A DNA stretch of 64,000 bases from Chitinolyticbacter albus (GTDB taxonomy: Bacteria > Pseudomonadota > Gammaproteobacteria > Burkholderiales > Chitinibacteraceae), in contig NZ_JANBVF010000030.1 in assembly GCF_024437655.1 (NCBI RefSeq), positions 1-64,000 on the forward strand, given 5' to 3'. The first letter of the stretch is position 1; the number at the start of each line of letters is the position of its first letter. Positions 1 to 64,000 of this stretch are shown here, piece by piece. The notes under the pieces are model-generated. The model had not been told where the DNA came from, did not search any database, and saw only the letters and a list, made by a program, of their open reading frames with translations. A program made the translations under genes and the position numbers.

Positions 1-398
1 GTCGTGTGGAGCGGTGCTGTTGCGGGCAGGCCAGGTCCACAACGCTTCCAGCAAAGGCTATACACGCGCCAGAATATTCGGTTAGCCGGGCCTGTCGTCC
101 GCAGTGACGCGATTGTTGCTGGCGCCACCCAGGGCACGCCCAGATCCGGCGGCCGGCATCATCCGTGCCTGGGGCCTCGATCCTCAGGTGCATCGCGGCA
201 ACCTGGCCGCCCTTCCGGCAATTGCCGGGAGCTTGAATGGGTTGAGTTCAGCCGGGAGCACATGCTTAAAGGCCGTATCTGCAGACGAGGTGGGTCGAGC
301 CGCTAACCAATCTCGCGGACTGCTTCACTGGCCGTGTACCACTGCCTGTGTTATTCGCGCCTTGCCAGCGGCATGACACCGGGTTTTGCGCGCCGCGC
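1..398. other. stretch with no supportable gene
   Basis: Both strands were read. Open frames exist (for example a plus frame from 4 to 306) but their composition is Arg/Gly/Pro-rich, as expected of shadow frames in GC-rich DNA. None has a ribosome-binding site plus a recognisable protein. It could be the degraded end of a neighbouring gene lying outside the window. Confidence 0.5.
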
Positions 399-1454
399 TC
401 AATCCAGATTGGTGAACTGAGCGGCATCGGGGTGGACCGGCGCAGCGCTCGCCCAGTTGTGCTGAACCAGAGCGGGAATGACGCGCGACCACTCGTGCTC
501 GTCCAGCCGCAGCGAGCGGTACCGGCCGGTGGTTGTGCGCAGCGTGAGCAAGTTCAGCTCATACAGCGTGCCCTTCTGGTACCTGGCTTTGAGATGGGCG
601 GTGCCGGGTTCGGCGCGCCAAGATCCATCATTGGCGATCAGCTCCGTGCCGGCCAAGGTGTAGGCACGGGTGCGGCGCGGAGCCAGAATCGAGATGGCAG
701 TGAGCGGGATATACATGATCAGCCAGTACATCATGGGGCCTAACACCAACGCGCCCAGCAGATTCAGGATGCCCTGGTTTCCTTCGGCGATCACCAGGAT
801 GCCGCAGCCGATGGCCAAGCCCCAGGCCAGGCCGCACCAAGCCCAGAACCGGATCCGGCTGAATGGCTGGGCGGTGAAATGTAGCAGCGGCTCATCGTTG
901 CCTGGGACCAGATCGCGCAACAGAGTCTGGCTGCGGAAGTAGCCGATGACGGGAGCCAGCCGCTCTATTGGCGCATACATCATCAGGCTGTCAAAGCGGG
1001 CGGTATGGACCAGCAGCTGGTCGTCGCTGTCGGGAATACCCTCGCAGGCCAGCACTTCCTGCCACGGTATACAGCCGAGCGGACCAACGTGCAGCCCTTC
1101 TGCTGCGCAACGCACCTCGACCACCGCATCGAGCGCAATCACGCCCAAGCGCGGCTCCAGCCATTCATGGAGGCGAAACCAAAACGCCCAGGCGCCAACC
1201 ATGCCGGCGATTGCCAGTGCGATGCATAACAAAACAGCGATCGCGCCGGCAAGGTTGACGATGAAGCCGAGGCCGGGATGGGAATCCAGGCGCGCAGACA
1301 ACAGGATTGCAAGTATCACGCCAGGAGCCATACCCAGCATGCCAAACAGCATCAGCCACCAGAAGGCGGCCGTACCCGAATCGATCCGGCTAACCTTGAT
1401 GCGCTCGGCGAACTGTGGCGTGCTGGCTTCGGTGTTCTGTTGAGTTTGGCCCAT
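399..1454 (-). CDS. hypothetical multi-pass membrane protein
   Basis: A 351-residue protein with no family I recognise. After a polar N-terminus of about 30 residues come two hydrophobic segments (about 32-55 and 68-92). A soluble region of about 100 residues follows, then a second pair of hydrophobic segments (about 205-225 and 230-252), then a basic soluble tail of about 95 residues. The paired helices separated by soluble blocks suggest an inner-membrane protein with PH-like or sensor-like domains, but this is only an impression. It is transcribed alone. A TAGAAT -10-like hexamer lies just upstream on the minus strand (about 1480). Coding is secure from length and composition; function is unknown. 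Confidence 0.8.
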   Translation of the reverse strand: MGQTQQNTEASTPQFAERIKVSRIDSGTAAFWWLMLFGMLGMAPGVILAILLSARLDSHPGLGFIVNLAGAIAVLLCIALAIAGMVGAWAFWFRLHEWLEPRLGVIALDAVVEVRCAAEGLHVGPLGCIPWQEVLACEGIPDSDDQLLVHTARFDSLMMYAPIERLAPVIGYFRSQTLLRDLVPGNDEPLLHFTAQPFSRIRFWAWCGLAWGLAIGCGILVIAEGNQGILNLLGALVLGPMMYWLIMYIPLTAISILAPRRTRAYTLAGTELIANDGSWRAEPGTAHLKARYQKGTLYELNLLTLRTTTGRYRSLRLDEHEWSRVIPALVQHNWASAAPVHPDAAQFTNLD

Positions 1455-1800
1455 TTTTGTAAGAAATAATTAAGCAATGGTATTCTAACCCGCTGGCAAT
1501 AAGCGGACTTAACTCATGCAGCCTGAGCTGGTGCAAGCAGCGCGTCCATCGCGTATGGCGATCCGCGGTTGCGCCTGATCGACGGCGACAACGACGGTGA
1601 GGGCGACATCGGTTTCTACGCGGACAAGCGCGTCTATGTGCATGACGCGCTGTGTGTTTCTGGCAAGCCCCGATCAGGGCCAGCGGTAGGTTTCCGAAGC
1701 CGCTTTGTGCGTGCGGCAGCCCGCTGGTCGAGTGTGCAAGCGTTTGGAAAACGGCGTAAGCGATACGGTGCTACAACCCCAAGAAGATGGAGGGGCAATC
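1455..1800. other. intergenic region with a possible gene relic
   Basis: The 345 bases between divergent genes hold their promoters. A plus frame open from 1527 reads like real protein for about 45 residues (about 1542-1665, including IDGDNDGEGDIGFYADKR) and then decays into Arg-rich shadow sequence. No start codon with a ribosome-binding site supports it. It may be the relic of a lost gene; I assign no function. Confidence 0.3.
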
Positions 1801-2343
1801 ATGACGCACGCGAAACCTTGGGTCACTGTATTCCTGGGCTTGTCTTTATGCGGCCCTGCCGCGCTTGCCGCGGGCAATGGCAAGCTGGAACAGGATGCGA
1901 AAACCGCGCTCAACCGGCTCTATGCCCGCATCCCCGCCGCCAAGACGCTGGGTGCGCAGGCCAAGGCCACGCTGGTGTTCCCGGCGATCAAGAAGGCGGG
2001 TCTGGGCTTCGGCGGTCAGTATGGCGAGGGGGTCTTGTTCCGCGGCGGCAAGGTGGCCGCCCGCTACAGCACGGCCGGCGCCTCGTGGGGCCTGCAGGCT
2101 GGCGTGCAGACCTACGGCTACGCGATGTTCTTTATGACCGACGCGGCGCTGGCGGCGCTGGACAACACCCAGGGCTTCGAGGTGGGCGTGGGCCCCAGTG
2201 TGGTGGTGATGGATGAGGGCAAGGCGCGCAACCTGACCACCACCACGATCCAGGACGACGTCTACGCCTTCGTGTTCGGCCAGAAGGGCCTGATGGCTGG
2301 TGCCGGCGTGCAGGGCAACAAGATCACCCGCCTCAACAAGTAA
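1801..2343 (+). CDS. SYLF/YSC84-type lipid-binding domain protein, secreted
   Basis: A 180-residue protein. Residues 1-23 form a signal peptide (a hydrophobic run ending ALAA), so the product is periplasmic or outer-membrane associated. The rest matches the SYLF (Ysc84 actin-binding/DUF500) pattern: an N-terminal helix with AKATLVFPAIKKAGLGFGGQ, then GEGVLFRGGK and a Gly-rich beta core (ASWGLQAGVQTYGYAMFFM). It ends with the typical DVYAFVFGQKGLMAG motif. Eukaryotic members bind phosphoinositides; bacterial members are mostly uncharacterised envelope proteins. The start at 1801 is chosen because GGAGG sits about 8 bases upstream and the signal peptide begins there; the frame extends further upstream but without protein-like sequence. 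It is monocistronic, with a hairpin directly after the stop. Confidence 0.88.
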   Translation: MTHAKPWVTVFLGLSLCGPAALAAGNGKLEQDAKTALNRLYARIPAAKTLGAQAKATLVFPAIKKAGLGFGGQYGEGVLFRGGKVAARYSTAGASWGLQAGVQTYGYAMFFMTDAALAALDNTQGFEVGVGPSVVVMDEGKARNLTTTTIQDDVYAFVFGQKGLMAGAGVQGNKITRLNK

Positions 2344-2374
2344 ACACCACCGGCAAACCGCTGCCGGCGGTGTT
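2343..2374. terminator. hairpin between convergent genes
   Basis: AACACCACCGGC (2343-2354) pairs with GCCGGCGGTGTT (2363-2374) with one mismatch, right after the SYLF stop codon. A second stem, GACGGTG (2402-2408) with CACCGTC (2417-2423), follows. Neither has a long T-run, so termination is likely but not certain. Together they separate two convergent transcripts. Confidence 0.55.
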
Positions 2375-2451
2375 GCGCTTACCTGCTGCGCGCAGTGTTC
2401 CGACGGTGTTACGCGCCACCGTCGCGCTGGCGTTGGCGAGCGGCACTCAGC

Positions 2452-3903
2452 TCAAGTGAACAACAGCGCCGGATTGAACCCCGCCTCGATCAGGCTGTTG
2501 CCACGATTGAACACGCTATTGCCGGTACTGCCGCCCGCCACCCAGTCCGCCACGCTGCCCAGCACATGCTCAATGCCGGTCTGGCCGAGGATGTCGTCGT
2601 TGACGCTACGACCGAACAGCGCGAGCTCCCGTTCGGGGAAGGGCGTGCCGTAGACGCCGCCGCGCACGCCGCCGCCGATCACCAGCACCGCGTTGCCGCG
2701 ACCATGATCGGTGCCGGCATCGCCGTTGGCAGCGAGCTGGCGGCCGAATTCGCCGTAGATCACGATGGTCAGGTTGTCGCGCGCAGCCTGGTCCATTTGT
2801 TGCCAGATCAGGTCCAGCCCCTTGCCGCTGGCGAACAGGTCGGACAGGCTGCTTTCGATGTTCTCGCGTTGCGCCTTGTGGGTATCCCAGCCACCGTAGT
2901 CCATCGACAGCACGGGAGCATTGATGACGTCCGACAGCGCCAGCACGTCGTGCAGATTGCGCGCCTGCATGCCCCAATAGCGGCTCTTCCATGGCAGACC
3001 GTCGGTGTAGAGCGCGCGGATTCCCGCTGGCACCTCGACCAGCGCGCCGCTGGCGCTGGTTTCGCCAGTACCGAGCCGGGCGGTAACGCGCGCGCCCAGA
3101 TCGCGCAGCACTTTTTCATGGTTGGCGAGACGGGCCAGCGCCGGGTCGCTGAAGCGCCTGGACTGGTAGTACGCCTTGAGGCTGCGCGACAGCGCCTTGT
3201 CGCTGGACGCCACCTGCCAGGCCGGGCCGCCTGGCGTGTACGGTTTTTCCGACAGCGCCAGCTTGCGCGAATTGGCGATGCCGATCACCACTTCGGAGGT
3301 GGCGCGCCCACCGGCGCCGGGGCCCAGGCACATGGGGCGTGGCGAGCTGGTGAGCGCGGCGACGCGGGCGTTGCCGCCCAGTGCCGCGGCAAGCCGTCCG
3401 CCCCAACCGGGCTTGTGGTTGTCGATGGGGCCGGAACTGCGATCGCCGTGATCCATCACCAAGAGCGAATGCGCATGATCGCGCGAAACGGCGCCGACCA
3501 CGTTGTGCACGATGGCGAGCTCGCCTGCATCCCAGCGTTCCTTCAGCCAGCCGCAGCTTGCGAGGATGCCGAGACCTGCCGGGGTCGCGGTGCCAGGCCG
3601 ATTCAGCGAGGTATAGGCGCTGGAATAGCGCTGGAAGTAGCCGTCGCGGTTGCGTTGGGCCGCTTCGATGCCCTGGCTCGCCGCGCGCGCCGCCCACCAG
3701 CGAAACGCATAGCTGTCGGCCGTTTCGTTGGCGGCAATGGCGGGCGGGAACAGGTGGCGGAAATCGGGCCCGCCGGCCAGCGTGATCGACAACACGCTGC
3801 GGCGGTTGAGGCTGACCGCAGCGGCGGCCTCGGGGATCAGGCCGGGGAAGGCGGAGGCGCCACCAGCGAGCAGGCTCAGGCGCAGAAAATCTCGGCGTTG
3901 CAT
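2452..3903 (-). CDS. DUF1501 domain protein with Tat-type signal
   Basis: A 483-residue protein. It starts MQRRDFLRLSLLAGG, a twin-arginine-like signal (RRDFL then a hydrophobic stretch ending AAAA), so export by Tat is expected. The body fits DUF1501, an alkaline-phosphatase-superfamily-like group of exported proteins: LVMDHGDRSS near residue 150 and, near the C-terminus, VIYGEFGRQ, a GTDHGRGNAVLVIGGGVRGG metal-site-like motif and a GSVADWV tail. The start at 3903 is preferred over the longer open frame to 4275, because the upstream part overlaps the DUF1800 gene and reads as shadow sequence, whereas the Tat motif begins exactly here. It lies 10 bases downstream of the DUF1800 gene, forming a two-gene operon. 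The function of this widespread pair is not established. Confidence 0.9.
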   Translation of the reverse strand: MQRRDFLRLSLLAGGASAFPGLIPEAAAAVSLNRRSVLSITLAGGPDFRHLFPPAIAANETADSYAFRWWAARAASQGIEAAQRNRDGYFQRYSSAYTSLNRPGTATPAGLGILASCGWLKERWDAGELAIVHNVVGAVSRDHAHSLLVMDHGDRSSGPIDNHKPGWGGRLAAALGGNARVAALTSSPRPMCLGPGAGGRATSEVVIGIANSRKLALSEKPYTPGGPAWQVASSDKALSRSLKAYYQSRRFSDPALARLANHEKVLRDLGARVTARLGTGETSASGALVEVPAGIRALYTDGLPWKSRYWGMQARNLHDVLALSDVINAPVLSMDYGGWDTHKAQRENIESSLSDLFASGKGLDLIWQQMDQAARDNLTIVIYGEFGRQLAANGDAGTDHGRGNAVLVIGGGVRGGVYGTPFPERELALFGRSVNDDILGQTGIEHVLGSVADWVAGGSTGNSVFNRGNSLIEAGFNPALLFT

Positions 3904-3913
3904 CTCGATATCC

Positions 3914-5812
3914 TTATTCGCCGCGCAACAGCTGCGCTTGCGGCAATGCAGTGAGGAAGGCGACGGCGTAGGCGACGCGGCGGTTGGCGTTCTTGCGGAT
4001 TTCGCTATCGCTACTGGCCAGCGCCACCGCGTCGTCGGCAAGCTCAGCCAGGCAGCGTGTGCCTGGCGCATTGGGGGCGAAATCGGCGTCGCCGAACACG
4101 TAATCCGGGTTGGTGCCGGCGGCGCCATTGCCGGTGCAATAGAAGCCGGCATCGCGTCCGGTGGCGAGCAGGCTGTAGGTGTAGAGGCGTTCGTAGTCGC
4201 CAAAATCGGCAAGGCTGTTGCCGGTGAAACGCTGCCACAGCCAGGCGGCAACCCGGTCGGTACGCCAGCTGCCATCGGCTTCGCGTGGCGCCAGCGCTCC
4301 CCAGTTCTTCTCCCAGCCGGACGCCTGCTCGGTCAGATTGGCGTCGCCTATGCTGTCGACACGCGCTACCCGCCACAGGCTGTCGACGCTGCGGTTGTAG
4401 ACGGTCTTGAACAGCTCGGCCGAGAGTGACGCCTCTTCGCTCGTCTGGTGGCCGAACACGTTGTGCGTGGGGCTGAACGTGGTAAAGCCTTCGTCCCAAG
4501 TGATGAGGGCGATCGGCGAATACCAGCTGGTGAACTCGCTTTCGGTGCGATTGAGTGCAAAGCGGTTCAGGAAAATGAGGTTGCGCTCCAGCGGTGTCAG
4601 GTATTTGACGCGGCTACTGTGGTGGAACTGGCGCGAGATCGCGTAGGTCTGCAGGAAGGCCAGCAGATCCTTGGACTGGCCCTGCTGCTGCCAGTAGCTG
4701 CGCAGCTGCGCCATGTCCGCCTCGCCGAGGTAGTCGTTGGCCAGGCCCTGGATGATCTTCACCGGCAGGTTGGCTTCCGATTCGGGGTGGCGGATCGCCA
4801 CTTCGGCGAGCGCGAAGATCTTGTCGCGCGCGGTGGCGCCGGCGATCTGGCTATGCAGGATTTCCAGCGCCGCCGCATGATGCTTGGCAGTGCCGAAGGT
4901 GAGTTCCTCCGCATTCTGCGGCTGCTCGGTCATGTCGGTCAGCATGCGTGCCGTGTTCTTGACCGTGACCACTTCGTGGTAACTGTCCTCGCCCGCCGCG
5001 CGCGGGGTGGCGTCTTCCGGGCGCGTGGTGCCCAGGATGCCGAAGAACAGCTGGTGGAACTCGCGGGCAAAATCCTCGTTGCCGCGGAAAACGCGGGAGG
5101 TGTTGTTGAACTCGTTGCGGTTGTGGCCGTACTGCCGCGCGATCGCGGCCGACATTGCCGCGCGAGCCAGCACGCGGGAATACGATTCCCCGTTCGCCAG
5201 CGCGTTCAGCAACGTATCGTAGTAGCGCACGATCTGGCCCTGCTCCACGCCCGCGCCCTGGTTCACCGCCAGGTGGTAATTCGTTTCCCAGAACAGCACG
5301 CGATGCAGGAAGGGATTGAGCCCCTGCGTGATGCCAGCCTGCAGGCCGGTGCGCTGCAAGCCACCCCAGTCGTTGAGGTAATCGAACGATGCGCGATTGG
5401 AACTGGGCATCGGGCTGCTGCCGCCGCTCCAGTAGCGCGACAGTCCCGCCAGCGTGCCACCGGAGGCACGCAAGGGATCGGCCTCACCGCGACCCGGAGA
5501 GAGCTTGGGGTTGAACGGGGCAAAGGTCAGCATTTCCACGATGGCAGCCTGCGGCGCCATCTGCGTCCAGGCCTGGATCTGAGCGTCGCTCGCCTGCCCG
5601 CCGTAGGCAAAGGTATGCAGCACATTGCGTACCGCCGTTTCATCCCACTCTGCTTGCGACACCGGCGGCAACACGCTGCTCACCGGCAGCGGAACCGGCG
5701 TGGGTAAAGGTGTGGGTGCTGCCGTGTCGCTACCCGAGTCCCCGCCGCCGCCGCCACAGGCGGCAAGCAGCAGCGCCAGCACCGTGCTGGCCAGGACTGC
5801 TTTGCAATTCAT
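3914..5812 (-). CDS. DUF1800 domain lipoprotein
   Basis: A 632-residue protein. It begins with a lipoprotein signal (LLLAAC lipobox, mature Cys about residue 19) followed by a Gly/Ser/Pro linker, so it is an exported lipoprotein. The remainder has DUF1800 features: an N-terminal helical region with VRNVLHTFAYGGQASDAQI, a central WWS-like region with LFWETNYHL, and the EFHQLFFGILGTT and TARMLTDMT segments. DUF1800 and DUF1501 genes are nearly always adjacent in Proteobacteria and Planctomycetes, as here. GGGAG lies just upstream of the ATG, supporting the start. A role in processing or exporting surface material is often suggested from context but is not demonstrated. Confidence 0.9.
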   Translation of the reverse strand: MNCKAVLASTVLALLLAACGGGGGDSGSDTAAPTPLPTPVPLPVSSVLPPVSQAEWDETAVRNVLHTFAYGGQASDAQIQAWTQMAPQAAIVEMLTFAPFNPKLSPGRGEADPLRASGGTLAGLSRYWSGGSSPMPSSNRASFDYLNDWGGLQRTGLQAGITQGLNPFLHRVLFWETNYHLAVNQGAGVEQGQIVRYYDTLLNALANGESYSRVLARAAMSAAIARQYGHNRNEFNNTSRVFRGNEDFAREFHQLFFGILGTTRPEDATPRAAGEDSYHEVVTVKNTARMLTDMTEQPQNAEELTFGTAKHHAAALEILHSQIAGATARDKIFALAEVAIRHPESEANLPVKIIQGLANDYLGEADMAQLRSYWQQQGQSKDLLAFLQTYAISRQFHHSSRVKYLTPLERNLIFLNRFALNRTESEFTSWYSPIALITWDEGFTTFSPTHNVFGHQTSEEASLSAELFKTVYNRSVDSLWRVARVDSIGDANLTEQASGWEKNWGALAPREADGSWRTDRVAAWLWQRFTGNSLADFGDYERLYTYSLLATGRDAGFYCTGNGAAGTNPDYVFGDADFAPNAPGTRCLAELADDAVALASSDSEIRKNANRRVAYAVAFLTALPQAQLLRGE

Positions 5813-6265
5813 GTTTTTCTCCCTGAGCGTGCCGTTGGCACATCACGCATATCAGCGTCTCATGAAGTACAGGGAGAACCGCTCGCCGGGCATCCGTGCT
5901 TTGCGTACGGCGGGCGGCATGGACAGACGGAGGGACAAAAACGAAGCCCCGGCGGCGTGTCGCAACGGGGCTTGCCGTTCAATACGTTGGCAAAGTGTTG
6001 CCGGCATCACCCTGCACATCCGACCCGGCGTGGCTGGCGGGATCGGATTTCGACCGAAGCAGGGTTCGATCTGCACCGACGCGGCAAACGGGGGGCGTGT
6101 ACATGTTGCGCAATCCCGGATACATCGCCTGGCCTGCTTCTGGCGGTAAAACGCCGGGCGGAGCTACCCGGGCTTGCCGCACCGAGGCGGCGCCGGGCAT
6201 GCTGGGCCAATAGAACAGAAAAGGCGCTACGGCACCAAGCCGGCAGCGTCGGCGGGGGAGTGGGG
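5813..6265. other. intergenic region between divergent genes
   Basis: The 453 bases upstream of both the DUF1800 gene and the AraC-type gene contain no convincing coding sequence. One long-loop hairpin is visible, AGCCCCG (about 5945) pairing with CGGGGCT (about 5965). Read on the minus strand it is followed by TTCGTTTTT, so it could terminate minus-strand transcription coming from the right. The promoters of the two flanking genes must lie here, but I cannot place them confidently. Confidence 0.45.
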
Positions 6266-7186
6266 ATGGAGTCGTTGGACGATGCTTTTCCATGGGTGCC
6301 GGACCGGTTGGCCCGGGTGTTCGATCATATCGACAACGAGCTTGCGTCGCCGATGGACCTGGCCTCGCTCGCCCGGCTCGCCTGCTATTCGCCGCACCAC
6401 TTCGAGCGGGTGTTCGGCAGCTATACCGATGCCTCGCCGATCGACTATCTCCGTCGTCGCCGGATGCAGCATGCCGCAAGCCGTTTGCGCCATGAAGCGT
6501 TGCCGGTGGGAGAGCTGGGGCTCGATAGCGGTTATTCGGGCTACCACGCCTTTGCCAAGGCCTTCCTGCGCACCTTCGGCATGACGGCGGGCGAATGGCG
6601 GCACGAAGCCGGCTGGCGGGCCCACATGCAGCACACCATCGGCCGCAACGGCATGGCCATGCCGGCGGCGTTGGATTTCCATCGCCATGGCATCGTGACG
6701 CGCGAGCCGGAAGGCGTCGCCCTGCAGGTTGCCGCGCAAACGGAGGTGGTCGAACTGCCTGCCATTGCAGTGATCAGCCGGCGCGTGATCGGAGCATGGA
6801 AGGATTCCGCGATGACCATCGCCATGGCCAACTTCATGCGGGATGTGCCACCACTGTGGTCTGGTGGCGCCGTGCCGCGTTACATCGGACTGTTCCACGG
6901 CGATCCGGGGCTCGCGCAACGCAACGACATCGTGTTCGAAGCCTGTATGACACCGCCCGATCGGGTGATACCGGGGCACCGCAAGCTGGTGCCCGGTGGC
7001 TTCTATGCCCGGTTCCGTTATGACAGCGGCCATCCACTGTTCCAGCGCCTGTACGAAAACTGGCTGGACACGCAGCAGCTCTGGCAGTTCGACAGTCTCC
7101 GTCCACACCTGCGCTGCTACCCGGCGGCGGGCGAGATGGGCTGGATTGCCATGCCGGTGAAGCCCACCCCCATGACCCGGCGCTAG
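6266..7186 (+). CDS. AraC-family regulator with GyrI-like ligand domain
   Basis: A 306-residue protein. Residues about 1-110 form an AraC/XylS double helix-turn-helix (LARLACYSPHHFERVFGSYTDASPIDYLRRRRM, then GLDSGYSGYHAFAKAFLRTFGMTAGEWR). Residues about 155-300 form a GyrI-like (AraC effector-binding) domain (VVELPAIAVISRRVIG ... GGFYARFRYDSG ... CYPAAGEMGWIAMPV). This DNA-binding-then-GyrI order is that of SbmC/Rob-like regulators that sense small hydrophobic molecules. The start at 6266 has a GGGGGAG ribosome-binding site; the open frame upstream is not protein-like. Its target is unknown: no same-strand partner gene follows. The gene stands alone and is followed by a terminator at 7317. 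Confidence 0.9.
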   Translation: MESLDDAFPWVPDRLARVFDHIDNELASPMDLASLARLACYSPHHFERVFGSYTDASPIDYLRRRRMQHAASRLRHEALPVGELGLDSGYSGYHAFAKAFLRTFGMTAGEWRHEAGWRAHMQHTIGRNGMAMPAALDFHRHGIVTREPEGVALQVAAQTEVVELPAIAVISRRVIGAWKDSAMTIAMANFMRDVPPLWSGGAVPRYIGLFHGDPGLAQRNDIVFEACMTPPDRVIPGHRKLVPGGFYARFRYDSGHPLFQRLYENWLDTQQLWQFDSLRPHLRCYPAAGEMGWIAMPVKPTPMTRR

Positions 7187-7314
7187 GCGCGGGGCCCTCT
7201 TGGCGCATGTGTTTGGCGGGCCTGATTGCATCGGGAGCGCAATCGCGGATACAGGGTTCAGCTGCGCCATCTCGTCTAATCTAGGCGCGCCAGCCTTCCA
7301 TTAGCTGTTGCAGT

Positions 7315-7338
7315 AAAAAATCGCCAGAAGGCGATTTT
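7315..7338. terminator. bidirectional intrinsic terminator
   Basis: AAAATCGCC (7317-7325), loop AGAA, GGCGATTTT (7330-7338). A run of six A on the left becomes a U-run for the minus-strand gene at 7382-7762, and TTTT on the right serves the AraC-type gene. Confidence 0.8.
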
Positions 7339-7381
7339 GAGGAAGCAGTCGTGAAAAGCGGGTTGTCAGGGCTAAATTGGT

Positions 7382-7762
7382 CTAAGCCAGAAAATGTAAG
7401 AATTTCTCTATCACTAGAATGATAACCGCTGCTTTTGCTAGAGCGGCGAAGATGGTGGAGTTGGTGTTAGATGCGCACTTGAATACAAAAGCAACCGAGA
7501 GTGCAGCATGCAGAAAAATCATGATTGAAAGTGGAAGCAGCAATAAAAGGTAGAAAGATCGATATGTTTCCCACTGCGGGGTAGAGGATAAATGCTGAGC
7601 TAGGGCAAAGTAGCCGGCACTCAGGGCTTTGACCCAAATGTATCCAAGTACAACAAAGCCCCACCATACCACCCAAAGTGGTGCTTTTCCGCGAAGTGCA
7701 CTAGTAAAAAAATGTAGCATTTTCTTAATAAACCCCCGATTGATTGCAGTTTTGAGCCTCAT
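7382..7762 (-). CDS. small hypothetical membrane protein
   Basis: A 126-residue protein of unknown family. After a basic N-terminus there are three likely transmembrane segments (about 29-50, 70-92 and 100-122). The base composition is visibly more AT-rich than the surrounding genes. It lies next to an IS relic and another orphan gene, which suggests horizontally acquired DNA. It ends at a strong terminator (7315-7338). Coding is moderately supported by the hydrophobic pattern and the terminator; no function can be proposed. Confidence 0.55.
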   Translation of the reverse strand: MRLKTAINRGFIKKMLHFFTSALRGKAPLWVVWWGFVVLGYIWVKALSAGYFALAQHLSSTPQWETYRSFYLLLLLPLSIMIFLHAALSVAFVFKCASNTNSTIFAALAKAAVIILVIEKFLHFLA

Positions 7763-7882
7763 CCTCCAAGCCAGTCGTTTCTAGCCGATTCCGACGTCTT
7801 TTTTTTCGCCCCTGTCGCCGCATTCCGAGAGCCTATGGACCCCGATCGCCCGGTTTCTGGCGCTGCGGACTGATTTCGCTCG

Positions 7883-8011
7883 TCAACCCATCAGTGCTCG
7901 CCTCGCCAGGTAACGATTGATCAAGCCGATCAGCGAGAACACCTGCGCGGCATTCTTCACGAGCCCTTTGTAGCGCACCTTGGTGTAGCCAAACTCGCGC
8001 TTGATCACGCG
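7883..8011 (-). pseudogene. C-terminal relic of an IS5-type transposase
   Basis: Reading the minus strand from 8011 to 7883 gives 42 residues beginning RVIKREFGYTKVRYKGL and ending in a natural stop. This is the hallmark C-terminus of IS5-family transposases (the YREK/E-region tail, V-I-K-R-x-F-G-Y-x-K-V-R-Y-x-G-L). The upstream part of the transposase, including the other catalytic Asp residues, is missing: the match ends abruptly at 8011, a few bases from the stop codon of the next gene (8027). It is therefore an immobile fragment marking an old insertion and deletion. Confidence 0.85.
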
Positions 8012-8026
8012 AACCCCAACACCTGG

Positions 8027-8518
8027 CTACTGGAGCGACTTGGTATTTAGCCATTTTGTAACGTCCTTACCAAGCGTATTAACGCAATGATAGAGAACTT
8101 CACAAGACCCTTTAAGTCCCCCCATGAACCCACCGCGAGAATCGCGGGTTCCAGTATAAGTATCTACTACGTTGCCGTCTCTATACAGGGTTGCAGCAAT
8201 GGCAACGGATTTGTGGTGGCCAATAAGCGCATTGCCTGAACTCATGGCGTTCAGTATCTCAAGCTTGACGGAGGTGCCAGAGGTTTGCGTTTCAACCTTG
8301 TCGCTCAAGGTAACCTGCCACCCAGAATTTTCCAGGAATTTTTTCGTAGACTGCGAAAAATTACTTCCCAAGTCGACGCACTCGAGTTTTATTTTGTCAG
8401 GTATTATCACGGCGTCACGAAAATCTGCCTTGGACGTTACTGAAACATCGTTTCCACTTGCAATTGCACTAACATTGATTGCCAGTACGATTGGCGCCAG
8501 TTTGTTCACGATCTTCAT
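8027..8518 (-). CDS. hypothetical secreted protein (DUF4410-like pattern)
   Basis: A 163-residue protein. Residues 1-22 look like a signal peptide, implying a periplasmic location, and GGGAAG lies 8 bases before the ATG. The mature part resembles the loose DUF4410 pattern: an early FLENSGWQVTLSD segment, a strand-rich middle (KSVAIAATLYRDGNVVDTYTGT), a Gly-rich turn (SRGGFMGGLKG) and a C-terminal amphipathic helix (LGKDVTKWL). The family match is by eye and weak. Base composition is AT-richer than the chromosome around it. The coding end lies 16 bases from the IS5 relic, so the original C-terminus may have been altered by the insertion. Confidence 0.6.
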   Translation of the reverse strand: MKIVNKLAPIVLAINVSAIASGNDVSVTSKADFRDAVIIPDKIKLECVDLGSNFSQSTKKFLENSGWQVTLSDKVETQTSGTSVKLEILNAMSSGNALIGHHKSVAIAATLYRDGNVVDTYTGTRDSRGGFMGGLKGSCEVLYHCVNTLGKDVTKWLNTKSLQ

Positions 8519-9068
8519 GAATGTTACTTCCCGTTATGCGCGTTTAAAGCTGATTTAAAATAGGCACCCTAAAGGCAGATTTGTGTGTTTAGGATGTGCT
8601 TGCCCGAATACCACAAACCGAAAAACTCGCAAGCACTGGCTTTACCTGTCGGTGGCGGACTTAGTTGTTGGGTTCCGCTTGCTTGGCTGGCCTTTCTAGC
8701 AGCGATAGGCGAGCGCCGTCCATCCAGCGTGAACGGTCGGTCGCATGCTCGCAACAGTTTCGGCCGGCCGAGTTTGCGAAGAGTGCGCCGAGGCTGTTGC
8801 GGGTGGAGGTCACGCGGCTACGTCCTGGGCGATATGGGGCATCGCTGGTTTTGCTACAACCCAGCCGAATTACAGGCACGGCGGTGCGGCGAGCGCTCGC
8901 GGCGGGCCGATTTGGCGGTGGAAATGTTGTAGCCGGCGCCCATTACAACCATTTACATCAACTGGAGCAAAGACCGCTGTCGATCTGGCGTGTACATTTC
9001 GCGTCCCCCATCGTGCCGGTAGGCGTGGCGGGTTACTTATTGATTTGTGCGAAACAAGGATCGACTCG
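8519..9068. other. 550-base stretch without a reliable gene
   Basis: Several open frames cross this region on both strands but none has a signal peptide, domain motif or good ribosome-binding site. The predicted peptides are Arg/Ser/Cys-rich, as shadow frames are. It lies at the right edge of the AT-richer patch with the IS5 relic and is probably degraded accessory DNA plus the promoter of the acetyltransferase gene. Confidence 0.4.
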
Positions 9069-9632
9069 ATGCTTCATGATCTGCGCAATTTGCGCATCTC
9101 CACCAACCGCCTGCTGTTGCGCACTTTCTCGCAGAGTGATCTGGCTGCACTCGTCTCACTGGTCAGCCAGCCCGAAATCACCACAACCCTGCCCGATTGG
9201 GCCATGACGATTGAGCAGTGCGGACAGTGGCTGGCCTGGCAGGAAACCAATCTGGGGCGCTTCGACAGCGACAGCCCGGCCGTCCCCCTAGCGATCTGCC
9301 TGCCCGACGGTGAGCTGATCGGCTGGTTGGGCATCTGGCCCAAGCCGAGCGTGCACGTTGATTCGCCCGAGGTCATGTACGCGTTGTCGCGCGCGTATCG
9401 CGGCCGCGGTTACGTCAGCGAAGGCGTCCGCGCGGCAACGCAGTGGCTGTTTGGGTTGTCGGCCCTGCCGCAACTGATGGCTGTGGTGAAGCCGTCGAAC
9501 CCGGATTCTCGTCGCGTCGTCCTGCGTAGCGGCTTCGCTGCGAGCGGCACGGTCCGGTGCGATGACGACGGCTGGTTCGACTATTTTGTCCTGCAGCGCC
9601 CCGAGGCAACGGATGGCTGTCCGTCTGCCTGA
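9069..9632 (+). CDS. GNAT-family N-acetyltransferase (RimJ/RimL-like)
   Basis: A 187-residue protein. It opens with the RimJ-type signature (ISTNRLLLRTFSQSDLAALVSLVSQPEITTTL). It then shows a beta-sheet core (PLAICLPDGELIGWLGIW), the acetyl-CoA binding loop of the form R-G-x-G-x-V (YRGRGYVSEGVRAATQWLF, residues about 114-132) and the closing KPSNPDSRRVVLRSGFAASG motif. Members transfer acetyl from acetyl-CoA to protein N-termini, antibiotics or small amines; the substrate cannot be read here. AAGGA lies about 7 bases upstream of the chosen ATG; the frame is open upstream but not protein-like there. The gene is followed by a terminator at 9717. Confidence 0.88.
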   Translation: MLHDLRNLRISTNRLLLRTFSQSDLAALVSLVSQPEITTTLPDWAMTIEQCGQWLAWQETNLGRFDSDSPAVPLAICLPDGELIGWLGIWPKPSVHVDSPEVMYALSRAYRGRGYVSEGVRAATQWLFGLSALPQLMAVVKPSNPDSRRVVLRSGFAASGTVRCDDDGWFDYFVLQRPEATDGCPSA

Positions 9633-9716
9633 GTTTTGGCAGTAGGGGCTGACAGCGCAAGCGGCTGAGTCAGCTGCACGAGCGAGGTGCCGGCAAGCGC
9701 GACGACGTGCCAATGC

Positions 9717-9746
9717 AAAAAGCCCCGACCGAAGTCGGGGCTTTTT
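9717..9746. terminator. bidirectional intrinsic terminator
   Basis: AGCCCCGAC (9721-9729), loop CGAA, GTCGGGGCT (9734-9742), flanked by A4 on the left and T4 on the right. It ends the acetyltransferase transcript on the plus strand and the tRNA-Met transcript on the minus strand. Confidence 0.9.
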
Positions 9747-9752
9747 GGTATC

Positions 9753-9829
9753 TGGTGGCTATGACGGGACTCGAACCTGTGACCCCAGCATTATGAGTGC
9801 TGTGCTCTAACCGACTGAGCTACATAGCC
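9753..9829 (-). tRNA. tRNA-Met (CAU), elongator
   Basis: The 77-nt gene read on the minus strand has acceptor stem GGCTATG pairing with CATAGCC, a D-arm AGCTCAGTCGGTTAGAGC, anticodon loop CTCATAA (anticodon CAU), T-arm ACAGGTTCGAGTCCCGT and an encoded 3' CCA. The body is very close to enterobacterial elongator tRNA-Met. It starts with a normal G-C pair rather than the C-A mismatch of initiator tRNA, so it is not tRNA-fMet. A CAU tRNA-Ile2 is the only other option and is less likely given this body sequence. Confidence 0.95.
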
Positions 9830-9874
9830 AAAGAGTCGGGCATTGTGCCGCCGTGCCGATGGGCTGTCAAGCAG

Positions 9875-11041
9875 CTACAGGCGCCACGAATCGTCGGATC
9901 GTGAAAACCCAGGCAACAGGCCGGGCAGCGCCAAGTTCTTGGAAAAGGCGATGGCCTTGAACAACTCGCCCATTTCGGCGGGGCTGGTGAGCTTGTTCAG
10001 CGCCGACGCGCCGGGCAGGTACTGGGCAGGTTGCAGCTGCTCCAGCCGCTGTGCCGCGCCGGTATCGAGCAGGTATTGCGCCTGGCTGGTGTAGCCCTCC
10101 AGCTGTAGGCCGGCTGCGTCGGCAGCGGCGTACACCGCGGAAAAATCGACGTGGCAGGTCAGATCGGTGAGGCCCGGGTGCCAGAACGGATCGGTCAGGC
10201 TGTGGTGGCGGTAGTGCGCCATCAGCGTGCCGGCGTTGCGCTGCGGGTGGTAGTACTCGCTGCCGGGAAAGCCGTAGTCGATGAAGAGCGCTGCGCCGCG
10301 GGTGAGGCTATGCGCCACGCTGTGCACAAAACCGTGCATCTGCGGCTGGATCTCGGTGAGGTAGTCGCTGGGTAGGTCGAGCGCGGCGGCCAGCTCCAGC
10401 AAGGGGCCGGGCGCCAGCAATCGGTCCTCGTAAATGAGGCCTTCGCGCCATACCACACCGCGCTCGAACAGCGCGCCGGCTGCATCGCGATAGACCAGGT
10501 TGCAAGGGATGGCATCGAGCACTTCGTTGCCGACGATAAAGCCGACGAAATCCTTGGGCAGCTCGGAGAGCCATTGCACCCGATCGACGAGATGCGGCAC
10601 CAGCGCGGACAGCGTGGCGCGTTGCCGCGCGGCGAGCTCGGCCGACAAATCGACGATGCAGTAGCGCCTAGGCAAGCGTTCCAGCCGCTCCAGCTCGGCA
10701 AGAATCTGCGCGGCGAGCTGGCCGGTGCCGGCGCCGAACTCGAGTACGTCGGCGTCGCCCAGCGCGAACAGTACCGGGGCGATGGTTTCGGCCACGCACG
10801 CGCCGAACAGCGGCGAGAGCTCGGGCGCGGTGACAAAGTCGCCCGCCTCGCCGAACTTGGTGGCGCCGCCGCTGTAGTAGCCCAGGCCCGGGCTGTAGAG
10901 CGCCAGCGCCATGTAGTCGGCAAACGACAGCCAGCCACGGGCATCGATTTCGGCGCGGATGCGCGCGATCAACTGGTGCGACGCGCTCAGGGCGTCGTTG
11001 CCGGGCAGGGGGAGTGGGGGCGTGGCTTGCGATGGCGACAT
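9875..11041 (-). CDS. MidA/NDUFAF7-family SAM-dependent methyltransferase
   Basis: A 388-residue class I methyltransferase of the DUF185 (MidA) family. An N-terminal helical cap carries GWLSFADYMALALYSPGLGYYSGG and FGEAGDFVTAPELSPLFG. The SAM-binding motif is VLEFGAGTGQLA (residues about 90-101). It also has the family motif GFIVGNEVLDAIPC and a late FIDYGFPGSEYYHPQRNAGTLMAHY. The mitochondrial homologue dimethylates an arginine of complex I subunit NDUFS2; the bacterial role is less clear. The start at 11041 gives a typical N-terminus, and the frame upstream runs into the divergent gene's promoter. The divergent neighbour is a pteridine reductase, and a similar adjacency is common in betaproteobacteria. 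Confidence 0.9.
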   Translation of the reverse strand: MSPSQATPPLPLPGNDALSASHQLIARIRAEIDARGWLSFADYMALALYSPGLGYYSGGATKFGEAGDFVTAPELSPLFGACVAETIAPVLFALGDADVLEFGAGTGQLAAQILAELERLERLPRRYCIVDLSAELAARQRATLSALVPHLVDRVQWLSELPKDFVGFIVGNEVLDAIPCNLVYRDAAGALFERGVVWREGLIYEDRLLAPGPLLELAAALDLPSDYLTEIQPQMHGFVHSVAHSLTRGAALFIDYGFPGSEYYHPQRNAGTLMAHYRHHSLTDPFWHPGLTDLTCHVDFSAVYAAADAAGLQLEGYTSQAQYLLDTGAAQRLEQLQPAQYLPGASALNKLTSPAEMGELFKAIAFSKNLALPGLLPGFSRSDDSWRL

Positions 11042-11105
11042 CTGGGCAGCAGAATTCGGCGAAAACCCAATTCTAAGGCCCAGAGCGATGGTTGGAATGG
11101 TAAAC

Positions 11106-11855
11106 ATGGCCGCAACGCGGCACGGCAAGGTTGCGCTGGTAACCGGAGGCGCCCGCCGCGTCGGCGCGGGCATAGTGCGTTACCTGCATGCGCAGGGCTG
11201 GCGTGTGATGATTCACTGCCGTGGCAGCCGCGCCGAGGCGGAGGCGCTGGCGGGCAGCCTGAACACGGGAAGTGCCGATTCGGCAGCGGTGGTGGCGCTG
11301 GATTTGCTGCAGACCGATCGCCTGCCCGAACTGGTCGAGGCCTGCCTTGCCGCGTTCGGTCGGATCGACGCGGTGATCAACAATGCTTCGTCGTTCTTCG
11401 CGACGCCGGTCGGCAGTTACACCGACGCGGCCTGGCATGATCTCTTGGGCTCCAACCTCAAGGCGCCGCTGTTCCTGGCGCAGGCGGCGGCGGCGGAGTT
11501 GCGGCGCAACCAGGGGGTGATCATCAGCATCGCCGATATCCATGTCGATCGCCCTCATCCCGAGCTGACGCTGTACACAGTGGCCAAGGCCGGGCTCGTG
11601 GCGATGACCCGATCGCTGGCGCGCGAGCTGGCGCCGGATGTGCGGGTGAACGCGGTGGCGCCGGGAAGCAATCTGTGGCCGGAGGATATGGCCGTGTTCA
11701 CCGAGGCGGAGCGCGCGCGCATCAACGCGTCGATTCCGCTGCAGCGCATCGGCACGCCGGACGATCTGGCGCAGGCCATTCATTTCCTGCTCGAAGCGCC
11801 CTATCTCACCGGGGTGGTGCTGCCGGTCGACGGCGGGCGCAGCGTGGTGCTGTGA
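11106..11855 (+). CDS. pteridine reductase-like short-chain dehydrogenase
   Basis: A 249-residue SDR. The N-terminal nucleotide-binding motif is VTGGARRVGAGIVRYL, with HCRGS after beta2, which favours NADPH. The NNASSF motif follows. The catalytic region has DIHVDRPHPELTLYTVAKAGL, that is Asp in place of the usual catalytic Ser with YxxxK kept. The end shows APGSNLWPE and GVVLPVDGG. The DIH..P...Y.VAKA pattern is that of FolM/PTR1-type pteridine reductases, which reduce dihydrobiopterin or dihydrofolate to the tetrahydro form. In-frame starts also exist at 11088 and 11097; 11106 is chosen because GGAATGG precedes it and it gives the family N-terminus. The next gene overlaps by four bases (GTGA), so the two are co-translated. 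Confidence 0.87.
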   Translation: MAATRHGKVALVTGGARRVGAGIVRYLHAQGWRVMIHCRGSRAEAEALAGSLNTGSADSAAVVALDLLQTDRLPELVEACLAAFGRIDAVINNASSFFATPVGSYTDAAWHDLLGSNLKAPLFLAQAAAAELRRNQGVIISIADIHVDRPHPELTLYTVAKAGLVAMTRSLARELAPDVRVNAVAPGSNLWPEDMAVFTEAERARINASIPLQRIGTPDDLAQAIHFLLEAPYLTGVVLPVDGGRSVVL

Positions 11856-12766
11856 CGGCGCGATCCTGGCTGATATCGCGGCTGCGCCTGCTATGCATCC
11901 TGGCTGCGCCTGCCTGCGTTCTGGGCATGCTGGGCCGCTGGCATTGGCTGCTCGAGCTGTTCAGCCACTTTGCGCTGTTCTATCTGCCTTGTTTGTTGCT
12001 GGCTGCGCTGCTGGTGGGGCGTGGCTGGTGGCGCTTGCTGCTGCTGACGCTGGCGCTGTGGCAGGCGTGGTTCATCGCAGCCCCGCTACGCGTGCCGCAG
12101 GGGCACGCCGTGACGAGGCCTGCGCCGCTCAGGATCGTGGCCTTCAATGTGTATTACCGGAACGGTGCGCTGGCACCGGCTGCGCATTGGTTGCGGCGTG
12201 AAAACGCCGATCTGCTCTTTCTGACCGAGGTGACAGAGGACATCGCCGGGTCGCTAGCCGGGGTGCTGGTGACTTATCCGCAAAGTTGCCGCCAGCTGGC
12301 CAATAGCCCGTTCGGATTGCTGCTGGCATCGCGCCGGCCGCTGCGGGCGTGTGAGGTCGTCGAGGTCGAAGGCGAATATCGCGCTTATCCCTATGTGCGC
12401 GCGGTGCTGGATGATGGCCGCGTGATTTATGGCATCCACCCGCCTCCGCCACTGGACGGTGCGCTGGCGCGGGCCCGCGATGCGATGTTCAGCGCGCTGG
12501 CGCAGGCTGTGCGCGCCGAACGGGCGCCGGTGATCGTGCTGGGCGATATGAACAGCACGCCGTTCTCGCCGCGCTACGCGGATTTCCTGGTCGCGGCCGA
12601 TCTGCGCGAGGCGGGGTCCGGCGTGTGGCCCACCTGGGGCCCTGCGGGCTGGTGGCTGCTGCCGCTGGACCGGGTATTGCTGCGCGGCGCGATACGCAGT
12701 CGTGCCGTGACGCTGGGGCCGGCGCTCGGATCGGATCATCGCCCGCTACGCATCACGCTCGAATAG
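11852..12766 (+). CDS. membrane-anchored endonuclease/exonuclease/phosphatase family protein
   Basis: A 304-residue protein starting with GTG at 11852, four bases inside the preceding gene. Residues about 1-75 hold two to three transmembrane segments. The EEP fold follows: IVAFNVYYRNGALAPAA (metal-site Asn), ADLLFLTEVTED (catalytic Glu), GIHPPPP, VIVLGDMNSTPFSPRY (Asp/Asn pair) and a terminal GSDHRPLRITL (catalytic His). This is the common membrane EEP protein whose family includes DNases, sphingomyelinases and inositol phosphatases; the substrate is unknown. All metal and catalytic residues expected for the fold are present, so it should be active, facing the periplasm if the helices insert as usual. 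Confidence 0.85.
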   Translation: MTARSWLISRLRLLCILAAPACVLGMLGRWHWLLELFSHFALFYLPCLLLAALLVGRGWWRLLLLTLALWQAWFIAAPLRVPQGHAVTRPAPLRIVAFNVYYRNGALAPAAHWLRRENADLLFLTEVTEDIAGSLAGVLVTYPQSCRQLANSPFGLLLASRRPLRACEVVEVEGEYRAYPYVRAVLDDGRVIYGIHPPPPLDGALARARDAMFSALAQAVRAERAPVIVLGDMNSTPFSPRYADFLVAADLREAGSGVWPTWGPAGWWLLPLDRVLLRGAIRSRAVTLGPALGSDHRPLRITLE

Positions 12767-12777
12767 ACCCGTCGCGC

Positions 12778-12806
12778 TTGGGAATGGCGGCCGGATCGGG
12801 TAAAAT
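12778..12806 (+). promoter_or_regulatory. sigma-70-type promoter for ttcA
   Basis: -35 TTGGGA (12778-12783), 17-base spacer, -10 TAAAAT (12801-12806). Transcription should start near 12813, giving a leader of about 50 nt that contains the hairpin at 12830-12849. Confidence 0.65.
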
Positions 12807-12829
12807 CCGCGTCAATTCAAACATCTACG

Positions 12830-12849
12830 TGGGGCGCCTTGGCGCCCCA
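12830..12849 (+). promoter_or_regulatory. perfect inverted repeat in the ttcA leader
   Basis: T+GGGGCGCC (12830-12838), TT, GGCGCCCC+A (12841-12849) is a 9-bp perfect GC-rich stem ending 13 bases before the ttcA start codon, in place of an obvious Shine-Dalgarno sequence. It could regulate translation or act as a protein-binding palindrome; there is no T-run, so a terminator is unlikely. Confidence 0.5.
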
Positions 12850-12862
12850 TGCTTATCCCGCC

Positions 12863-13804
12863 ATGAACGCCAGCACCGACACCGCCCCGCTTGCCGATAC
12901 CGAGAAGAAGGCCCAGTACAACCTCAACAAGCTCACCAAGCGCCTGCGTCACTACGTGGGCGACGCGATCAATGATTTCAACATGATCGAAGAGGGCGAC
13001 CGGGTGATGGTGTGCCTGTCCGGCGGCAAAGACAGCTACACCATGCTCGATATCCTGCTCGGGCTGCAGAAGTCCGCGCCGATCGATTTCTCCATCGTCG
13101 CGGTCAACCTGGACCAGAAGCAACCGGGCTTTCCCGAGCATGTGCTGCCCGAATATCTTGCCGCGCTGGGTGTCGAGTATCGCATCATCGAAGAAGACAC
13201 CTACAGCATCGTCAAGCGCGTGGTCGAAGAGGGCAAGACCACCTGTAGCCTGTGCTCGCGCCTGCGCCGCGGCATCCTTTACCGCGTGGCGGACGAACTC
13301 GGTGCGACCAAGATCGCGCTGGGCCATCACCGCGACGACATCCTGGAAACGCTGTTCCTCAACATGTTCTACGGCGGCAAGTTGAAGGGCATGCCGCCGA
13401 AGCTGGTGTCGGACGATGGCCGCCATATCGTGATCCGCCCGCTGGCCTACTGCCGCGAGAAGGACATCGAGCGCTACAGCGAGGCCAAGGGTTTTCCCAT
13501 CATCCCGTGCAATCTGTGCGGCTCGCAGCCCAACCTGCAACGCCAGGTGGTCGGTGACATGCTGCGCGACTGGGACAAACGCTTCCCCGGCCGGCTGGAA
13601 ACCATGTTCACCGCCATGTGCAACGTGGTGCCGTCGCACCTGGCCGATACCACGCGCTACGATTTCGCCAACATCAAGGCGGACGGTACGCCGCGTGCCG
13701 ACGGCGACAAGGCCTTCGACAAGGAAAGCTTCGCTGAGCCCAACCGCATTTCCATCCTGGCTTCCAGGCCGCGCGATGCGGGCGGTTGCGGGGGCGAGGA
13801 CTGA
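12863..13804 (+). CDS. ttcA: tRNA 2-thiocytidine(32) synthetase TtcA
   Basis: A 313-residue PP-loop ATPase that thiolates cytidine 32 of some tRNAs in the cytoplasm, using a [4Fe-4S] cluster. The PP-loop is [13 protein letters not shown] (residues about 51-63). The two CxxC motifs typical of TtcA are [13 protein letters not shown] (about 124-136) and [13 protein letters not shown] (about 214-226). The motif between them is [20 protein letters not shown]. Length and motifs fit the family. The ATG at 12863 is preferred to one 24 bases upstream, since that one lies inside the leader hairpin. The next gene overlaps at TGATG. Confidence 0.95.
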
Positions 13805-14592
13805 TGCTGTTCCGCTCCAAGCGTGTTTCCGCTGTGGCGGTGGACGAGATCGCGATCGATATCTCCGAAGAGTTCGGCATCCGCAAGCTGCATTTTGGCG
13901 GCGACGACACGCAAAGCGCGATGCGGGTATCCGATCCGTCCGAGCTGGTGCTCGCCTATACGCGTTGCCTGTTCGGCTTCCTGTTGTTCATCGAGCCGCC
14001 GAAGGAGGCATTGCTGATCGGCCTCGGGGGTGGATCGATCGCCAAGTGGATCCACGCCCGCTTGCCCCAAACCCGGCTGACCTGTGTGGAGCTGCATGCG
14101 CAGGTGATCGCTGTGGCGCGCAGCATGTTCGCGCTGCCGGCGGATGACGAGCGCCTGTCGGTGCTGGCAGGCGATGGCGCCGCGCACGTCGCGGGTCTGC
14201 CCGATGGCGAGATCGACCTCATCATCATGGATGCCTACTCGGCCACCGGCATTGCCGCGCCGCTCGCGTCCACCGAGTTCTTCGCCAGCTGCCGCGACAA
14301 GCTCAGCGACAACGGCGTGCTGGCGGTGAACCTGTGGGGCTCGGACAAGCGTTTTTCCAGCTATTGCGAGCGGCTCTCAGACGTGTTCGACGGGCGTTTG
14401 CTGTGCCTGCCGGCACGGCAAAAGGGCAACGTGATGGCATTCGCGTTCCGCCGCAACCAGAACAGCCCGCAGTGGGCGCGGCTCACCGAGCGTGCGTCCC
14501 GACTCGAGGCGGAGTACGAGCTGGAGTTCGCCGAGTTCATCGCCGATCTGGCGCGCATGAACCCGCATAACGACCGGCGCCTCTTCATCTGA
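13804..14592 (+). CDS. spermidine synthase-like (SpeE-fold) protein
   Basis: A 262-residue protein whose ATG overlaps the ttcA stop (TGATG), so it is translationally coupled. It has the spermidine/spermine-synthase methyltransferase-like fold: ALLIGLGGGSIAKWIHARL (the GGG nucleotide loop, residues about 73-91), LTCVELHAQVIAVAR (acidic end of beta2), LSVLAGDGAAHVA and IDLIIMDAYSATGIAAPLAS. The region that contacts the aminopropyl donor is only partly conserved, so aminopropyltransferase activity is uncertain. Such SpeE-like proteins are often annotated spermidine synthase in betaproteobacteria. No polyamine gene such as speD is adjacent. The function is best left as SpeE-like. Confidence 0.8.
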   Translation: MLFRSKRVSAVAVDEIAIDISEEFGIRKLHFGGDDTQSAMRVSDPSELVLAYTRCLFGFLLFIEPPKEALLIGLGGGSIAKWIHARLPQTRLTCVELHAQVIAVARSMFALPADDERLSVLAGDGAAHVAGLPDGEIDLIIMDAYSATGIAAPLASTEFFASCRDKLSDNGVLAVNLWGSDKRFSSYCERLSDVFDGRLLCLPARQKGNVMAFAFRRNQNSPQWARLTERASRLEAEYELEFAEFIADLARMNPHNDRRLFI

Positions 14593-14698
14593 ACCTGTTC
14601 CGACGCCATTCGGCCGGAAAGAAAGCGCTGCCGCGGTTTGCAAGCTGCGCCGGATGTGGAAAAATCAACGTTAACTAACGGTTACAAGGTATTACCCC

Positions 14699-15193
14699 AT
14701 GCTCGATCGTGACGGCTATCGTCCGAACGTCGGCATCATCATACTCAACCAGCATAATCAGGTGTTTTGGGGCAAGCGGGTGCGCGAGCACTCGTGGCAG
14801 TTCCCGCAGGGCGGGATCAAGCAGGGCGAATCGCCGGAGCAGGCGATGTTTCGCGAGCTGATGGAAGAAGTCGGCCTCGCCCCCGAGCACGTGCGCATCG
14901 TGGGTCGTACCCGCGACTGGTTGAAGTACGACGTGCCGATCAACTGGGTGCGCCGCGAATGGCGCGGCACCTACAAGGGCCAGAAGCAGATCTGGTTCCT
15001 GCTGCGGCTGGTTGGCCGCGATTCCGATGTCTGTCTGCGGCGCAGCACGCATCCCGAGTTTGACGCTTGGCGCTGGAACGAATATTGGGCGCCGCTCGAC
15101 GCGGTGATCGAGTTCAAGCGCGGCGTGTACGAGGCGGCGTTATCGGAGCTGTCGCGCCATCTCGATGGCGCACCGCTGCGTGTCCAGGGGTGA
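14699..15193 (+). CDS. rppH: RNA pyrophosphohydrolase RppH
   Basis: A 164-residue Nudix hydrolase that removes pyrophosphate from the 5' end of triphosphorylated mRNA, opening it to RNase E decay. The N-terminus [17 protein letters not shown] and [12 protein letters not shown] are RppH signatures. The Nudix box runs from residue 38 ([22 protein letters not shown]), with all catalytic Glu residues. [11 protein letters not shown] and [10 protein letters not shown] also match the family. AAGG lies about 9 bases upstream. The stop overlaps the GTG start of pilS, so it heads a rppH-pilS-pilR transcript. Confidence 0.95.
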
Positions 15194-16782
15194 GCGAGAG
15201 TAGCGTGAGTAGCCACGCCGTGAGCGAGGTTTACTGGCGCTCGCTCAGCCTGCTCAATACCTTCCGGCTGTTATCGGTCATCGCGCTGCTGGTCGGCGTG
15301 GGCTGGTATACGCCGGGAGCCTTCGACAACGAAGGAACCTGGAACGCCTTCCTCTGGTTGGCGTCCGCCTACACGCTGGCAGGGCTGGGCTTTCTGTTCG
15401 GCATCCGCTTTCGGCTGCCACGCTTCGATCTGCAGCTGACGCTGCATGCGGCGACCGACATCGCCTTCATCGTGTCGCTGGTCCACCTGTTCGGCGGTAT
15501 TCGCAGCGGCCTTGGCATCCTGCTGCTGTGCTATATCGCCGCCGCCGGTCTGATTTCGCGCGGCCGGATGACGCTGTTCCACGCGGCGCTCGCCAGCATC
15601 GCGCTCCTGATCGAGCATTCGCTGCGCATCTATGGCGGTGTGGCGCGCGAGGACGACTACGGCAACGTGGTGCTGCTTTGCGTGGGGAGCTTCGCGGTGG
15701 CATGGCTTGCCCACCGGCTGGCGCGCTATGCGCGCGAGAGCGAGGCGCTGGCGCAGCAGCGTGGCGTCGACCTGGAAAACCTGGGCCAGCTCAATGCCCG
15801 CATCCTGCAGGACGTGTCCGACGGCGTGCTGGTCATCGACGCGGCCGGCAATGTCCGGCAGGCCAATGAACAGGCGGTCAGGCTGATAGGCGGGCGTGCC
15901 GAGCCCGGCGGGCCCCTGGCGCTGTACCTGCCGGAACTGGCTGCGGCGGTGATGCGCTGGCGGGATGATCCCTATACCCAGCCCGCGCTGGTGCAGGCGG
16001 CGGTCACCCGCAAGACGCTGCGCCCGCGCCTGGTTCCGGCCTCGTTCACAGTCAGCGGCGATGTACTGATTTACCTGGAGGACATGGACCGGCTGCGCCG
16101 CGAATCGCAGCAGCTCAAGCTCGCCGCGCTCGGCCGTCTCACTGCCAACCTGGCGCACGAGATCCGCAATCCCTTGAGTGCCATTACCCACGCCGCACAA
16201 TTGCTGGCGGAGGAAGCGGCAGATGACCCATTGGGCCAGAAGCTGACCCGCATCATCAACGACAATGCCGCGCGGCTCGAGCGCATGGTCGCCGACGTGC
16301 TGGAACTGAACCGGCGCGATCGTCTCAAGCGGATCGAAATCGAGCTTACACCCTGGTTGGTGATTTTTGTCGACGAGGTGACGCAAAGCGAGGGCATCGA
16401 TATCGCGATCGTCTGGCAGTGTCCCCCGGAGGCGCGTCTGCGTTTCGATCCGGCCCATCTGCAGCAGGTACTATGGAACCTGGTGCGTAACGGCTGGCGC
16501 TACTGCAGCAGGCAGCCGGGTAGTTTGCGGCTCGCCGTGGCGCGCGATGAAGTCGGCCGTTGGCGGCTGGACGTGCTCAACGACGGGCCGCCGGTGCCGG
16601 CCGACGCGCAGACGCAACTGTTCGAGCCTTTCTTTACGACCGAATCCAAGGGAACCGGCCTGGGGCTGTATATTGCCCGCGAGATCTGCGCCGCGAATTC
16701 GGCCTGGCTCGAATACGTGCCGGTGGAGTCGGGCGCGTGTTTCCGCATCGTTTTCGAGGTGACAGATGGCGAGAAAACCTAG
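15190..16782 (+). CDS. pilS: sensor histidine kinase PilS
   Basis: A 530-residue inner-membrane kinase, partner of PilR in control of type IV pili. It has six hydrophobic segments in residues about 20-180, the PilS arrangement, a PAS-like segment about 200-300, and a HisKA region with the phospho-accepting His in [24 protein letters not shown] (about 315-340). The HATPase domain follows, with the N-box [11 protein letters not shown] and the G-box [15 protein letters not shown]. The GTG start at 15190 overlaps the rppH stop (GTGA); a second GTG at 15205 is possible. It overlaps pilR by 17 bases. The WRY variant of the N-box is typical of PilS rather than NtrB. Confidence 0.93.
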
Positions 16783-18130
16783 GAATGCCCGCCGGGTGCT
16801 GGTGGTCGACGACGAAGTCGATCTGGCCGAGCTGCTGGAACTCACGCTGATCAAGATGGGGTTGGACGTCGATACGGCCAACGGCGTCAAGGAAGCGCGC
16901 GGCATGCTGGGGAGCACCGCCTACGATCTGGTGCTGACCGACATGCGCATGCAGGACGGCGAAGGGCTGGAGCTGGTGCAATACATCCAGGAAGCGCGGC
17001 TCGATGTACCGGTCGCCGTGATCACCGCCTACGGCAGCACGCAGAATGCCGTGGCGGCGCTCAAAGCCGGCGCGTTCGACTATCTCGCCAAGCCGGTGTC
17101 GCTGGAACAACTGCGTACGCTGGTGAAATCGGCACTGCGCCTCGATGACACCGAGGAGGCAACGCCGCCGCTGCCTGTCGGCGATCGGCCCTTGCTCGGT
17201 GATTCACCCGCGATCCAGCAGGTGCTGGAACTGGTGGAGAAGCTCGCTCGCAGCCAGGCCCCGGTCTACATCACCGGCGAATCGGGCAGCGGCAAGGAGC
17301 GCGCGGCGCGCTTGATCCACGCGCGCAGCAATCGCTCCGCCCAGCCTTTCGTCGCGGTGAACTGCGGCGCGATTCCTGAGAACCTGATGGAAAGCGAGTT
17401 CTTCGGCTATCGCAAGGGCGCGTTCACCGGTGCAGACCAGGATAGAGACGGCTTCTTCCAGGCCGCCACCGGCGGCACGCTGTTTCTCGACGAAGTCGCC
17501 GATCTGCCGCTGGCGATGCAGGTGAAGCTGTTGCGCGCGATTCAGGAGCGCAAGGTGCGCAAGGTGGGCAGCACCAGCGAGGATGCAGTCGACGTGCGGC
17601 TGATCTCCGCCACGCACCAGAACCTGGCGCGCTGCGTCGAGGGCGGCAAGTTCCGCCAGGATCTCTATTACCGGCTCAATGTGATCGAGCTGAAGATGCC
17701 GCCGCTGCGCGAGATGGGCGATGACATCGTGCTGATTGCCAGACACGTCCTGGCGCGCCTCGCTCAGCAAAATGGCATGAGCATGCCGGCGTTTGCCACC
17801 GACGCGCTGAAGGCGCTGCGTCAGTATGGGTTTCCGGGCAATGTGCGCGAGCTGGAAAACACGCTGGAGCGGGCGCTGGCGCTCTCCGATGGCACGACGA
17901 TCACATCCGATGACCTGCAATTGCAGCCACAGACCTTCGAAGGCGACGTGGAGACCGGTGGCGCCGGTGGGCCGCTGCAGGACTACCTCGACCGCGTCGA
18001 GCGCAACGCGATCGCCGATGCGCTCGAAAAAACCAACGGCAACCGCACCCAGGCGGCGAAACACCTGGGTGTCACCTTCCGTTCGCTACGCTACCGGATG
18101 GATCGACTCGGTATCGCGGGCAAGGACTAA
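16766..18130 (+). CDS. pilR: sigma-54-dependent response regulator PilR
   Basis: A 454-residue NtrC-type activator. Receiver domain residues 10-125 with VVDDE and phospho-acceptor Asp59 (LVLTDMRM). AAA+ domain about 140-375 with Walker A GESGSGKE, the sigma-54-contacting GAFTGA loop, Walker B LFLDEVADLP and the arginine finger region FRQDLYYRLNV. The C-terminal Fis-type helix-turn-helix ends NRTQAAKHLGVTFRSLRYRMDRLGI. PilR activates sigma-54 transcription of the pilin gene pilA, which is not in this window. It overlaps pilS by 17 bases. The stop codon at 18128-18130 abuts an inverted-repeat element directly. Confidence 0.94.
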   Translation: MARKPRNARRVLVVDDEVDLAELLELTLIKMGLDVDTANGVKEARGMLGSTAYDLVLTDMRMQDGEGLELVQYIQEARLDVPVAVITAYGSTQNAVAALKAGAFDYLAKPVSLEQLRTLVKSALRLDDTEEATPPLPVGDRPLLGDSPAIQQVLELVEKLARSQAPVYITGESGSGKERAARLIHARSNRSAQPFVAVNCGAIPENLMESEFFGYRKGAFTGADQDRDGFFQAATGGTLFLDEVADLPLAMQVKLLRAIQERKVRKVGSTSEDAVDVRLISATHQNLARCVEGGKFRQDLYYRLNVIELKMPPLREMGDDIVLIARHVLARLAQQNGMSMPAFATDALKALRQYGFPGNVRELENTLERALALSDGTTITSDDLQLQPQTFEGDVETGGAGGPLQDYLDRVERNAIADALEKTNGNRTQAAKHLGVTFRSLRYRMDRLGIAGKD

Positions 18131-18397
18131 GAACCTGCTCACGATCTTTTCGCGCCGGCGCCGGTCCGTAAAATGGTCAGGCACAAGGCGGACGACGCTG
18201 CCAATAGCAGTGGCTATTGGCAAGGAGTGCAACGCAGTGAGTGACCGTTTTACGGGCCGGCCCTTCGGGTTCGCGCCATTGCCGACAGCGCGCGGCGTTA
18301 CGCGCCACTTGTGGTACCCGTACCACAGCGTGTCTCGTGCCTTGCGCGCTGCCAGCACTGCCGCGAACGCTGGTGCGAAAAGACCGTGAGCAGGTTC
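18131..18397. mobile_element. MITE-like element, 267 bp, with 23-bp terminal inverted repeats
   Basis: The left end (18131-18153, starting GAACCTGCTCACG) and right end (18375-18397, ending CGTGAGCAGGTTC) are inverted repeats matching at 22 of 23 positions. No open frame inside encodes a protein. The interior is strongly self-complementary: 18166-18179 pairs with 18242-18255 (one G-U), enclosing a perfect 10-bp hairpin (18199-18208 with 18213-18222, loop AGTG). A further hairpin lies at 18308-18325. It begins on the base after the pilR stop and ends 5 bases before the next start codon. A target duplication is not clean: CTAA flanks the left end and (C)TAG the right, reminiscent of the YTAR sites of IS5-group elements. 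Confidence 0.75.
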
Positions 18398-18402
18398 TAG
18401 CC

Positions 18403-19098
18403 ATGCTGTTCCAGCTGCCGCGCTGGGTCTGGCTGGGTGGTTTCGTGCTCGCCTGGGTGGCGGGCCTCGTCAATGTGGTCGGCTATCTCAGTTTCGAGCA
18501 TCAGGCGGTGACGCACCTGACCGGCACCACGACCTTGCTCGGTGCCGCGCTGGCCCAGGGCCAATGGGGCGCATCCGGCCACTTGCTGGCCGTGATTGCC
18601 TCCTTCGTTGGCGGCGCGCTGCTCAGCGGCCTTATCATCGGCGACGGTGCGCTGCGGCTTGGTCGCCGCTACGGTATGGTGCTGGGGCTTGAAACGATCG
18701 CGCTGGTGCTGGCGGTGCCCCTGTTGGAGCACGAGCTGATCTGGGGCAGCTATCTGGCTGGGCTCGCCTGCGGTTTGCAGAACGGCATGGGCACCACGTA
18801 CAGCGGCGCGGTGGTGCGCACCACCCACGTGACCGGCATGCTGACCGATCTGGGTCTGGCGCTCGGCCAGTGGCTGCGCGGGCGGGCAGTCGAGCCGCGC
18901 AGGCTGACGCTGTGCCTCGTGGTGGTGTCCGGCTTTCTGCTGGGAGCCCTGTGCGGCGCACATTTATTTGCAGCGCTGCATTACGCCGCGCTCTATGTGT
19001 CGGCCGCGACCACGTTCGCGCTGGCCCTCGTCTACTGGCTATACCGTTGGCGTACGCATGCGGGTGGCCTTGCCGGAAAAGATCATGCAGATCGATGA
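18403..19098 (+). CDS. DUF1275 (YoaK-family) membrane protein
   Basis: A 231-residue inner-membrane protein with about six hydrophobic segments. The DUF1275 signatures are seen: WVAGLVNVVGYLSFEHQAVTHLTGTTTLLG near the N-terminus, VGGALLSGLIIG, and GLACGLQNGMGTTYSGAVVRTTHVTGMLTDLG in the middle. The family is widespread and its function is unknown. The ATG at 18403 begins the recognisable N-terminus. The only Shine-Dalgarno-like sequence (GAGCAGG) lies inside the right repeat of the MITE-like element, so that element may now supply translation signals. It overlaps ampD by 14 bases. Confidence 0.88.
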   Translation: MLFQLPRWVWLGGFVLAWVAGLVNVVGYLSFEHQAVTHLTGTTTLLGAALAQGQWGASGHLLAVIASFVGGALLSGLIIGDGALRLGRRYGMVLGLETIALVLAVPLLEHELIWGSYLAGLACGLQNGMGTTYSGAVVRTTHVTGMLTDLGLALGQWLRGRAVEPRRLTLCLVVVSGFLLGALCGAHLFAALHYAALYVSAATTFALALVYWLYRWRTHAGGLAGKDHADR

Positions 19099-19666
19099 AC
19101 AAGGCTACTGCGACCAGGCGCGCCAGATCGCCAGCCCCAATTGCGATGCCCGGCCGGATGGCGATGGGGTGCGTCTCGTCGTGGTCCACAATATCGGCCT
19201 GCCGCCCGGCCAGTTCGGGGGCGACGACATCGAGCGGCTGTTCACCAACCGCATCGACCCGGCCGCCCAGCCGGGCTATGACGAGCTGGCAAAGCTCAGA
19301 GTATCGGCGCATTTCCTGATCCGCCGCGACGGTGAGCTGTTGCAGTTCGTGCCGACCGAAGCCCGCGCCTGGCATGCGGGCGCGTCGAACTGGTGCGGGC
19401 GTGAGCGTTGCAACGATTTCTCGGTGGGGATCGAGCTCGAGGGCAGCGATTTCGTGCCGTTCGAGCCGGCGCAATACCAGGTTCTGCTCGAACTCTTGGA
19501 CGCGCTGGCCAAACGTTACCCGCTGGAAGCCATTGTCGGCCACAGCGAAATCGCGCCGGGGCGCAAGACTGATCCGGGGCCGTTTTTCGATTGGACGCAG
19601 GTACATGCTGCATTGCCGCAACTGCGGCCGGCAAATCCGGGTGAGCCGGCGGTGGCACGGTTATAA
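19085..19666 (+). CDS. ampD: 1,6-anhydro-N-acetylmuramyl-L-alanine amidase AmpD
   Basis: A 193-residue cytoplasmic zinc amidase that cleaves anhydro-muropeptides in cell-wall recycling; its loss derepresses AmpC beta-lactamases in bacteria that carry ampR/ampC. The amidase_2 fold is clear: LVVVHNIGLPPGQFGG (first zinc His, residue about 34), VSAHFLIRRDGELLQFVP, AWHAGASNWCGRERCNDFSVGIELEG, and IVGHSEIAPGRKTDPGPFFDW with the other zinc His and the catalytic Lys/Asp. Length and motifs are typical. It overlaps the upstream DUF1275 gene by 14 bases. Confidence 0.95.
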   Translation: MQIDEQGYCDQARQIASPNCDARPDGDGVRLVVVHNIGLPPGQFGGDDIERLFTNRIDPAAQPGYDELAKLRVSAHFLIRRDGELLQFVPTEARAWHAGASNWCGRERCNDFSVGIELEGSDFVPFEPAQYQVLLELLDALAKRYPLEAIVGHSEIAPGRKTDPGPFFDWTQVHAALPQLRPANPGEPAVARL

Positions 19667-19696
19667 TCCGCGCAACCTCGCATCCAAGCCGCCCCC

Positions 19697-21586
19697 ATGC
19701 AATCGTCCCAGAGTTCCCCTTCCAGCCAGGCCGCGCTGACGCTGGCCGCGCTCGGCGTCGTCTACGGCGACATCGGCACCAGCCCGCTCTATACGCTGAA
19801 GGAGTGTCTGAACGGCCATGTGCCGCTGCCCATCATCCAGGAAAACGTGTTTGGCATGCTGTCCATGGTGTTCTGGGGCCTGGTGCTGGTGGTGTCGATC
19901 AAGTACGTGGTGCTGATCCTGCGCGCTGACAACCGCGGTGAAGGCGGCGTGCTGGCGCTGATGGCGCTGGCGCTGCGCGAGGCCGGTACCGGAACGCGGC
20001 GTGCCTTGCTGTTCACTGCGCTCGGCATCTTCGGCGCGGCGCTGTTCTACGGCGACAGCATCATCACTCCAGCGATCTCGGTGCTGTCCGCGCTGGAAGG
20101 CATAGGCGTGATCTCGCACCGCTTCGACGGCTATATCGTGCCGGCGACCATCGTCATCCTGGTTGCGCTGTTCGTGCTGCAGGCACGTGGCACGGCCAGC
20201 GTGGGCAAGGTGTTCGGCCCGGTGATGGTGCTGTGGTTCACCGCGCTGGGCCTGTTGGGGCTGTGGCAGGTGATCCAGTACCCGTACGTGCTGGCGGCGA
20301 TCAACCCGATCTACGCGCTGCAGTTCATCGTTCACCACGCCTGGCAGGCCTTCGTGCTGCTCGGCGCCGTGGTGCTGGCGCTGACCGGCGCCGAGGCGCT
20401 CTACGCCGATATGGGCCACTTCGGCCGCCCCGCCATTCGCCGCGCCTGGTTCGGCCTGGTGTTGCCGGCGCTGGTACTCAATTATTTTGGCCAGGGCGCC
20501 CTGCTGATGCAGAACCCCGAGGCGATCAAGAACCCGTTCTTTCTGATGGCGCCGTCCTGGGGCCTGGTGCCGCTGGTGGTGCTGGCGACTGTCGCCACCG
20601 TGATCGCGTCGCAAGCGGTGATCTCGGGTGCGTACTCGATGACCAACCAGGCGATCCAGCTCGGTTTCGCGCCACGCATGAATATCGAGCACACGTCGGA
20701 CACCGAGATTGGCCAGATCTATGTGCCGGGCATCAACTGGTTCCTACTGTCGGCGGTGATCGTGCTGGTGCTGCTGTTCCGCACCTCGGGCAATCTGGCC
20801 TCCGCCTACGGCTTTGCCGTGACCTGCACCATGGTGATGACGACGCTGCTGGCCTTCACCGTGCTCGGCAAGCGTTTCACCGGCGCCGCACGCACCGGCA
20901 TCTTCGCCTTGCTCTCGGTCATGCTGGTGATCGACGTGATGCTGTTCTCGTCGAACGCGCTCAAGATCCACGACGGTGGCTGGTTCCCGCTGCTGGTCGG
21001 CGTGATCGCATTCACCTTGATGATGACGTGGAAGCGCGGCCGCGTCTTGCTGAACGAGAGGCTGCACCAGGGCGAGCTGCCGCTGGAGGGCTTTGTCGAG
21101 TTGATCGAAGCCAGCCCGCCGCAGCGGGTCGAGGGCACCGCCATCTTCATGACCGGCGACGCCGATCGCGTGCCGCACGCGCTGCTGCACAACCTCAAGC
21201 ACAACAAGGTGTTGCACGAGCAGGTGGTGTTCATGACGGTGGCGACCACCGACGAGCCTTACGTGGCGGCGCGCGAGCAGGTGGTGGTGAAGAAGCTGGG
21301 CGAGACGTTCTACCAGATCGTCGCGACTTACGGTTTCAAGGAAGAGCCGAGCGTGCCGACCATCCTCAAGCAGGTGACGACGCTGCAGCCTGAGCTCGAT
21401 CTCGATGCGATGCAGACCTCGTTCTTCCTGTCGCGTGAGACCATCGTCGCGGCCAAGTACCCCGAGATGGCGCTTTGGCGGCGCAAGCTCTTTGCGCTGA
21501 TGAGCCGCAACGCGGCACGGGCGACCAGCTACTTCAAGATTCCGCCCAACCGCGTCGTCGAGATGGGGACGCAGGTCGAGCTGTAA
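19697..21586 (+). CDS. kup: Kup-family potassium uptake transporter
   Basis: A 629-residue inner-membrane K+ transporter. The family signature lies at the start (LGVVYGDIGTSPLYTLKECL), followed by GEGGVLALMALALRE, FYGDSIITPAISVLSALEG, about 12 membrane segments to residue about 440 and a soluble C-terminal domain (VEGTAIFMTGDADRVPHALLHNLKHNKVLHE). This constitutive, low-affinity H+/K+ symporter works best at low external pH in E. coli. A TATAAT hexamer at 19662-19667 inside the end of ampD is a likely -10 box. A strong terminator follows at 21604. Confidence 0.95.
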   Translation: MQSSQSSPSSQAALTLAALGVVYGDIGTSPLYTLKECLNGHVPLPIIQENVFGMLSMVFWGLVLVVSIKYVVLILRADNRGEGGVLALMALALREAGTGTRRALLFTALGIFGAALFYGDSIITPAISVLSALEGIGVISHRFDGYIVPATIVILVALFVLQARGTASVGKVFGPVMVLWFTALGLLGLWQVIQYPYVLAAINPIYALQFIVHHAWQAFVLLGAVVLALTGAEALYADMGHFGRPAIRRAWFGLVLPALVLNYFGQGALLMQNPEAIKNPFFLMAPSWGLVPLVVLATVATVIASQAVISGAYSMTNQAIQLGFAPRMNIEHTSDTEIGQIYVPGINWFLLSAVIVLVLLFRTSGNLASAYGFAVTCTMVMTTLLAFTVLGKRFTGAARTGIFALLSVMLVIDVMLFSSNALKIHDGGWFPLLVGVIAFTLMMTWKRGRVLLNERLHQGELPLEGFVELIEASPPQRVEGTAIFMTGDADRVPHALLHNLKHNKVLHEQVVFMTVATTDEPYVAAREQVVVKKLGETFYQIVATYGFKEEPSVPTILKQVTTLQPELDLDAMQTSFFLSRETIVAAKYPEMALWRRKLFALMSRNAARATSYFKIPPNRVVEMGTQVEL

Positions 21587-21603
21587 TGGTCGGCCAGCGA
21601 GCG

Positions 21604-21630
21604 AAAACGGGCACCAAGGTGCCCGTTTTT
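21604..21630. terminator. bidirectional intrinsic terminator
   Basis: AAAACGGGCACC (21604-21615) pairs with GGTGCCCGTTTT (21618-21629). A-run and T-run flank the stem, so it serves both kup and the convergent HAD gene, whose stop is at 21630. Confidence 0.9.
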
Positions 21631-22274
21631 CATTGCCAGCCGTTGCGACGCAGCGGCAGGTGATGCAACCCAGGCAGCAGCACATCGACCGCCGCGTGAC
21701 CGCGTCGATGGGGGCGCAGCCACACCGTCTTCATGCCCAGGCGCTTGGCCGTCCTCAGGTTGGCGATGCTGTCCTCGACCATGATGCAGCGCCGCGGTTG
21801 CAGCTTCAGTTGACGGCACAGCCGCCTATAGCTGCGGGCAAACGGCTTGGGCGTGTGCGACAGCGCGTCGACCCCCACCACGCGCACAAAGTGTCGCGAA
21901 ATGCCCAGGGCGGCGAGCATGGCGACGCCATAGTGGGTGGGACCATTGGTATAGAGCACCTTGCGTCCCGGAAGGCGCGCCAGCGTGCGCTTCAGCCCGG
22001 CAACCGGATGGAGCGGGGCCACTAGCCGCGGCAGCGGGTGGACGGCGTCGAGAAAGTCGTCCGGGTCTATGCCCTGGTGGTGACGAATCAGGCCAAGCAG
22101 CGTAGCGCCATAGCGCTGCCAGTAGTGGCGACGCAGCCAGTCCGCCTGCTCCTTGCTCACGGCGAGCCGGCTGGCGATCCAGCGCGTCATCTCGCCGTCG
22201 ATGACGGGGAAGACGTGGCGGTGCGCGTGATGCAGCGTGTCGTCGAGATCGAACAGCCAGGTAGGATGGGGCAT
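21630..22274 (-). CDS. HAD-superfamily pyrimidine 5'-nucleotidase-like protein
   Basis: A 214-residue HAD hydrolase. Motif I is WLFDLDDTLHHA (residues about 5-16, nucleophile Asp and acid Asp), motif II VLYTNGPTHYG, motif III Lys in TPKPFARSYR, and motif IV MVEDSIANLRTAKRLGMKTVWL. The DLDDTLH and TNGP pattern is that of Sdt1-type pyrimidine 5'-nucleotidases, which release nucleosides from UMP/CMP. Homologues sit near argB in many betaproteobacteria; here argB is 1.5 kb upstream on the same strand, with a CBS protein and a receiver protein between. It ends at the shared terminator. Confidence 0.85.
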   Translation of the reverse strand: MPHPTWLFDLDDTLHHAHRHVFPVIDGEMTRWIASRLAVSKEQADWLRRHYWQRYGATLLGLIRHHQGIDPDDFLDAVHPLPRLVAPLHPVAGLKRTLARLPGRKVLYTNGPTHYGVAMLAALGISRHFVRVVGVDALSHTPKPFARSYRRLCRQLKLQPRRCIMVEDSIANLRTAKRLGMKTVWLRPHRRGHAAVDVLLPGLHHLPLRRNGWQ

Positions 22275-22322
22275 GGCAGCAAAAAGCCGGCGCGCGGCCG
22301 GCTGGGCGAGGATGGGGTTGGA

Positions 22323-22757
22323 TCAACGTCCGTGAATGTAATGCGAAAGCTGCTCGATGGTGAACTCCTGATCGGCGATTTTCTCGCGTACCAGGTCGCC
22401 GATCGACAGGATGCCCAGCAGTCTGTCACCGTCGAGTACCGGCAGGTGGCGGATGCGCTTCTCGGTGATCAGTGCCAGGCACTCGTCGACCAGCATGGTC
22501 GGCGGCACACAGACCAGACGCCGGGTCATAATCTCGGCAACGGCGGTACCCGCGGAGGTCTTGCCCATCAGGATCACCTTGCGCGCATAGTCGCGCTCGG
22601 AAAAGATGCCGACGAGCTTTTCTCCTTCCATCACCAGCACGGCACCGATATTCTTTTCGGCCATCAGTTGCAGCGCCTGGTAGACAGTGGCCTGGGGCGA
22701 GATCGAGATCGTTTCGTTCAGCTGTTTCTCGGCCAACAGGTGGCGGGCATTCTTCAT
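22323..22757 (-). CDS. CBS-pair domain protein
   Basis: A 144-residue cytoplasmic protein made almost entirely of two CBS motifs: residues about 10-65 (ETISISPQATVYQALQLMAEKNIGAVLVMEGEKLVGIFSERDY) and about 75-130 (ITEKRIRHLPVLDGDRLLGILSIGDLV). CBS pairs bind adenine nucleotides and act as energy or redox sensors. Stand-alone versions of this length are common and usually of unknown partner. It could be co-transcribed with the HAD gene 48 bases downstream. A GAGG-type ribosome-binding site precedes the ATG. Confidence 0.92.
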   Translation of the reverse strand: MKNARHLLAEKQLNETISISPQATVYQALQLMAEKNIGAVLVMEGEKLVGIFSERDYARKVILMGKTSAGTAVAEIMTRRLVCVPPTMLVDECLALITEKRIRHLPVLDGDRLLGILSIGDLVREKIADQEFTIEQLSHYIHGR

Positions 22758-22841
22758 TGGTAAGCCTCGGGCGGTGGGGACACTTCCAATCTAGTCGCAG
22801 GCCTTCAAACCGCAAGGGCGCGCCGGCCACGCCTATTGTGA

Positions 22842-23642
22842 TCAGAGCGCAAGCAGTTGTACCAGCAGCGCCTTGACGCTTTCGGTGTCGAAGGGTTTGT
22901 CACAGATGGCCGAGACGCCCGCCTCCTGCACCGCGGCCAGCCGGCCCTCATTGTGTTCGGATGACACCATCAGCACCGGCACCGTGCTTTGCACGCTGCG
23001 GGAGCGGATGTATGCGGTCAGCTCGCGCCCGTCCACCTCGGGCATGTTGTAGTCGGTGACGACAAGATCAAACATGATCTCATCGAGCGCGGCCATGCCT
23101 TCGCGTCCATTGCTGGCCTCGACGAAATGCTCGAAGCCGAGCTTTTCCAGGATCGTCCGGATATGGCGGCGTGCCATGGCGCTGTCGTCGACCAGCAGCA
23201 CCTTGAGGTCATCGACATGCAGCAGGGCGAAGGCGTCGCGATCGACGTCGGCGTTGAGGAAGGACAGCGTGTTGTTGAGCGCGAAGGCGAGCTGCTCGTG
23301 GGTGAACGGCTTGGGCAGGATGGCGAGCGAACCGGCCTGGCGGATCGGTTCGAGCACCTGCGGCCGCGTCTCGGACGAGATCAGGATGAAGGGCAGGTGG
23401 CCGTACTCGCTGTCTTCGCGCAGCGCATAGACGAGATCGGTACCGGTCATGTCCGGCAGGTAGAGCGCGCACAGCAGCGCGTCGAGCGGTGGGCCGCCGA
23501 TGATGCGTTCCATGGCCGACTTGCCGTCGGGTACGTGCTCGACGCGCGTGACGCCCAGCTTGGCCAGCTCCTGCTGGATGAAGTGCGCCTGCACGCCGGA
23601 GGGTTCGACTAGGCACAGGTTCAGGTACTTGAGCTCTATCAT
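22842..23642 (-). CDS. double-receiver response regulator with one degenerate domain
   Basis: A 266-residue protein of two CheY-like receiver domains and no output domain. The second (about 146-266) is complete: acidic pair DD152-153, phospho-acceptor Asp197 (VVTDYNMP), Ser227 and Lys249 (CDKPF). The first (about 7-128) keeps the fold, with YLPDMTG, LISSE and LPKPF, but has Ala59 where the acceptor Asp should be (LLCALYLP) and EPS in place of the acidic pair, so it cannot be phosphorylated there. It may be a dimerisation or inhibitory module. No kinase is adjacent. It could act in phosphorelay or chemotaxis-type signalling. Confidence 0.88.
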   Translation of the reverse strand: MIELKYLNLCLVEPSGVQAHFIQQELAKLGVTRVEHVPDGKSAMERIIGGPPLDALLCALYLPDMTGTDLVYALREDSEYGHLPFILISSETRPQVLEPIRQAGSLAILPKPFTHEQLAFALNNTLSFLNADVDRDAFALLHVDDLKVLLVDDSAMARRHIRTILEKLGFEHFVEASNGREGMAALDEIMFDLVVTDYNMPEVDGRELTAYIRSRSVQSTVPVLMVSSEHNEGRLAAVQEAGVSAICDKPFDTESVKALLVQLLAL

Positions 23643-23720
23643 GAGGCACCCCGTTGTCAGCTTTGAGCTTTGGCCCGGCGGCCAACCTTGTCAAGGGTCA
23701 GAATGGAATGCCCCGCATGC

Positions 23721-23744
23721 AAAAGGCCACCTCGCGGTGGCCTT
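23721..23744. terminator. terminator after argB
   Basis: AAAAGGCCACC (23721-23731), loop TCGC, GGTGGCCTT (23736-23744). On the minus strand the stem is followed by TTTT, 18 bases after the argB stop. Confidence 0.8.
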
Positions 23745-23761
23745 CTGGATACGGATGGGGC

Positions 23762-24830
<1,069 letters not shown>

Positions 24831-24838
24831 TAAATCGG

Positions 24839-25486
24839 ATGGCATTGATGCAGTGCCCACTCAGCAAACGCTGGTCCCGTCGCAAGGAAGCGCGGCCGCA
24901 AGAAATCCTCGAAGCGGCGCTGGAGGTGTTCACCGAGAAGGGCTACACCGCCGCCAAGATCGAGGATATCGCCAGCCGCGCCGGCGTCACCCGTGGCACG
25001 CCCTACCTCTACTTCAGCAACAAGGAAGAGATCTTCAAGGCGGTACTGCGCGAATTGCTGCTGCCGCAGCTCGGGATGGCCGAGCTTGCACAGACTCCGC
25101 TCGAGGGCAGCGCTGCCGATGCGCTGCGCCACATCGTCGGCCTGTGGTGGGAGCGCATGGGCGCGACGCGTTTTTCCGCGCTGCCCAAGCTGATGATCGC
25201 CGAGGCGCGCAATTTCCCGGAAGTGGCGCAGATCTATTACGACGAATTCATCGCACCGGGTCAGGCGCTGATCCGGCGGGTGCTCGAATACGGCATGGGG
25301 CGCGGCGAGTTTCGCCAGGTCGATGTCGACAGCCTGCTGCACCTGATTCCCGCACCCATCGTGATGCTGATGATCTGGCAGCACGCCTTCGCCCCCTGTG
25401 CCCAAGGCGCACCGCTCGATCCGTACCGCTATCTCGACGCCATGCTGGCCACGCTGCTGCATGGCATCGCCACCGATTCCCCATGA
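24839..25486 (+). CDS. TetR/AcrR-family repressor of the adjacent efflux operon
   Basis: A 215-residue regulator (212 if started at 24848, which has GGATGG five bases upstream). The N-terminal helix-turn-helix is canonical: EILEAALEVFTEKGYTAAKIEDIASRAGVTRGTPYLYFSNKEEIFKAVLRE. The C-terminal ligand domain includes LPKLMIAEARNFPEVAQIYYDEF, common in repressors of RND pumps. An ATG at 24815 is in frame but lies inside the operator palindrome, so it is an unlikely start. The gene heads an operon with adaptor, pump and outer-membrane genes, spaced 17 bases or overlapping. It is expected to be released from DNA by pump substrates. Confidence 0.88.
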   Translation: MALMQCPLSKRWSRRKEARPQEILEAALEVFTEKGYTAAKIEDIASRAGVTRGTPYLYFSNKEEIFKAVLRELLLPQLGMAELAQTPLEGSAADALRHIVGLWWERMGATRFSALPKLMIAEARNFPEVAQIYYDEFIAPGQALIRRVLEYGMGRGEFRQVDVDSLLHLIPAPIVMLMIWQHAFAPCAQGAPLDPYRYLDAMLATLLHGIATDSP

Positions 25487-25503
25487 TCCGAGGATCCTTC
25501 CCG

Positions 25504-26610
25504 ATGAAGCAGAGACTTTTCCGCCAGTACCTGTGGCCGCTGGCCCTGGCTGCGTGCGTTACGCTTACCGCCTGCAAGGAAGAAACCAAACCGGTGCCCG
25601 ATGTGCGCCCGGTACGCGTGATGCAGGTCGGCGGCGCGGTGGCCGAATCCGGCGCCGAGTTGGCCGGCACGGTGCGTGCCCATGTCGAGACGCCGCTGTC
25701 GTTCCGTATCGGCGGCAAGCTCATCGAACGGCGGGTCGACATCGGCAGCGTGGTCCGGCGCGGCCAGGCCATCGCCCGCATCGATCCGCAGGATGCCTCG
25801 CTCAATGCCACTGCCGCCGATGCCCAGCTGGCGTCGGCCAACGCACGCCTGGCGCAGGCCAAGATGGACTACGAGCGCGCGGTGCAGCTCCTGGCGCAGA
25901 AATTCGTCAGCCAGGCCGAGGTCGACAACCGCAAGACCGCGCTCGATGCCGCGCGTGAGTCGGCCAAGCAGGCTGGCGCGCAGCGCGATCTGGCTCGCAA
26001 CCAGGCCGGCTACACCACGCTGACCGCCGATGCCGACGGCGTGATCACCGAAGTGCTGGCCGAGCCGGGGCAGGTGGTCGCCGCCGGGCAGGGTGTGGCC
26101 AAGCTGGCGCGCGACGGCGTGCGCGAGATCGCGCTCGATGTGCCCGAGCAGCTGCGTGGTGCGGTGAAGGTGGGCGATGCGGTACTGATCCGCATCTGGG
26201 CGCTGCCGGGGCGCGAGATCAAGGGTCATGTCAGCGAGCTATCGCCGGCTGCTGATGCGGCGGCGCGCACCTATCCGGCTCAGGTGGCGTTCGACGAGGC
26301 GGTAACCGATGTGCAACTGGGCATGAGTGCCAGCGTGCGCCTGGCGCAGCCCGGTACCGCGGCGGCCAATGGCCGTGCCCGCGTGCCGCTGACGGCGCTG
26401 TTCGGCAATACCGGCGCGCAGAAGGTGTGGCGCTTCAACGCCAAGGCGGGTACGGTGCAGGCGGTACCGGTCAAGGTGGCGGCGCTGATCGAGGATGCCG
26501 CGCTGGTCGAGGGCGTGCGAGCAGGCGATCTGATCGTCACTGCTGGCGTGCACCTGCTGCGTGAAGGCCAGCAGGTGAAGCGGCTGGCCGATACGAGGGC
26601 CGGCGCATGA
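25504..26610 (+). CDS. RND efflux periplasmic adaptor lipoprotein
   Basis: A 368-residue membrane fusion protein. It has a lipoprotein signal with lipobox LTAC (Cys about residue 22), a barrel-sandwich/lipoyl half ETPLSFRIGGKLIERRVDIGSVVRRGQAIARIDPQD, and an alpha-hairpin of about 80 residues (LNATAADAQL ... AGAQRDLARNQAGY). The second lipoyl half is TTLTADADGVITEVLAEPGQVVAAGQ, and beta-barrel and membrane-proximal domains follow. It links the inner-membrane pump to the TolC-type channel. The start at 25504 gives the signal peptide; an in-frame ATG at 25483 overlaps the tetR stop. It overlaps the pump gene by four bases (ATGA). Confidence 0.92.
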   Translation: MKQRLFRQYLWPLALAACVTLTACKEETKPVPDVRPVRVMQVGGAVAESGAELAGTVRAHVETPLSFRIGGKLIERRVDIGSVVRRGQAIARIDPQDASLNATAADAQLASANARLAQAKMDYERAVQLLAQKFVSQAEVDNRKTALDAARESAKQAGAQRDLARNQAGYTTLTADADGVITEVLAEPGQVVAAGQGVAKLARDGVREIALDVPEQLRGAVKVGDAVLIRIWALPGREIKGHVSELSPAADAAARTYPAQVAFDEAVTDVQLGMSASVRLAQPGTAAANGRARVPLTALFGNTGAQKVWRFNAKAGTVQAVPVKVAALIEDAALVEGVRAGDLIVTAGVHLLREGQQVKRLADTRAGA

Positions 26611-29600
26611 ACGAGCTGGAAAAACACCCCGCCTCGCATGCCACGCACGGCAACCTGTCGGCCTGGGCGCTGAAGCACCAGTCGCTGGTGTTCTACCTGA
26701 TCGTGGTGCTGTCGCTGGCCGGCATCTTTGCCTATTCCAAGCTCGGGCAGAAGGAAGACCCGGAGTTCACCTTCAAGGCCATGGTGGTGCGGGCGTTCTG
26801 GCCCGGCGCCTCGGCCGCGGAGGTCGAGCGCCAGCTCACCGATCCGCTGGAGAAGTCGCTGCAGGGCATCGCCGCGATCGACTACACCAAGAGCTATTCG
26901 CGCGCCGGCGAGACGCTGATCATCGTCAGCCTGGAGGAGTGGATACGCGGCCATCAGGTGGACGATGCCTGGTACCAGATCAGGAAACGCGTCAACGACC
27001 TGCAGCGCCAGGGCGGCCTGCCGCAGGGGGTGGCTGGTCCTTTCTTCAACGACGAGTTCGGCGACACCTACGGCAATCTGTATGCGTTCACCAGCGACGG
27101 CTTCACCATGCCGCAGGTCAAGGTCTACGCCGAGGACGTGCGCCAGGAGCTGCTGCGCATCCAGGATGTGAACAAGGTCGAACTCTTCGGCGTGCAGGAC
27201 CAGAAGATCTACGTCGAATACTCGGCGGCCAAGCTCGCCGCGCTCGGTATCGCGCCGTCGCAGATCAACCAGGTGCTGGCCGCGACCAACGCGCTGTCGG
27301 CGGCCGGTGTCATCGAGGGGCGCGACGAGCGCGTGTTCGTGCGCGTCACCGGCAACTTCGATGCAACCCGGCGTGTCGCCGATACCGTGCTCGACGTGCA
27401 GGGTAAGCGCTTCCGCTTGGGCGACATCGCCACCGTGCACCGTGCCACCATCGATCCGCCCGAGAGCAAGATGCGCTTCCAGGGGCAGGAGGCGATCGGG
27501 CTTGGCGTCTCGATGAAGAAGGGGGGCGACGTGATGGCGATGGGCCGGCAGATCGACGACACCTTGGCGCGTGTGCGCGCCAGCCTGCCGGTCGGCGTCG
27601 AATTCCACGCGGTGTCCGACCAGCCGGCGGTGGTGAGGAACGCGGTCAGCATCTTCATGCACTCGCTGGCCGAGGCGGTGATCATCGTGCTGGCGGTGAG
27701 CTTTCTCAGCCTGGGCTGGCGAACCGGCATCGTCGTCGCGCTGTCGATCCCGCTGGTGCTCGCGCTCACCTTCCTTGGCATGCTGCTCGCCGGCATCGAT
27801 CTGCAGCGCATTTCGCTCGGCGCCTTGGTGATCGCGCTGGGCCTCTTGGTCGACGATGCCATCATCGCGGTCGAGATGATGGCGCTCAAGCTGGAGCAGG
27901 GCTGGGATCGCTTCAATGCCGCGACCTTCGCCTACGCCAGCACAGCGATGCCGATGCTGACTGGCACGCTGATCACGGCGGCGGGCTTTCTGCCGGTGGG
28001 CCTGGCCAAGTCGAACGCCGGCGAATACACGTTCTCGATCTTTGCCGTGGTCGGCATCGCGCTGATCCTGTCGTGGATCGTCGCCGTGGTGTTCACGCCC
28101 TATATCGGCTTCAAGCTGCTGCCGCAAAAGATGGAGGCGCACGATCACGACGTGTACCAGGGCCGCTTCTACCGGCGCTTTCGCGCGCTGGTCACCTGGT
28201 GCATCACGTGGCGCAAGACCACCATCGCTGCCACGGTGGCGGCCTTCGTCGTGGCCATGCTGCTGTTTGGCACGGCGGTGCAGAAGCAGTTCTTCCCGGC
28301 TTCCAGCCGCCCCGAGCTGATGGTCGATCTGTGGCTGCCGTACGCGGCGTCGTACCAGGCGACCGAGCGCGAGGCCAAGAAGCTGGAAGCGGCGCTGATG
28401 AAGGATCCGGACGTCGAGAGCGTCACCACCTACACCGGCACCGGCTCGCCGCGCTTCTACCTGCCGCTCGATCAGCAGCAGCCCAACCTTAACTACGCCC
28501 AGCTGATGGTGATGACCAAGGGTGAGAAGGTGCGGGAGAACGTCTACGCCCGCGTCAATCAGCTGTTCGCCAGCGATTACGCGCAGGTGCGCGGCCGCGT
28601 CACCCGGCTGGAGAACGGCCCGCCCGTGGGTTACCCGCTGCAGTTCCGCGTGGTCGGCGAAGACCCGGCGAAGTTGCGGCAGATTGGCGAGCAGGTGGCT
28701 ACGGCGATGCGTGGCAATCCGCATACCCGCGACGTGCACTTCGACTGGGGCGAGCAGGTGAAGGTGCTGCGCATCCACGCGGACCAGGACAAGTTGCGCG
28801 AACTGGGGCTGACCACGCAGCAGCTGGCGCAATACCTGCAGCTGGCGGTATCCGGCGTGACGGCGACGCAATACCGCGAGGACAACGATCTGATCGATGT
28901 CGTGGCGCGGCTGATTCCGGAGGAGCGCACCTCGCTGACGGCGATCCGCGATCTGCCGGTCAAGCTCGCCAACGGGCGCAGCGTACCGCTGTCGCAATTG
29001 GGCGAAGTGAAGCTGGAGGCCGAGGAGAGCCTGATCTGGCGTCGCAACCGGGTGAAGACGCTGTCGGTGCGTGCCGATGTCAACGGCGCGCAGGCGCCGG
29101 ACGTTACGAAGGCGCTGCAACCCAAGGTGGATCAGATCGCCGCGCAACTTCCGTCCGGCTATCACATCGAAGTCGGCGGTACGTTGGAGGCGTCCAAGAT
29201 CGGCCAGGAATCGATCGCCGCGGTGATGCCGTTGATGCTGCTGGTGGTGATGACGCTGTTGATGATCCAGCTGCAGAGCATGCGGCTGACAGTGATGGTG
29301 TTGCTCACCGCACCGTTGGGCCTGATCGGCGTGACCATGGCGCTGCTGCTGTTCAATGCCCCCTTCGGCTTCGTGGCCCAGCTCGGCGTCATTGCGCTAT
29401 CGGGTATGATCATCCGCAATTCGGTGATCCTGATGGACCAGATCAAGCAGGACATCGCGCAAGGCCACGATCCATGGACGGCGGTGGTCGAATCGGCGGT
29501 ACGGCGTTTCCGTCCCATCATGCTGACGGCGGCGGCCGCCATCCTCGCGATGATTCCGCTGACGCGCGATACCTTCTGGGGCCCGATGGCGATGGCCATC

Positions 29601-29702
29601 ATGGGCGGCCTCCTGGTCGCAACGGTGCTGACGCTGCTGTTTCTGCCCGCGCTCTACGCGGCCTGGCAGCGCATCGCACCACCGACAGCAGAACTCAAAT
29701 GA
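26607..29702 (+). CDS. RND-family efflux pump permease
   Basis: A 1031-residue inner-membrane transporter of the AcrB superfamily. Features are an N-terminal transmembrane helix (LVFYLIVVLSLAGIFAYSKLGQKEDPEFTFKAMVV), a large periplasmic loop, five helices with VDDAIIAVEMMALKLEQG (the proton-relay Asp region of TM4), a second periplasmic loop and a final helix bundle including FGFVAQLGVIALSGMIIRNSVILMDQI. The early sequence (KLGQKEDPEFTFK) is that of the HAE1-like branch found beside single adaptors in many proteobacteria. The substrate cannot be deduced; drugs, solvents or dyes are usual for this group. The ATG overlaps the adaptor stop and its own stop overlaps an ATGA. Confidence 0.93.
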   Translation: MNELEKHPASHATHGNLSAWALKHQSLVFYLIVVLSLAGIFAYSKLGQKEDPEFTFKAMVVRAFWPGASAAEVERQLTDPLEKSLQGIAAIDYTKSYSRAGETLIIVSLEEWIRGHQVDDAWYQIRKRVNDLQRQGGLPQGVAGPFFNDEFGDTYGNLYAFTSDGFTMPQVKVYAEDVRQELLRIQDVNKVELFGVQDQKIYVEYSAAKLAALGIAPSQINQVLAATNALSAAGVIEGRDERVFVRVTGNFDATRRVADTVLDVQGKRFRLGDIATVHRATIDPPESKMRFQGQEAIGLGVSMKKGGDVMAMGRQIDDTLARVRASLPVGVEFHAVSDQPAVVRNAVSIFMHSLAEAVIIVLAVSFLSLGWRTGIVVALSIPLVLALTFLGMLLAGIDLQRISLGALVIALGLLVDDAIIAVEMMALKLEQGWDRFNAATFAYASTAMPMLTGTLITAAGFLPVGLAKSNAGEYTFSIFAVVGIALILSWIVAVVFTPYIGFKLLPQKMEAHDHDVYQGRFYRRFRALVTWCITWRKTTIAATVAAFVVAMLLFGTAVQKQFFPASSRPELMVDLWLPYAASYQATEREAKKLEAALMKDPDVESVTTYTGTGSPRFYLPLDQQQPNLNYAQLMVMTKGEKVRENVYARVNQLFASDYAQVRGRVTRLENGPPVGYPLQFRVVGEDPAKLRQIGEQVATAMRGNPHTRDVHFDWGEQVKVLRIHADQDKLRELGLTTQQLAQYLQLAVSGVTATQYREDNDLIDVVARLIPEERTSLTAIRDLPVKLANGRSVPLSQLGEVKLEAEESLIWRRNRVKTLSVRADVNGAQAPDVTKALQPKVDQIAAQLPSGYHIEVGGTLEASKIGQESIAAVMPLMLLVVMTLLMIQLQSMRLTVMVLLTAPLGLIGVTMALLLFNAPFGFVAQLGVIALSGMIIRNSVILMDQIKQDIAQGHDPWTAVVESAVRRFRPIMLTAAAAILAMIPLTRDTFWGPMAMAIMGGLLVATVLTLLFLPALYAAWQRIAPPTAELK

Positions 29703-29719
29703 CGATGCAGGGGAATGCA

Positions 29720-31048
29720 ATGAAATTGAAGTCGATCGCGGCCAGTGTGCTGTTGCTGGCCCCGCTGGCGCAGTCGGCCGACCTGCTCGGGTCGTGGCGG
29801 GCGGCGCAGCAATATGATTCCAGCTACCAGGCCGCCCGATCGGCGCTGGAAGCCGGTCGGGAGAAGGACGCCCAGGGCCGCGCGCTGTGGCTACCCAAGG
29901 TCAATGTGCAGGGCAACGCCAATGCCGTGCGCCAGGAGTACGATCCGGGCAATGAAACGGTGCTGACGCCTTCGACCGAGGCCAGTGGCCATCAGTACGG
30001 CGCATCGCTTACCCTGCAGCAACCGATCTATCGCGCCGATGTGTTCGTCGGGGCCGATCAGTTGTCCAAGCAGGCGCAGCTGGCCGAGGTGGAATATCGC
30101 AACGCCGAGCAGCAGCTGATCCTGCGCGTGGCGCTGGCCTATTTCGAAGTGCTGGCGGCCGAGGAAAAGGTCAAGCTCGCCGTGTCGCAGAAGGAAGCGG
30201 TGAGCCAGCAACTGGCGCAAGCCAAGAAGTCGTTCGAGGTGGGCGTGGCCACCATCACCGACACCAACGAGGCCCAGGCACGTTACGACTCAATCACCGC
30301 CGGCGAGATCGCCGCGCGCAACGATCTCGATATCAAGCGCAACGCCTTCGAGCTGCTTACCGGGCTCGATCCGGCGCAGCTGGCCAAGATCACCGATGGC
30401 AAACGCCCGACTCCCCCGGCCCCGGCGGTGATGTCGGACTGGACGGCTCGCGCGCAGAGCAGCAACTACGCGGTCCTGGCACAGGAGCTGGGCCTCGATA
30501 TTGCCCGCCGCGAAATCGACCGTTACCGCGTCGCGACCGCGCCGACGCTCGATCTTGTCGGCAGCTATGGCGCCAACTGGGATAGCGACAAAATTTCGCG
30601 TTCCGGCGGCACCGATCGCAGTACCAATGGCGTGATCGGTCTGCAGTTGTCGATTCCGCTCTACACCGGGGGTGATCGCAGCTCACGGTTGCGCGAAGCC
30701 ATCGCGCTGCGCGACCGGGAAAGCTACACGCTAGAATCGGCCAAGCGCGACAGCGTGCAGCAGGCCAAGCAGGCATTCCTTGGCGTGCAAAGCGGCGCGG
30801 CGCAGATCACCGCGCTGGAGCAGGCGGAGAAATCGAGCCTGTCGTCGCTGGAATCGACCAAACTCGGCCGCGAAGTGGGCGTACGTACCACCATCGACGT
30901 GCTCGATGCCGAGCAGAATTACTATCAAGTACGCTACGACCTCGTCGTCGCGCGCTATCAGTATCTGTATGCGCGGCTGCAGCTTGCCAATTCGGTCGGC
31001 GAACTCGATGAAAGCGATGTCGTCGACGTCAATGTCTGGTTGCAATAG
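29720..31048 (+). CDS. TolC-family outer-membrane channel protein
   Basis: A 442-residue outer-membrane factor. Residues 1-20 form a signal peptide (ending AQSA). Two repeated OEP halves follow: ADLLGSWRAAQQYDSSYQAARSALEAGREK ... NAEQQLILRVALAYFEVLAAEEKVKLAVSQKEAV ... and ARREIDRYRVATAPTLDLVGSYGAN ... LEQAEKSSLSSLESTKLGREVGVRTTIDVLDAEQNYYQVRYDL. This double pattern is that of TolC itself (type I secretion/efflux). In-frame ATGs at 29699 and 29705 exist, but 29720 has GGGG six bases upstream and starts the signal peptide. It is the last gene of the efflux operon; a terminator follows at 31117. Confidence 0.93.
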   Translation: MKLKSIAASVLLLAPLAQSADLLGSWRAAQQYDSSYQAARSALEAGREKDAQGRALWLPKVNVQGNANAVRQEYDPGNETVLTPSTEASGHQYGASLTLQQPIYRADVFVGADQLSKQAQLAEVEYRNAEQQLILRVALAYFEVLAAEEKVKLAVSQKEAVSQQLAQAKKSFEVGVATITDTNEAQARYDSITAGEIAARNDLDIKRNAFELLTGLDPAQLAKITDGKRPTPPAPAVMSDWTARAQSSNYAVLAQELGLDIARREIDRYRVATAPTLDLVGSYGANWDSDKISRSGGTDRSTNGVIGLQLSIPLYTGGDRSSRLREAIALRDRESYTLESAKRDSVQQAKQAFLGVQSGAAQITALEQAEKSSLSSLESTKLGREVGVRTTIDVLDAEQNYYQVRYDLVVARYQYLYARLQLANSVGELDESDVVDVNVWLQ

Positions 31049-31116
31049 CCGGGCTATCGCCCGAATAGGCATTGAACCTTTGCGCCGCCCATAGATCGAA
31101 GGCCTCATCCTCCCGC

Positions 31117-31141
31117 AACCCCGGCTTCATGCCGGGGTTTT
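31117..31141 (+). terminator. terminator of the efflux operon
   Basis: AACCCCGGC (31117-31125), loop TTCAT, GCCGGGGTT (31131-31139) then TT. A classical intrinsic terminator 69 bases after the tolC-like stop. Confidence 0.88.
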
Positions 31142-31196
31142 CAATTGGCGGATAACGATGGGATATCAGCAGGCATTAATGAGAATTGCAGAAAAC

Positions 31197-31225
31197 TTGT
31201 ATTTGAATAGCACGCTGTGCATAAT
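31197..31225 (+). promoter_or_regulatory. sigma-70-type promoter of the H-NS-like gene
   Basis: -35 TTGTAT (31197-31202), 17-base spacer, -10 CATAAT (31220-31225) in an AT-rich leader. It gives a leader of about 50 nt before the start at 31281. Confidence 0.6.
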
Positions 31226-31280
31226 GCCCCCACTGAAGTGCCAATACCTACATAGATCAACTGTTAATTGGAGAAACCCG

Positions 31281-31604
31281 ATGGACTTGTCCGCACTGTC
31301 GCTGCCGCAACTGTTTCAACTGGAAAAAGACCTCGCGCGTGAAATCGAAAAGCGCAAGGTGACCGACAAGCAGAACCTGATCGTTGAATTGCAGAACCTG
31401 GCCGCTGCCAAGGGTTTCTCGTTGAACGAAGTGCTGGGTCTCGAAGGTGGCAAGAAGGGCGCCAAGAAGGCCGCCGTCGCCGGTAAGGCCCAATTCCGCA
31501 ACCCGGCTGATCCGAGCCAGACCTGGTCGGGCCGTGGCCGCAAGCCGCAGTGGGCGCTGGACTGGATCGCTGCAGGCAAGTCGGTGGACGATCTGCGCAT
31601 CTAA
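31281..31604 (+). CDS. H-NS-family nucleoid-associated protein
   Basis: A 107-residue histone-like protein. Residues 1-45 form the coiled-coil oligomerisation region (LPQLFQLEKDLAREIEKRKVTDKQNLIVELQNLAAAKGFSLNEVL). After a Lys/Ala/Gly linker comes the C-terminal DNA-binding domain with the family core FRNPADPSQTWSGRGRKPQWALDWIAAGKSVDDLRI (TWSGRGRKPQW is the AT-hook-like loop). It silences AT-rich, often foreign, DNA and shapes the nucleoid. GGAG lies 8 bases upstream of the chosen ATG. It is monocistronic, with its own promoter and terminator. Confidence 0.95.
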   Translation: MDLSALSLPQLFQLEKDLAREIEKRKVTDKQNLIVELQNLAAAKGFSLNEVLGLEGGKKGAKKAAVAGKAQFRNPADPSQTWSGRGRKPQWALDWIAAGKSVDDLRI

Positions 31605-31628
31605 TCAGTACTGCGCGCATCGCACTCG

Positions 31629-31657
31629 GGGCAGCCAGACGGCTGCCCTTTGTTTTT
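31629..31657 (+). terminator. terminator of the H-NS-like gene
   Basis: GGGCAGCC (31629-31636), loop AGAC, GGCTGCCC (31641-31648), then TTTGTTTTT. Strong intrinsic terminator. Confidence 0.9.
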
Positions 31658-31695
31658 GTACAATCGTTCTATTCAATGCATCCTACCCCGTCCCG

Positions 31696-33813
31696 ATGAC
31701 CCACCCGCTTACCGCTTACCTCAATCCCGAACAGGCCGCTGCCGTGACGCTGCCGGCCGAGCACGCGCTGATCCTGGCAGGCGCGGGCAGCGGCAAGACC
31801 CGTGTGCTGACGACGCGTATCGCCTGGTTGCTCAGCACTGGCCAGGTCAGTCCGGCCGGGTTGCTTGCCGTCACCTTCACCAACAAGGCGGCCAAGGAGA
31901 TGCTGGCCCGCATCACCGCGATGATGCCGCTCAATCCGCGCGGGCTGTGGATCGGCACGTTCCACGGGCTGTGCAACCGCATGCTGCGGCTGCACTATCG
32001 CGATTGCGGCCTGCCGGCGACCTTCGTCATTCTCGACAGCCAGGACCAGCTCGCCGCGGTGAAACGGGCGATGAAGACGCTGGATGCGGATGAGGAGCGC
32101 TACCCGCCGCGCACGGTGCAGCAGTACATCAACGGCCACAAGGAAAATGGCCGGCGCGCGCAGGAAGTGGAGAGCTGGGACGATTACTCACGGACCTTAC
32201 GGCATATTTATGCCGAATACGAGGCGCAATGCCGGCGGGAGGGGGTGGTCGATTTTGCCGAATTGCTGCTTGCGAGCTATGAATTACTGGCGCGCAATGA
32301 TGCCTTGCGTGAACATTACCGCAGCCGTTTCAAGCATGTACTGGTAGACGAATTCCAGGATACCAATCGCTTGCAATATGCCTGGCTCAAGTTGTTGACG
32401 GGTGAGCATGCGGCCTTGTTCGCGGTGGGCGATGATGATCAATCGATCTACGCCTTCCGCGGGGCCAATGTTGGCAATATGGTCGATTTCCAGCGCGATT
32501 TCGCGGTGCGCCACGTGATCAAGCTGGAACAGAATTACCGCTCTCATGGCAATATCCTTGACGCTGCCAACGCGGTGATTTCACGTAACCGTGAGCGCTT
32601 GGGCAAGGAATTGTGGACGGCGGAGGCGGCGGGCGAGCCGATCCGCGTCTACGAGGCGGCAAGCGATTACGAGGAAGCGCATTTCATCGTCGATGAAATC
32701 ACCCAATTGCATCGCGATGGCGTCGAGCTTGGTGAAGTCGCCATCCTGTACCGCTCGAATGCGCAGTCGCGCGTGATCGAGCATGCGCTGGTCGAGGCCA
32801 ACCTGCCGTATCGCGTCTATGGCGGGCTGCGTTTTTACGAGCGCCAGGAAATCAAGCATGCGCTCGCCTACCTGCGACTCGTCGCCGCCAGCGATGACGA
32901 CAACGCCTTGCTGCGCGTGATCAACTTCCCTACGCGCGGCATCGGCAACCGCACGGTCGAGACCATCCAGGAAACCGCGCGCATCACCGGAGCCAGCCTT
33001 TGGCAGGCCGCGTGCGCGGGCGGGAGCGGGCGCAGCGCGGCGGCAGTCGGGCGCTTCGTGCAATTGATCGAGAACATGCGCCAGCAGACCCAGGGCCAGG
33101 TGCTGCCGGACCTGGTGGCCAACGTGCTCGAGCTCTCCGGCCTTGCCGAGCACTACCGCAACGACAAGGAGGGCGAGGAGCGCCTGGCCAACCTGGGTGA
33201 GCTTGTCAATGCCGCGGCCAATTTCGTCACCGAGGACGAGAACGATCTGGTCGCGTTCCTCGCCAATGCCAGTCTGGAAGGGGGCGAGCACGAGGCGCGG
33301 CCGGGCGAATCGGCGGTGCAGCTGATGACGGTGCATGCAGCCAAGGGGCTGGAGTTCTTCGCCGTCTTTCTCACGGGGCTCGAGGAGGGGCTGTTCCCGC
33401 ACGACAACAGCGCGGCCGATCCCAAGGGGCTGGAGGAAGAGCGTCGCTTGATGTACGTGGCGATCACGCGCGCGCGGCGCCGGCTCTATGTCTCGCTGGC
33501 GCAAAGCCGCATGTTGCACGGCCAGACCCGCTACCCGCTCGCCAGTCGTTTTCTCGATGAGATCCCGCAGGAATTGCTGCACTTCCTCAACCGGGGCTAT
33601 GCGCCACAGGGTGTCAGCCCCGCGCGCGTGAACAAGGCGGCCGACCCGGGGCATGGCCTCGTCATCGGCATGACGGTGCAGCATCCCAAGTTCGGCGTGG
33701 GCGTGGTGATCGACCACGAAGGCGGCACCACCGGCAATGTGCAGGTGAATTTTCGTGACCACGGCGCCAAATGGCTGGCGGTCGCGTATGCCAAGTTGCA
33801 GCCGATAACGTGA
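31696..33813 (+). CDS. uvrD: DNA helicase II (UvrD)
   Basis: A 705-residue superfamily 1A 3'-5' helicase. It aligns by eye with E. coli UvrD from end to end. The motifs are Walker A LILAGAGSGKTRVLTTRIAWLL, FTNKAAKEM (Ia), LVDEFQDTN (II), VGDDDQSIYAFRGA (III), LEQNYRS (IV), VQLMTVHAAKGLEF (V) and MYVAITRARRRLY (VI). The C-terminal QHPKFGVGVVIDHEGG ... AKWLAVAYAKL is the Tudor-like end of the UvrD/PcrA group. It unwinds nicked DNA in nucleotide excision and mismatch repair. The start at 31696 matches the family N-terminus (L-N-P-E-Q-x-A-A-V). Confidence 0.95.
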   Translation: MTHPLTAYLNPEQAAAVTLPAEHALILAGAGSGKTRVLTTRIAWLLSTGQVSPAGLLAVTFTNKAAKEMLARITAMMPLNPRGLWIGTFHGLCNRMLRLHYRDCGLPATFVILDSQDQLAAVKRAMKTLDADEERYPPRTVQQYINGHKENGRRAQEVESWDDYSRTLRHIYAEYEAQCRREGVVDFAELLLASYELLARNDALREHYRSRFKHVLVDEFQDTNRLQYAWLKLLTGEHAALFAVGDDDQSIYAFRGANVGNMVDFQRDFAVRHVIKLEQNYRSHGNILDAANAVISRNRERLGKELWTAEAAGEPIRVYEAASDYEEAHFIVDEITQLHRDGVELGEVAILYRSNAQSRVIEHALVEANLPYRVYGGLRFYERQEIKHALAYLRLVAASDDDNALLRVINFPTRGIGNRTVETIQETARITGASLWQAACAGGSGRSAAAVGRFVQLIENMRQQTQGQVLPDLVANVLELSGLAEHYRNDKEGEERLANLGELVNAAANFVTEDENDLVAFLANASLEGGEHEARPGESAVQLMTVHAAKGLEFFAVFLTGLEEGLFPHDNSAADPKGLEEERRLMYVAITRARRRLYVSLAQSRMLHGQTRYPLASRFLDEIPQELLHFLNRGYAPQGVSPARVNKAADPGHGLVIGMTVQHPKFGVGVVIDHEGGTTGNVQVNFRDHGAKWLAVAYAKLQPIT

Positions 33814-33888
33814 TGGACGCCACACTTCGCACCCAAGCGACGCCCGGTACTGGGCAAAACCTACACTGTAAGTTAATGATGTAAGTAA

Positions 33889-34046
33889 GAGCCGCTCACA
33901 AACCCGGAGCAGGGGTTCTGGCAAGAAGCGCGAAACGCCCTGAAAGGCGATGACCCGGACTTCCTCCGGGCGCCCTGAAAGGCGGTAAACCGGACGCCCT
34001 TCGGTTGCAGGCAGTAGTAGGCGTACGGCCAGTGAGCACCACCTAG
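33889..34046. repeat. hairpin-rich repeat with a two-copy 35-bp tandem unit
   Basis: The region between uvrD and the receiver-TPR gene holds two copies of CGCCCTGAAAGGCG (33936-33949 and 33971-33984) spaced exactly 35 bases. Each is followed by a hairpin (CCCGGA..TCCGGG in the first, ACCG..CGGT in the second). An AACCC/GGGTT hairpin precedes them. The ends carry GCTCAC (33893-33898) and its complement GTGAGC (34032-34037), and both outer flanks resemble those of the element at 18131 (TAAGA..CC at left, CTAGCCA at right). It looks like a REP/MITE-type non-coding repeat. No coding sequence is supported between 33814 and 34109. Confidence 0.5.
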
Positions 34047-34109
34047 CCAGACGGGGTTTTGGCGACTCCAAGAGGGATGACCCGCGTCCCCACTCATACC
34101 AGGATGCCC

Positions 34110-35792
34110 ATGGCCGAAATACGCCGCCCCCCTACGCTTGCCGGCGGACGCGCGCTGGTGATCGATCGCGCAAGCGAAATGCGAGCGGCGCTCGGGCGCG
34201 GCCTGAACGAGCTCGGCATCGTCGAGATCGACTTTGCCGCGCGCTCGGCCGATGCGGTAGCGCGGCTCAACCAGTCCGGCTACGACATCGTGCTGTGCGA
34301 GTTCGACCTCGGCCAGGGCTTTGACGGCATCCACCTGTTCGAGACCTGCCAGCGTCACCAGCTGCTCAAGCCCTCGACCATCTTCATGGTCGTCACCGGC
34401 GAGCGCCGCGTGGCGCAGGTGATGAGCGCCGCCGAGCTCGCTCCGGATGACTACCTGCTCAAACCCTTTTCCGGTGGTGAACTGATCGCCCGTATCGAGC
34501 GGGCGATGCGGCGCAAGGGGCACTTTCGCGTGATCGACGAGGCGGTGCGTGCAGGCGATTACCTCGCTGCGCTGGCCGCATGTGATACGGCGCTCACCGG
34601 CGACGATCTGACCGAGGTGGCAGGGTTTCGCCGGATGAAGGGGCGCCTGCTGGCCCAGATCGGCGAGCATGCCAGTGCCCGCGATCTCTATCGCGAGCTG
34701 CTGGCCGAACACGAAGTCGTTTGGGCCTTGCTGGGCCTGGGCCGAGCGCAGTTCGCGCTGCACCAGTATGGCGAGGCGCAGCAATGCTTCGAGCGCGTGC
34801 GTGTCGAGCACGAACTGGTGATCGAGGCCTACGATTGGCTGGCGCGAACGCTGGTGGCTCAGGGCGATGCCGCAGGTGCGCAGGCGGTGCTGGCCGAAGC
34901 GGCGGCCAAGTCGCCGCTGGTGGCGCAGCGCCAGCGTGCGCTGGGCCGGCTGGCGCATCGCAACGGCGATCTGGCAACGGCCGAGACCGGGATCAACCAG
35001 GCGATCGAACTGGCCCGCACCTCGTTCTGGCGCGATCCGGCGCTCTATGGCGAACTGGCGCGGGTGCAGCTCGAACGCGGTGATCCGGGCGCGGCGCGCC
35101 GCACCGCCGCGCGGCTGAAGCACGATTTTCGCGGCGATGCCGCCGCCGGCGTGGTGCAACAGCTGATCGCTGCCGCCGTCACCGAAGAGCTGGGCGGCGA
35201 TAGCCGCGCAGAACGCGACAAGGCGCGGCAGATGCTGGAAGAGGCGTGTGCCGAGCTCGACGCCATCGACGATGCACCCGCATCGGTGCTCTTGGAGGTG
35301 GCCCACGCCTGCTACGCGCGGCGCATGCGCGAAGTGGGCGAGGGCTATGCCCGCGCGGCATTGCGCAGCAGCCACGACGATATGGAGCTGATCGCCAGTG
35401 TTGAAGGGCTGTATCGCGCCATCGGCGAACCGGAAACCGGCACGGCGCTGGTCCGGGCGGCAACGGCCGATATCCTCGAGCTCAACAACGAAGCGGTCCG
35501 CGCCGCGCAGTCGGGCGATCTGGCCGGAGCCGCCGAACGCTTCGTCACCGCGCTCGAATCGCTGTCGGGCAATGTGCAGGTGCTGCTCAACGCAGTGAAT
35601 GCCATTCTGGCGCTGGTCAATCGCGACGGCTGGCACGCGCAGTACATGGCGCTGGCGCACACTTATCTGGTCCGCGCACGCAAGCTCGACCCGGGCAATG
35701 GCAAGGCGCGGCAATTACTGGATGCCTACCGCCGCACGCTACGCCGCTACGGCGTCGATACACCCGCTACACTGGTGGCAACCACCGCCTGA
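34110..35792 (+). CDS. receiver-domain protein with TPR-like repeats
   Basis: A 560-residue protein. Residues about 13-135 are a CheY-like receiver (RALVIDRASEMRAALGRGLNELG ... LLKPFSGGELIARIERAM). The acceptor position carries Glu64 (VLCEFDLGQGFDG) instead of Asp, and the usual acidic pair is reduced to one Asp (VIDRAS), so normal phosphorylation is unlikely and Glu may mimic it. The rest is alpha-helical with TPR-like repeats (YRELLAEHEVVWALLGLGRAQFALHQYGEAQQCFERV; later units to residue about 540), implying a protein scaffold. The start at 34110 has AGGA just upstream; two other in-frame ATGs lie a few codons before. The STAS gene follows by 16 bases and probably works with it. Confidence 0.85.
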   Translation: MAEIRRPPTLAGGRALVIDRASEMRAALGRGLNELGIVEIDFAARSADAVARLNQSGYDIVLCEFDLGQGFDGIHLFETCQRHQLLKPSTIFMVVTGERRVAQVMSAAELAPDDYLLKPFSGGELIARIERAMRRKGHFRVIDEAVRAGDYLAALAACDTALTGDDLTEVAGFRRMKGRLLAQIGEHASARDLYRELLAEHEVVWALLGLGRAQFALHQYGEAQQCFERVRVEHELVIEAYDWLARTLVAQGDAAGAQAVLAEAAAKSPLVAQRQRALGRLAHRNGDLATAETGINQAIELARTSFWRDPALYGELARVQLERGDPGAARRTAARLKHDFRGDAAAGVVQQLIAAAVTEELGGDSRAERDKARQMLEEACAELDAIDDAPASVLLEVAHACYARRMREVGEGYARAALRSSHDDMELIASVEGLYRAIGEPETGTALVRAATADILELNNEAVRAAQSGDLAGAAERFVTALESLSGNVQVLLNAVNAILALVNRDGWHAQYMALAHTYLVRARKLDPGNGKARQLLDAYRRTLRRYGVDTPATLVATTA

Positions 35793-35808
35793 ACGTCACG
35801 GAGAACCC

Positions 35809-36117
35809 ATGCAAGCCCTGCTCACGCTCGCCCCACCCCTGGCCCATATCCGGCTCGATGGCAACTTCACTTTCGAGGCGCATCGCACCTTCAAGGAGGC
35901 GACGACCCCGGCGCTGGACCACAGCGCGGTCAAGCAGATCGAGGTCGATTTTGCCGACGTGGGCTATCTGGATTCGGCTGCGCTCGGCATGTTGCTGCTC
36001 TTGAACGAGCGCGCCACCGGTCGCCAGGTGCGGCTGATCAACGTCAAGGGAACGGTGCGCTCGGTGCTGGAGATTGCCAACTTCGGCAAGCTCTTCGATA
36101 TCGACTTCGTGGACTGA
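35809..36117 (+). CDS. STAS-domain (anti-sigma factor antagonist-like) protein
   Basis: A 102-residue single-domain protein of the STAS type. The beta-alpha fold is typical, with EVDFADVGYLDSAALGMLLLLNERATGRQVRLINVKGTVRSVLEIANFGKLFDIDF. The Ser in LDSAALG (residue about 57) is the site phosphorylated in SpoIIAA-like proteins by an anti-sigma kinase. GGAG lies 6 bases before the ATG. It follows the receiver-TPR gene closely and ends at a bidirectional terminator. No RsbW-type kinase or PP2C gene is adjacent; the nearest PP2C is 13 kb away. Confidence 0.9.
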   Translation: MQALLTLAPPLAHIRLDGNFTFEAHRTFKEATTPALDHSAVKQIEVDFADVGYLDSAALGMLLLLNERATGRQVRLINVKGTVRSVLEIANFGKLFDIDFVD

Positions 36118-36138
36118 CACCGCCCGTTCCAACAAAAC

Positions 36139-36163
36139 CGCCCGGCAGCCAGCCGGGCGTTTT
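36139..36163. terminator. bidirectional terminator between STAS gene and ntrC
   Basis: CGCCCGGC (36139-36146), loop AGCCA, GCCGGGCG (36152-36159), TTTT after and AAAA before. It ends both convergent transcripts. Confidence 0.9.
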
Positions 36164-36182
36164 GTCCAGTGGCGGGCCCGCG

Positions 36183-37589
36183 CTACACCTCGCCATCCAT
36201 GTCCAGCTCCTGGATCTTGCGTGTCAGCGTGTTGCGGCCCCAGCCCAGCAATTCGGCCGCTTCGATGCGCTTGCCGCCGGTGTGTGCCAGCGCGCGCTCG
36301 ATCACCGTGCGCTCGAACGCCGGCATGATCTCGTCGAGCACCCGGCTTTCGCCACGCGCGAGGCGTGCGCCCAGGTCTTCGGCCAGCATCAACTTCCAGT
36401 CGCCCGACGGCGTGCAGTGGCCATTGAGGCTGATGGCCTGCTCGCCCACTTCGGGCGGCAGATCGTCGGCTTCGACCACGGCGCCTGGCGCCATCACCGT
36501 GATCCAGTGGCACAGGTTTTCCAGCTGGCGCACGTTGCCGGGGAAGGAAAACGCAGTCAGCCGTGCCATGGCCTCTTCCGAGAGCCGCTTGGTTTCGACG
36601 CCGAGTTCGGCGGCCGAGCGTGAGAGGAAATGCTTGGCCAGCAGCGGGATATCCTGGCGGCGCTCGCGCAAGGACGGCAGCCGTAGCCGGATCACGTTCA
36701 AGCGGTGAAATAGATCCTCGCGGAAGACGCCGGCCTTGACCCGCTCTTCCAGGTTCTGGTGGGTGGCAGCGATCACCCGCACATTGGCCTTGATCGGCGC
36801 ATGGCCGCCGACGCGGTAATAGTAGCCATCCGATAGTACGCGCAGCAGCCGGGTTTGCAGATCGGCTGGCATGTCGCCGATTTCATCGAGAAACAGCGTG
36901 CCGCTCTCCGCCTGCTCGAAGCGGCCCTGGCGCCGCGCCTCGGCCCCTGTGAACGAGCCGCGCTCGTGGCCGAACAGCTCGGATTCCAGCAGCTCCTTGG
37001 GGATGGCGGCGGTGTTGATCGCAATGAACGGCTTGGCCGAGCGCGGGCTGTGGCGGTGCAGCGCGCGGGCGACCAGTTCCTTGCCGGACCCCGATTCGCC
37101 GGTGATCAGCACCGTGGCGGCGGACTGGCTGAGCCGGCCTATGGCGCGGAACACATCCTGCATCGCCGGCGCCTGGCCGAGGATGTCGGGTGTGGAGACA
37201 GGCGCCTCCTCGTGGCCACTCTGGCGCTCGCCCTCGGCCAGTGCGCGCTGGATCAGCGCGATGGCGGCGTCGACATCGAACGGCTTGGGCAGGTATTCGA
37301 AGGCTCCGCCCTGGAACGCCGACACGGCGCTTTCCAGATCCGAGTGCGCGGTCATGATGATGACCGGCATGCCCGGATGGCTGCGCTTGACGATCTCGAG
37401 GAAGGTGAGCCCCGATTCGCCGGGCATGCGGATGTCGCAGACCACGGCCTCGGGCACATCGCGCTCCATCCGCGCCAGCGCCTCGGTGGCGGAGGCAAAG
37501 GTCAGGTGGGCGATGCCTTCGCGGGTCAGCGCCTTTTCGAACACCCAGCGGATGGAACGGTCGTCATCGATGATCCAGACGGTACTCAT
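36183..37589 (-). CDS. ntrC: nitrogen regulation response regulator NtrC
   Basis: A 468-residue sigma-54 activator. Receiver residues 1-120 with IIDDDRSIRWV and acceptor Asp52 (VVCDIRMPGESG). AAA+ about 135-370 with GESGSGKE, LFLDEIGDMP and FREDLFHRLNV. The C-terminal Fis-like helix-turn-helix is KRIEAAELLGWGRNTLTRKIQEL, the NtrC rather than PilR type. The sigma-54 contact loop reads GSFTGA (211-216) instead of the usual GAFTGA. When phosphorylated by NtrB under nitrogen limitation it activates glnA and other genes. Its start overlaps ntrB by four bases. Confidence 0.95.
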   Translation of the reverse strand: MSTVWIIDDDRSIRWVFEKALTREGIAHLTFASATEALARMERDVPEAVVCDIRMPGESGLTFLEIVKRSHPGMPVIIMTAHSDLESAVSAFQGGAFEYLPKPFDVDAAIALIQRALAEGERQSGHEEAPVSTPDILGQAPAMQDVFRAIGRLSQSAATVLITGESGSGKELVARALHRHSPRSAKPFIAINTAAIPKELLESELFGHERGSFTGAEARRQGRFEQAESGTLFLDEIGDMPADLQTRLLRVLSDGYYYRVGGHAPIKANVRVIAATHQNLEERVKAGVFREDLFHRLNVIRLRLPSLRERRQDIPLLAKHFLSRSAAELGVETKRLSEEAMARLTAFSFPGNVRQLENLCHWITVMAPGAVVEADDLPPEVGEQAISLNGHCTPSGDWKLMLAEDLGARLARGESRVLDEIMPAFERTVIERALAHTGGKRIEAAELLGWGRNTLTRKIQELDMDGEV

Positions 37590-38659
37590 GCGTGGTCTTT
37601 TCCTTGTCCTTGGGCGACGGGCCAGCCGTTGAGCGGCAGGTGCAGGGTGAAGCAGGTGTAACCGGGGCGGCTGTCGAAATCGACGGTGCCGTGGTGCTGG
37701 GTGATGAAGGTGTGTGCCAGGTGCAGGCCGATGCCGGTACCGCCAGGGCGCCCGGACACCAGCGGGTAGAACAGCGTGTCCTTCAGCGCGTCGGGAATGC
37801 CAGGGCCGTTGTCGACGATCTGCACCACGATGGCGAGCGGGAAGCGCTTGCGGTTCAGCGTCACCTGCCGGGCGATGCGGGTGCGCAGGAAGATCTCGCC
37901 TACGCCCGCCATCGCCTGCACTGCATTGCGCACGATATTGAGCACGGCCTGGATCAGCTGCTCGCGATCGCCGATCAGGCTGGGCACGCTGGTGTCGTAG
38001 TCGCGCTTCACCGCGAGGCCATTGGGCGTTTCGGCCAGCACCAGGCTGCGCACGCGCTCCAGCACCTCGTGCACGTTGATCTCGGACAGCTGCGGCAAGC
38101 GGTGCGGCGTGAGCAGGCGATCGAGCAGGCTCTGCAGCCGCTGCGACTCCTCGATGATGACCTGCGTGTATTCCTTGAGCTGCGGGCTTTCTAGCTCGCG
38201 CGACAACAGTTGCGCCGCGCCACGGATGCCGCCGAGCGGGTTCTTGATCTCGTGCGCCAGGTTGCGGATCAGCTCACGGTTGGCCTGCTGCTGCGCCTGC
38301 AGCCGCTCCTCGTTGGCGATGCGGCGCTGCTGGTCGATCTGGCGGATCTCGATCAGCGCCACCGCCTCGGCCGATTCCACCGGGCTCGCGGTCAACGAGA
38401 CATAGGCTTCGCCTTGCGGCGTCGGCAACAGGATTTCATGCTCGGTAATGCTCTGGTTCACGCGGCAGGCGTGCCGCACCGCCTGGACGATGGCGCTGTC
38501 GCTGCCGAGGCACGCTTCGAGCGGCAGCCCGTATTGTTCGTCGCGCAGCCCCAGCAAATCGGCTGCGGCGGGATTGTGGTAAGTCAGACGGCCATCGCCG
38601 GTGATCGCGAGGATGGCAGCGTCGAGAAAATCGAGACCACTGAAGGCAGTGTGAGGCAT
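37586..38659 (-). CDS. ntrB: nitrogen regulation sensor kinase NtrB
   Basis: A 357-residue soluble histidine kinase/phosphatase. PAS domain residues about 8-120 (LDFLDAAILAITGDGRLTYHNPAAADLLGL). Phospho-accepting His in ELIRNLAHEIKNPLGGIRGAAQLLSREL (about 137-164). HATPase domain with AVLNIVRNAVQAM, VDNGPGIPDALKDTLFYPLVSGRPGGTGIGLHLAHTFI. The alignment with E. coli NtrB (GlnL) is close throughout. It phosphorylates or dephosphorylates NtrC depending on PII. The start at 38659 matches the PAS onset; the frame is open further upstream without conservation. It forms a ntrB-ntrC operon. Confidence 0.94.
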   Translation of the reverse strand: MPHTAFSGLDFLDAAILAITGDGRLTYHNPAAADLLGLRDEQYGLPLEACLGSDSAIVQAVRHACRVNQSITEHEILLPTPQGEAYVSLTASPVESAEAVALIEIRQIDQQRRIANEERLQAQQQANRELIRNLAHEIKNPLGGIRGAAQLLSRELESPQLKEYTQVIIEESQRLQSLLDRLLTPHRLPQLSEINVHEVLERVRSLVLAETPNGLAVKRDYDTSVPSLIGDREQLIQAVLNIVRNAVQAMAGVGEIFLRTRIARQVTLNRKRFPLAIVVQIVDNGPGIPDALKDTLFYPLVSGRPGGTGIGLHLAHTFITQHHGTVDFDSRPGYTCFTLHLPLNGWPVAQGQGKDHA

Positions 38660-38888
38660 GACAGGGCCATGGAGAACGCTTGGCGCTTGCCAAGCAATTT
38701 GCGGGCCAGCCACCGCGGTAGCGTCGACGCGGTGCGTGCCGCCACGGGCCCTGGGGTTTGCACCATTGTAGTGCAATAAGTGAGTGGTCTTGGTGCGCGG
38801 GGTATCGAGCGTGAGGACGGACGCGCCCTGATTCGGGCTTAGGTCCGCACCGTGGTGCTGGGGCCCTGCGGAAGTGGCGCGGCGCGGC

Positions 38889-39386
38889 TTACTTCTGGCG
38901 ACCGAGTTCCGCAGTCAATGCGTCTACATTCTTCTCGTGCATCACCGCGGCCTCGCGCAGGCGCGAGAGGCGTTGCACGTACTTTTGCGGATTTTGTTTT
39001 TCCTCGGCGGTCTTCGTCGCTTCGGCGTCGTTCAGCGCCTGGCGGGCATCGGCGAGCGCGCGCTGCTCGGCGGCGAGCTCTTCTTGCAGGATGGCGTTGC
39101 GATTGGTGTCGCGCGCCTTCTGGGTGGCGCTGTCGACCTTGGGGAAATTGCCGGGTGAGGGCGCATTGGCACGGCTTGCGCCGCCCGTGCCGGCCTTGGC
39201 GCGAGGCTTGGGCCCCGGTATCACCGAGATCGAATCGACGTAGATGCGTTGAGCGCCCTTCTGCGGGACATTGGAGAACGTGACCCGGCCGTCCTCGTCG
39301 ACATATTTGTAGATATCGGCGAGGGCAATCGGGGCCGTGATGCAGACAGCCAGGGCGAGCAGGGTGGGAGTGAAGCGCGAGTTCAT
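38889..39386 (-). CDS. DUF4124 domain protein, secreted
   Basis: A 165-residue protein. Residues 1-23 form a signal peptide (ending IALA). The DUF4124 motif follows directly: DIYKYVDEDGRVTFSNVPQKGAQRI. The remainder is a Pro/Ala linker and a charged coiled-coil helix (EELAAEQRALADARQALNDAEATKTAEEK ... LREAAVMHEKNVDALTAELGRQK). DUF4124 proteins are periplasmic and of unknown function; one is commonly found next to ntrB or glnA in betaproteobacteria, as here. Confidence 0.88.
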   Translation of the reverse strand: MNSRFTPTLLALAVCITAPIALADIYKYVDEDGRVTFSNVPQKGAQRIYVDSISVIPGPKPRAKAGTGGASRANAPSPGNFPKVDSATQKARDTNRNAILQEELAAEQRALADARQALNDAEATKTAEEKQNPQKYVQRLSRLREAAVMHEKNVDALTAELGRQK

Positions 39387-39412
39387 GGCGAAAACCTTAC
39401 CACAGCGGCGGC

Positions 39413-39697
39413 TTATTCGGATTTCCGGCGGTCGCTGTGGCCCAGCGACCTGTCGGGCGAGATCAGATCTCGGATGCGTTGCTTGAGCTCGGCAGCCTGG
39501 GGAAAACCGTCGTCGCGTTTGCGCTCCCACACCAGCACGCCGTCGCACTCGACGTTGAAGATGCCTCCGGTGCCGGGGCGCAATGCCACTTCGCCCAGCT
39601 CGTCGGCGAAGGTCGACAGCAGCTCCTGCGCCAGCCAGCCCGCGCGCAGCAGCCACTGGCACTGGGTGCAATAGGTGATGGTGATACGCGGTTTCAT
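39413..39697 (-). CDS. SelW/SelT-like (Rdx family) protein, Cys form
   Basis: A 94-residue thioredoxin-fold protein. ITITYCTQCQWLLRAGWLAQELLSTF carries the CxxC redox motif (Cys10, Cys13), where animal SelW has Cys-x-x-Sec. GTGGIFNVECDGVLVWERKRDDGFPQAAELKQRIRDLI is the rest of the family pattern (G-G-x-F-x-V, W-x-R, F-P). The family is thought to be redox-active with glutathione. Its start lies 4 bases from the stop of the upstream HAD gene, so the two are co-transcribed. Confidence 0.9.
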   Translation of the reverse strand: MKPRITITYCTQCQWLLRAGWLAQELLSTFADELGEVALRPGTGGIFNVECDGVLVWERKRDDGFPQAAELKQRIRDLISPDRSLGHSDRRKSE

Positions 39698-39701
39698 CGT
39701 T

Positions 39702-40325
39702 TCAGAATTCCAGTCCCAGTGCGCGCAGTTGCGCCTCGGTATGGCGAGCATCGACATGATGGATGCCTTGCCAGCCGACGCGGCACGCACCATCGGCGTT
39801 GATCTGACTATCATCGATGAACACCAGTTCCGCCGGCGTGATATCGGGCAGGTCGCGGGCGATGCGGGATTGCATCAAGGCATAGATGGCCGGGTCCGGC
39901 TTGACCATCTTCTCGTGGCCGGAAACGACGATGTCGCGAAATCGCCGCAGCAAGGGATAGCCCTCCCAGGCGTAGGGCCAGGTTTCCGCCGACCAGTTGG
40001 TCAGGCCGTAGAGCGGCACCCCGGCGGCTTCCAGTTTTTCCATCAGTGCCACGCCCGCGGGCAGCAAGCCCTTCAGCGTCTCCGGCCAGCGTAGCCGCCA
40101 GGCGCGGATCAATTCGGCGTATTGCGGATGCTCGGCGATCAGCGCTGCTTCGCCCTCGGCAAAGCTGCGGCCGCCATCTTGCTGGAGATTCCAGGCGCCG
40201 TTACAGATGTGGCTGAGGAAATGGCGGCGCTCGGCGTCGTCCGGGATCAGCTGGCGGTAGAGGTATTCGGGGTTCCAGTCGAACAGGACTCCGCCGAAAT
40301 CGAATACAACGGCGCGTATGGTCAT
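39702..40325 (-). CDS. HAD-superfamily phosphatase (YihX-like)
   Basis: A 207-residue HAD hydrolase. Motif I is VFDFGGVLFDWNPEYLYRQLI, where the second Asp of DxD is replaced by Gly as in YihX/epoxide-hydrolase-N-terminal-like proteins. Motif II is LYGLTNWSAETW, motif III Lys in KMVKPDPAIY, and motif IV FIDDSQINADGACRVGWQGIHH. YihX of E. coli dephosphorylates glucose-1-phosphate; the substrate here is not certain. It is followed immediately by the SelW-like gene. Confidence 0.88.
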   Translation of the reverse strand: MTIRAVVFDFGGVLFDWNPEYLYRQLIPDDAERRHFLSHICNGAWNLQQDGGRSFAEGEAALIAEHPQYAELIRAWRLRWPETLKGLLPAGVALMEKLEAAGVPLYGLTNWSAETWPYAWEGYPLLRRFRDIVVSGHEKMVKPDPAIYALMQSRIARDLPDITPAELVFIDDSQINADGACRVGWQGIHHVDARHTEAQLRALGLEF

Positions 40326-40409
40326 GGCGGCGATGCCGGATTGGGAAAGTGGCGATTCTAGCGCAGTGTGGCGGTGCTACCTTGGCGGCGGCCTGCCAAC
40401 CCTTGTTCT

Positions 40410-41900
40410 TCAGTTCGTATCCGGCGGTTCCGCATCGATCACCACGCGATTGCGACCGGCGTGTTTGGCGGCGTAGAGCGCATCGTCGGCGCGCTTGATC
40501 AGGTCATCCAGATCGCTATCGGCCGGGCGCAACGTGGTGACGCCGATGCTGATCGTCACGCCTATGCCCACGTGATCGCCGTTCATGACCCGCACCGCGG
40601 CGACTCCCGCGAGCAATTTTTCGGCGACGCGCGCCGCCTCGACGATGGGGGTATCGGGCAGCATGATGACGAATTCCTCGCCGCCCCAGCGCCCCAGGTT
40701 GTCGGTGGTGCGCAGCGTGGCAAGGCATACCTGGCTCACCGCACGCAGCACCAGGTCGCCAATCAGATGTCCGTGGTTGTCGTTGATCGCCTTGAAGTGA
40801 TCGAGATCGAGCATCAGCAAGCTCAGCGGCTTGCCGCTGCGGCGCACCATCATCATCGTTTCCGCGCTGCGGCGTTGCCACTCGCGCCGGTTGTTCAAGC
40901 CGGTGAGCTCATCGGTCGTGGCCATCTCGGCGAGACGGGCATTCGCGCGGCGCAGCTCCCGCGTGCGCTCGCTTACCGTGTGCTGCAAATCGCGCTGCGC
41001 CCGCAGCAGTTGTTCCTGCCCCAGTGCAAGGTACTGCAGCATGATGCCGACCGAAAACAGAAAGAGCTGCAGGTCTACATAACGCATGCCCACTTCATGT
41101 TGTGCGAACGGGCCCAGCCCCAGCGCCGTGGCGTGCGTCAGCGAGATGGCGACAGCCAGCATGGCGATCATGGCACCAGGCCAGTAGTAGTGCACCGTTA
41201 CGGCGAGCAATACCGGCAGCAGCAGCACCAGCGCGTTGCCATACAGCGTCAACACCACCAGCAATACCGCGGGGATGGCCAGCGCCGACCACCACTTGTG
41301 CCGCGGCGGCCAGCGCCAGGTCCAGGCGGTCCGGTCGCGCCAGGCGACGAGGCAGGGGATGATCAGCAGCGTGCCCAGCGTATTGCCGAGCAGATAATGC
41401 GGCAGATACACCACCGGCGGGCTGGCTAGGCTTGGTTCCAGCATCTGCAATATGGTCAGCAGCCCGAATAGCAGCGGCAAGCAAAGTAGCGGCGGCAGCA
41501 GGCAGACGCGCAGCCAGAAGTAGCCCAGCTCTAGCGAGCGTTGCAGAAAGGGTCGACGTTCGGCCGTCTCGCGCGTGCGCCAGGCACGGGCGCCGAGCCA
41601 GGCCTGCAGCGTGGCGATGAGGGCGATAAGCAGTAGCGCCAGTGGAAAACCGTAACTGTCCGGGGACAGATCGAAATACTGCCAGCCGCCGAGCAAGGCG
41701 CCAGCCAACGGAAACCAGCCTCCCCAGCGGCCGAAGATCAGAAAGGCGGCGACACCCAGGCCGGCGGGCAGCCAGTACAGCGGAGGTAGTTCGGGATGGA
41801 TGCGACCCAGCAAGAGGCTGCATGCGGCACTGGCAAACAACGCAAGGCCCAGCCAGAGCGCTGGGCGCCAACGAAGCTGGCCGAGCAGGAACGGGTGCAT
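40410..41900 (-). CDS. membrane diguanylate cyclase (MASE1-like + GGDEF)
   Basis: A 496-residue protein. Residues about 1-295 contain about eight hydrophobic segments in a MASE1-like sensor (PPLYWLPAGLGVAAFLIFGRWGGWFPLAGALLGGW ... YLLGNTLGTLLIIPCLVAW). A short coiled-coil linker (AQRDLQHTVSERTRELRRANARLAEMA) leads to a GGDEF domain (about 330-490) with TTDELTGLNNRREW, LDLDHFKAINDNHGH and active site RWGGEEFVIMLP. It should make c-di-GMP from GTP in response to an unknown signal. No RxxD inhibitory site lies five residues before GGEEF, so product inhibition is not expected. It is part of the run of minus-strand genes between glnA and ntrB. Confidence 0.9.
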   Translation of the reverse strand: MHPFLLGQLRWRPALWLGLALFASAACSLLLGRIHPELPPLYWLPAGLGVAAFLIFGRWGGWFPLAGALLGGWQYFDLSPDSYGFPLALLLIALIATLQAWLGARAWRTRETAERRPFLQRSLELGYFWLRVCLLPPLLCLPLLFGLLTILQMLEPSLASPPVVYLPHYLLGNTLGTLLIIPCLVAWRDRTAWTWRWPPRHKWWSALAIPAVLLVVLTLYGNALVLLLPVLLAVTVHYYWPGAMIAMLAVAISLTHATALGLGPFAQHEVGMRYVDLQLFLFSVGIMLQYLALGQEQLLRAQRDLQHTVSERTRELRRANARLAEMATTDELTGLNNRREWQRRSAETMMMVRRSGKPLSLLMLDLDHFKAINDNHGHLIGDLVLRAVSQVCLATLRTTDNLGRWGGEEFVIMLPDTPIVEAARVAEKLLAGVAAVRVMNGDHVGIGVTISIGVTTLRPADSDLDDLIKRADDALYAAKHAGRNRVVIDAEPPDTN

Positions 41901-41969
41901 GGCGGCTCCTGGAAGGGCGGTCGTGCAGCCAGTGTAGCGAATGAAACCGCTACCGTGAGGCAGGCCGGG

Positions 41970-42275
41970 TCAAGCGTCGCCCCGGTTCAAGAGCGCAAGC
42001 AGCCGTGCGCCGTGCTCGCTGCGGCCGCGATGGCGCATTCCACCGGGAACCACCAGCAGGTTGCCGGGCGCCAGCGGCTGGATACCGACTTCGGTTTCGA
42101 TGGCGTAATCGCCAGTCAGCAACAGCAGGAGTTCGTCGCCTGCATGGCGATGCCAGGGGGCAACGAAGGAGCCAACCGCGCGTAGCTCGACGCTGGCGTC
42201 ATCGAACCGGCTCAACGCCAGATGCTCGCCGGCTTATAGTCCGGCGGCGAGTTCGGCCAGCAGGTGGGGCTCCAA
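41970..42275 (-). pseudogene. small cupin protein gene with an in-frame stop
   Basis: The uninterrupted part (42215-41970, 81 residues) is a single cupin barrel: FVAPWHRHAGDELLLLLTGDYAIET with metal-binding His/His/Glu, and PLAPGNLLVVPGGMRHRG with the last His. Its first possible codon is TTG at 42215 without a ribosome-binding site. In the same frame, upstream of a TAA at 42236-42234, lie 13 codons (from TTG at 42275: MEPHLLAELAAGL) preceded by a well-placed AAGGAGA. The two parts together read as one normal small cupin, so the TAA looks like a nonsense mutation near codon 14. If translation re-starts downstream a functional cupin core may still be made. No substrate can be suggested. Confidence 0.6.
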
Positions 42276-42295
42276 CGCGTTCTCCTTGGGACATG

Positions 42296-42327
42296 AAAAA
42301 ACCCGCACGAGCATGGCCTGTGCGGGT
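42296..42327 (-). terminator. terminator of glnA
   Basis: ACCCGCAC (42301-42308) pairs with GTGCGGGT (42320-42327). Read on the minus strand, the stem is followed by TTTTTT. It lies 40 bases after the glnA stop. Confidence 0.85.
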
Positions 42328-42366
42328 CGGCTGGTCCAGCATGGCCTGCGAGGCAGGCCGGATGGA

Positions 42367-43776
42367 TTACAGCGAATAGTACATGTCGAACTCGACCGGG
42401 TGAGTCCACATGCGGATGCGGTTCACGTCGTTCTGCTTGAGTTCGAGGTAGGCATCGATCCACTCGTCGGTGAACACGCCGCCACGGGTCAGGAACTCGC
42501 GATCCTTGTCGAGTGCGTCCAGCGCTTCGTCGAGCGAGGCGCACACGGTCGGGATCAGCTTGTCTTCTTCCGGCGGCAGGTCGTACAGGTTCTTGTCGGC
42601 CGGATCGCCCGGGTGGATCTTGTTTTGGATACCGTCAAGGCCGGCCATCAACAGCGCGGCGAAGCATAGGTACGGGTTGGCCAGCGGATCCGGGAAACGC
42701 GCCTCGATACGACGGCCCTTGTCCGATGCCACGTGCGGGATACGGATCGAAGCTGAACGGTTCTTGGCCGAGTACGCCAGCTTCACCGGTGCTTCGTAGT
42801 GCGGAACCAGACGCTTGTACGAGTTGGTGCCCGGGTTGGTGATGGCGTTCAGTGCCTTGGCGTGCTTGATGATGCCGCCGATGTAGTAGAGGGCGGTGTC
42901 CGAGAGGCCGGCGTAGCCGTTGCCAGCGAACAGGTTCTTGCCATCCTTCCAGATCGACTGGTGCACGTGCATGCCCGAACCGTTGTCGCCAACGATGGGC
43001 TTGGGCATGAAGGTGGCGGTCTTGCCGTACTGGTTGGCCACGTTGTGGACCACGTACTTCAGGATCTGGGTCCAGTCGGCGCGCTGGGTCAGCGTGCTGA
43101 ACTTGGTGCCGATTTCGTTCTGGCCGGCGTTCGCCACTTCGTGGTGGAACACTTCGACCGGCACGCCCAGCTCTTCCAGCACCAGCACCATGGTGGCGCG
43201 GATGTCTTGGTGGCTGTCGACCGGCGGAACCGGGAAGTAGCCGCCCTTCAGGCGCGGACGGTGGCCGAGGTTGCCGCCTTCGAACTTCTCGCTGGTCGCC
43301 CAGGCGCCTTCTTCCGAACCGATCTTCACGAACGAACCCGACAGGTCTGCACCCCAGCGGATGTTGTCGAAGATGAAGAATTCGGGTTCCGGACCGAAGT
43401 AGGCGGTGTCACCGATACCGGTGGCCTTCAGGTAGGCTTCGGCGCGGCGGGCGAGCGAACGCGGATCGCGATCGTAACCCTTACCGGTGGCGGGCTCGAT
43501 CACATCGCAGGTGATGAACACGGTAGGTTCGTCATAGAACGGGTCAATCTTGGCGGTGCTGGCGTCCGGCATCAGCAGCATGTCGGAAGCCTGGATGCCC
43601 TTCCAGCCGGTGATCGAGGAGCCATCGAAGGCGTGGCCGTGTTCGAACCAGTCTTCGTCCACCACGTGCGACGGCACGGTCACGTGCTGTTCCTTGCCTA
43701 TGGTGTCGGTGAAACGCAGGTCAACGAAACGGATGTCGTTGTCCTTGATCAACTTGAGAACGTCGGCTGCCGCCAT
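42367..43776 (-). CDS. glnA: glutamine synthetase, type I
   Basis: A 469-residue enzyme that makes glutamine from glutamate, ammonia and ATP; it works as a dodecamer. Motifs seen are [16 protein letters not shown] and [17 protein letters not shown] (N-terminal beta-grasp), [13 protein letters not shown], the ATP site with [29 protein letters not shown], and [10 protein letters not shown], which holds the Tyr adenylylated by GlnE in the GSI-beta class. AAGGAG lies 7 bases before the ATG. The leader contains a sigma-54 promoter and an NtrC site. ntrB-ntrC lie 3.7 kb downstream on the same strand, separated by five other genes. Confidence 0.97.
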
Positions 43777-43856
43777 CTTAAGCTCCTTAGCTTGACGATG
43801 ATGTAATGTGAGTGCTTGTCCGGTGCGCCTGTCTGACGCGGGATGGCGACTAAGTA

Positions 43857-43872
43857 AGCATGAACCGTGCCA
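43857..43872 (-). promoter_or_regulatory. sigma-54 promoter of glnA
   Basis: On the minus strand TGGCAC (43872-43867), 5-base spacer, ATGCT (43861-43857), against the consensus TGGCAC-N5-TTGCW. The invariant GG (-24) and GC (-12) are present with correct spacing. Transcription would start near 43846, about 70 bases before the glnA ATG. Confidence 0.7.
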
Positions 43873-43954
43873 GCCCGGAATTTAGGGACGGATCATTGTG
43901 CCACAAACGGTGCGGCCTGCCGCGCTGCTTCGGCGTTGATCCGTATTGGTGCAG

Positions 43955-43971
43955 TGCACCGGGCTGGTGCG
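43955..43971. promoter_or_regulatory. NtrC binding site upstream of glnA
   Basis: GCACC (43956-43960), GGGCT, GGTGC (43966-43970) is a perfect match to the NtrC dyad GCACC-N5-GGTGC. It lies about 115 bases upstream of the inferred sigma-54 start, close to the usual enhancer distance at glnA. A weaker second dyad, GCGCT-N5-GGTGC, follows at 43970-43984, giving a tandem pair as at enterobacterial glnAp2. Confidence 0.75.
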
Positions 43972-43986
43972 CTATTTTGGTGCGGA

Positions 43987-44014
43987 TTGTGCTGCCTGCG
44001 GGGCGGGTTAAAAT
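43987..44014 (+). promoter_or_regulatory. sigma-70-type promoter of the rhodanese gene
   Basis: -35 TTGTGC (43987-43992), 16-base spacer, -10 TAAAAT (44009-44014). It diverges from the glnA promoter, with the NtrC sites between them. Confidence 0.5.
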
Positions 44015-44058
44015 GGCCGCCTCGGCGCTTGGTACGCACAACGGAACGGAGAATCATC

Positions 44059-44511
44059 ATGACGGCGGTCAACGATATCCTGCTGCGAGCGCGCGAGCGC
44101 GCCGCCCAGCTTGGTTTGCCCTATTCCGGCGCGGTGACGCCGGCCGAAGCGCACGCGTTGACGCAGGCGCTGCCCAATGCACGCATCGTTGATGTGCGTA
44201 CTGCTGCTGAATGGCAATTCGTCGGCGTGGTGCCTGGGGCAGAGTTGATCGAGTGGAAACGTTTCCCCGACATGGCGCTCAATCCCGATTTCCTCGGCCA
44301 GCTGCAGACCCGGATCGATCGGCAGAGCGTGGTGCTGTTCCTGTGCCGCTCCGGCGCACGCAGCCACGATGCAGCCATTCTTGCTGCCAGCCATGGCTAC
44401 GCCGAAGCCTACAACATCCTCGAAGGCTTCGAGGGCGACAAGGATGGTGCCCAGCACCGCAATACGGTCAACGGCTGGAAGGCTGCCGACCTGCCCTGGG
44501 TACAGGGGTGA
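44059..44511 (+). CDS. rhodanese-domain sulfurtransferase
   Basis: A 150-residue single rhodanese domain. NARIVDVRTAAEWQFVGVVPGAELIEW is the first part of the fold and VVLFLCRSGARSHDAAILAASHGYAEAYNILEGFEGDKD the second. The active-site loop is CRSGAR with catalytic Cys (residue about 97). Such proteins carry sulfur as a persulfide; the partner is not known. GGAG lies about 8 bases before the ATG. The next gene follows by 7 bases, so they form a small operon. Confidence 0.9.
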   Translation: MTAVNDILLRARERAAQLGLPYSGAVTPAEAHALTQALPNARIVDVRTAAEWQFVGVVPGAELIEWKRFPDMALNPDFLGQLQTRIDRQSVVLFLCRSGARSHDAAILAASHGYAEAYNILEGFEGDKDGAQHRNTVNGWKAADLPWVQG

Positions 44512-44518
44512 TTGCGCA

Positions 44519-44968
44519 ATGAGTGGCATGTCATCGAGTCGTATCCGGGCGCTGGCGATCTGCGTGTTCATGAACGAGGGAAGGATACTCGTGAACGAGG
44601 CGCTGGATCCCGTCAAGAACGAGCGCTTTTGCCGCCCGCTTGGCGGCGGGATCGAATTTGGCGAAACCGGCGCGCAAGCCGTATTGAGGGAATTGCGCGA
44701 AGAAATCGATGCGCAGGTCTGCAATCTGCGCTTCCTGGGCGCCTTGGAAAACATCTTCACTTATCTGGGCGAGCCGGGTCACGAGATCGTGCTCGTCTAC
44801 GACGGCGAGTTGGTCGATGACGCCTTGTATCGGGTGGACGTGATAGCCGGTGTGGAAAGTGACGGTGCGCCGTTCCAGGCATCGTGGCGCCGCCTTGACG
44901 AGTTCTGCGAGGGGCTGGCGCTTTATCCGGACGGGCTGTTGCGCTTACTGAGGTCGGTGCAGCCTTAG
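44519..44968 (+). CDS. Nudix hydrolase
   Basis: A 149-residue protein. The Nudix box GGGIEFGETGAQAVLRELREEI starts at residue about 43 and has the REx2EE catalytic core, though the second-last Glu is in a shortened form (REEIDA). An N-terminal RALAICVFMNEGRILVNEALD and a C-terminal SWRRLDEFCEGLALYPDGLLRLL complete the fold. The substrate is unknown; small Nudix proteins of this type often clean up nucleoside diphosphate derivatives. It lies directly after the rhodanese gene. An alternative ATG is at 44528. Confidence 0.88.
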   Translation: MSGMSSSRIRALAICVFMNEGRILVNEALDPVKNERFCRPLGGGIEFGETGAQAVLRELREEIDAQVCNLRFLGALENIFTYLGEPGHEIVLVYDGELVDDALYRVDVIAGVESDGAPFQASWRRLDEFCEGLALYPDGLLRLLRSVQP

Positions 44969-45086
44969 GAGGAGTGCATAGCCTGATCTTCCGGAGTGCG
45001 AGCGCCGCCGGTGCGCGCTCAACCCCTGGATGGGCAAGGCGGAGTTGGGTGTAGACTTTTGGCCTTCACTTTGTTTGGCCGCCGAC

Positions 45087-45995
45087 ATGCGCTACGCCGT
45101 TTTTGGCAACCCGATTGCCCATTCCAAATCACCGCAGATCCACGCGGCGTTCGCCGCAGAGTTCGGTCTGCCCGGTTTTCAATACGACAAGCTGCTGGCG
45201 CCGCTCGATGGCTTTGGCACGGCGGTGCGTGAGTTCGTCGCGGCCGGCGGTGCCGGCTGCAATGTGACGGTGCCGTTCAAGGAAGAAGCGTTTCGCCTGG
45301 CCGAGGTGCTCAGCGCCCGCGCTCGCGCGGCGGGGGCGGTAAATACGCTGATGGTGCAGGCCGACGGCAGCCTGTTTGGCGACAATACCGACGGCGCCGG
45401 CCTCGTGGCCGATCTGCTGCGCCATGTCCCGCTTCAGGGTAAGCGGCTGCTGCTGCTCGGTGCGGGCGGCGCGGCGCGCGGCGCGCTGTTGCCGCTACTG
45501 GCAGAGCAACCGGCCTTGCTCTTGATCGCCAACCGTACCGTTGCCCGCGCCCGGGCGCTGAGCGAGGACGTGGTCCAGCCCTGGCTGGCCGCAACGGGGC
45601 TGCCTGCCGAGCTGTTGCCGGTGCACGGTGTGGCGACCTTTGATTTCCTGATCGGTGGCGTGCCGCTGGAAGTGACGGGCGGTGCCTCACCGGTGCGTGC
45701 GCTGGGCAAGCGCGGCGTGCAATTCGACGTGGTGATCAACGCGACCTCCGCCAGCCTGGGCGGCGAGGCGATACCCATGGCGCCTGACGCGTTCGCGGCC
45801 GATGCCGTGGCCTACGACATGATGTATGGCAAGGACGAGACGACCTTCCTTGCGCAGGCGCGCGCGGCTGGCGTTGCAACGCGTGTCGATGGCCTTGGCA
45901 TGCTCGTCGGTCAGGCCGCCGAGGCGTTCACGCTGTGGACGGGGCATCGACCCGACGTCGCGCCGGTGCTCGCCAGTCTGCGCGCGGCGCTGTAA
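45087..45995 (+). CDS. aroE: shikimate dehydrogenase (NADP+)
   Basis: A 302-residue enzyme of aromatic amino-acid synthesis reducing 3-dehydroshikimate. [23 protein letters not shown] (shikimate-binding Ser residues), [11 protein letters not shown] with the catalytic Lys, and [14 protein letters not shown] with the catalytic Asp are all present. The NADP-binding loop is [18 protein letters not shown] and [11 protein letters not shown]. It is about 30 residues longer than E. coli AroE because of an insertion (about residues 172-208, [21 protein letters not shown]...) before [13 protein letters not shown]. The start at 45087 is the family N-terminus. It is followed by mtgA, as in many betaproteobacteria. 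Confidence 0.94.
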
Positions 45996-46064
45996 CGCAA
46001 CGTCACCCCGCGCCGTGCCACGCTCCAACATAATCGCCGCCAATTCAACGAGGTAGCGAAGGCG

Positions 46065-46775
46065 ATGGCGGAAAAGACGGGCAGGACTTTCGGTTGGTGG
46101 TTCAGGCGGGCGTTGCTTGCGCTGCTGCTGCTGTTCGTCGTCTGGAACCTGTGGATACTGGGCCACGTGGTGCTGTGGCGCTGGGTCAATCCGTCTGAGA
46201 CCGCCTTCATGGAGTACCAGCTCGACCGGTTGCGTGACGAGGATCCACAGGCCGAGCTGCGTCACCAGTGGGTGCCCTACGACAAGATCTCGAACAACCT
46301 CAAGCGCGCCATCGTCGCCAGTGAGGACGCCAAATTCCTGCTGCACGACGGCTTCGACTGGGAAGGCATGCAGGTGGCGTGGGAAAAGAACGTCAAGAAG
46401 GGCCGCATCGTCGCTGGTGGCTCGACCATCAGCCAGCAACTGGCGAAGAACCTGTTTCTTTCCGGCCGGCGCACGCCGTGGCGCAAACTGGAAGAAGCCC
46501 TCATCACCGTGATGCTGGAAGCGGTGCTCGACAAGCGCCGCATTTTCGAGATCTATCTCAATGTAATCGAATGGGGCGACGGCGTGTTCGGCGCCGAGGC
46601 CGCGGCGCGTCACTATTACGGTGCGCGAGCGGCGAGCCTGGGGCGCAACCAGGCGGCCAGGCTCGCGGCGATGGTGCCCAATCCGCGCTACTACGATGCC
46701 CATCGTGGCGACCGGCGCCTGGCGCGCAAGACCGCCATCATTCAGCGGCGCATGGGCTATGCCGACATTCCATAA
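46065..46775 (+). CDS. mtgA: monofunctional biosynthetic peptidoglycan transglycosylase
   Basis: A 236-residue GT51 enzyme that polymerises lipid II into glycan strands without a transpeptidase domain. One N-terminal membrane anchor (about 13-40) is followed by the GT51 motifs: AIVASEDAKFLLHDGFDWEGM (catalytic Glu in SEDAKF), GGSTISQQLAKNLFLSGRRTPWRKLEEALITVMLE, and KRRIFEIYLNVIEWGDGVFGAEAAARHYY. The length is typical. It acts at the periplasmic face of the inner membrane. It follows aroE by 69 bases and is followed by a hairpin. Confidence 0.95.
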   Translation: MAEKTGRTFGWWFRRALLALLLLFVVWNLWILGHVVLWRWVNPSETAFMEYQLDRLRDEDPQAELRHQWVPYDKISNNLKRAIVASEDAKFLLHDGFDWEGMQVAWEKNVKKGRIVAGGSTISQQLAKNLFLSGRRTPWRKLEEALITVMLEAVLDKRRIFEIYLNVIEWGDGVFGAEAAARHYYGARAASLGRNQAARLAAMVPNPRYYDAHRGDRRLARKTAIIQRRMGYADIP

Positions 46776-46785
46776 GCCGTAAGCG

Positions 46786-46805
46786 CAGCCGGTTTCGACC
46801 GGCTG
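46786..46805 (+). terminator. hairpin after mtgA
   Basis: CAGCCGGT (46786-46793), loop TTCG, ACCGGCTG (46798-46805). The T-run is displaced (GTGTGCTTTTA), so termination strength is uncertain. Confidence 0.6.
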
Positions 46806-46875
46806 TGTGCTTTTAGTCTCAGTTGATCCCTTTTCCCCGTTTCAAACGCGCGTTGGCGCGCCTAACAATAGTAGG

Positions 46876-49414
<2,539 letters not shown>

Positions 49415-49422
<8 letters not shown>

Positions 49423-50245
49423 TCTGAGCCGCTTACTGCGGATCGAGGGCGCGACCGATCCGGGCATGGTGCGCGAGCACAACGAGGACGCGATCGGCTT
49501 CGATCCGGCGCTGGGCTTTGCCGTGCTCGCCGATGGCATGGGCGGGTATCTGGCCGGTGAAGTGGCGAGCGGCATGGCGATCGAGATGACGCTGCACGTG
49601 GTGCGCGGCGCCTTGCAGTCGCACCCGGCGCACCAGCTGGTCGAGGGCGTGCCCTATGGCCATGTCGTGCTGGAGGATGCGATCCAGCAGGCCAATTCCG
49701 CCATCTATGGCACGGCGCTGAGCCAGCCGCAATGCTCCGGCATGGGGACCACGCTGGTCGCCGCGCTGTTCTACGACAACCGCGTGCTGGTCGCCCACGT
49801 GGGTGATTCCCGGCTCTACTGCCTGCGCGACGACGTGCTGACCCAGCTGACGCGCGATCATTCCTTTTTGCAAGAACAGATCGACAGCGGGCTGATCACG
49901 CAGGAAGAGGCGCGGCACTCGCATCATCGCAACCTCGTCACCCGCGCGGTCGGCATCGACCCGCTGGCCGAGGTCGAGTTGACCGAGCATGTGGCCGAGG
50001 TGGGCGATCTTTACCTGCTGTGCTCGGACGGCCTGACCGACATGATCGACGACGATGTCATCGCCAGCATATTGCTGACCATGCGCAACAACCTGCCGCT
50101 GGCGGCACAGCAGCTGGTATTGGCGGCCAATGACGCGGGTGGACGCGACAATGTGTCGGTACTGCTGGTCGAAGTGGAAAAACCGTTCCCTGCCAAGGGA
50201 GCGATCTGGAACAAGGTGTCGTCGCTGCTGCGCGGCACCCGATGA
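49415..50245 (+). CDS. PP2C-family protein Ser/Thr phosphatase
   Basis: A 276-residue cytoplasmic phosphatase. Metal-binding and catalytic motifs of bacterial PP2C (PppA/Stp type) are complete: GATDPGMVREHNEDAIGF, FAVLADGMGGYLAGEVAS, SGMGTTLVAALF, VAHVGDSRLYCLR, ITRDHS-like LTRDHSFLQEQ, LLCSDGLTDMIDDD and GGRDNVSVLLVEV. It should reverse the phosphorylation by the upstream kinase. The ATG at 49415 lies 8 bases inside the kinase gene, so the two are co-translated. Confidence 0.94.
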
Positions 50246-50278
50246 AGACAAGGGCCGCCACGGCCCGGAGAGAGAACC

Positions 50279-50953
50279 ATGGCAAAAGTGCTTTTGTGCC
50301 TCGATGGCACGGTGATCAAGGAATTCCGCCTTACGCGCGATCGCACCAGCGTCGGGCGGCGGCCGAGCAATGACATTCAGATCGAGAATATCGCCGTCTC
50401 CGGCGAGCATGCGGTATTCGATCGCATCGGCCGCGATGTGTTCATAGAGGATCTGGGCAGCACCAACGGCACCCTGATCAACGGCAAGCCGGTACAGCGC
50501 CAGCTGCTCGCCAATGGCGACGAGCTGACCGTGGGCAAGTACACGCTGAAGTACTGGCAGGATGGGGCGCCTGTCGGCGGCGACTTCGACAAGACCCTGG
50601 TCATGCGCTCGGCCCAGGCGGCATCGGTGCAGCCCGCAGCCAAGCCCGCGGCGCCGGTGGCGCAGGCGCCGGTGGCAAACGCCGCAGGCCCGGTTGGCGT
50701 CGTCAAGGTGCTGACGGGCGCCAACGCAGGGCGCGAGTTGCTGCTCAACAAGCCCGCCACTACGCTGGGCAAGGCCGGCGTGCAGGTGGCTGTGATCAGC
50801 AAGCGGCCCACCGGTTATTTCCTGATCCATGTCGAGGGCAAGCAGCACCCCAAGGTCAACGGCGTCGAGATCGGAACCTCGGCCCGCCAGCTCAAGGAAG
50901 AGGATGCGATCGAGCTGATGGGCGTGCAGATGGTCTACTTCGAGCGCGACTGA
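50279..50953 (+). CDS. FHA-domain protein
   Basis: A 224-residue protein. Residues about 20-95 form a canonical phosphothreonine-binding FHA domain: TSVGRRPSNDIQIENIAVSGEHAVF and DLGSTNGTLINGKPV. An Ala/Pro-rich linker (about 118-140) leads to a second FHA-like half (about 142-222: VKVLTGANAGRELLLNKPATTLGKAGVQVAVIS ... HPKVNGVEIG) that lacks the GR..S..H residues and is probably degenerate. It may be the phospho-dependent adaptor of the CHASE2 kinase. The ATG has AGAGAGA upstream; the gap from PP2C is 33 bases. Confidence 0.93.
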   Translation: MAKVLLCLDGTVIKEFRLTRDRTSVGRRPSNDIQIENIAVSGEHAVFDRIGRDVFIEDLGSTNGTLINGKPVQRQLLANGDELTVGKYTLKYWQDGAPVGGDFDKTLVMRSAQAASVQPAAKPAAPVAQAPVANAAGPVGVVKVLTGANAGRELLLNKPATTLGKAGVQVAVISKRPTGYFLIHVEGKQHPKVNGVEIGTSARQLKEEDAIELMGVQMVYFERD

Positions 50954-50960
50954 GTCCACG

Positions 50961-51496
50961 CGCCGCCTTGCGCACGGCCCGCAATGGCTGATGGGCGCCG
51001 TGGTCCTGGGCGTGGTCCTGGCGTTGCAATTCGCGCTGGCGCGCTATCTGGCGGGCACTCGTTCCTGTCGCCGACCCGGACGGCCTGACGCGGCAGGTGC
51101 CGCTGTTCGCGCGCTTGGGTGAGCATTGCTATCCATCGCTGTCGCTTGCGGTGGTGCGAGCCGCGCTTGGCCAGCCGTCGCGTTCATGAACGAATTCCTC
51201 ACCGGGATCACGGCCGTGATTGGCAGCTCTTACCTCGGCACCCTGGCCAATACATCGTCGATTGCGCGATGGTGTTCCAGGACGCGCCGCTCGATATCCA
51301 GGCCGTCGCGGAGCTGAACCAGTTGCAGCACGACGAGCCCGATTGCGCGCTCTACGCGCTGTTTCTCGAGCGCATACGGCAGTGGCGCCTGCAGCCACCG
51401 CTTGCAGACTGGGATGGCGCTCATATCTGCGACAATAAATATGCGCCTATGCTGGCGGAAAGTGCGGCGGTGCCGGTACATACAACGTGGCAATGA
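50961..51496 (+). pseudogene. frameshifted gene of unknown family (membrane segment)
   Basis: Protein-like sequence runs through this region but changes frame three times. In one frame, about 50961-51055, it gives a basic start and a membrane helix (QWLMGAVVLGVVLALQFALA). In the next, 51067-51180, it gives VADPDGLTRQVPLFARLGEH and CYPSLSLAVVRAALGQPS. The next frame, 51174-51240, gives AFMNEFLTGITAVIGSSYLG. The last, from about 51245, gives QYIVDCAMVFQDAPLDIQAV up to a stop at 51494-51496. The pieces join end to end into one plausible protein of about 175 residues, so this is a decayed gene or a place with sequence errors. The last frame is open from 51119 to 51496. I do not recognise the family. 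Confidence 0.6.
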
Positions 51497-51575
51497 GAGG
51501 ACACGCGGTGGGTAATACGTGGATCAAACGGGGCTGGCATCGTCGCGCGTGGCGGTGGGGCGTGGGGAGTCGCTG

Positions 51576-52346
51576 ATGCAATTGCGTATCCTGGGCTGCA
51601 GCGGCGGCATCGGTGGCGACAACCGCACCACGGCCATGCTGCTGGGCGACAGCGTGCTGCTCGATGCGGGCACGGGCGTTGGCGATCTTGGCTTCGATGA
51701 ATTGGTGCGCATCGACGAGGTGTTCCTCACCCATGCCCACCTGGACCATATCGCCTGTCTGCCCATGCTGATCGATACCGTGCTCGGCCGCCGCAAGACG
51801 CCGATCACCGTGCACGCGACACAGGCCACGATAGGCATCCTCAAGCAGCATGTCTTCAACTGGCTGGTCTGGCCGGATTTCACCCAGATCCCGACGCTGG
51901 AAAATCCGATGTTGCGCTTCGAGCCGATGGAAGTGGGCGAGCAGCGGATGGTGCCGGGTGGCACCATCACCGCCTTGCCGGCCCTGCACACGGTGCCCGC
52001 CGTCGCCTACGCCATCGATTCGGGCGCGGCGAGCGTGGTGTTTTCCGGCGATACCGCCGATTGCGCCGAGCTGTGGCAGGCCATCAACGCCATCGACAAC
52101 CTGAAGACGCTGATCATCGAAACGGCCTTCGCCGATCGCGAGGAGAGCCTGGCCAAACTGTCGCGCCATTTCTCGCCGCGCCTCCTGATCGACGCGCTGG
52201 CCCAGCTCGACAGACCCGCTAAGGTCGAGCTCTTGATCACCCACCTCAAACCGGCCGACCACCAGCTCACCATGCAGCAGGTGCTCGCCGCCGGCCACGC
52301 CTACCGCATCGCCCGGCTCGAACAGGGCCAAGTGCTGACCTTCTGA
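51576..52346 (+). CDS. metallo-beta-lactamase-fold hydrolase (class II cyclic-nucleotide phosphodiesterase-like)
   Basis: A 256-residue protein with a MBL fold. LRILGCSGGIGGDNRTTAMLLGDSVLLDAGTGVGDL opens the fold. The metal site is VFLTHAHLDHIACLPML (THxHxDH). Later residues are ALHTVPAVAYAIDSG, VVFSGDTADCAELW, LIIETAF and LLITHLKPAD with the last His. The opening GCSGG and the ITHLKP end match class II cAMP phosphodiesterases (PDEII/CpdP-like), so cyclic-nucleotide hydrolysis is plausible but not proven. GGGGAG precedes the ATG. The next gene begins 8 bases after its stop. Confidence 0.88.
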   Translation: MQLRILGCSGGIGGDNRTTAMLLGDSVLLDAGTGVGDLGFDELVRIDEVFLTHAHLDHIACLPMLIDTVLGRRKTPITVHATQATIGILKQHVFNWLVWPDFTQIPTLENPMLRFEPMEVGEQRMVPGGTITALPALHTVPAVAYAIDSGAASVVFSGDTADCAELWQAINAIDNLKTLIIETAFADREESLAKLSRHFSPRLLIDALAQLDRPAKVELLITHLKPADHQLTMQQVLAAGHAYRIARLEQGQVLTF

Positions 52347-52354
52347 GAGACACG

Positions 52355-54703
52355 ATGAACCAAGCTGCAATCGCTCCCGATGCCCTCGATTTCATGCGCC
52401 AGCTGCAGGCGCTGACCACGCGGGTGCATGATACCGCCAACCTCGACGAAATCCTGCTGGAGCTGGGGCCTGCGGTGTGCGAGGTGTTCGGCGCCGAGCG
52501 CATCACCATCTATATCGCCGGGGACGACGGCAACGAGATTGTCTCCCGGCTCAAGACCGGGCTGGAAGGGTTTCGCGAGCTGCGTATCCCGGTGGACGAT
52601 CGCAGCGTCGCCGGTTACGTGGCCAACCACAAGCGCCTCGTCAATATCCGCGACGTGTACGACGCCAAGGAGCTCGCCGCCTATAGCCCCACGCTGCAGT
52701 TCCTGCAGGCTGTGGACAAGCAGACCGGCTTCAAGGCGCGCGAGATGCTGGCCGCGCCCATCCTTGCCGAGGCCGATGGCACCCTGGTCGGCGTGATCCA
52801 GCTGATCAACCGCCGCAGCCAGCAGCCGTTCGATGCGATGGGTGAGGAGGGCGTGCGCCTGTTCGCCAAAACGTTGGCTGTCGCACTGCGTCAGCGTCAG
52901 CAGCCATTTCCCTTTGGTGCGCACGGCAAGTATCAGGGCCTGGTCACCAGTGGCGCGCTGACGCCGGCCGCCTTCCAGGTGGCGGTGCGCGAGGCGCAGC
53001 GCGCCAAGCTCGACCTGGAAACGGTGCTGCTGCAGAACTACCAGGTGAAGCCGACGGCGCTGGGCGCCGCGTTGTCGCAATTCTTCGGCGTGCCCTATGA
53101 GCCGTTTCGCGCCGAGCGGGCCAAGCCCATCGACCTCTTGAAGCAGATCAAGCGCGAATACGCCGCCGAGCACGAATGGCTGCCGATCGACAGCGAGGGC
53201 AAGCAACTCACGGTGATCGCCACCGACCCGGAACGGGTGCGGGCGAGCCACGTGGTCGCCCATGTCTTCCCCGGCCGGCAGGTGGCGTTTCGCGCGACCA
53301 CCCGCGCCGAGTTCGGGCAGACGCTGGCGCAATACTTCGGCGAGGAAAATAGCGTGGGCAGCGGCGACATCGACGCGCTGCTCTCGGGCATGGAGGGCGA
53401 CGAGGTCGAGGCAGTGAGCCCCGAGGACATCACCGCCGCGCAGGACAACGAGCTGGTGAAGCTCGTGAACCAGATCATCGTCGACGCACACCGTCAGGGC
53501 GCGTCCGACATCCATATCGAACCCGCGCCCGGCAACGACAAGCTGCGCATCCGCTTCCGGCGTGATGGCGCGCTGTTCGTCTATCGCGAAGTGCCAGCGG
53601 CGTACCGCAGCCCCATGGTCACCCGGCTCAAGATCATGTGCGACCTCGATATCTCCGAGCGCCGCAAGCCGCAGGACGGCAAGATCAAGTTCAAGAAATA
53701 CCTGCCTGGGCTCGACATCGAGCTGCGCGTCGCCACCATACCCACCGCCGGCGGGGTCGAGGACGTGGTGATGCGGATACTCGCCGCGGGCGAGCCGCTG
53801 CCGCTGGAGAAGCTCGCCTTGTCCGAGCGCAACCTGGGTACGCTGAAGTCGGTGGTCGCCAAGCCCTACGGCCTCTTTTTCGTCTGCGGGCCCACTGGCT
53901 CGGGCAAGACCACCACGCTGCACTCGGTGCTCAAGCATCTCAATACCAACGAAACCAAGATCTGGACCGCCGAAGACCCGGTCGAGATCACGCAGAAGGG
54001 CCTGCGCCAGGTGCAGGTGAACGTAAAGGCCGGCCTCACCTTCGCGACGGTGATGCGCGCCTTTTTGCGCGCTGATCCGGACATCATCATGGTCGGCGAA
54101 ATGCGCGATGCCGAGACCACCGGCATCGGCATCGAGGCCTCCCTCACCGGCCACCTGGTGCTGGCCACGCTGCACACCAACAGCGCACCCGAATCGGTGA
54201 CCCGCCTCTTGGACATGGGTATGGACCCGTTCAACTTCGCCGATGCGCTGCTCGGCATCCTCGCGCAGCGGCTGGCACGGCGGTTGTGCAGCTGCAAGCA
54301 GCCCTATGTGGCGACGCAGGCGGAGCTTAAATTGATGCTCGACGAATACGCCAGCGAGCTGCAGCACACGCAGGCCTGGCAGGCCAACCCCAAGGCGCAG
54401 TTCGACGCCATCTACCAGGACTGGATCAAGCGCTTCGGCGATAACGACGGCAAGATCACGCTGTATGAACCGGTAGGCTGCGAGGCGTGCAACCACACCG
54501 GCTACAAGGGCCGGGTGGGTCTGCACGAACTCCTGGTCGGCAGCGATGAGATCAAGCGCTTGGTGCAGGAGCGCGCCCGGGTGGCGCAGATCCTGGCGCG
54601 GGCGCTGGAAGAGGGCATGCGCACGCTGAAGCAGGATGGCATCGAGAAAGTGCTGGCCGGCACCACTGATCTGCATCAAGTGAGAGCGGTATGCATTAAG
54701 TAA
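52355..54703 (+). CDS. GAF-domain GspE/PilB-type secretion ATPase
   Basis: A 782-residue protein. Domain order is a GAF sensor (residues about 15-180, with AERITIYIAGDDGNEIVSRL and SVAGYVANHKRLVNIRD), a MshEN/T2SSE-N-type region (about 190-335), and a GspE/PilB ATPase (about 365-780). Walker A GPTGSGKTTT is at 512-521, the Asp box and His box are in TAEDPVEITQKGL and ASLTGHLVLATLHTN, and the Walker B region is DPDIIMVGEMRDAET. A zinc finger has CSC (about 645-647) and CEACNHTGYKGRVGLHELL. GAF-fused GspE ATPases are unusual beside a kinase cluster and not near a pilus operon; the role may be regulated polymer assembly. It follows the MBL gene by 8 bases. Confidence 0.88.
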   Translation: MNQAAIAPDALDFMRQLQALTTRVHDTANLDEILLELGPAVCEVFGAERITIYIAGDDGNEIVSRLKTGLEGFRELRIPVDDRSVAGYVANHKRLVNIRDVYDAKELAAYSPTLQFLQAVDKQTGFKAREMLAAPILAEADGTLVGVIQLINRRSQQPFDAMGEEGVRLFAKTLAVALRQRQQPFPFGAHGKYQGLVTSGALTPAAFQVAVREAQRAKLDLETVLLQNYQVKPTALGAALSQFFGVPYEPFRAERAKPIDLLKQIKREYAAEHEWLPIDSEGKQLTVIATDPERVRASHVVAHVFPGRQVAFRATTRAEFGQTLAQYFGEENSVGSGDIDALLSGMEGDEVEAVSPEDITAAQDNELVKLVNQIIVDAHRQGASDIHIEPAPGNDKLRIRFRRDGALFVYREVPAAYRSPMVTRLKIMCDLDISERRKPQDGKIKFKKYLPGLDIELRVATIPTAGGVEDVVMRILAAGEPLPLEKLALSERNLGTLKSVVAKPYGLFFVCGPTGSGKTTTLHSVLKHLNTNETKIWTAEDPVEITQKGLRQVQVNVKAGLTFATVMRAFLRADPDIIMVGEMRDAETTGIGIEASLTGHLVLATLHTNSAPESVTRLLDMGMDPFNFADALLGILAQRLARRLCSCKQPYVATQAELKLMLDEYASELQHTQAWQANPKAQFDAIYQDWIKRFGDNDGKITLYEPVGCEACNHTGYKGRVGLHELLVGSDEIKRLVQERARVAQILARALEEGMRTLKQDGIEKVLAGTTDLHQVRAVCIK

Positions 54704-54780
54704 AGGAATAACCCGATACCCGGGTTTGCCTCCGTTGCTTGGGGAGGTTAGCTTACGGCCTGGGTTGAAGGAGTCGGGCC

Positions 54781-56106
54781 ATGAGCGAGGGTGGTAAGCA
54801 AGCAGTCTGGGGAAGGAACGGGCCGTACCGTTTTGTCGTCATGGTGACTGGCTTGATGGCGGTAACGCTGCTGCTGCTGGCGTGGCACGCGTTTGGCATG
54901 AATCGCACCCTGCGGTTCGATGCGAGCAGCAAGGTGCCGGCCGTGGCCATCGATGATCGCAGCGAGGGCGGAGCCTCCACCTCCCGGCTGATACGCACCC
55001 CGGATGGCGTGGGCGTCGAGTGCGATATCCGCATGAAGTACCAGTGGCCGTACTGCGAGCTTGCGCTGGAGATCGGGGAGCCGCAGAAGGGCATCGATCT
55101 CTCGGTGTTCGATACCGTGGTGCTGGATATCGATTATCAGGGCCGCAGCGAGCGCGTCCGGGTCTACCTGTCCAATTATGACCCGGCCTATTCGCGCAAG
55201 GACAAGCCCGTCTCGAACAAGGTCAACCAGCTGTCCTACGATCCCAAGCGCTACCCGCAAGGCCTCACCGTGGGTCTGGATTATTTCACGGTGGCTGGCT
55301 GGTGGGCCGAGGAAATGAAGCTGCCGCTCGAGCATTCCCAGCGCGACTTGCGCCATGTGGTGAAGATTGAGCTGGCCACCGGCGAAATCATCGAGCCCGG
55401 TCCGTATCGCATCGTGCTGCGGTCCATCGAGTTTCGCGGCAAGTGGTTACCGGCCTCGCAGCTGCGGCTTTTCATCATCGCTTTGTGGCTGGTGGCGGCC
55501 TTGGTGTACCTGGCCATGGCGTTCAAACGTGCCCGCGGGGCCTTGGTATTGGCGCGCCAGCGCGAACGCGATCTGGCGGAGCTGAATCAGAGCCTGCAGA
55601 TCAAGGGCGAGGAGCTGGAGCATGTGGCGCACCATGACGAGTTGACCGGTGCGCTAAATCGCGCAGGCGCGCGTGACCTGCTTTATGACGGCTCGCGTCG
55701 CTCGCAACAGGACGGGCGGCCGATGTCCTTGCTGTTTATCGATCTTGACCACTTCAAACAGATCAACGATCGATATGGCCATGCGGCAGGTGACGAAATC
55801 CTGGTGCATTTCACGCGCATCGTGCTTGCGGCGACGCGCAGCCACGATCATCTGGTGCGCTGGGGGGGCGAGGAGTTCTTGCTGATCCTGTCCGATGCCA
55901 CGCTGCCGGCGGCAGTGCAACTGGCCGAGAAGCTGCGCAGCGCTCTGGCGGCTGCGCGATGGCCGCATGCAGATTCCGTGACGGCCAGCTTCGGGGTCGC
56001 CGAGCTCAAGCTGGAGCGGGTGCAGGATTGCCTGGAGCGGGCGGACGCCGCGCTCTATCGCGCCAAACAGGCTGGCCGCAACCGGGTCGAATCGGCCGGC
56101 GCCTAG
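54781..56106 (+). CDS. membrane diguanylate cyclase with periplasmic sensor
   Basis: A 441-residue protein. A membrane helix (about 17-38) leads into a periplasmic beta-rich domain (about 40-220, with LRFDASSKVPAVAIDDRSEGG and VVLDIDYQGRSERVRVYLSNYDPAYS), resembling a carbohydrate-binding or galactose-binding sandwich. A second helix (about 226-247) and a coiled-coil lead to a GGDEF domain (about 275-440) with HHDELTGALNRAGARDLL, FIDLDHFKQINDRYGHAAGDEIL and RWGGEEFLLIL. It should be an active c-di-GMP synthase. The stop overlaps the cysC-like gene on the other strand by 4 bases. Confidence 0.9.
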   Translation: MSEGGKQAVWGRNGPYRFVVMVTGLMAVTLLLLAWHAFGMNRTLRFDASSKVPAVAIDDRSEGGASTSRLIRTPDGVGVECDIRMKYQWPYCELALEIGEPQKGIDLSVFDTVVLDIDYQGRSERVRVYLSNYDPAYSRKDKPVSNKVNQLSYDPKRYPQGLTVGLDYFTVAGWWAEEMKLPLEHSQRDLRHVVKIELATGEIIEPGPYRIVLRSIEFRGKWLPASQLRLFIIALWLVAALVYLAMAFKRARGALVLARQRERDLAELNQSLQIKGEELEHVAHHDELTGALNRAGARDLLYDGSRRSQQDGRPMSLLFIDLDHFKQINDRYGHAAGDEILVHFTRIVLAATRSHDHLVRWGGEEFLLILSDATLPAAVQLAEKLRSALAAARWPHADSVTASFGVAELKLERVQDCLERADAALYRAKQAGRNRVESAGA

Positions 56107-56633
56107 GGTGGGACGCCCAGCGCCGGGCAGTGGGCCAGCAGGCGCACGAGGCAGGTTTCGAGTGCCAATGCATCGGTATCGAGCATCAGGGCGTCTGCCG
56201 GAGCCTCGTATGGCGCATCAACCCCCGTCAGGCCGCGCAGGGTGCCGGCTCGGGCCGCGGCGTACAGTCCCTTGGGGTCTCGTGCCTCGCAGATCGCGCG
56301 CGGTGGATTGCACCAGACCTCGATCAGCCCGTTGCCCAACATGCTACGCAATGCGGCACGATGCGCTGCCAGCGGCGTGACCAGCGCCAGCAACACGATA
56401 TGCCCTTCCCGGCGCAGGCCGGCCGCCATGGCGCCCGCTCTCCGCGCCTGTTCCAACCTGTCGGCATCAGTGTATCCCAGGTCGACACAGGGGCCGGCGC
56501 GCAGCACGTCGCCATCCAGTACCCGGCACGACCGGCCTTGCCGTTCGAGCCAGGCGGCGAGCGCGAACGCGAGCGTGGACTTACCGGCGCCGGGCAGGCC
56601 GGTAAACAACAGCGCGGGTGGCGAAGCGGGCAT
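56103..56633 (-). CDS. cysC: adenylylsulfate (APS) kinase
   Basis: A 176-residue kinase that phosphorylates APS to PAPS, the sulfate donor. Walker A is LLFTGLPGAGKSTLAFALAAWLE (residues about 8-30). The family motifs are LDGDVLRAGPCVDLGYTDADRLEQARRAG (APS-binding), VLLALVTPLAAHRAALR, EVWCNPPRAICEARDPKGLYAAARAG and LTGVDAPYEAPADALMLDT. All key APS-kinase motifs are present. It is divergent from a hydroxylase-sulfotransferase pair and no sulfate-assimilation genes (cysD, cysN, cysH) are adjacent, so it probably supplies PAPS to that sulfotransferase. The start at 56633 matches the family; the frame upstream is not conserved. Confidence 0.9.
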   Translation of the reverse strand: MPASPPALLFTGLPGAGKSTLAFALAAWLERQGRSCRVLDGDVLRAGPCVDLGYTDADRLEQARRAGAMAAGLRREGHIVLLALVTPLAAHRAALRSMLGNGLIEVWCNPPRAICEARDPKGLYAAARAGTLRGLTGVDAPYEAPADALMLDTDALALETCLVRLLAHCPALGVPP

Positions 56634-56694
56634 CGTTGGCGGGCTGGCGGAAAACCCGCCTAGAATGCGGCAACGCCAACCCATTGTCATCCCT

Positions 56695-57495
56695 ATGACG
56701 GATCTGCCCCTTGCTGCCCGCCTGCCGCCGCGTTTCGATGCGGACCTGCTGTCAGCGCTGCTCGTCGCGGTGCCGCACGACGCGTGGACCGAGCACTTCA
56801 ATACCGGCTACTACCTTGGTAGCTGGTCCGGCGCCGCACTCGTCGCCCCCGCCGCGGCCCATACGCCGCTGGCGCCGCCTGGGCGCGACGAGGAGGTGGT
56901 CGATACGCCATTGCTGCACGCCCAGCCAGGCTGGCGGGCCGTGCTCGATGCCGTGCCGGGAACGGTGCGCAGCGCCAGGCTGCTGAAGCTCGCACCCGGC
57001 TCGCGCATCCTGGAGCATGCCGATCCCGATCTGGGCGATCCGCTGGGTGATCTGCGCCTGCATATCCCGCTGCAGACCGACGACGCGGTCGAATTCTGCG
57101 TCGCGGGCCGGGTGATGCCGTTGCGGGTGGGCGAGTGCTGGATGCTGGATCTGTCGCAGCCGCATCGCGTGGACAACGACAGCGCGCGCGATCGGGTCCA
57201 CCTGGTGGTCGACGTGCGCCGTGGCCCGGCACTGCTGGCAGCGATCGCGGCAGGCCTGTCGGATACCCCCGCATCCCAGCCGGCACGCGGCGAGCGCGAG
57301 CTGGCGCGGCTGCGCGCTGCCGTCGTCACCGATCCGGTTCTGGTCACGCGGCTGGCGGCGATCACCGATGGCGCAGCGTTCCGTGCCGCGACGCTACAAC
57401 TGGCGGCAGAGTACGGACTTCATCTCACCGAAGCCGATCTCGTCGGCGCAATGCGGCGTGGTCGGCGCGACTGGATGGCGCAATGGATAGTCTGA
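56695..57495 (+). CDS. 2-oxoglutarate/Fe(II) hydroxylase, aspartyl/asparaginyl beta-hydroxylase type
   Basis: A 266-residue protein. The catalytic core (residues about 75-180) shows the cupin-type fold of aspartyl/asparaginyl beta-hydroxylase and proline cis-hydroxylases: LLKLAPGSRILEHADPDLGD and RLHIPLQTDDAVEFCVAG. The facial triad can be placed as His108, Asp110 (HAD) and His157 (LSQPHRVDN), with Arg167 (DRVHLVVDV) the likely 2-oxoglutarate anchor. The C-terminal extension (about 190-266) is helical and unassigned. It likely hydroxylates an amino acid, peptide or lipid. A TAGAAT -10-like hexamer lies upstream (56661). It overlaps the sulfotransferase by 13 bases, forming a tight operon. Confidence 0.82.
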   Translation: MTDLPLAARLPPRFDADLLSALLVAVPHDAWTEHFNTGYYLGSWSGAALVAPAAAHTPLAPPGRDEEVVDTPLLHAQPGWRAVLDAVPGTVRSARLLKLAPGSRILEHADPDLGDPLGDLRLHIPLQTDDAVEFCVAGRVMPLRVGECWMLDLSQPHRVDNDSARDRVHLVVDVRRGPALLAAIAAGLSDTPASQPARGERELARLRAAVVTDPVLVTRLAAITDGAAFRAATLQLAAEYGLHLTEADLVGAMRRGRRDWMAQWIV

Positions 57496-58469
57496 GTCCC
57501 GCTTTCCTGGCGCAGCCGGGCTGGTTGCCGATCCGTGCGCATGATTCGGCCGGGCAATGGCGGCTGGACTGGGCCTGGTTCGGCGCCACGCCGCTCGATG
57601 CACCGTTCTATCGGGACAGCGTCGAGGATGCCTTGCGCCTGCCGTTCAACCAGGCGTTGCGCCCGGGCTGCACGCTGGAACAGCTAGCGGCAAGCGATCA
57701 TCCCAAGGCGCCGCTTACCGCGCTGGTCTATCACGCGTCGCGCTGTGGCTCGACGCTGATCGCGCAGATGCTCGCCACCCTGCCCAGCCATGCGGTCTAC
57801 GCCGAGGCGATGCCGATCGACCAGTTGCTGCGCGCGCGCTATCACGATGCCGGGCTGAGTGAAGCAGCGCAGATCGACGGCCTGCGCGCGCTGGTGACGG
57901 CGCTGGGGCGGCCCCGGCGCGCCAGCGAGACCCGGTTGGTGCTCAAGCTTGACGCCTGGAGTATCGCCGAGGCGCATCTGCTGCGCACGGCGTATCCGGG
58001 CGTGCCGGCCATCTTCCTCTATCGCGATCCGATCGAGATCGTCGTCTCGCATTTGCGCCAGCCCGGCGTGCATACGGTGCCGGGGCTGATCGGCGTCTCG
58101 CCGATGTGGGAGGAGTTGCCAGCGACGTTGCCGCGCGTGGAGTACATCGCGCGGGTGATAGGCCGCATCCTGCAGGCGGGGCTGACCGAATGCGCGAGCG
58201 GCGCCATGCGGCCGGTGAACTATACCGAGCTGCCTGGCGTGGTACTGGGTGAGCTCGCGCCGCTGCTCGGCGTGGACGCCGCGCAGGTCGAGCAGATGCG
58301 CGCCGCGAGCACGCGCAATGCCAAGCACCCGCAACAGGCGTTTGCCGCGGATGGCGCCGACAAGCGTGCCGAGGCGGGCGCAGCGGTGCGCGACGCGGTG
58401 GCACGCTGGGCGGCGCAGCCCTACGCTGCGCTGGAGGCCTTGCGCAGCGAGGCGCGCCTTAGCCGATGA
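57483..58469 (+). CDS. PAPS-dependent sulfotransferase-like protein
   Basis: A 328-residue protein. The PAPS 5'-phosphosulfate loop is ALVYHASRCGSTLIAQML (residues about 80-97, SRCGSTLI at 86-93). The 3'-phosphate site is IFLYRDPIEIVVSHLRQPG (about 177-195). A C-terminal region (PVNYTELPGVVLGELAPLLGVDAAQVEQM) fits the NodH/sulfotransferase pattern. An N-terminal extension of about 75 residues (QPGWLPIRAHDSAGQWRLDWAWFG) may bind the acceptor. It overlaps the hydroxylase by 13 bases and lies 0.9 kb from the divergent APS kinase. The acceptor is unknown. Confidence 0.82.
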   Translation: MDSLSPAFLAQPGWLPIRAHDSAGQWRLDWAWFGATPLDAPFYRDSVEDALRLPFNQALRPGCTLEQLAASDHPKAPLTALVYHASRCGSTLIAQMLATLPSHAVYAEAMPIDQLLRARYHDAGLSEAAQIDGLRALVTALGRPRRASETRLVLKLDAWSIAEAHLLRTAYPGVPAIFLYRDPIEIVVSHLRQPGVHTVPGLIGVSPMWEELPATLPRVEYIARVIGRILQAGLTECASGAMRPVNYTELPGVVLGELAPLLGVDAAQVEQMRAASTRNAKHPQQAFAADGADKRAEAGAAVRDAVARWAAQPYAALEALRSEARLSR

Positions 58470-58545
58470 GTGGCGGGTTTGCGGCAGCGCAAGGCTGGCG
58501 ATGGCGCCCTGGCGTATAACCCCAATGGTTTTGCGCGCACTTATG

Positions 58546-58574
58546 TTGTCCGCGCGCCGACGAGTCGGGATAAT
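58546..58574 (+). promoter_or_regulatory. sigma-70-type promoter of tkt
   Basis: -35 TTGTCC (58546-58551), 17-base spacer, -10 GATAAT (58569-58574). The leader before the ATG at 58636 is about 55 nt. Confidence 0.6.
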
Positions 58575-58635
58575 GCGTCGTTTTCGCGCGCATGCGCCGC
58601 GACCCGTCTTACATCATCAACACTGAGGATTCCCC

Positions 58636-60639
58636 ATGGCAACGCGTACCGATCTCGCCAACGCCATCCGCGCTCTGGCGATGGATGCCGTCCAGAAAGC
58701 CAACTCCGGTCACCCCGGCATGCCGATGGGCATGGCCGAGATCTCCTTGGCACTGTGGGGCGAGGGCAACTACCGCCACAATCCGCAAAACCCGCGTTGG
58801 GCAAACCGTGACCGCTTCGTCCTCTCCAATGGTCATGGCTCCATGCTGCAGTACGCGTTGCTGCACCTCACCGGCTACAAGCTGCCGATCGAAGAGCTGA
58901 AGAGCTTCCGCCAGCTGCACAGCCAGACCCCGGGCCACCCGGAATACGGCTACACCGAAGGCGTGGAAACCACCACCGGCCCGCTGGGTCAGGGCATCGC
59001 CAACGCCGTTGGCTTTGCACTTGCCGAAAAACTGCTGGGTCAGGAATTCAACAAGCCGGGCCTCAACATTGTTGACCATCGTACCTGGGTGTTCCTGGGC
59101 GACGGCTGCATGATGGAAGGCGTGAGCCACGAAGCCTGCGCGCTGGCGGCCACCTGGGGCCTGAACAAGCTGGTCGCCTTCTGGGACGACAACGGCATCT
59201 CGATCGATGGTCACACCGACAAGTGGTTCACCGAAGACATCCCGGGCCGCTTCGAAGCCTACGGCTGGAACGTGATCCGTTCCATCGACGGCCACAACAC
59301 CGAAGCCGTGCTGGCTGCCATCGAACAGGCGAAGCAGGAAACCCAGCGCCCGACGCTGATCTGCTGCAAGACCATCATCGGCAAGGGTTCGCCCAACAAG
59401 GCCGACAGCCACGATTCGCACGGCTCGCCGCTGGGCGATGCCGAAATCGCCGCCACCCGCGCCGCCATCGGCTGGAACCACGGCCCGTTCGAAATCCCCG
59501 CTGATGTGTACGCCGGCTGGGACAAGAAGGAACTGGGCGCCAAGTGGGAAGGCGAGTGGAACGGCCTGTTCGCCAAGTACGAAGCCCAGTTCCCGGAACT
59601 GGCCGCCGAATTCAAGCGCCGCAACGCGGGCACGCTGCCGGCCAACTGGGCCGACCTGGTCAAGGCATCGGTCGCCGAAGCCAACGCCAAGGCCGAAACC
59701 GTGGCCACCCGCAAGGCCTCGCAGAACGCGCTGAACGCCTACGCCCCGTCGCTGCCGGAATTCCTCGGCGGCTCGGCCGATCTGACCGGTTCCAACCTGA
59801 CCAACGTCAAGACCAGCGTGACGCTGACCCGCGAACCGGACAACTCGCTGTCGGGCAACTACATCAGCTACGGCGTGCGCGAGTTCGGCATGAGCGCCAT
59901 CATGAACGGCATCCTGCTGCACGGCGGCTATCGTCCGTACGGCGCCACCTTCCTGATGTTCAGTGAATACGCCCGCAATGCGCTGCGCATGGCCGCGCTG
60001 ATGAAGATCCCGCAACTGTTCGTGTTCACCCATGATTCGATCGGTGTAGGCGAAGATGGCCCGACCCACCAGCCGGTGGAACAGACCGCCACGCTGCGCT
60101 ACATCCCGAACATGGATGTATGGCGTCCGGCCGACACCGTGGAAAGCATGGTGGCGTGGGCACATGCCATCGAGCAGAAGACCAACCCGTCGACGCTGAT
60201 CTTCACCCGCCAGAACCTGCAGTTCCAGACCCGGAACGACGCGCAGATTGCCGCCATCGCCAAGGGGGGTTACGTGCTGCGCGACGCGGCGAACCCCAAG
60301 GTTGTGCTGATTGCCACCGGTTCGGAACTCGATCTCGCCGTGAAGGCGCACGAAGCGCTGGCAGCCGAAGGTATCGCTTCGCGCGTGGTGTCGATGCCGT
60401 CGACCAATGTGTTCGACAAGCAGGACAAGGCCTACCAGGCCAGCGTGCTGCCGGCCGGCGTGCCACGCTTGGCGATCGAAGTGGGCGTGTCCGACTTCTG
60501 GCGCAAGTATGTTGGCCTCGAAGGCGACGTGCTGGGCATGGATCGCTTCGGCGAATCCGCTCCGGCGCCGCTGCTGTTCAAGGAATTCGGCTTCACCGTC
60601 GAGAACGCCGTGGCCCGCGCCAAGGCCATCATCAAGTAA
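58636..60639 (+). CDS. tkt: transketolase
   Basis: A 667-residue thiamine-diphosphate enzyme of the pentose phosphate pathway. The N-terminal PP domain has [56 protein letters not shown] and [19 protein letters not shown] (the GDG ThDP/Mg motif). The middle Pyr domain has [10 protein letters not shown] and [22 protein letters not shown]. The C-terminal domain follows. Full length and all catalytic residues as in E. coli TktA. GAGG lies 8 bases before the ATG. Codon use is more restricted than in neighbours (few rare codons), as for a highly expressed gene. A strong terminator follows. Confidence 0.97.
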
Positions 60640-60657
60640 GCACTACCGCTTGATGTG

Positions 60658-60690
60658 AAACGGGCAGCCTCAGGGCTGCCCGTTTTATTT
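60658..60690 (+). terminator. terminator of tkt
   Basis: CGGGCAGCC (60661-60669), loop TCAG, GGCTGCCCG (60674-60682), TTTTATTT. Strong intrinsic terminator. Confidence 0.92.
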
Positions 60691-60860
60691 GGAGTCTGGA
60701 TATCAGGCTGAATCAGAGCCACTGACGAGCGATAGCGAGGCTCCCTCGCGGCGGCGACGACCAGACGAGTCTGGGAGGGCAGAGCGGGCGGGGGGGGCGA
60801 ACAGGGAGAACCGATGTTTCGCTGCGCTGAACAGCTGAGAACCCGGCTTTGCCGGGTTCT
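60691..60860. other. non-coding stretch with hairpins and a G8 run
   Basis: No gene is supported. It contains GAGTCTGG twice (60692 and 60767), the second inside the palindrome CCAGACGAGTCTGG, a run of eight G (60790-60797) and a perfect hairpin AGAACCCGGC (60838-60847), TTT, GCCGGGTTCT (60851-60860). The last hairpin lies 46 bases after the stop of the minus-strand FMN reductase gene and may end it, although it has no U-run on that strand. Confidence 0.5.
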
Positions 60861-60906
60861 TGATGTCAGTCGGTCTACAGATAACGGCAGCCAGGTGCAG
60901 AGGTTC

Positions 60907-61461
60907 TCAACGCGCCTTGCGCGCAAACTCGGCAAAGCCCGCGACAAACGCGCGCAGTTGCTCGCGGGTGCGCTCGTCGAGCAGCGTGCCATCCTTGTCG
61001 AACGCCTGGTTGGCGCGTGACAGCATCAGCCGCCCGCCCGCCCATTGCTGGGCACCCAGCGTGCGCAGGACGGGCAACCATGCCGCTTGCGCGAGGATGG
61101 TGCCGAAACCGCCGGGCGAGGCGCCGATCACGGCGAAGGGCCTGCCCTTGAATACCTTTTCGCTGTCGGCCGGCGGGCGTGACAGCCAGTCGATCGCGTT
61201 CTTGAATACGCCCGGCACGCCGTTGTTGTACTCGGGGGAAACCAGCAGTACGCCATCGGCCGCGATCACCTGTGCCTTCAACGCCTCGACAGCGGCCGGC
61301 ATGCCGGCGGCTTCCACGTCGCCGTCGTACAGCGGAATGCCATGCAGCGTGGCGGCCTCGAACTCGACGTCCTGGCCGGCCAGCCGTTGGGCTTCCTTCA
61401 GCAGGCTGGTGTTGTAGGACTGGGCGCGCAGGCTGCCCGATATGCCGAGGATGCGGGTCAT
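60907..61461 (-). CDS. NADPH-dependent FMN reductase (ChrR/azoreductase-like)
   Basis: A 184-residue flavodoxin-fold protein. The FMN-phosphate loop is ILGISGSLRAQSYNTSLLKEA (residues about 4-24, GSLRxxSxN). The second motif VLLVSPEYNNGVPGVFKNAIDWLSRP (about 71-96) is that of the NADPH-dependent FMN reductase family with ChrR/azoreductase. GASPGGFGTILAQ closes the site. It reduces FMN and probably quinones, azo dyes or chromate as a soluble dimer. It stands alone between two convergent/divergent neighbours. Confidence 0.93.
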   Translation of the reverse strand: MTRILGISGSLRAQSYNTSLLKEAQRLAGQDVEFEAATLHGIPLYDGDVEAAGMPAAVEALKAQVIAADGVLLVSPEYNNGVPGVFKNAIDWLSRPPADSEKVFKGRPFAVIGASPGGFGTILAQAAWLPVLRTLGAQQWAGGRLMLSRANQAFDKDGTLLDERTREQLRAFVAGFAEFARKAR

Positions 61462-61643
61462 GGAATGCTCCGGTGGGTGTTGGGTCGAACCAGCCTAGAG
61501 CACGCCCGTGCGGGCGGTATGTGAAGATTGCCCGGCGCGCGCCCGGCGGCTGCGTGTGGCTGTAGCGCGACGCTGCCATCGGCGACAAGCGCGCAGTGGT
61601 CTCAAACCGGATACCATCACGCTACCACTTTCATCCCTTCGTC

Positions 61644-62012
61644 ATGCACCGCTTGCGTCGTCCCCTTTACGGCTGGTTCGCCCTTATCGCGCTGGCCCTG
61701 CACCTGCTGCTGCCGCTGGTTCACGCCGGCACGGTGAGCAGCGGCACGCTCGCGCTCGCCATGTGCTCGAGCGTGGGCCAGCAGGTACAGGTGGTACCAC
61801 TGGGCGAGCACGGTGACGACGGCCAGACGCTGGTCAAGAGCTGCCCGATCTGCGCGGCGCAGGCGGCGCACGGCGTGCTGCCGCTACCCAGCAGCACGCA
61901 GGTGGTGCCGCTGGCCACGCATCTCCCGCCGCCCGTAGCGGTGACGGTGGCGCTCTCCGACAGCCAGCCTGAACACCATCACCCCCCTGCCCAAGGCCCA
62001 CCCGGCGCCTGA
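61644..62012 (+). CDS. DUF2946-like protein
   Basis: A 122-residue protein. An N-terminal membrane segment or signal (YGWFALIALALHLLLPLVHAG) is followed by a region with SCPICAAQAAHGVLP, the C-x-x-C motif seen in DUF2946 proteins. The C-terminus is Pro/His-rich (EHHHPPAQGPP), which suggests metal binding. DUF2946 genes often precede TonB-dependent receptors or copper-related genes, as here, 129 bases upstream of a receptor gene. The ATG at 61644 gives the signal; the frame is open upstream without a ribosome-binding site. The function is unknown. Confidence 0.75.
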   Translation: MHRLRRPLYGWFALIALALHLLLPLVHAGTVSSGTLALAMCSSVGQQVQVVPLGEHGDDGQTLVKSCPICAAQAAHGVLPLPSSTQVVPLATHLPPPVAVTVALSDSQPEHHHPPAQGPPGA

Positions 62013-62141
62013 TCTGACGTTCCAGTTGCCGCCCCAGTTTGCCGCTGCGCCGCGTTCGCGTGTGTCGGCATTGCTTGCCTGTGGGTGGCCCACCAGATCA
62101 TGGCCGGGCCCGCCGAGGCCCAGGCCGAGCAGGGGAATACC

Positions 62142-64000
62142 ATGTTTTGCCGTCCCAATCTGGCGGTGCGCGCGTTGGCGCTCGCCGTCGCCTCGAGCTG
62201 CGCGCACGCCGCCGACAGCACGCTCGAGACCGTCATCGTCTCCGCCGAGCGCGGCGGCGCTGCGCTCAAGGACACCGCCGCTGCCGTCGGCGTGGTCAAC
62301 GCGCAGCAGCTGGAGCAGCTGAAGCCCACCTTCATCGGCCAGGCGCTGAACCAGACGCCGGGTGTGCTGATGCCCAATCTGGGCAACGAGCAGCACAACC
62401 TCTCGATCCGCCAGCCGATGACGTACAACGCCTACTACCAGTTCCTGGAAGATGGCGTTCCGATCCGCCCGGTCGGCATCTTCAACCACAACGCGCTGTA
62501 CGAAGTGAACCTGCCCGGTGCCGATGGCATCGAGGTGGTGCGCGGACCGGCTTCCAGCCTGTTCGGTGCCAATGCCGTCGGCGGCGCGGTCAACTTCAAC
62601 ACCCGCGCGCCGCGGCCGGGGTTCGGCGGCGAGGTGGCCGTGCGTGGCGACGATCATAGCTACTGGCGCGGCGACGTGGTGCTGGAAGGCGGCCGTGACG
62701 ATCTTGCGGCCCGCTTTGCCGGCTATATGGGGCGCGGCCGCTCGGACTGGCAGGACTATGCCGACTTCGACAAGGAAGGCGGCACCTTGCGGGTAGACAA
62801 ATGGTTCGGCGACACCTTATGGAAGACCACTGTCACCGCCAATCACCTGTACACCGACATGGCCGGCAGCCTGACACCGTCGCAGTTCGCGGGCGATCCG
62901 GGCTTCAGCCAGCAGACCTTCACCTATCGCGAGGTCGATGCGCTGCGCGCCACCACCCAGCTCTCGGGCAGTTTCAACGAGGGCGGCACCAGCACCGCCA
63001 CGCTGTACCTGCGCGACAACCGCACCGAGCAGCTGCCGAGCTATTTGATCTTCAATACCGGTCCGACCACGGCCTCGGGCCGCACCACCGACAACCGCTT
63101 CACCTCCTACGGCATCGACGCACGACACGAACAGACGCTGGCCGATTGGCGGCTGGTGGGTGGGCTGACTTTCGAGCGCAGCCCGGACGAGCAGACCGAA
63201 TACAACCTGGCCGTGGTCCGTGATCCGGCCACGCAGCAGTACACCAGCTATACGCGACTGGGCCTGCGCCGCGACTATGAGGTGATGCTGGACAACAGCG
63301 CCGCCTATGGCGAAGCGCACTGGCAGGTTGCGCCGGCATGGCGCTTGTCGGCCGGCCTGCGCTACGACCATATCGGCTACGACTACGAAAACCGCCTCAC
63401 GCCCTCAAGCCAGACCGGCGCGCCCAGCCAGGACAAGACCTTTTCGGCATACTCGCCGCGGCTGGGTTTCACTTGGCAGGCGAGCGACGCGATCAATGTC
63501 TACGCCAGTGCGTCGCGCGCCTTTACGCCCCCTGAAGTCAGCGCGTTGTTCTCGTCGCTCGATGCACCCGATCTCAAAGAGTCGACCTTCGACAATCTGG
63601 AGTTCGGCGTACGCGCCGCACCGCTGGCGGGCCTTGCGCTGGAGGCCACCGTCTACCAGCTGACCGGTCACGACGAGGTGGTCAACTTCAGCACCCAGCC
63701 CGGCCGCTCGGAGCCGCGCAACGCCGGCAAGACCCGCCATACCGGTGTCGAGTTCGGTGCCGCCTGGCGTGATGCACGTTGGGACGCACGCCTGACCGGC
63801 GCCTACGCCCGTCACGAATTCGTCGACTACCAGGCCTCGCCCACGCTGTCTTATGGCGGCCGAGACATGCCGGCGGCGCCGAACTGGATCGCCAATGCTG
63901 AACTCGGCTTCAAGCCGGTCGAGGCCGCCCGCATCGCGTTGGAGGCGCAATACGTCGGCGGTTACTGGATGAACAACGCCAATACCGAGCGCTACGACGG
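62142..64000 (+). CDS. TonB-dependent outer-membrane receptor (3' end beyond the window)
   Basis: At least 619 residues, cut by the window end. Residues 1-23 are a signal peptide (ending SCAHA). A TonB-box-like ETVIVSAE follows, then the plug domain: AAVGVVNAQQLEQLKPTFIGQALNQTPGVLM, NLSIRQPMTYNAYYQFLEDGVPIRP, and GADGIEVVRGPASSLFGANAVGGAVNF. The beta-barrel runs to the window edge (for example FTPPEVSALFSSLDAPDLKESTFDNLEFGVR). AGGGGAA lies about 7 bases before the ATG. It imports a large or scarce nutrient with TonB energy. The DUF2946 neighbour hints at a metal or metal chelate, but the ligand cannot be read. The frame is open without a stop to 64000. Confidence 0.93.
   Translation, partial: MFCRPNLAVRALALAVASSCAHAADSTLETVIVSAERGGAALKDTAAAVGVVNAQQLEQLKPTFIGQALNQTPGVLMPNLGNEQHNLSIRQPMTYNAYYQFLEDGVPIRPVGIFNHNALYEVNLPGADGIEVVRGPASSLFGANAVGGAVNFNTRAPRPGFGGEVAVRGDDHSYWRGDVVLEGGRDDLAARFAGYMGRGRSDWQDYADFDKEGGTLRVDKWFGDTLWKTTVTANHLYTDMAGSLTPSQFAGDPGFSQQTFTYREVDALRATTQLSGSFNEGGTSTATLYLRDNRTEQLPSYLIFNTGPTTASGRTTDNRFTSYGIDARHEQTLADWRLVGGLTFERSPDEQTEYNLAVVRDPATQQYTSYTRLGLRRDYEVMLDNSAAYGEAHWQVAPAWRLSAGLRYDHIGYDYENRLTPSSQTGAPSQDKTFSAYSPRLGFTWQASDAINVYASASRAFTPPEVSALFSSLDAPDLKESTFDNLEFGVRAAPLAGLALEATVYQLTGHDEVVNFSTQPGRSEPRNAGKTRHTGVEFGAAWRDARWDARLTGAYARHEFVDYQASPTLSYGGRDMPAAPNWIANAELGFKPVEAARIALEAQYVGGYWMNNANTERYD

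Follow-up and report, generated by a model that had tools for sequence, protein, structure and literature searches.

A hydroxylase-sulfotransferase gene pair of Chitinolyticbacter albus and its possible role in tailoring proteins of a secretion cluster

Analysis of a 64,000-nucleotide stretch of Chitinolyticbacter albus DNA (the window) and of related loci points to a 2OG/Fe(II) hydroxylase and a sulfotransferase as a conserved pair that probably modifies some protein of a secretion cluster. In our leading, still tentative reading, the cassette encoding them (Table 1) is the tailoring arm of this cluster, and an Asn of a tail-collar-domain protein (the collar) is hydroxylated and then sulfated. 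The APS kinase would supply PAPS, the hydroxylase would oxidise the collar, its most likely target being the Asn at the C-terminus (...FPSRN-COOH), and the sulfotransferase would then sulfate the new hydroxyl, with a Nif11-like module keeping the enzymes together or docking the substrate. The parts of this reading differ in strength. The collar as substrate is an even call; the C-terminal Asn as the modified residue falls somewhat below that, and so does the placing of hydroxyl and sulfate on the same atom, where we infer that the hydroxyl made is also the hydroxyl sulfated.

Table 1. Cassette features in the window (64,000 nucleotides), with positions and strands.
Feature	Positions	Strand	Basis
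APS kinase (CysC-like, 176 aa; APS to PAPS)	56103..56633	-	Pfam, TIGR profiles
Kinase/hydroxylase divergent intergenic stretch, 61 bp	56634..56694	.	Gene coordinates
2OG/Fe(II) hydroxylase, 266 aa, Asp_Arg_Hydrox fold; His108, Asp110, His157 triad and Arg167	56695..57495	+	
Nif11-like four-helix C-terminal module of the hydroxylase (about residues 198-266)	57286..57492	+	
Overlap of hydroxylase stop and sulfotransferase ATG (57483), 13 bp	57483..57495	+	Read from sequence
Sulfotransferase, 328 aa; SRCGST (86-91), Arg181/Ser189; N-terminal extension about 1-72	57483..58469	+	

The three genes named in the preliminary description are all present in the window, as is the 13-base overlap it gave for the latter two. 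The kinase matches Pfam APS_kinase (PF01583; E 8e-45, 153 bits vs a cut-off of 21.1) and TIGR00455 (152.3 bits vs 138.7), and the P-loop GLPGAGKST can be read in its sequence; its start is probably the ATG at 56633 rather than 56801. It is divergent from the hydroxylase in four of the six relatives with a full-length hydroxylase in the sample of the order. The window's genome has two APS kinase matches, the other being fused to a sulfotransferase-like domain (motif judged by eye), and its CysH carries CC + CxxC, which we take to be the APS reductase pattern. These two observations fit the earlier suggestion of a dedicated kinase, while the distribution of the gene speaks against it: among the best 80 of 316 related loci, the kinase is found in 34 and is absent from the examined stretch in 46. 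Because the kinase is optional, "trio" is too strong a term, and we do not treat the three genes as a fixed unit.

The hydroxylase is recognized by Asp_Arg_Hydrox (PF05118; E 2.8e-15, 56.9 bits vs a gathering cut-off of 22.6), and the metal triad is numbered as previously described and invariant across 45 aligned sequences. Its nearest solved relative by sequence, L-proline cis-4-hydroxylase (E 7e-21), is also the best Foldseek match, and structure comparison places proline hydroxylases, AspH and a nucleoside hydroxylase almost level (Z 16.3-17.9). The oxygenase fold and metal triad are shared with L-proline cis-4-hydroxylase (4p7w), proline 3-hydroxylase (1e5r) and AspH; unlike these, the window's enzyme has a Nif11-like C-terminal module and a sulfotransferase partner. 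The one pointer to a putative Asp/Asn hydroxylase function is the link with Asn-ended collars described below. The C-terminal extension, proposed earlier as a target for structure prediction, is modeled as four helices (residues 198-262) and resembles a Nif11 domain weakly (PF07862; E 1e-3, 19.8 bits, gathering cut-off 23.8); the hydroxylase family profile also matches the solved Nif11 protein 9zn4 (E 1.6e-4). The preliminary description had overlooked this domain. It occurs in three settings: fused to the hydroxylase, free-standing between the two genes, or fused to the sulfotransferase. Its reading as a RiPP precursor was dropped, since the conserved short end (R.GR..W..QW) looks like part of the fold and not like a variable core.

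PAPS-dependent sulfotransferases carry a 5'-phosphosulfate loop and an Arg/Ser 3'-phosphate motif. The window's sulfotransferase reaches 19.9 bits with Sulfotransfer_3 (PF13469; cut-off 27), and its relatives L153 and L157 reach 31.1 and 32.1 bits. SRCGST, Arg181 and Ser189 are invariant across 46 sequences and the predicted structure has a sulfotransferase fold, in agreement with the two PAPS motifs originally reported. Tyrosylprotein sulfotransferases are the nearest solved family (Z 16.6, rmsd 3.2, 224 residues; next family 14.6) in a comparison that barely covers the N-terminal extension. The closest folds are those of TPST1/2, from which the window's enzyme differs by an identity of 15-17%, the additional N-terminal extension and the hydroxylase partner.

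A search of genome contigs with the single hydroxylase sequence found no relatives; a second, with a sulfotransferase alignment, gave 316 loci, of which the best 80 were retained. Hydroxylase and sulfotransferase occur together in all 80 (75 from Pseudomonas; in L043 the reading frame of the hydroxylase is broken into two parts), at least three of which, judged by their length, duplicate contigs of the genome set (L030 = G208, L032 = G177, L109 = G099). The pair is also together in nine of ten genomes of a phylum-wide draw. Of the three-gene co-occurrence put forward for checking, the pair stands; the kinase is optional. Among 199 sampled Pseudomonas genomes, 48 have the hydroxylase at E 1e-40, a threshold too strict to catch a highly divergent copy. 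Within 18 kb, L155 has a sulfotransferase and a collar and lacks the hydroxylase, and two Pseudoalteromonas plasmid loci (L210, L283) have the hydroxylase and collars and lack this sulfotransferase; G272, G462 and G491, all distant genomes, carry the two genes on opposite strands. Co-occurrence, overlap and the three settings of the Nif11-like module favor the single hydroxylate-then-sulfate system suggested at the outset, while these exceptions oppose an obligate route. On a Pseudoalteromonas plasmid, a methyltransferase-like gene adjoins the hydroxylase in the sulfotransferase's place, and three of three collars end in RN. A general two-step route, in which the 2OG oxygenase hydroxylates the C-terminal Asn of secreted collars, the partner sulfotransferase sulfates the hydroxyl so made, the Nif11-like module joins the steps and the methyltransferase-like protein takes the second step in Pseudoalteromonas, is possible but doubtful.

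The preliminary description lacked the cluster context of the pair. In Pseudomonas, the two genes sit within or next to a secretion cluster that encodes HlyD, M50/HlyD, TolC-like, GNAT, DUF6916 and tail-collar-domain proteins together with a giant DUF4347 protein. Genes in these loci were called with a rough script based on longest frames and codon GC, and the GNAT matches of the cluster survey may take in unrelated GNATs. In the window's genome, the cassette and the cluster are unlinked, on separate contigs; the cluster (contig C56, about 102-118 kb) comprises a GNAT, a tail-collar-domain protein, a giant DUF4347 protein, a TolC-like channel, two HlyD-type adaptors and one M50/HlyD protein, and the single collar gene adjoins the single DUF4347 gene. 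DUF4347 is present in 48/48 hydroxylase-positive Pseudomonas genomes vs 37/151 others, and the two genes lie within 11 kb of each other in 43 of the 48. These counts treat the hydroxylase and DUF4347 surveys, of 199 Pseudomonas genomes each, as one draw, the listed handles agreeing; one of the 85 DUF4347 genomes, hydroxylase-negative, is below the family cut-off. Among 250 genomes of the order, the five nearest matches to the M50/HlyD protein of the window's genome are five of the six relatives with a full-length hydroxylase, the hydroxylase-negative G032 (819.5 bits) being level with the fifth (819.6).

A collar domain was found in 25 of 27 genomes with the hydroxylase or the sulfotransferase (8/9 and 17/18), in none of three hydroxylase-negative family members and, when looked for, not in G122 or G250. 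Such domains are not rare: they occur in 4 of 14 control genomes and in all five hydroxylase-negative genomes chosen for an M50/HlyD relative. In raw counts, the end of the collar follows the hydroxylase. An RN end is found on one or more collars in 53/53 pooled hydroxylase genomes (one of them sulfotransferase-only, G467) vs 5/21 without; the figures are 31/31 vs 4/16 in Pseudomonas, where a looser "ends in Asn" rule gives 31/31 vs 5/16, and 15/15 vs 1/5 outside Pseudomonas (p 0.001). All these comparisons, with Fisher tests, take each genome as independent. One RN tail sufficed in multi-collar genomes (RN in 1/3 collars of G099, 1/3 of G768 and 2/3 of G082). Counted per collar, with vs without the hydroxylase, Asn is found in 34/36 vs 6/21 and the tail Pro in 35/36 vs 21/21. 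Hydroxylase-negative loci showing no collar (9/19 and 14/20 in two sets) are outside the denominators, as are the L031-L107 collars, which end in RN wherever read to the stop and were set apart against double-counting of species. Also dropped were collar matches in long ORFs ending CIKY (L148, L166, L269), an ORF ending IQAF (L259), wrong-frame RTPPC ends (L134, L147, L164), an L274 match ending RATL and open ends (L112, L113).

The tail was spotted in mixed data and then tested on stretches obtained later. With the hydroxylase, a collar ends in RN in 20/20 new loci and in 11 further genomes, which leave out G238 and G659, read before. Without it, RN is missing in seven genomes (G644, G687, G717, G776, G813, G058, G180) and present in G734; G032, apparently negative at first, has a second collar ending FPSRN. 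In the collar tree, pair-less rows nested among pair-bearing ones end FPSRS, FPSRG or FPPHD, while G734 is nested likewise and keeps RN. The tail is kept in five hydroxylase-negative genomes in all (G797, G630, G734, G735, G032), and 4/13 plasmid loci have RN tails with no hydroxylase nearby. A tree-corrected test over 8 supported pairs (Asn same way 4.1, opposite 0.5, no difference 3.4; median p 0.22) was not significant and is underpowered.

The collar may merely be a neighbor of the true substrate. Since DUF4347 co-occurs just as strictly, collar and giant are inseparable in Pseudomonas, and the giant protein, for example its repeats, could be what is hydroxylated and sulfated; among the likely secreted products it is the largest, and it often has a second sulfotransferase gene as its neighbor. 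We consider this unlikely: the Asn tail is the collar's, DUF4347 also occurs in hydroxylase-negative Pseudomonas, and G099 and G082 both have the pair and three collars each without DUF4347. Slightly less probable still is that the sulfotransferase acts on an ordinary tyrosine (or Ser/Thr) of a cluster protein in the manner of RaxST/RaxX, the hydroxylase leaving a separate mark. In RaxST/RaxX the modified residue is tyrosine, and we know of no hydroxylase partner there. The resemblance of the model to tyrosylprotein sulfotransferases, the loci with one enzyme only (L155, L210, L283) and the opposite strands would fit separate marks; the co-occurrence in the best 80 of 316 loci and in the phylum-wide draw, the overlap and the Nif11-like module common to both enzymes argue for a joint action.

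The closest solved relatives of the hydroxylase by sequence use free proline, which counts against a collar Asn as its target and would suit a proline hydroxylase whose target is free proline or the conserved Pro in the FPSRN tail of the collar. This is improbable, as the tail Pro is kept regardless of the hydroxylase and the Asn is not, and the proline enzymes are nearly tied with other families by structure. A small molecule or lipid as the substrate of both steps is very improbable: by model names, the substrates of same-fold relatives include lipid A, ornithine lipid and amino acids, but the hydroxylase scores 29.2 bits with the LpxO model (NF033391; cut-off 500), 12.4 with the ornithine-lipid OlsC model (cut-off 450) and 27.7 with a nonproteinogenic amino acid hydroxylase model (cut-off 300). 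Because the lipid models are far under their cut-offs and the genes that accompany the pair encode secreted or export proteins, the substrate list of the preliminary description is narrowed.

Tailoring of the tail ends of small cluster proteins by the hydroxylase and sulfotransferase remains the most likely account, and we found no description of it in the literature searched. In this full-text search, none of the listed titles and starts of abstracts describes the system; preprints and most subscription papers were outside its scope. A close parallel, by description and not by sequence, is a bacterial sulfotransferase with an exported protein. In Xanthomonas, RaxST probably sulfates the protein RaxX, which the RaxABC exporter then secretes (compare PMC4216712). 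Among the cluster genes inspected here we saw no ABC transporter, a difference from that system. The M50/HlyD protein recalls daptide or NHLP-type RiPP export, with 158.7 bits on the daptide metalloprotease model, below its cut-off of 300. If the tailoring of the collar Asn is correct, coupled hydroxylation-sulfation would be one more way in which bacteria modify proteins, proteins would have a new end group in C-terminal O-sulfo-hydroxyasparagine, and a hydroxylase present in 48/199 sampled Pseudomonas genomes would gain a function. It would also give a first handle on the collar/DUF6916/DUF4347/M50-HlyD export cluster, of which we found no description. The prediction is specific to one residue at the protein end.

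Lasso-like genes (PqqD, an HprK-related kinase, asparagine synthase, transglutaminase-like) lie near L027, L153 and L157. Except in L181, we saw none of them in the cluster of the window's genome or in those Pseudomonas clusters inspected gene by gene, and they are thus not regarded as core. In L181, an asparagine-synthase-like gene, judged by eye, lies downstream of the pair.

Re-reading of the coordinates and family matches bears out the positions proposed for all three genes in the preliminary description. The longest kinase frame, to 56801, overruns the hydroxylase start (window 56695-56801), so the ATG at 56633, which avoids the overlap, is preferred. The metal triad named for the hydroxylase (His108, Asp110, and His157) is confirmed and, like Arg167, is invariant in 45 aligned sequences; the sulfotransferase motifs are likewise upheld, SRCGST and Arg181/Ser189 being invariant in 46 sequences.

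Coordinates of the three genes in the window
Gene	Position	Strand	Remarks
APS kinase	56633 to 56103	minus	176 aa, passes curated cut-offs
2OG/Fe(II) hydroxylase	56695-57495	plus	metal triad and Arg167
Sulfotransferase	57483-58469	plus	alone scores below its Pfam cut-off; invariant motifs

Conservation of the trio stands for the hydroxylase/sulfotransferase pair and fails for the kinase as a fixed third member. Scanning named genomes with the sulfotransferase, we analyzed 80 stretches, the best of 316 confirmed (75 from Pseudomonas, 1 from Stutzerimonas, 2 from Chitiniphilus, and 2 from Andreprevotia). The hydroxylase lies directly upstream of the sulfotransferase in all 80 loci, with a split frame in locus L043, and an APS kinase falls within the stretch examined in 34 (28 upstream and codirectional, 4 upstream but on the opposite strand, and 2 downstream on the opposite strand). 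Within the order, the hydroxylase matches 14 of 250 genomes at E 1e-5, in full length in 7 including the window's genome; the sulfotransferase adjoins it in 6/6 full-length relatives and the divergent kinase is present in 4/6. In a phylum-wide draw, the sulfotransferase occurs in 10 of 398 genomes (E 1e-20) and has the hydroxylase next to it in nine, on opposite strands in genomes G272, G462, and G491; no hydroxylase lies within 18 kb of the sulfotransferase of genome G467.

In Pseudomonas, the pair neighbors genes for HlyD-type and M50/HlyD proteins, GNAT, DUF6916, and small tail-collar-domain proteins (collars), as well as a TolC-like protein, a giant DUF4347 protein with what we take to be an LEPR-like motif at its N-terminus, and often a second sulfotransferase. 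Searching the 5-17 kb available per locus with six seed proteins from the secretion cluster gave one or more hits in 73/80 named loci. Among 199 Pseudomonas genomes, 48 carry the hydroxylase, and DUF4347 is present in 48/48 of these versus 37/151 hydroxylase-negative genomes, within 11 kb of the hydroxylase in 43 and on separate contigs of draft genomes in the remaining 5. The titles and abstract openings returned by a full-text literature search held no account of a hydroxylase/sulfotransferase, DUF4347, and collar system. In the window's genome, the pair lies in the window, apart from the cluster on contig C56. The genome's only DUF4347 match and only collar match are adjacent there, in the order GNAT, collar/DUF4347, TolC-like, two HlyD-type, and M50/HlyD; no ABC transporter was noticed among the cluster genes. 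The M50/HlyD protein of this cluster (L123:14431-16542), an M50 protease joined to an HlyD adaptor, scores 158.7 bits against a daptide intramembrane metalloprotease model, under the cut-off of 300. The cluster is likewise elsewhere in the genome in three of the four other pair-bearing family members (G177, G208, and G238); the fourth, G099, is devoid of DUF4347 and M50/HlyD, yet carries three collars accompanied by GNAT and DUF6916. Three hydroxylase-negative members (G004, G054, and G139) gave no DUF4347, M50/HlyD, or collar match.

Between the giant protein and the collar as candidate substrates of the pair, the collar is the more likely. A collar domain is present in 25/27 genomes with hydroxylase or sulfotransferase and in 4/14 controls, and also in 5/5 hydroxylase-negative genomes picked for their M50/HlyD relative, so that the base rate of collars is above zero. 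In genomes G082 and G099, which lack DUF4347, the pair occurs along with collars. Among distant relatives, the pair of G272 and of G462 is near collars, GNAT, and DUF6916; the sulfotransferase of G467 is near a collar and a gene read by eye as DUF6916-like.

Collar genes were read through to the stop codon, and a C-terminal FPSRN pattern was first noticed, then counted. This tail is usual with the pair and variable without it. An RN ending on one or more collars was seen in 31/31 Pseudomonas genomes with the hydroxylase versus 4/16 without (Fisher 3.5e-8), and in 53/53 versus 5/21 when other genera are pooled (Fisher 3e-12, G467 being counted among the 53), both tests treating genomes as independent. 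Counting individual Pseudomonas collars, Asn is the terminal residue of 34/36 versus 6/21, whereas Pro three residues ahead of it is found in 35/36 versus 21/21. In the collar tree, pair-less rows are nested among pair-bearing ones, with loss of Asn, at three places (FPSRS or FPSRG in G722, G776, and G813; FPPHD in G627; FPSRG in G644, on a branch not fully supported); G627, G722, and G776, although pair-less, retain the APS kinase. RN tails without the hydroxylase occur in G797, G630, G734, G735, and G032, of which G734 is also nested among pair-bearing rows and G735 keeps an apparent sulfotransferase remnant. They also occur in 4/13 collar-bearing plasmid loci with no hydroxylase nearby, as judged from the plasmid sequence. 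On the tree, eight supported independent pairs differing in hydroxylase gave a median p of 0.22, Asn changing on average in the same direction in 4.1, in the opposite direction in 0.5, and not at all in 3.4. The link between hydroxylase and Asn tail is therefore strong in raw counts and in the right direction on the tree, but not proven after correction.

Coupling of the two enzymes is suggested by a Nif11-like module at the hydroxylase C-terminus, overlooked in the preliminary description. Alone, this C-terminus matches Nif11 under the Pfam cut-off; the hydroxylase family profile recognizes a solved Nif11 protein (E 1.6e-4), and the predicted hydroxylase structure has four helices in this region. 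The module is found in 80/80 named hydroxylases (best 80 of 316; the profile derives partly from the same loci). A profile built from 95 hydroxylase C-termini locates it in G122 as a stand-alone gene of 72 residues flanked by hydroxylase and sulfotransferase (E 6.5e-16). At the sulfotransferase N-terminus, the profile detects it in G462 (E 5e-6) and, with weaker scores, in G272 (E 1e-3) and G467 (E 7e-3). Fusion to one enzyme or the other suggests that they work together, and the three arrangements may represent one hydroxylase-sulfotransferase complex.

Models of the hydroxylase and sulfotransferase were predicted with high confidence (mean pLDDT of 94.8 and 94.2). Sequence comparison places the hydroxylase nearest L-proline cis-4-hydroxylase (E 7e-21), and structural comparison barely separates proline hydroxylases, AspH, and a nucleoside beta-hydroxylase (Z 16.3 to 17.9). 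Its kinship with free-amino-acid enzymes could make it suited to a C-terminal residue bearing a free carboxylate. For the sulfotransferase, tyrosylprotein sulfotransferases fill the first 13 places of the Foldseek ranking (VIA-align Z 15.9 to 16.6, 15-17% identity; next family 14.6), which makes a protein substrate plausible, although a shared fold shows no function. In the favored reading, PAPS would be produced by the APS kinase, the C-terminal Asn of the collar hydroxylated by the hydroxylase, and the new hydroxyl capped by the sulfotransferase, the modified collar then being exported or assembled with the giant protein. As guesses, the mark might alter charge at a surface-fiber tip or serve as a pre-export check.

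On the Pseudoalteromonas piscicida plasmid NZ_CP074588.1 (L210:8887-13444), a methyltransferase-like gene (weak matches; Methyltransf_25 E 4e-5, under cut-off) follows the hydroxylase where the sulfotransferase is expected, and precedes GNAT, DUF6916, and three RN-ended collars. Two Pseudoalteromonas plasmid loci have a hydroxylase; in the second, L283, the reading covered tails and the two enzymes. All three collars of these loci end in RN. This swap fits one hydroxyl with alternative caps; two independent marks also fit.

The window's genome has two APS kinase matches, one inside the trio. Its CysH carries the cysteine pattern typical of APS reductases; PAPS should accordingly not be required for sulfate assimilation, and both kinases look like suppliers of PAPS to sulfotransferases. 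The second (L019:5111-6394, contig C56), read by eye behind a fused sulfotransferase-like domain, lies among sugar-nucleotide and glycosyltransferase-like genes in a stretch of lower GC, and appears to form a separate sulfation system with a surface glycan as possible target.

A different, second sulfotransferase (Sulfotransfer_3, E 2e-14) lies just upstream of the giant DUF4347 gene at L173:7622-8458 and in other Pseudomonas clusters; loci L203, L205, L206, L227, and L229 keep it with the APS kinase, without the pair. On a Burkholderia anthina conjugative plasmid (L211), a collar gene immediately precedes a DUF4347 gene, near a phage tape-measure gene, so part of the cluster core is plasmid-borne. 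At L027:1299-7177, L153, and L157, collars are near yet another sulfotransferase and lasso-peptide-like genes, such as those for PqqD, an HprK-related kinase, asparagine synthase, and a transglutaminase-like protein.
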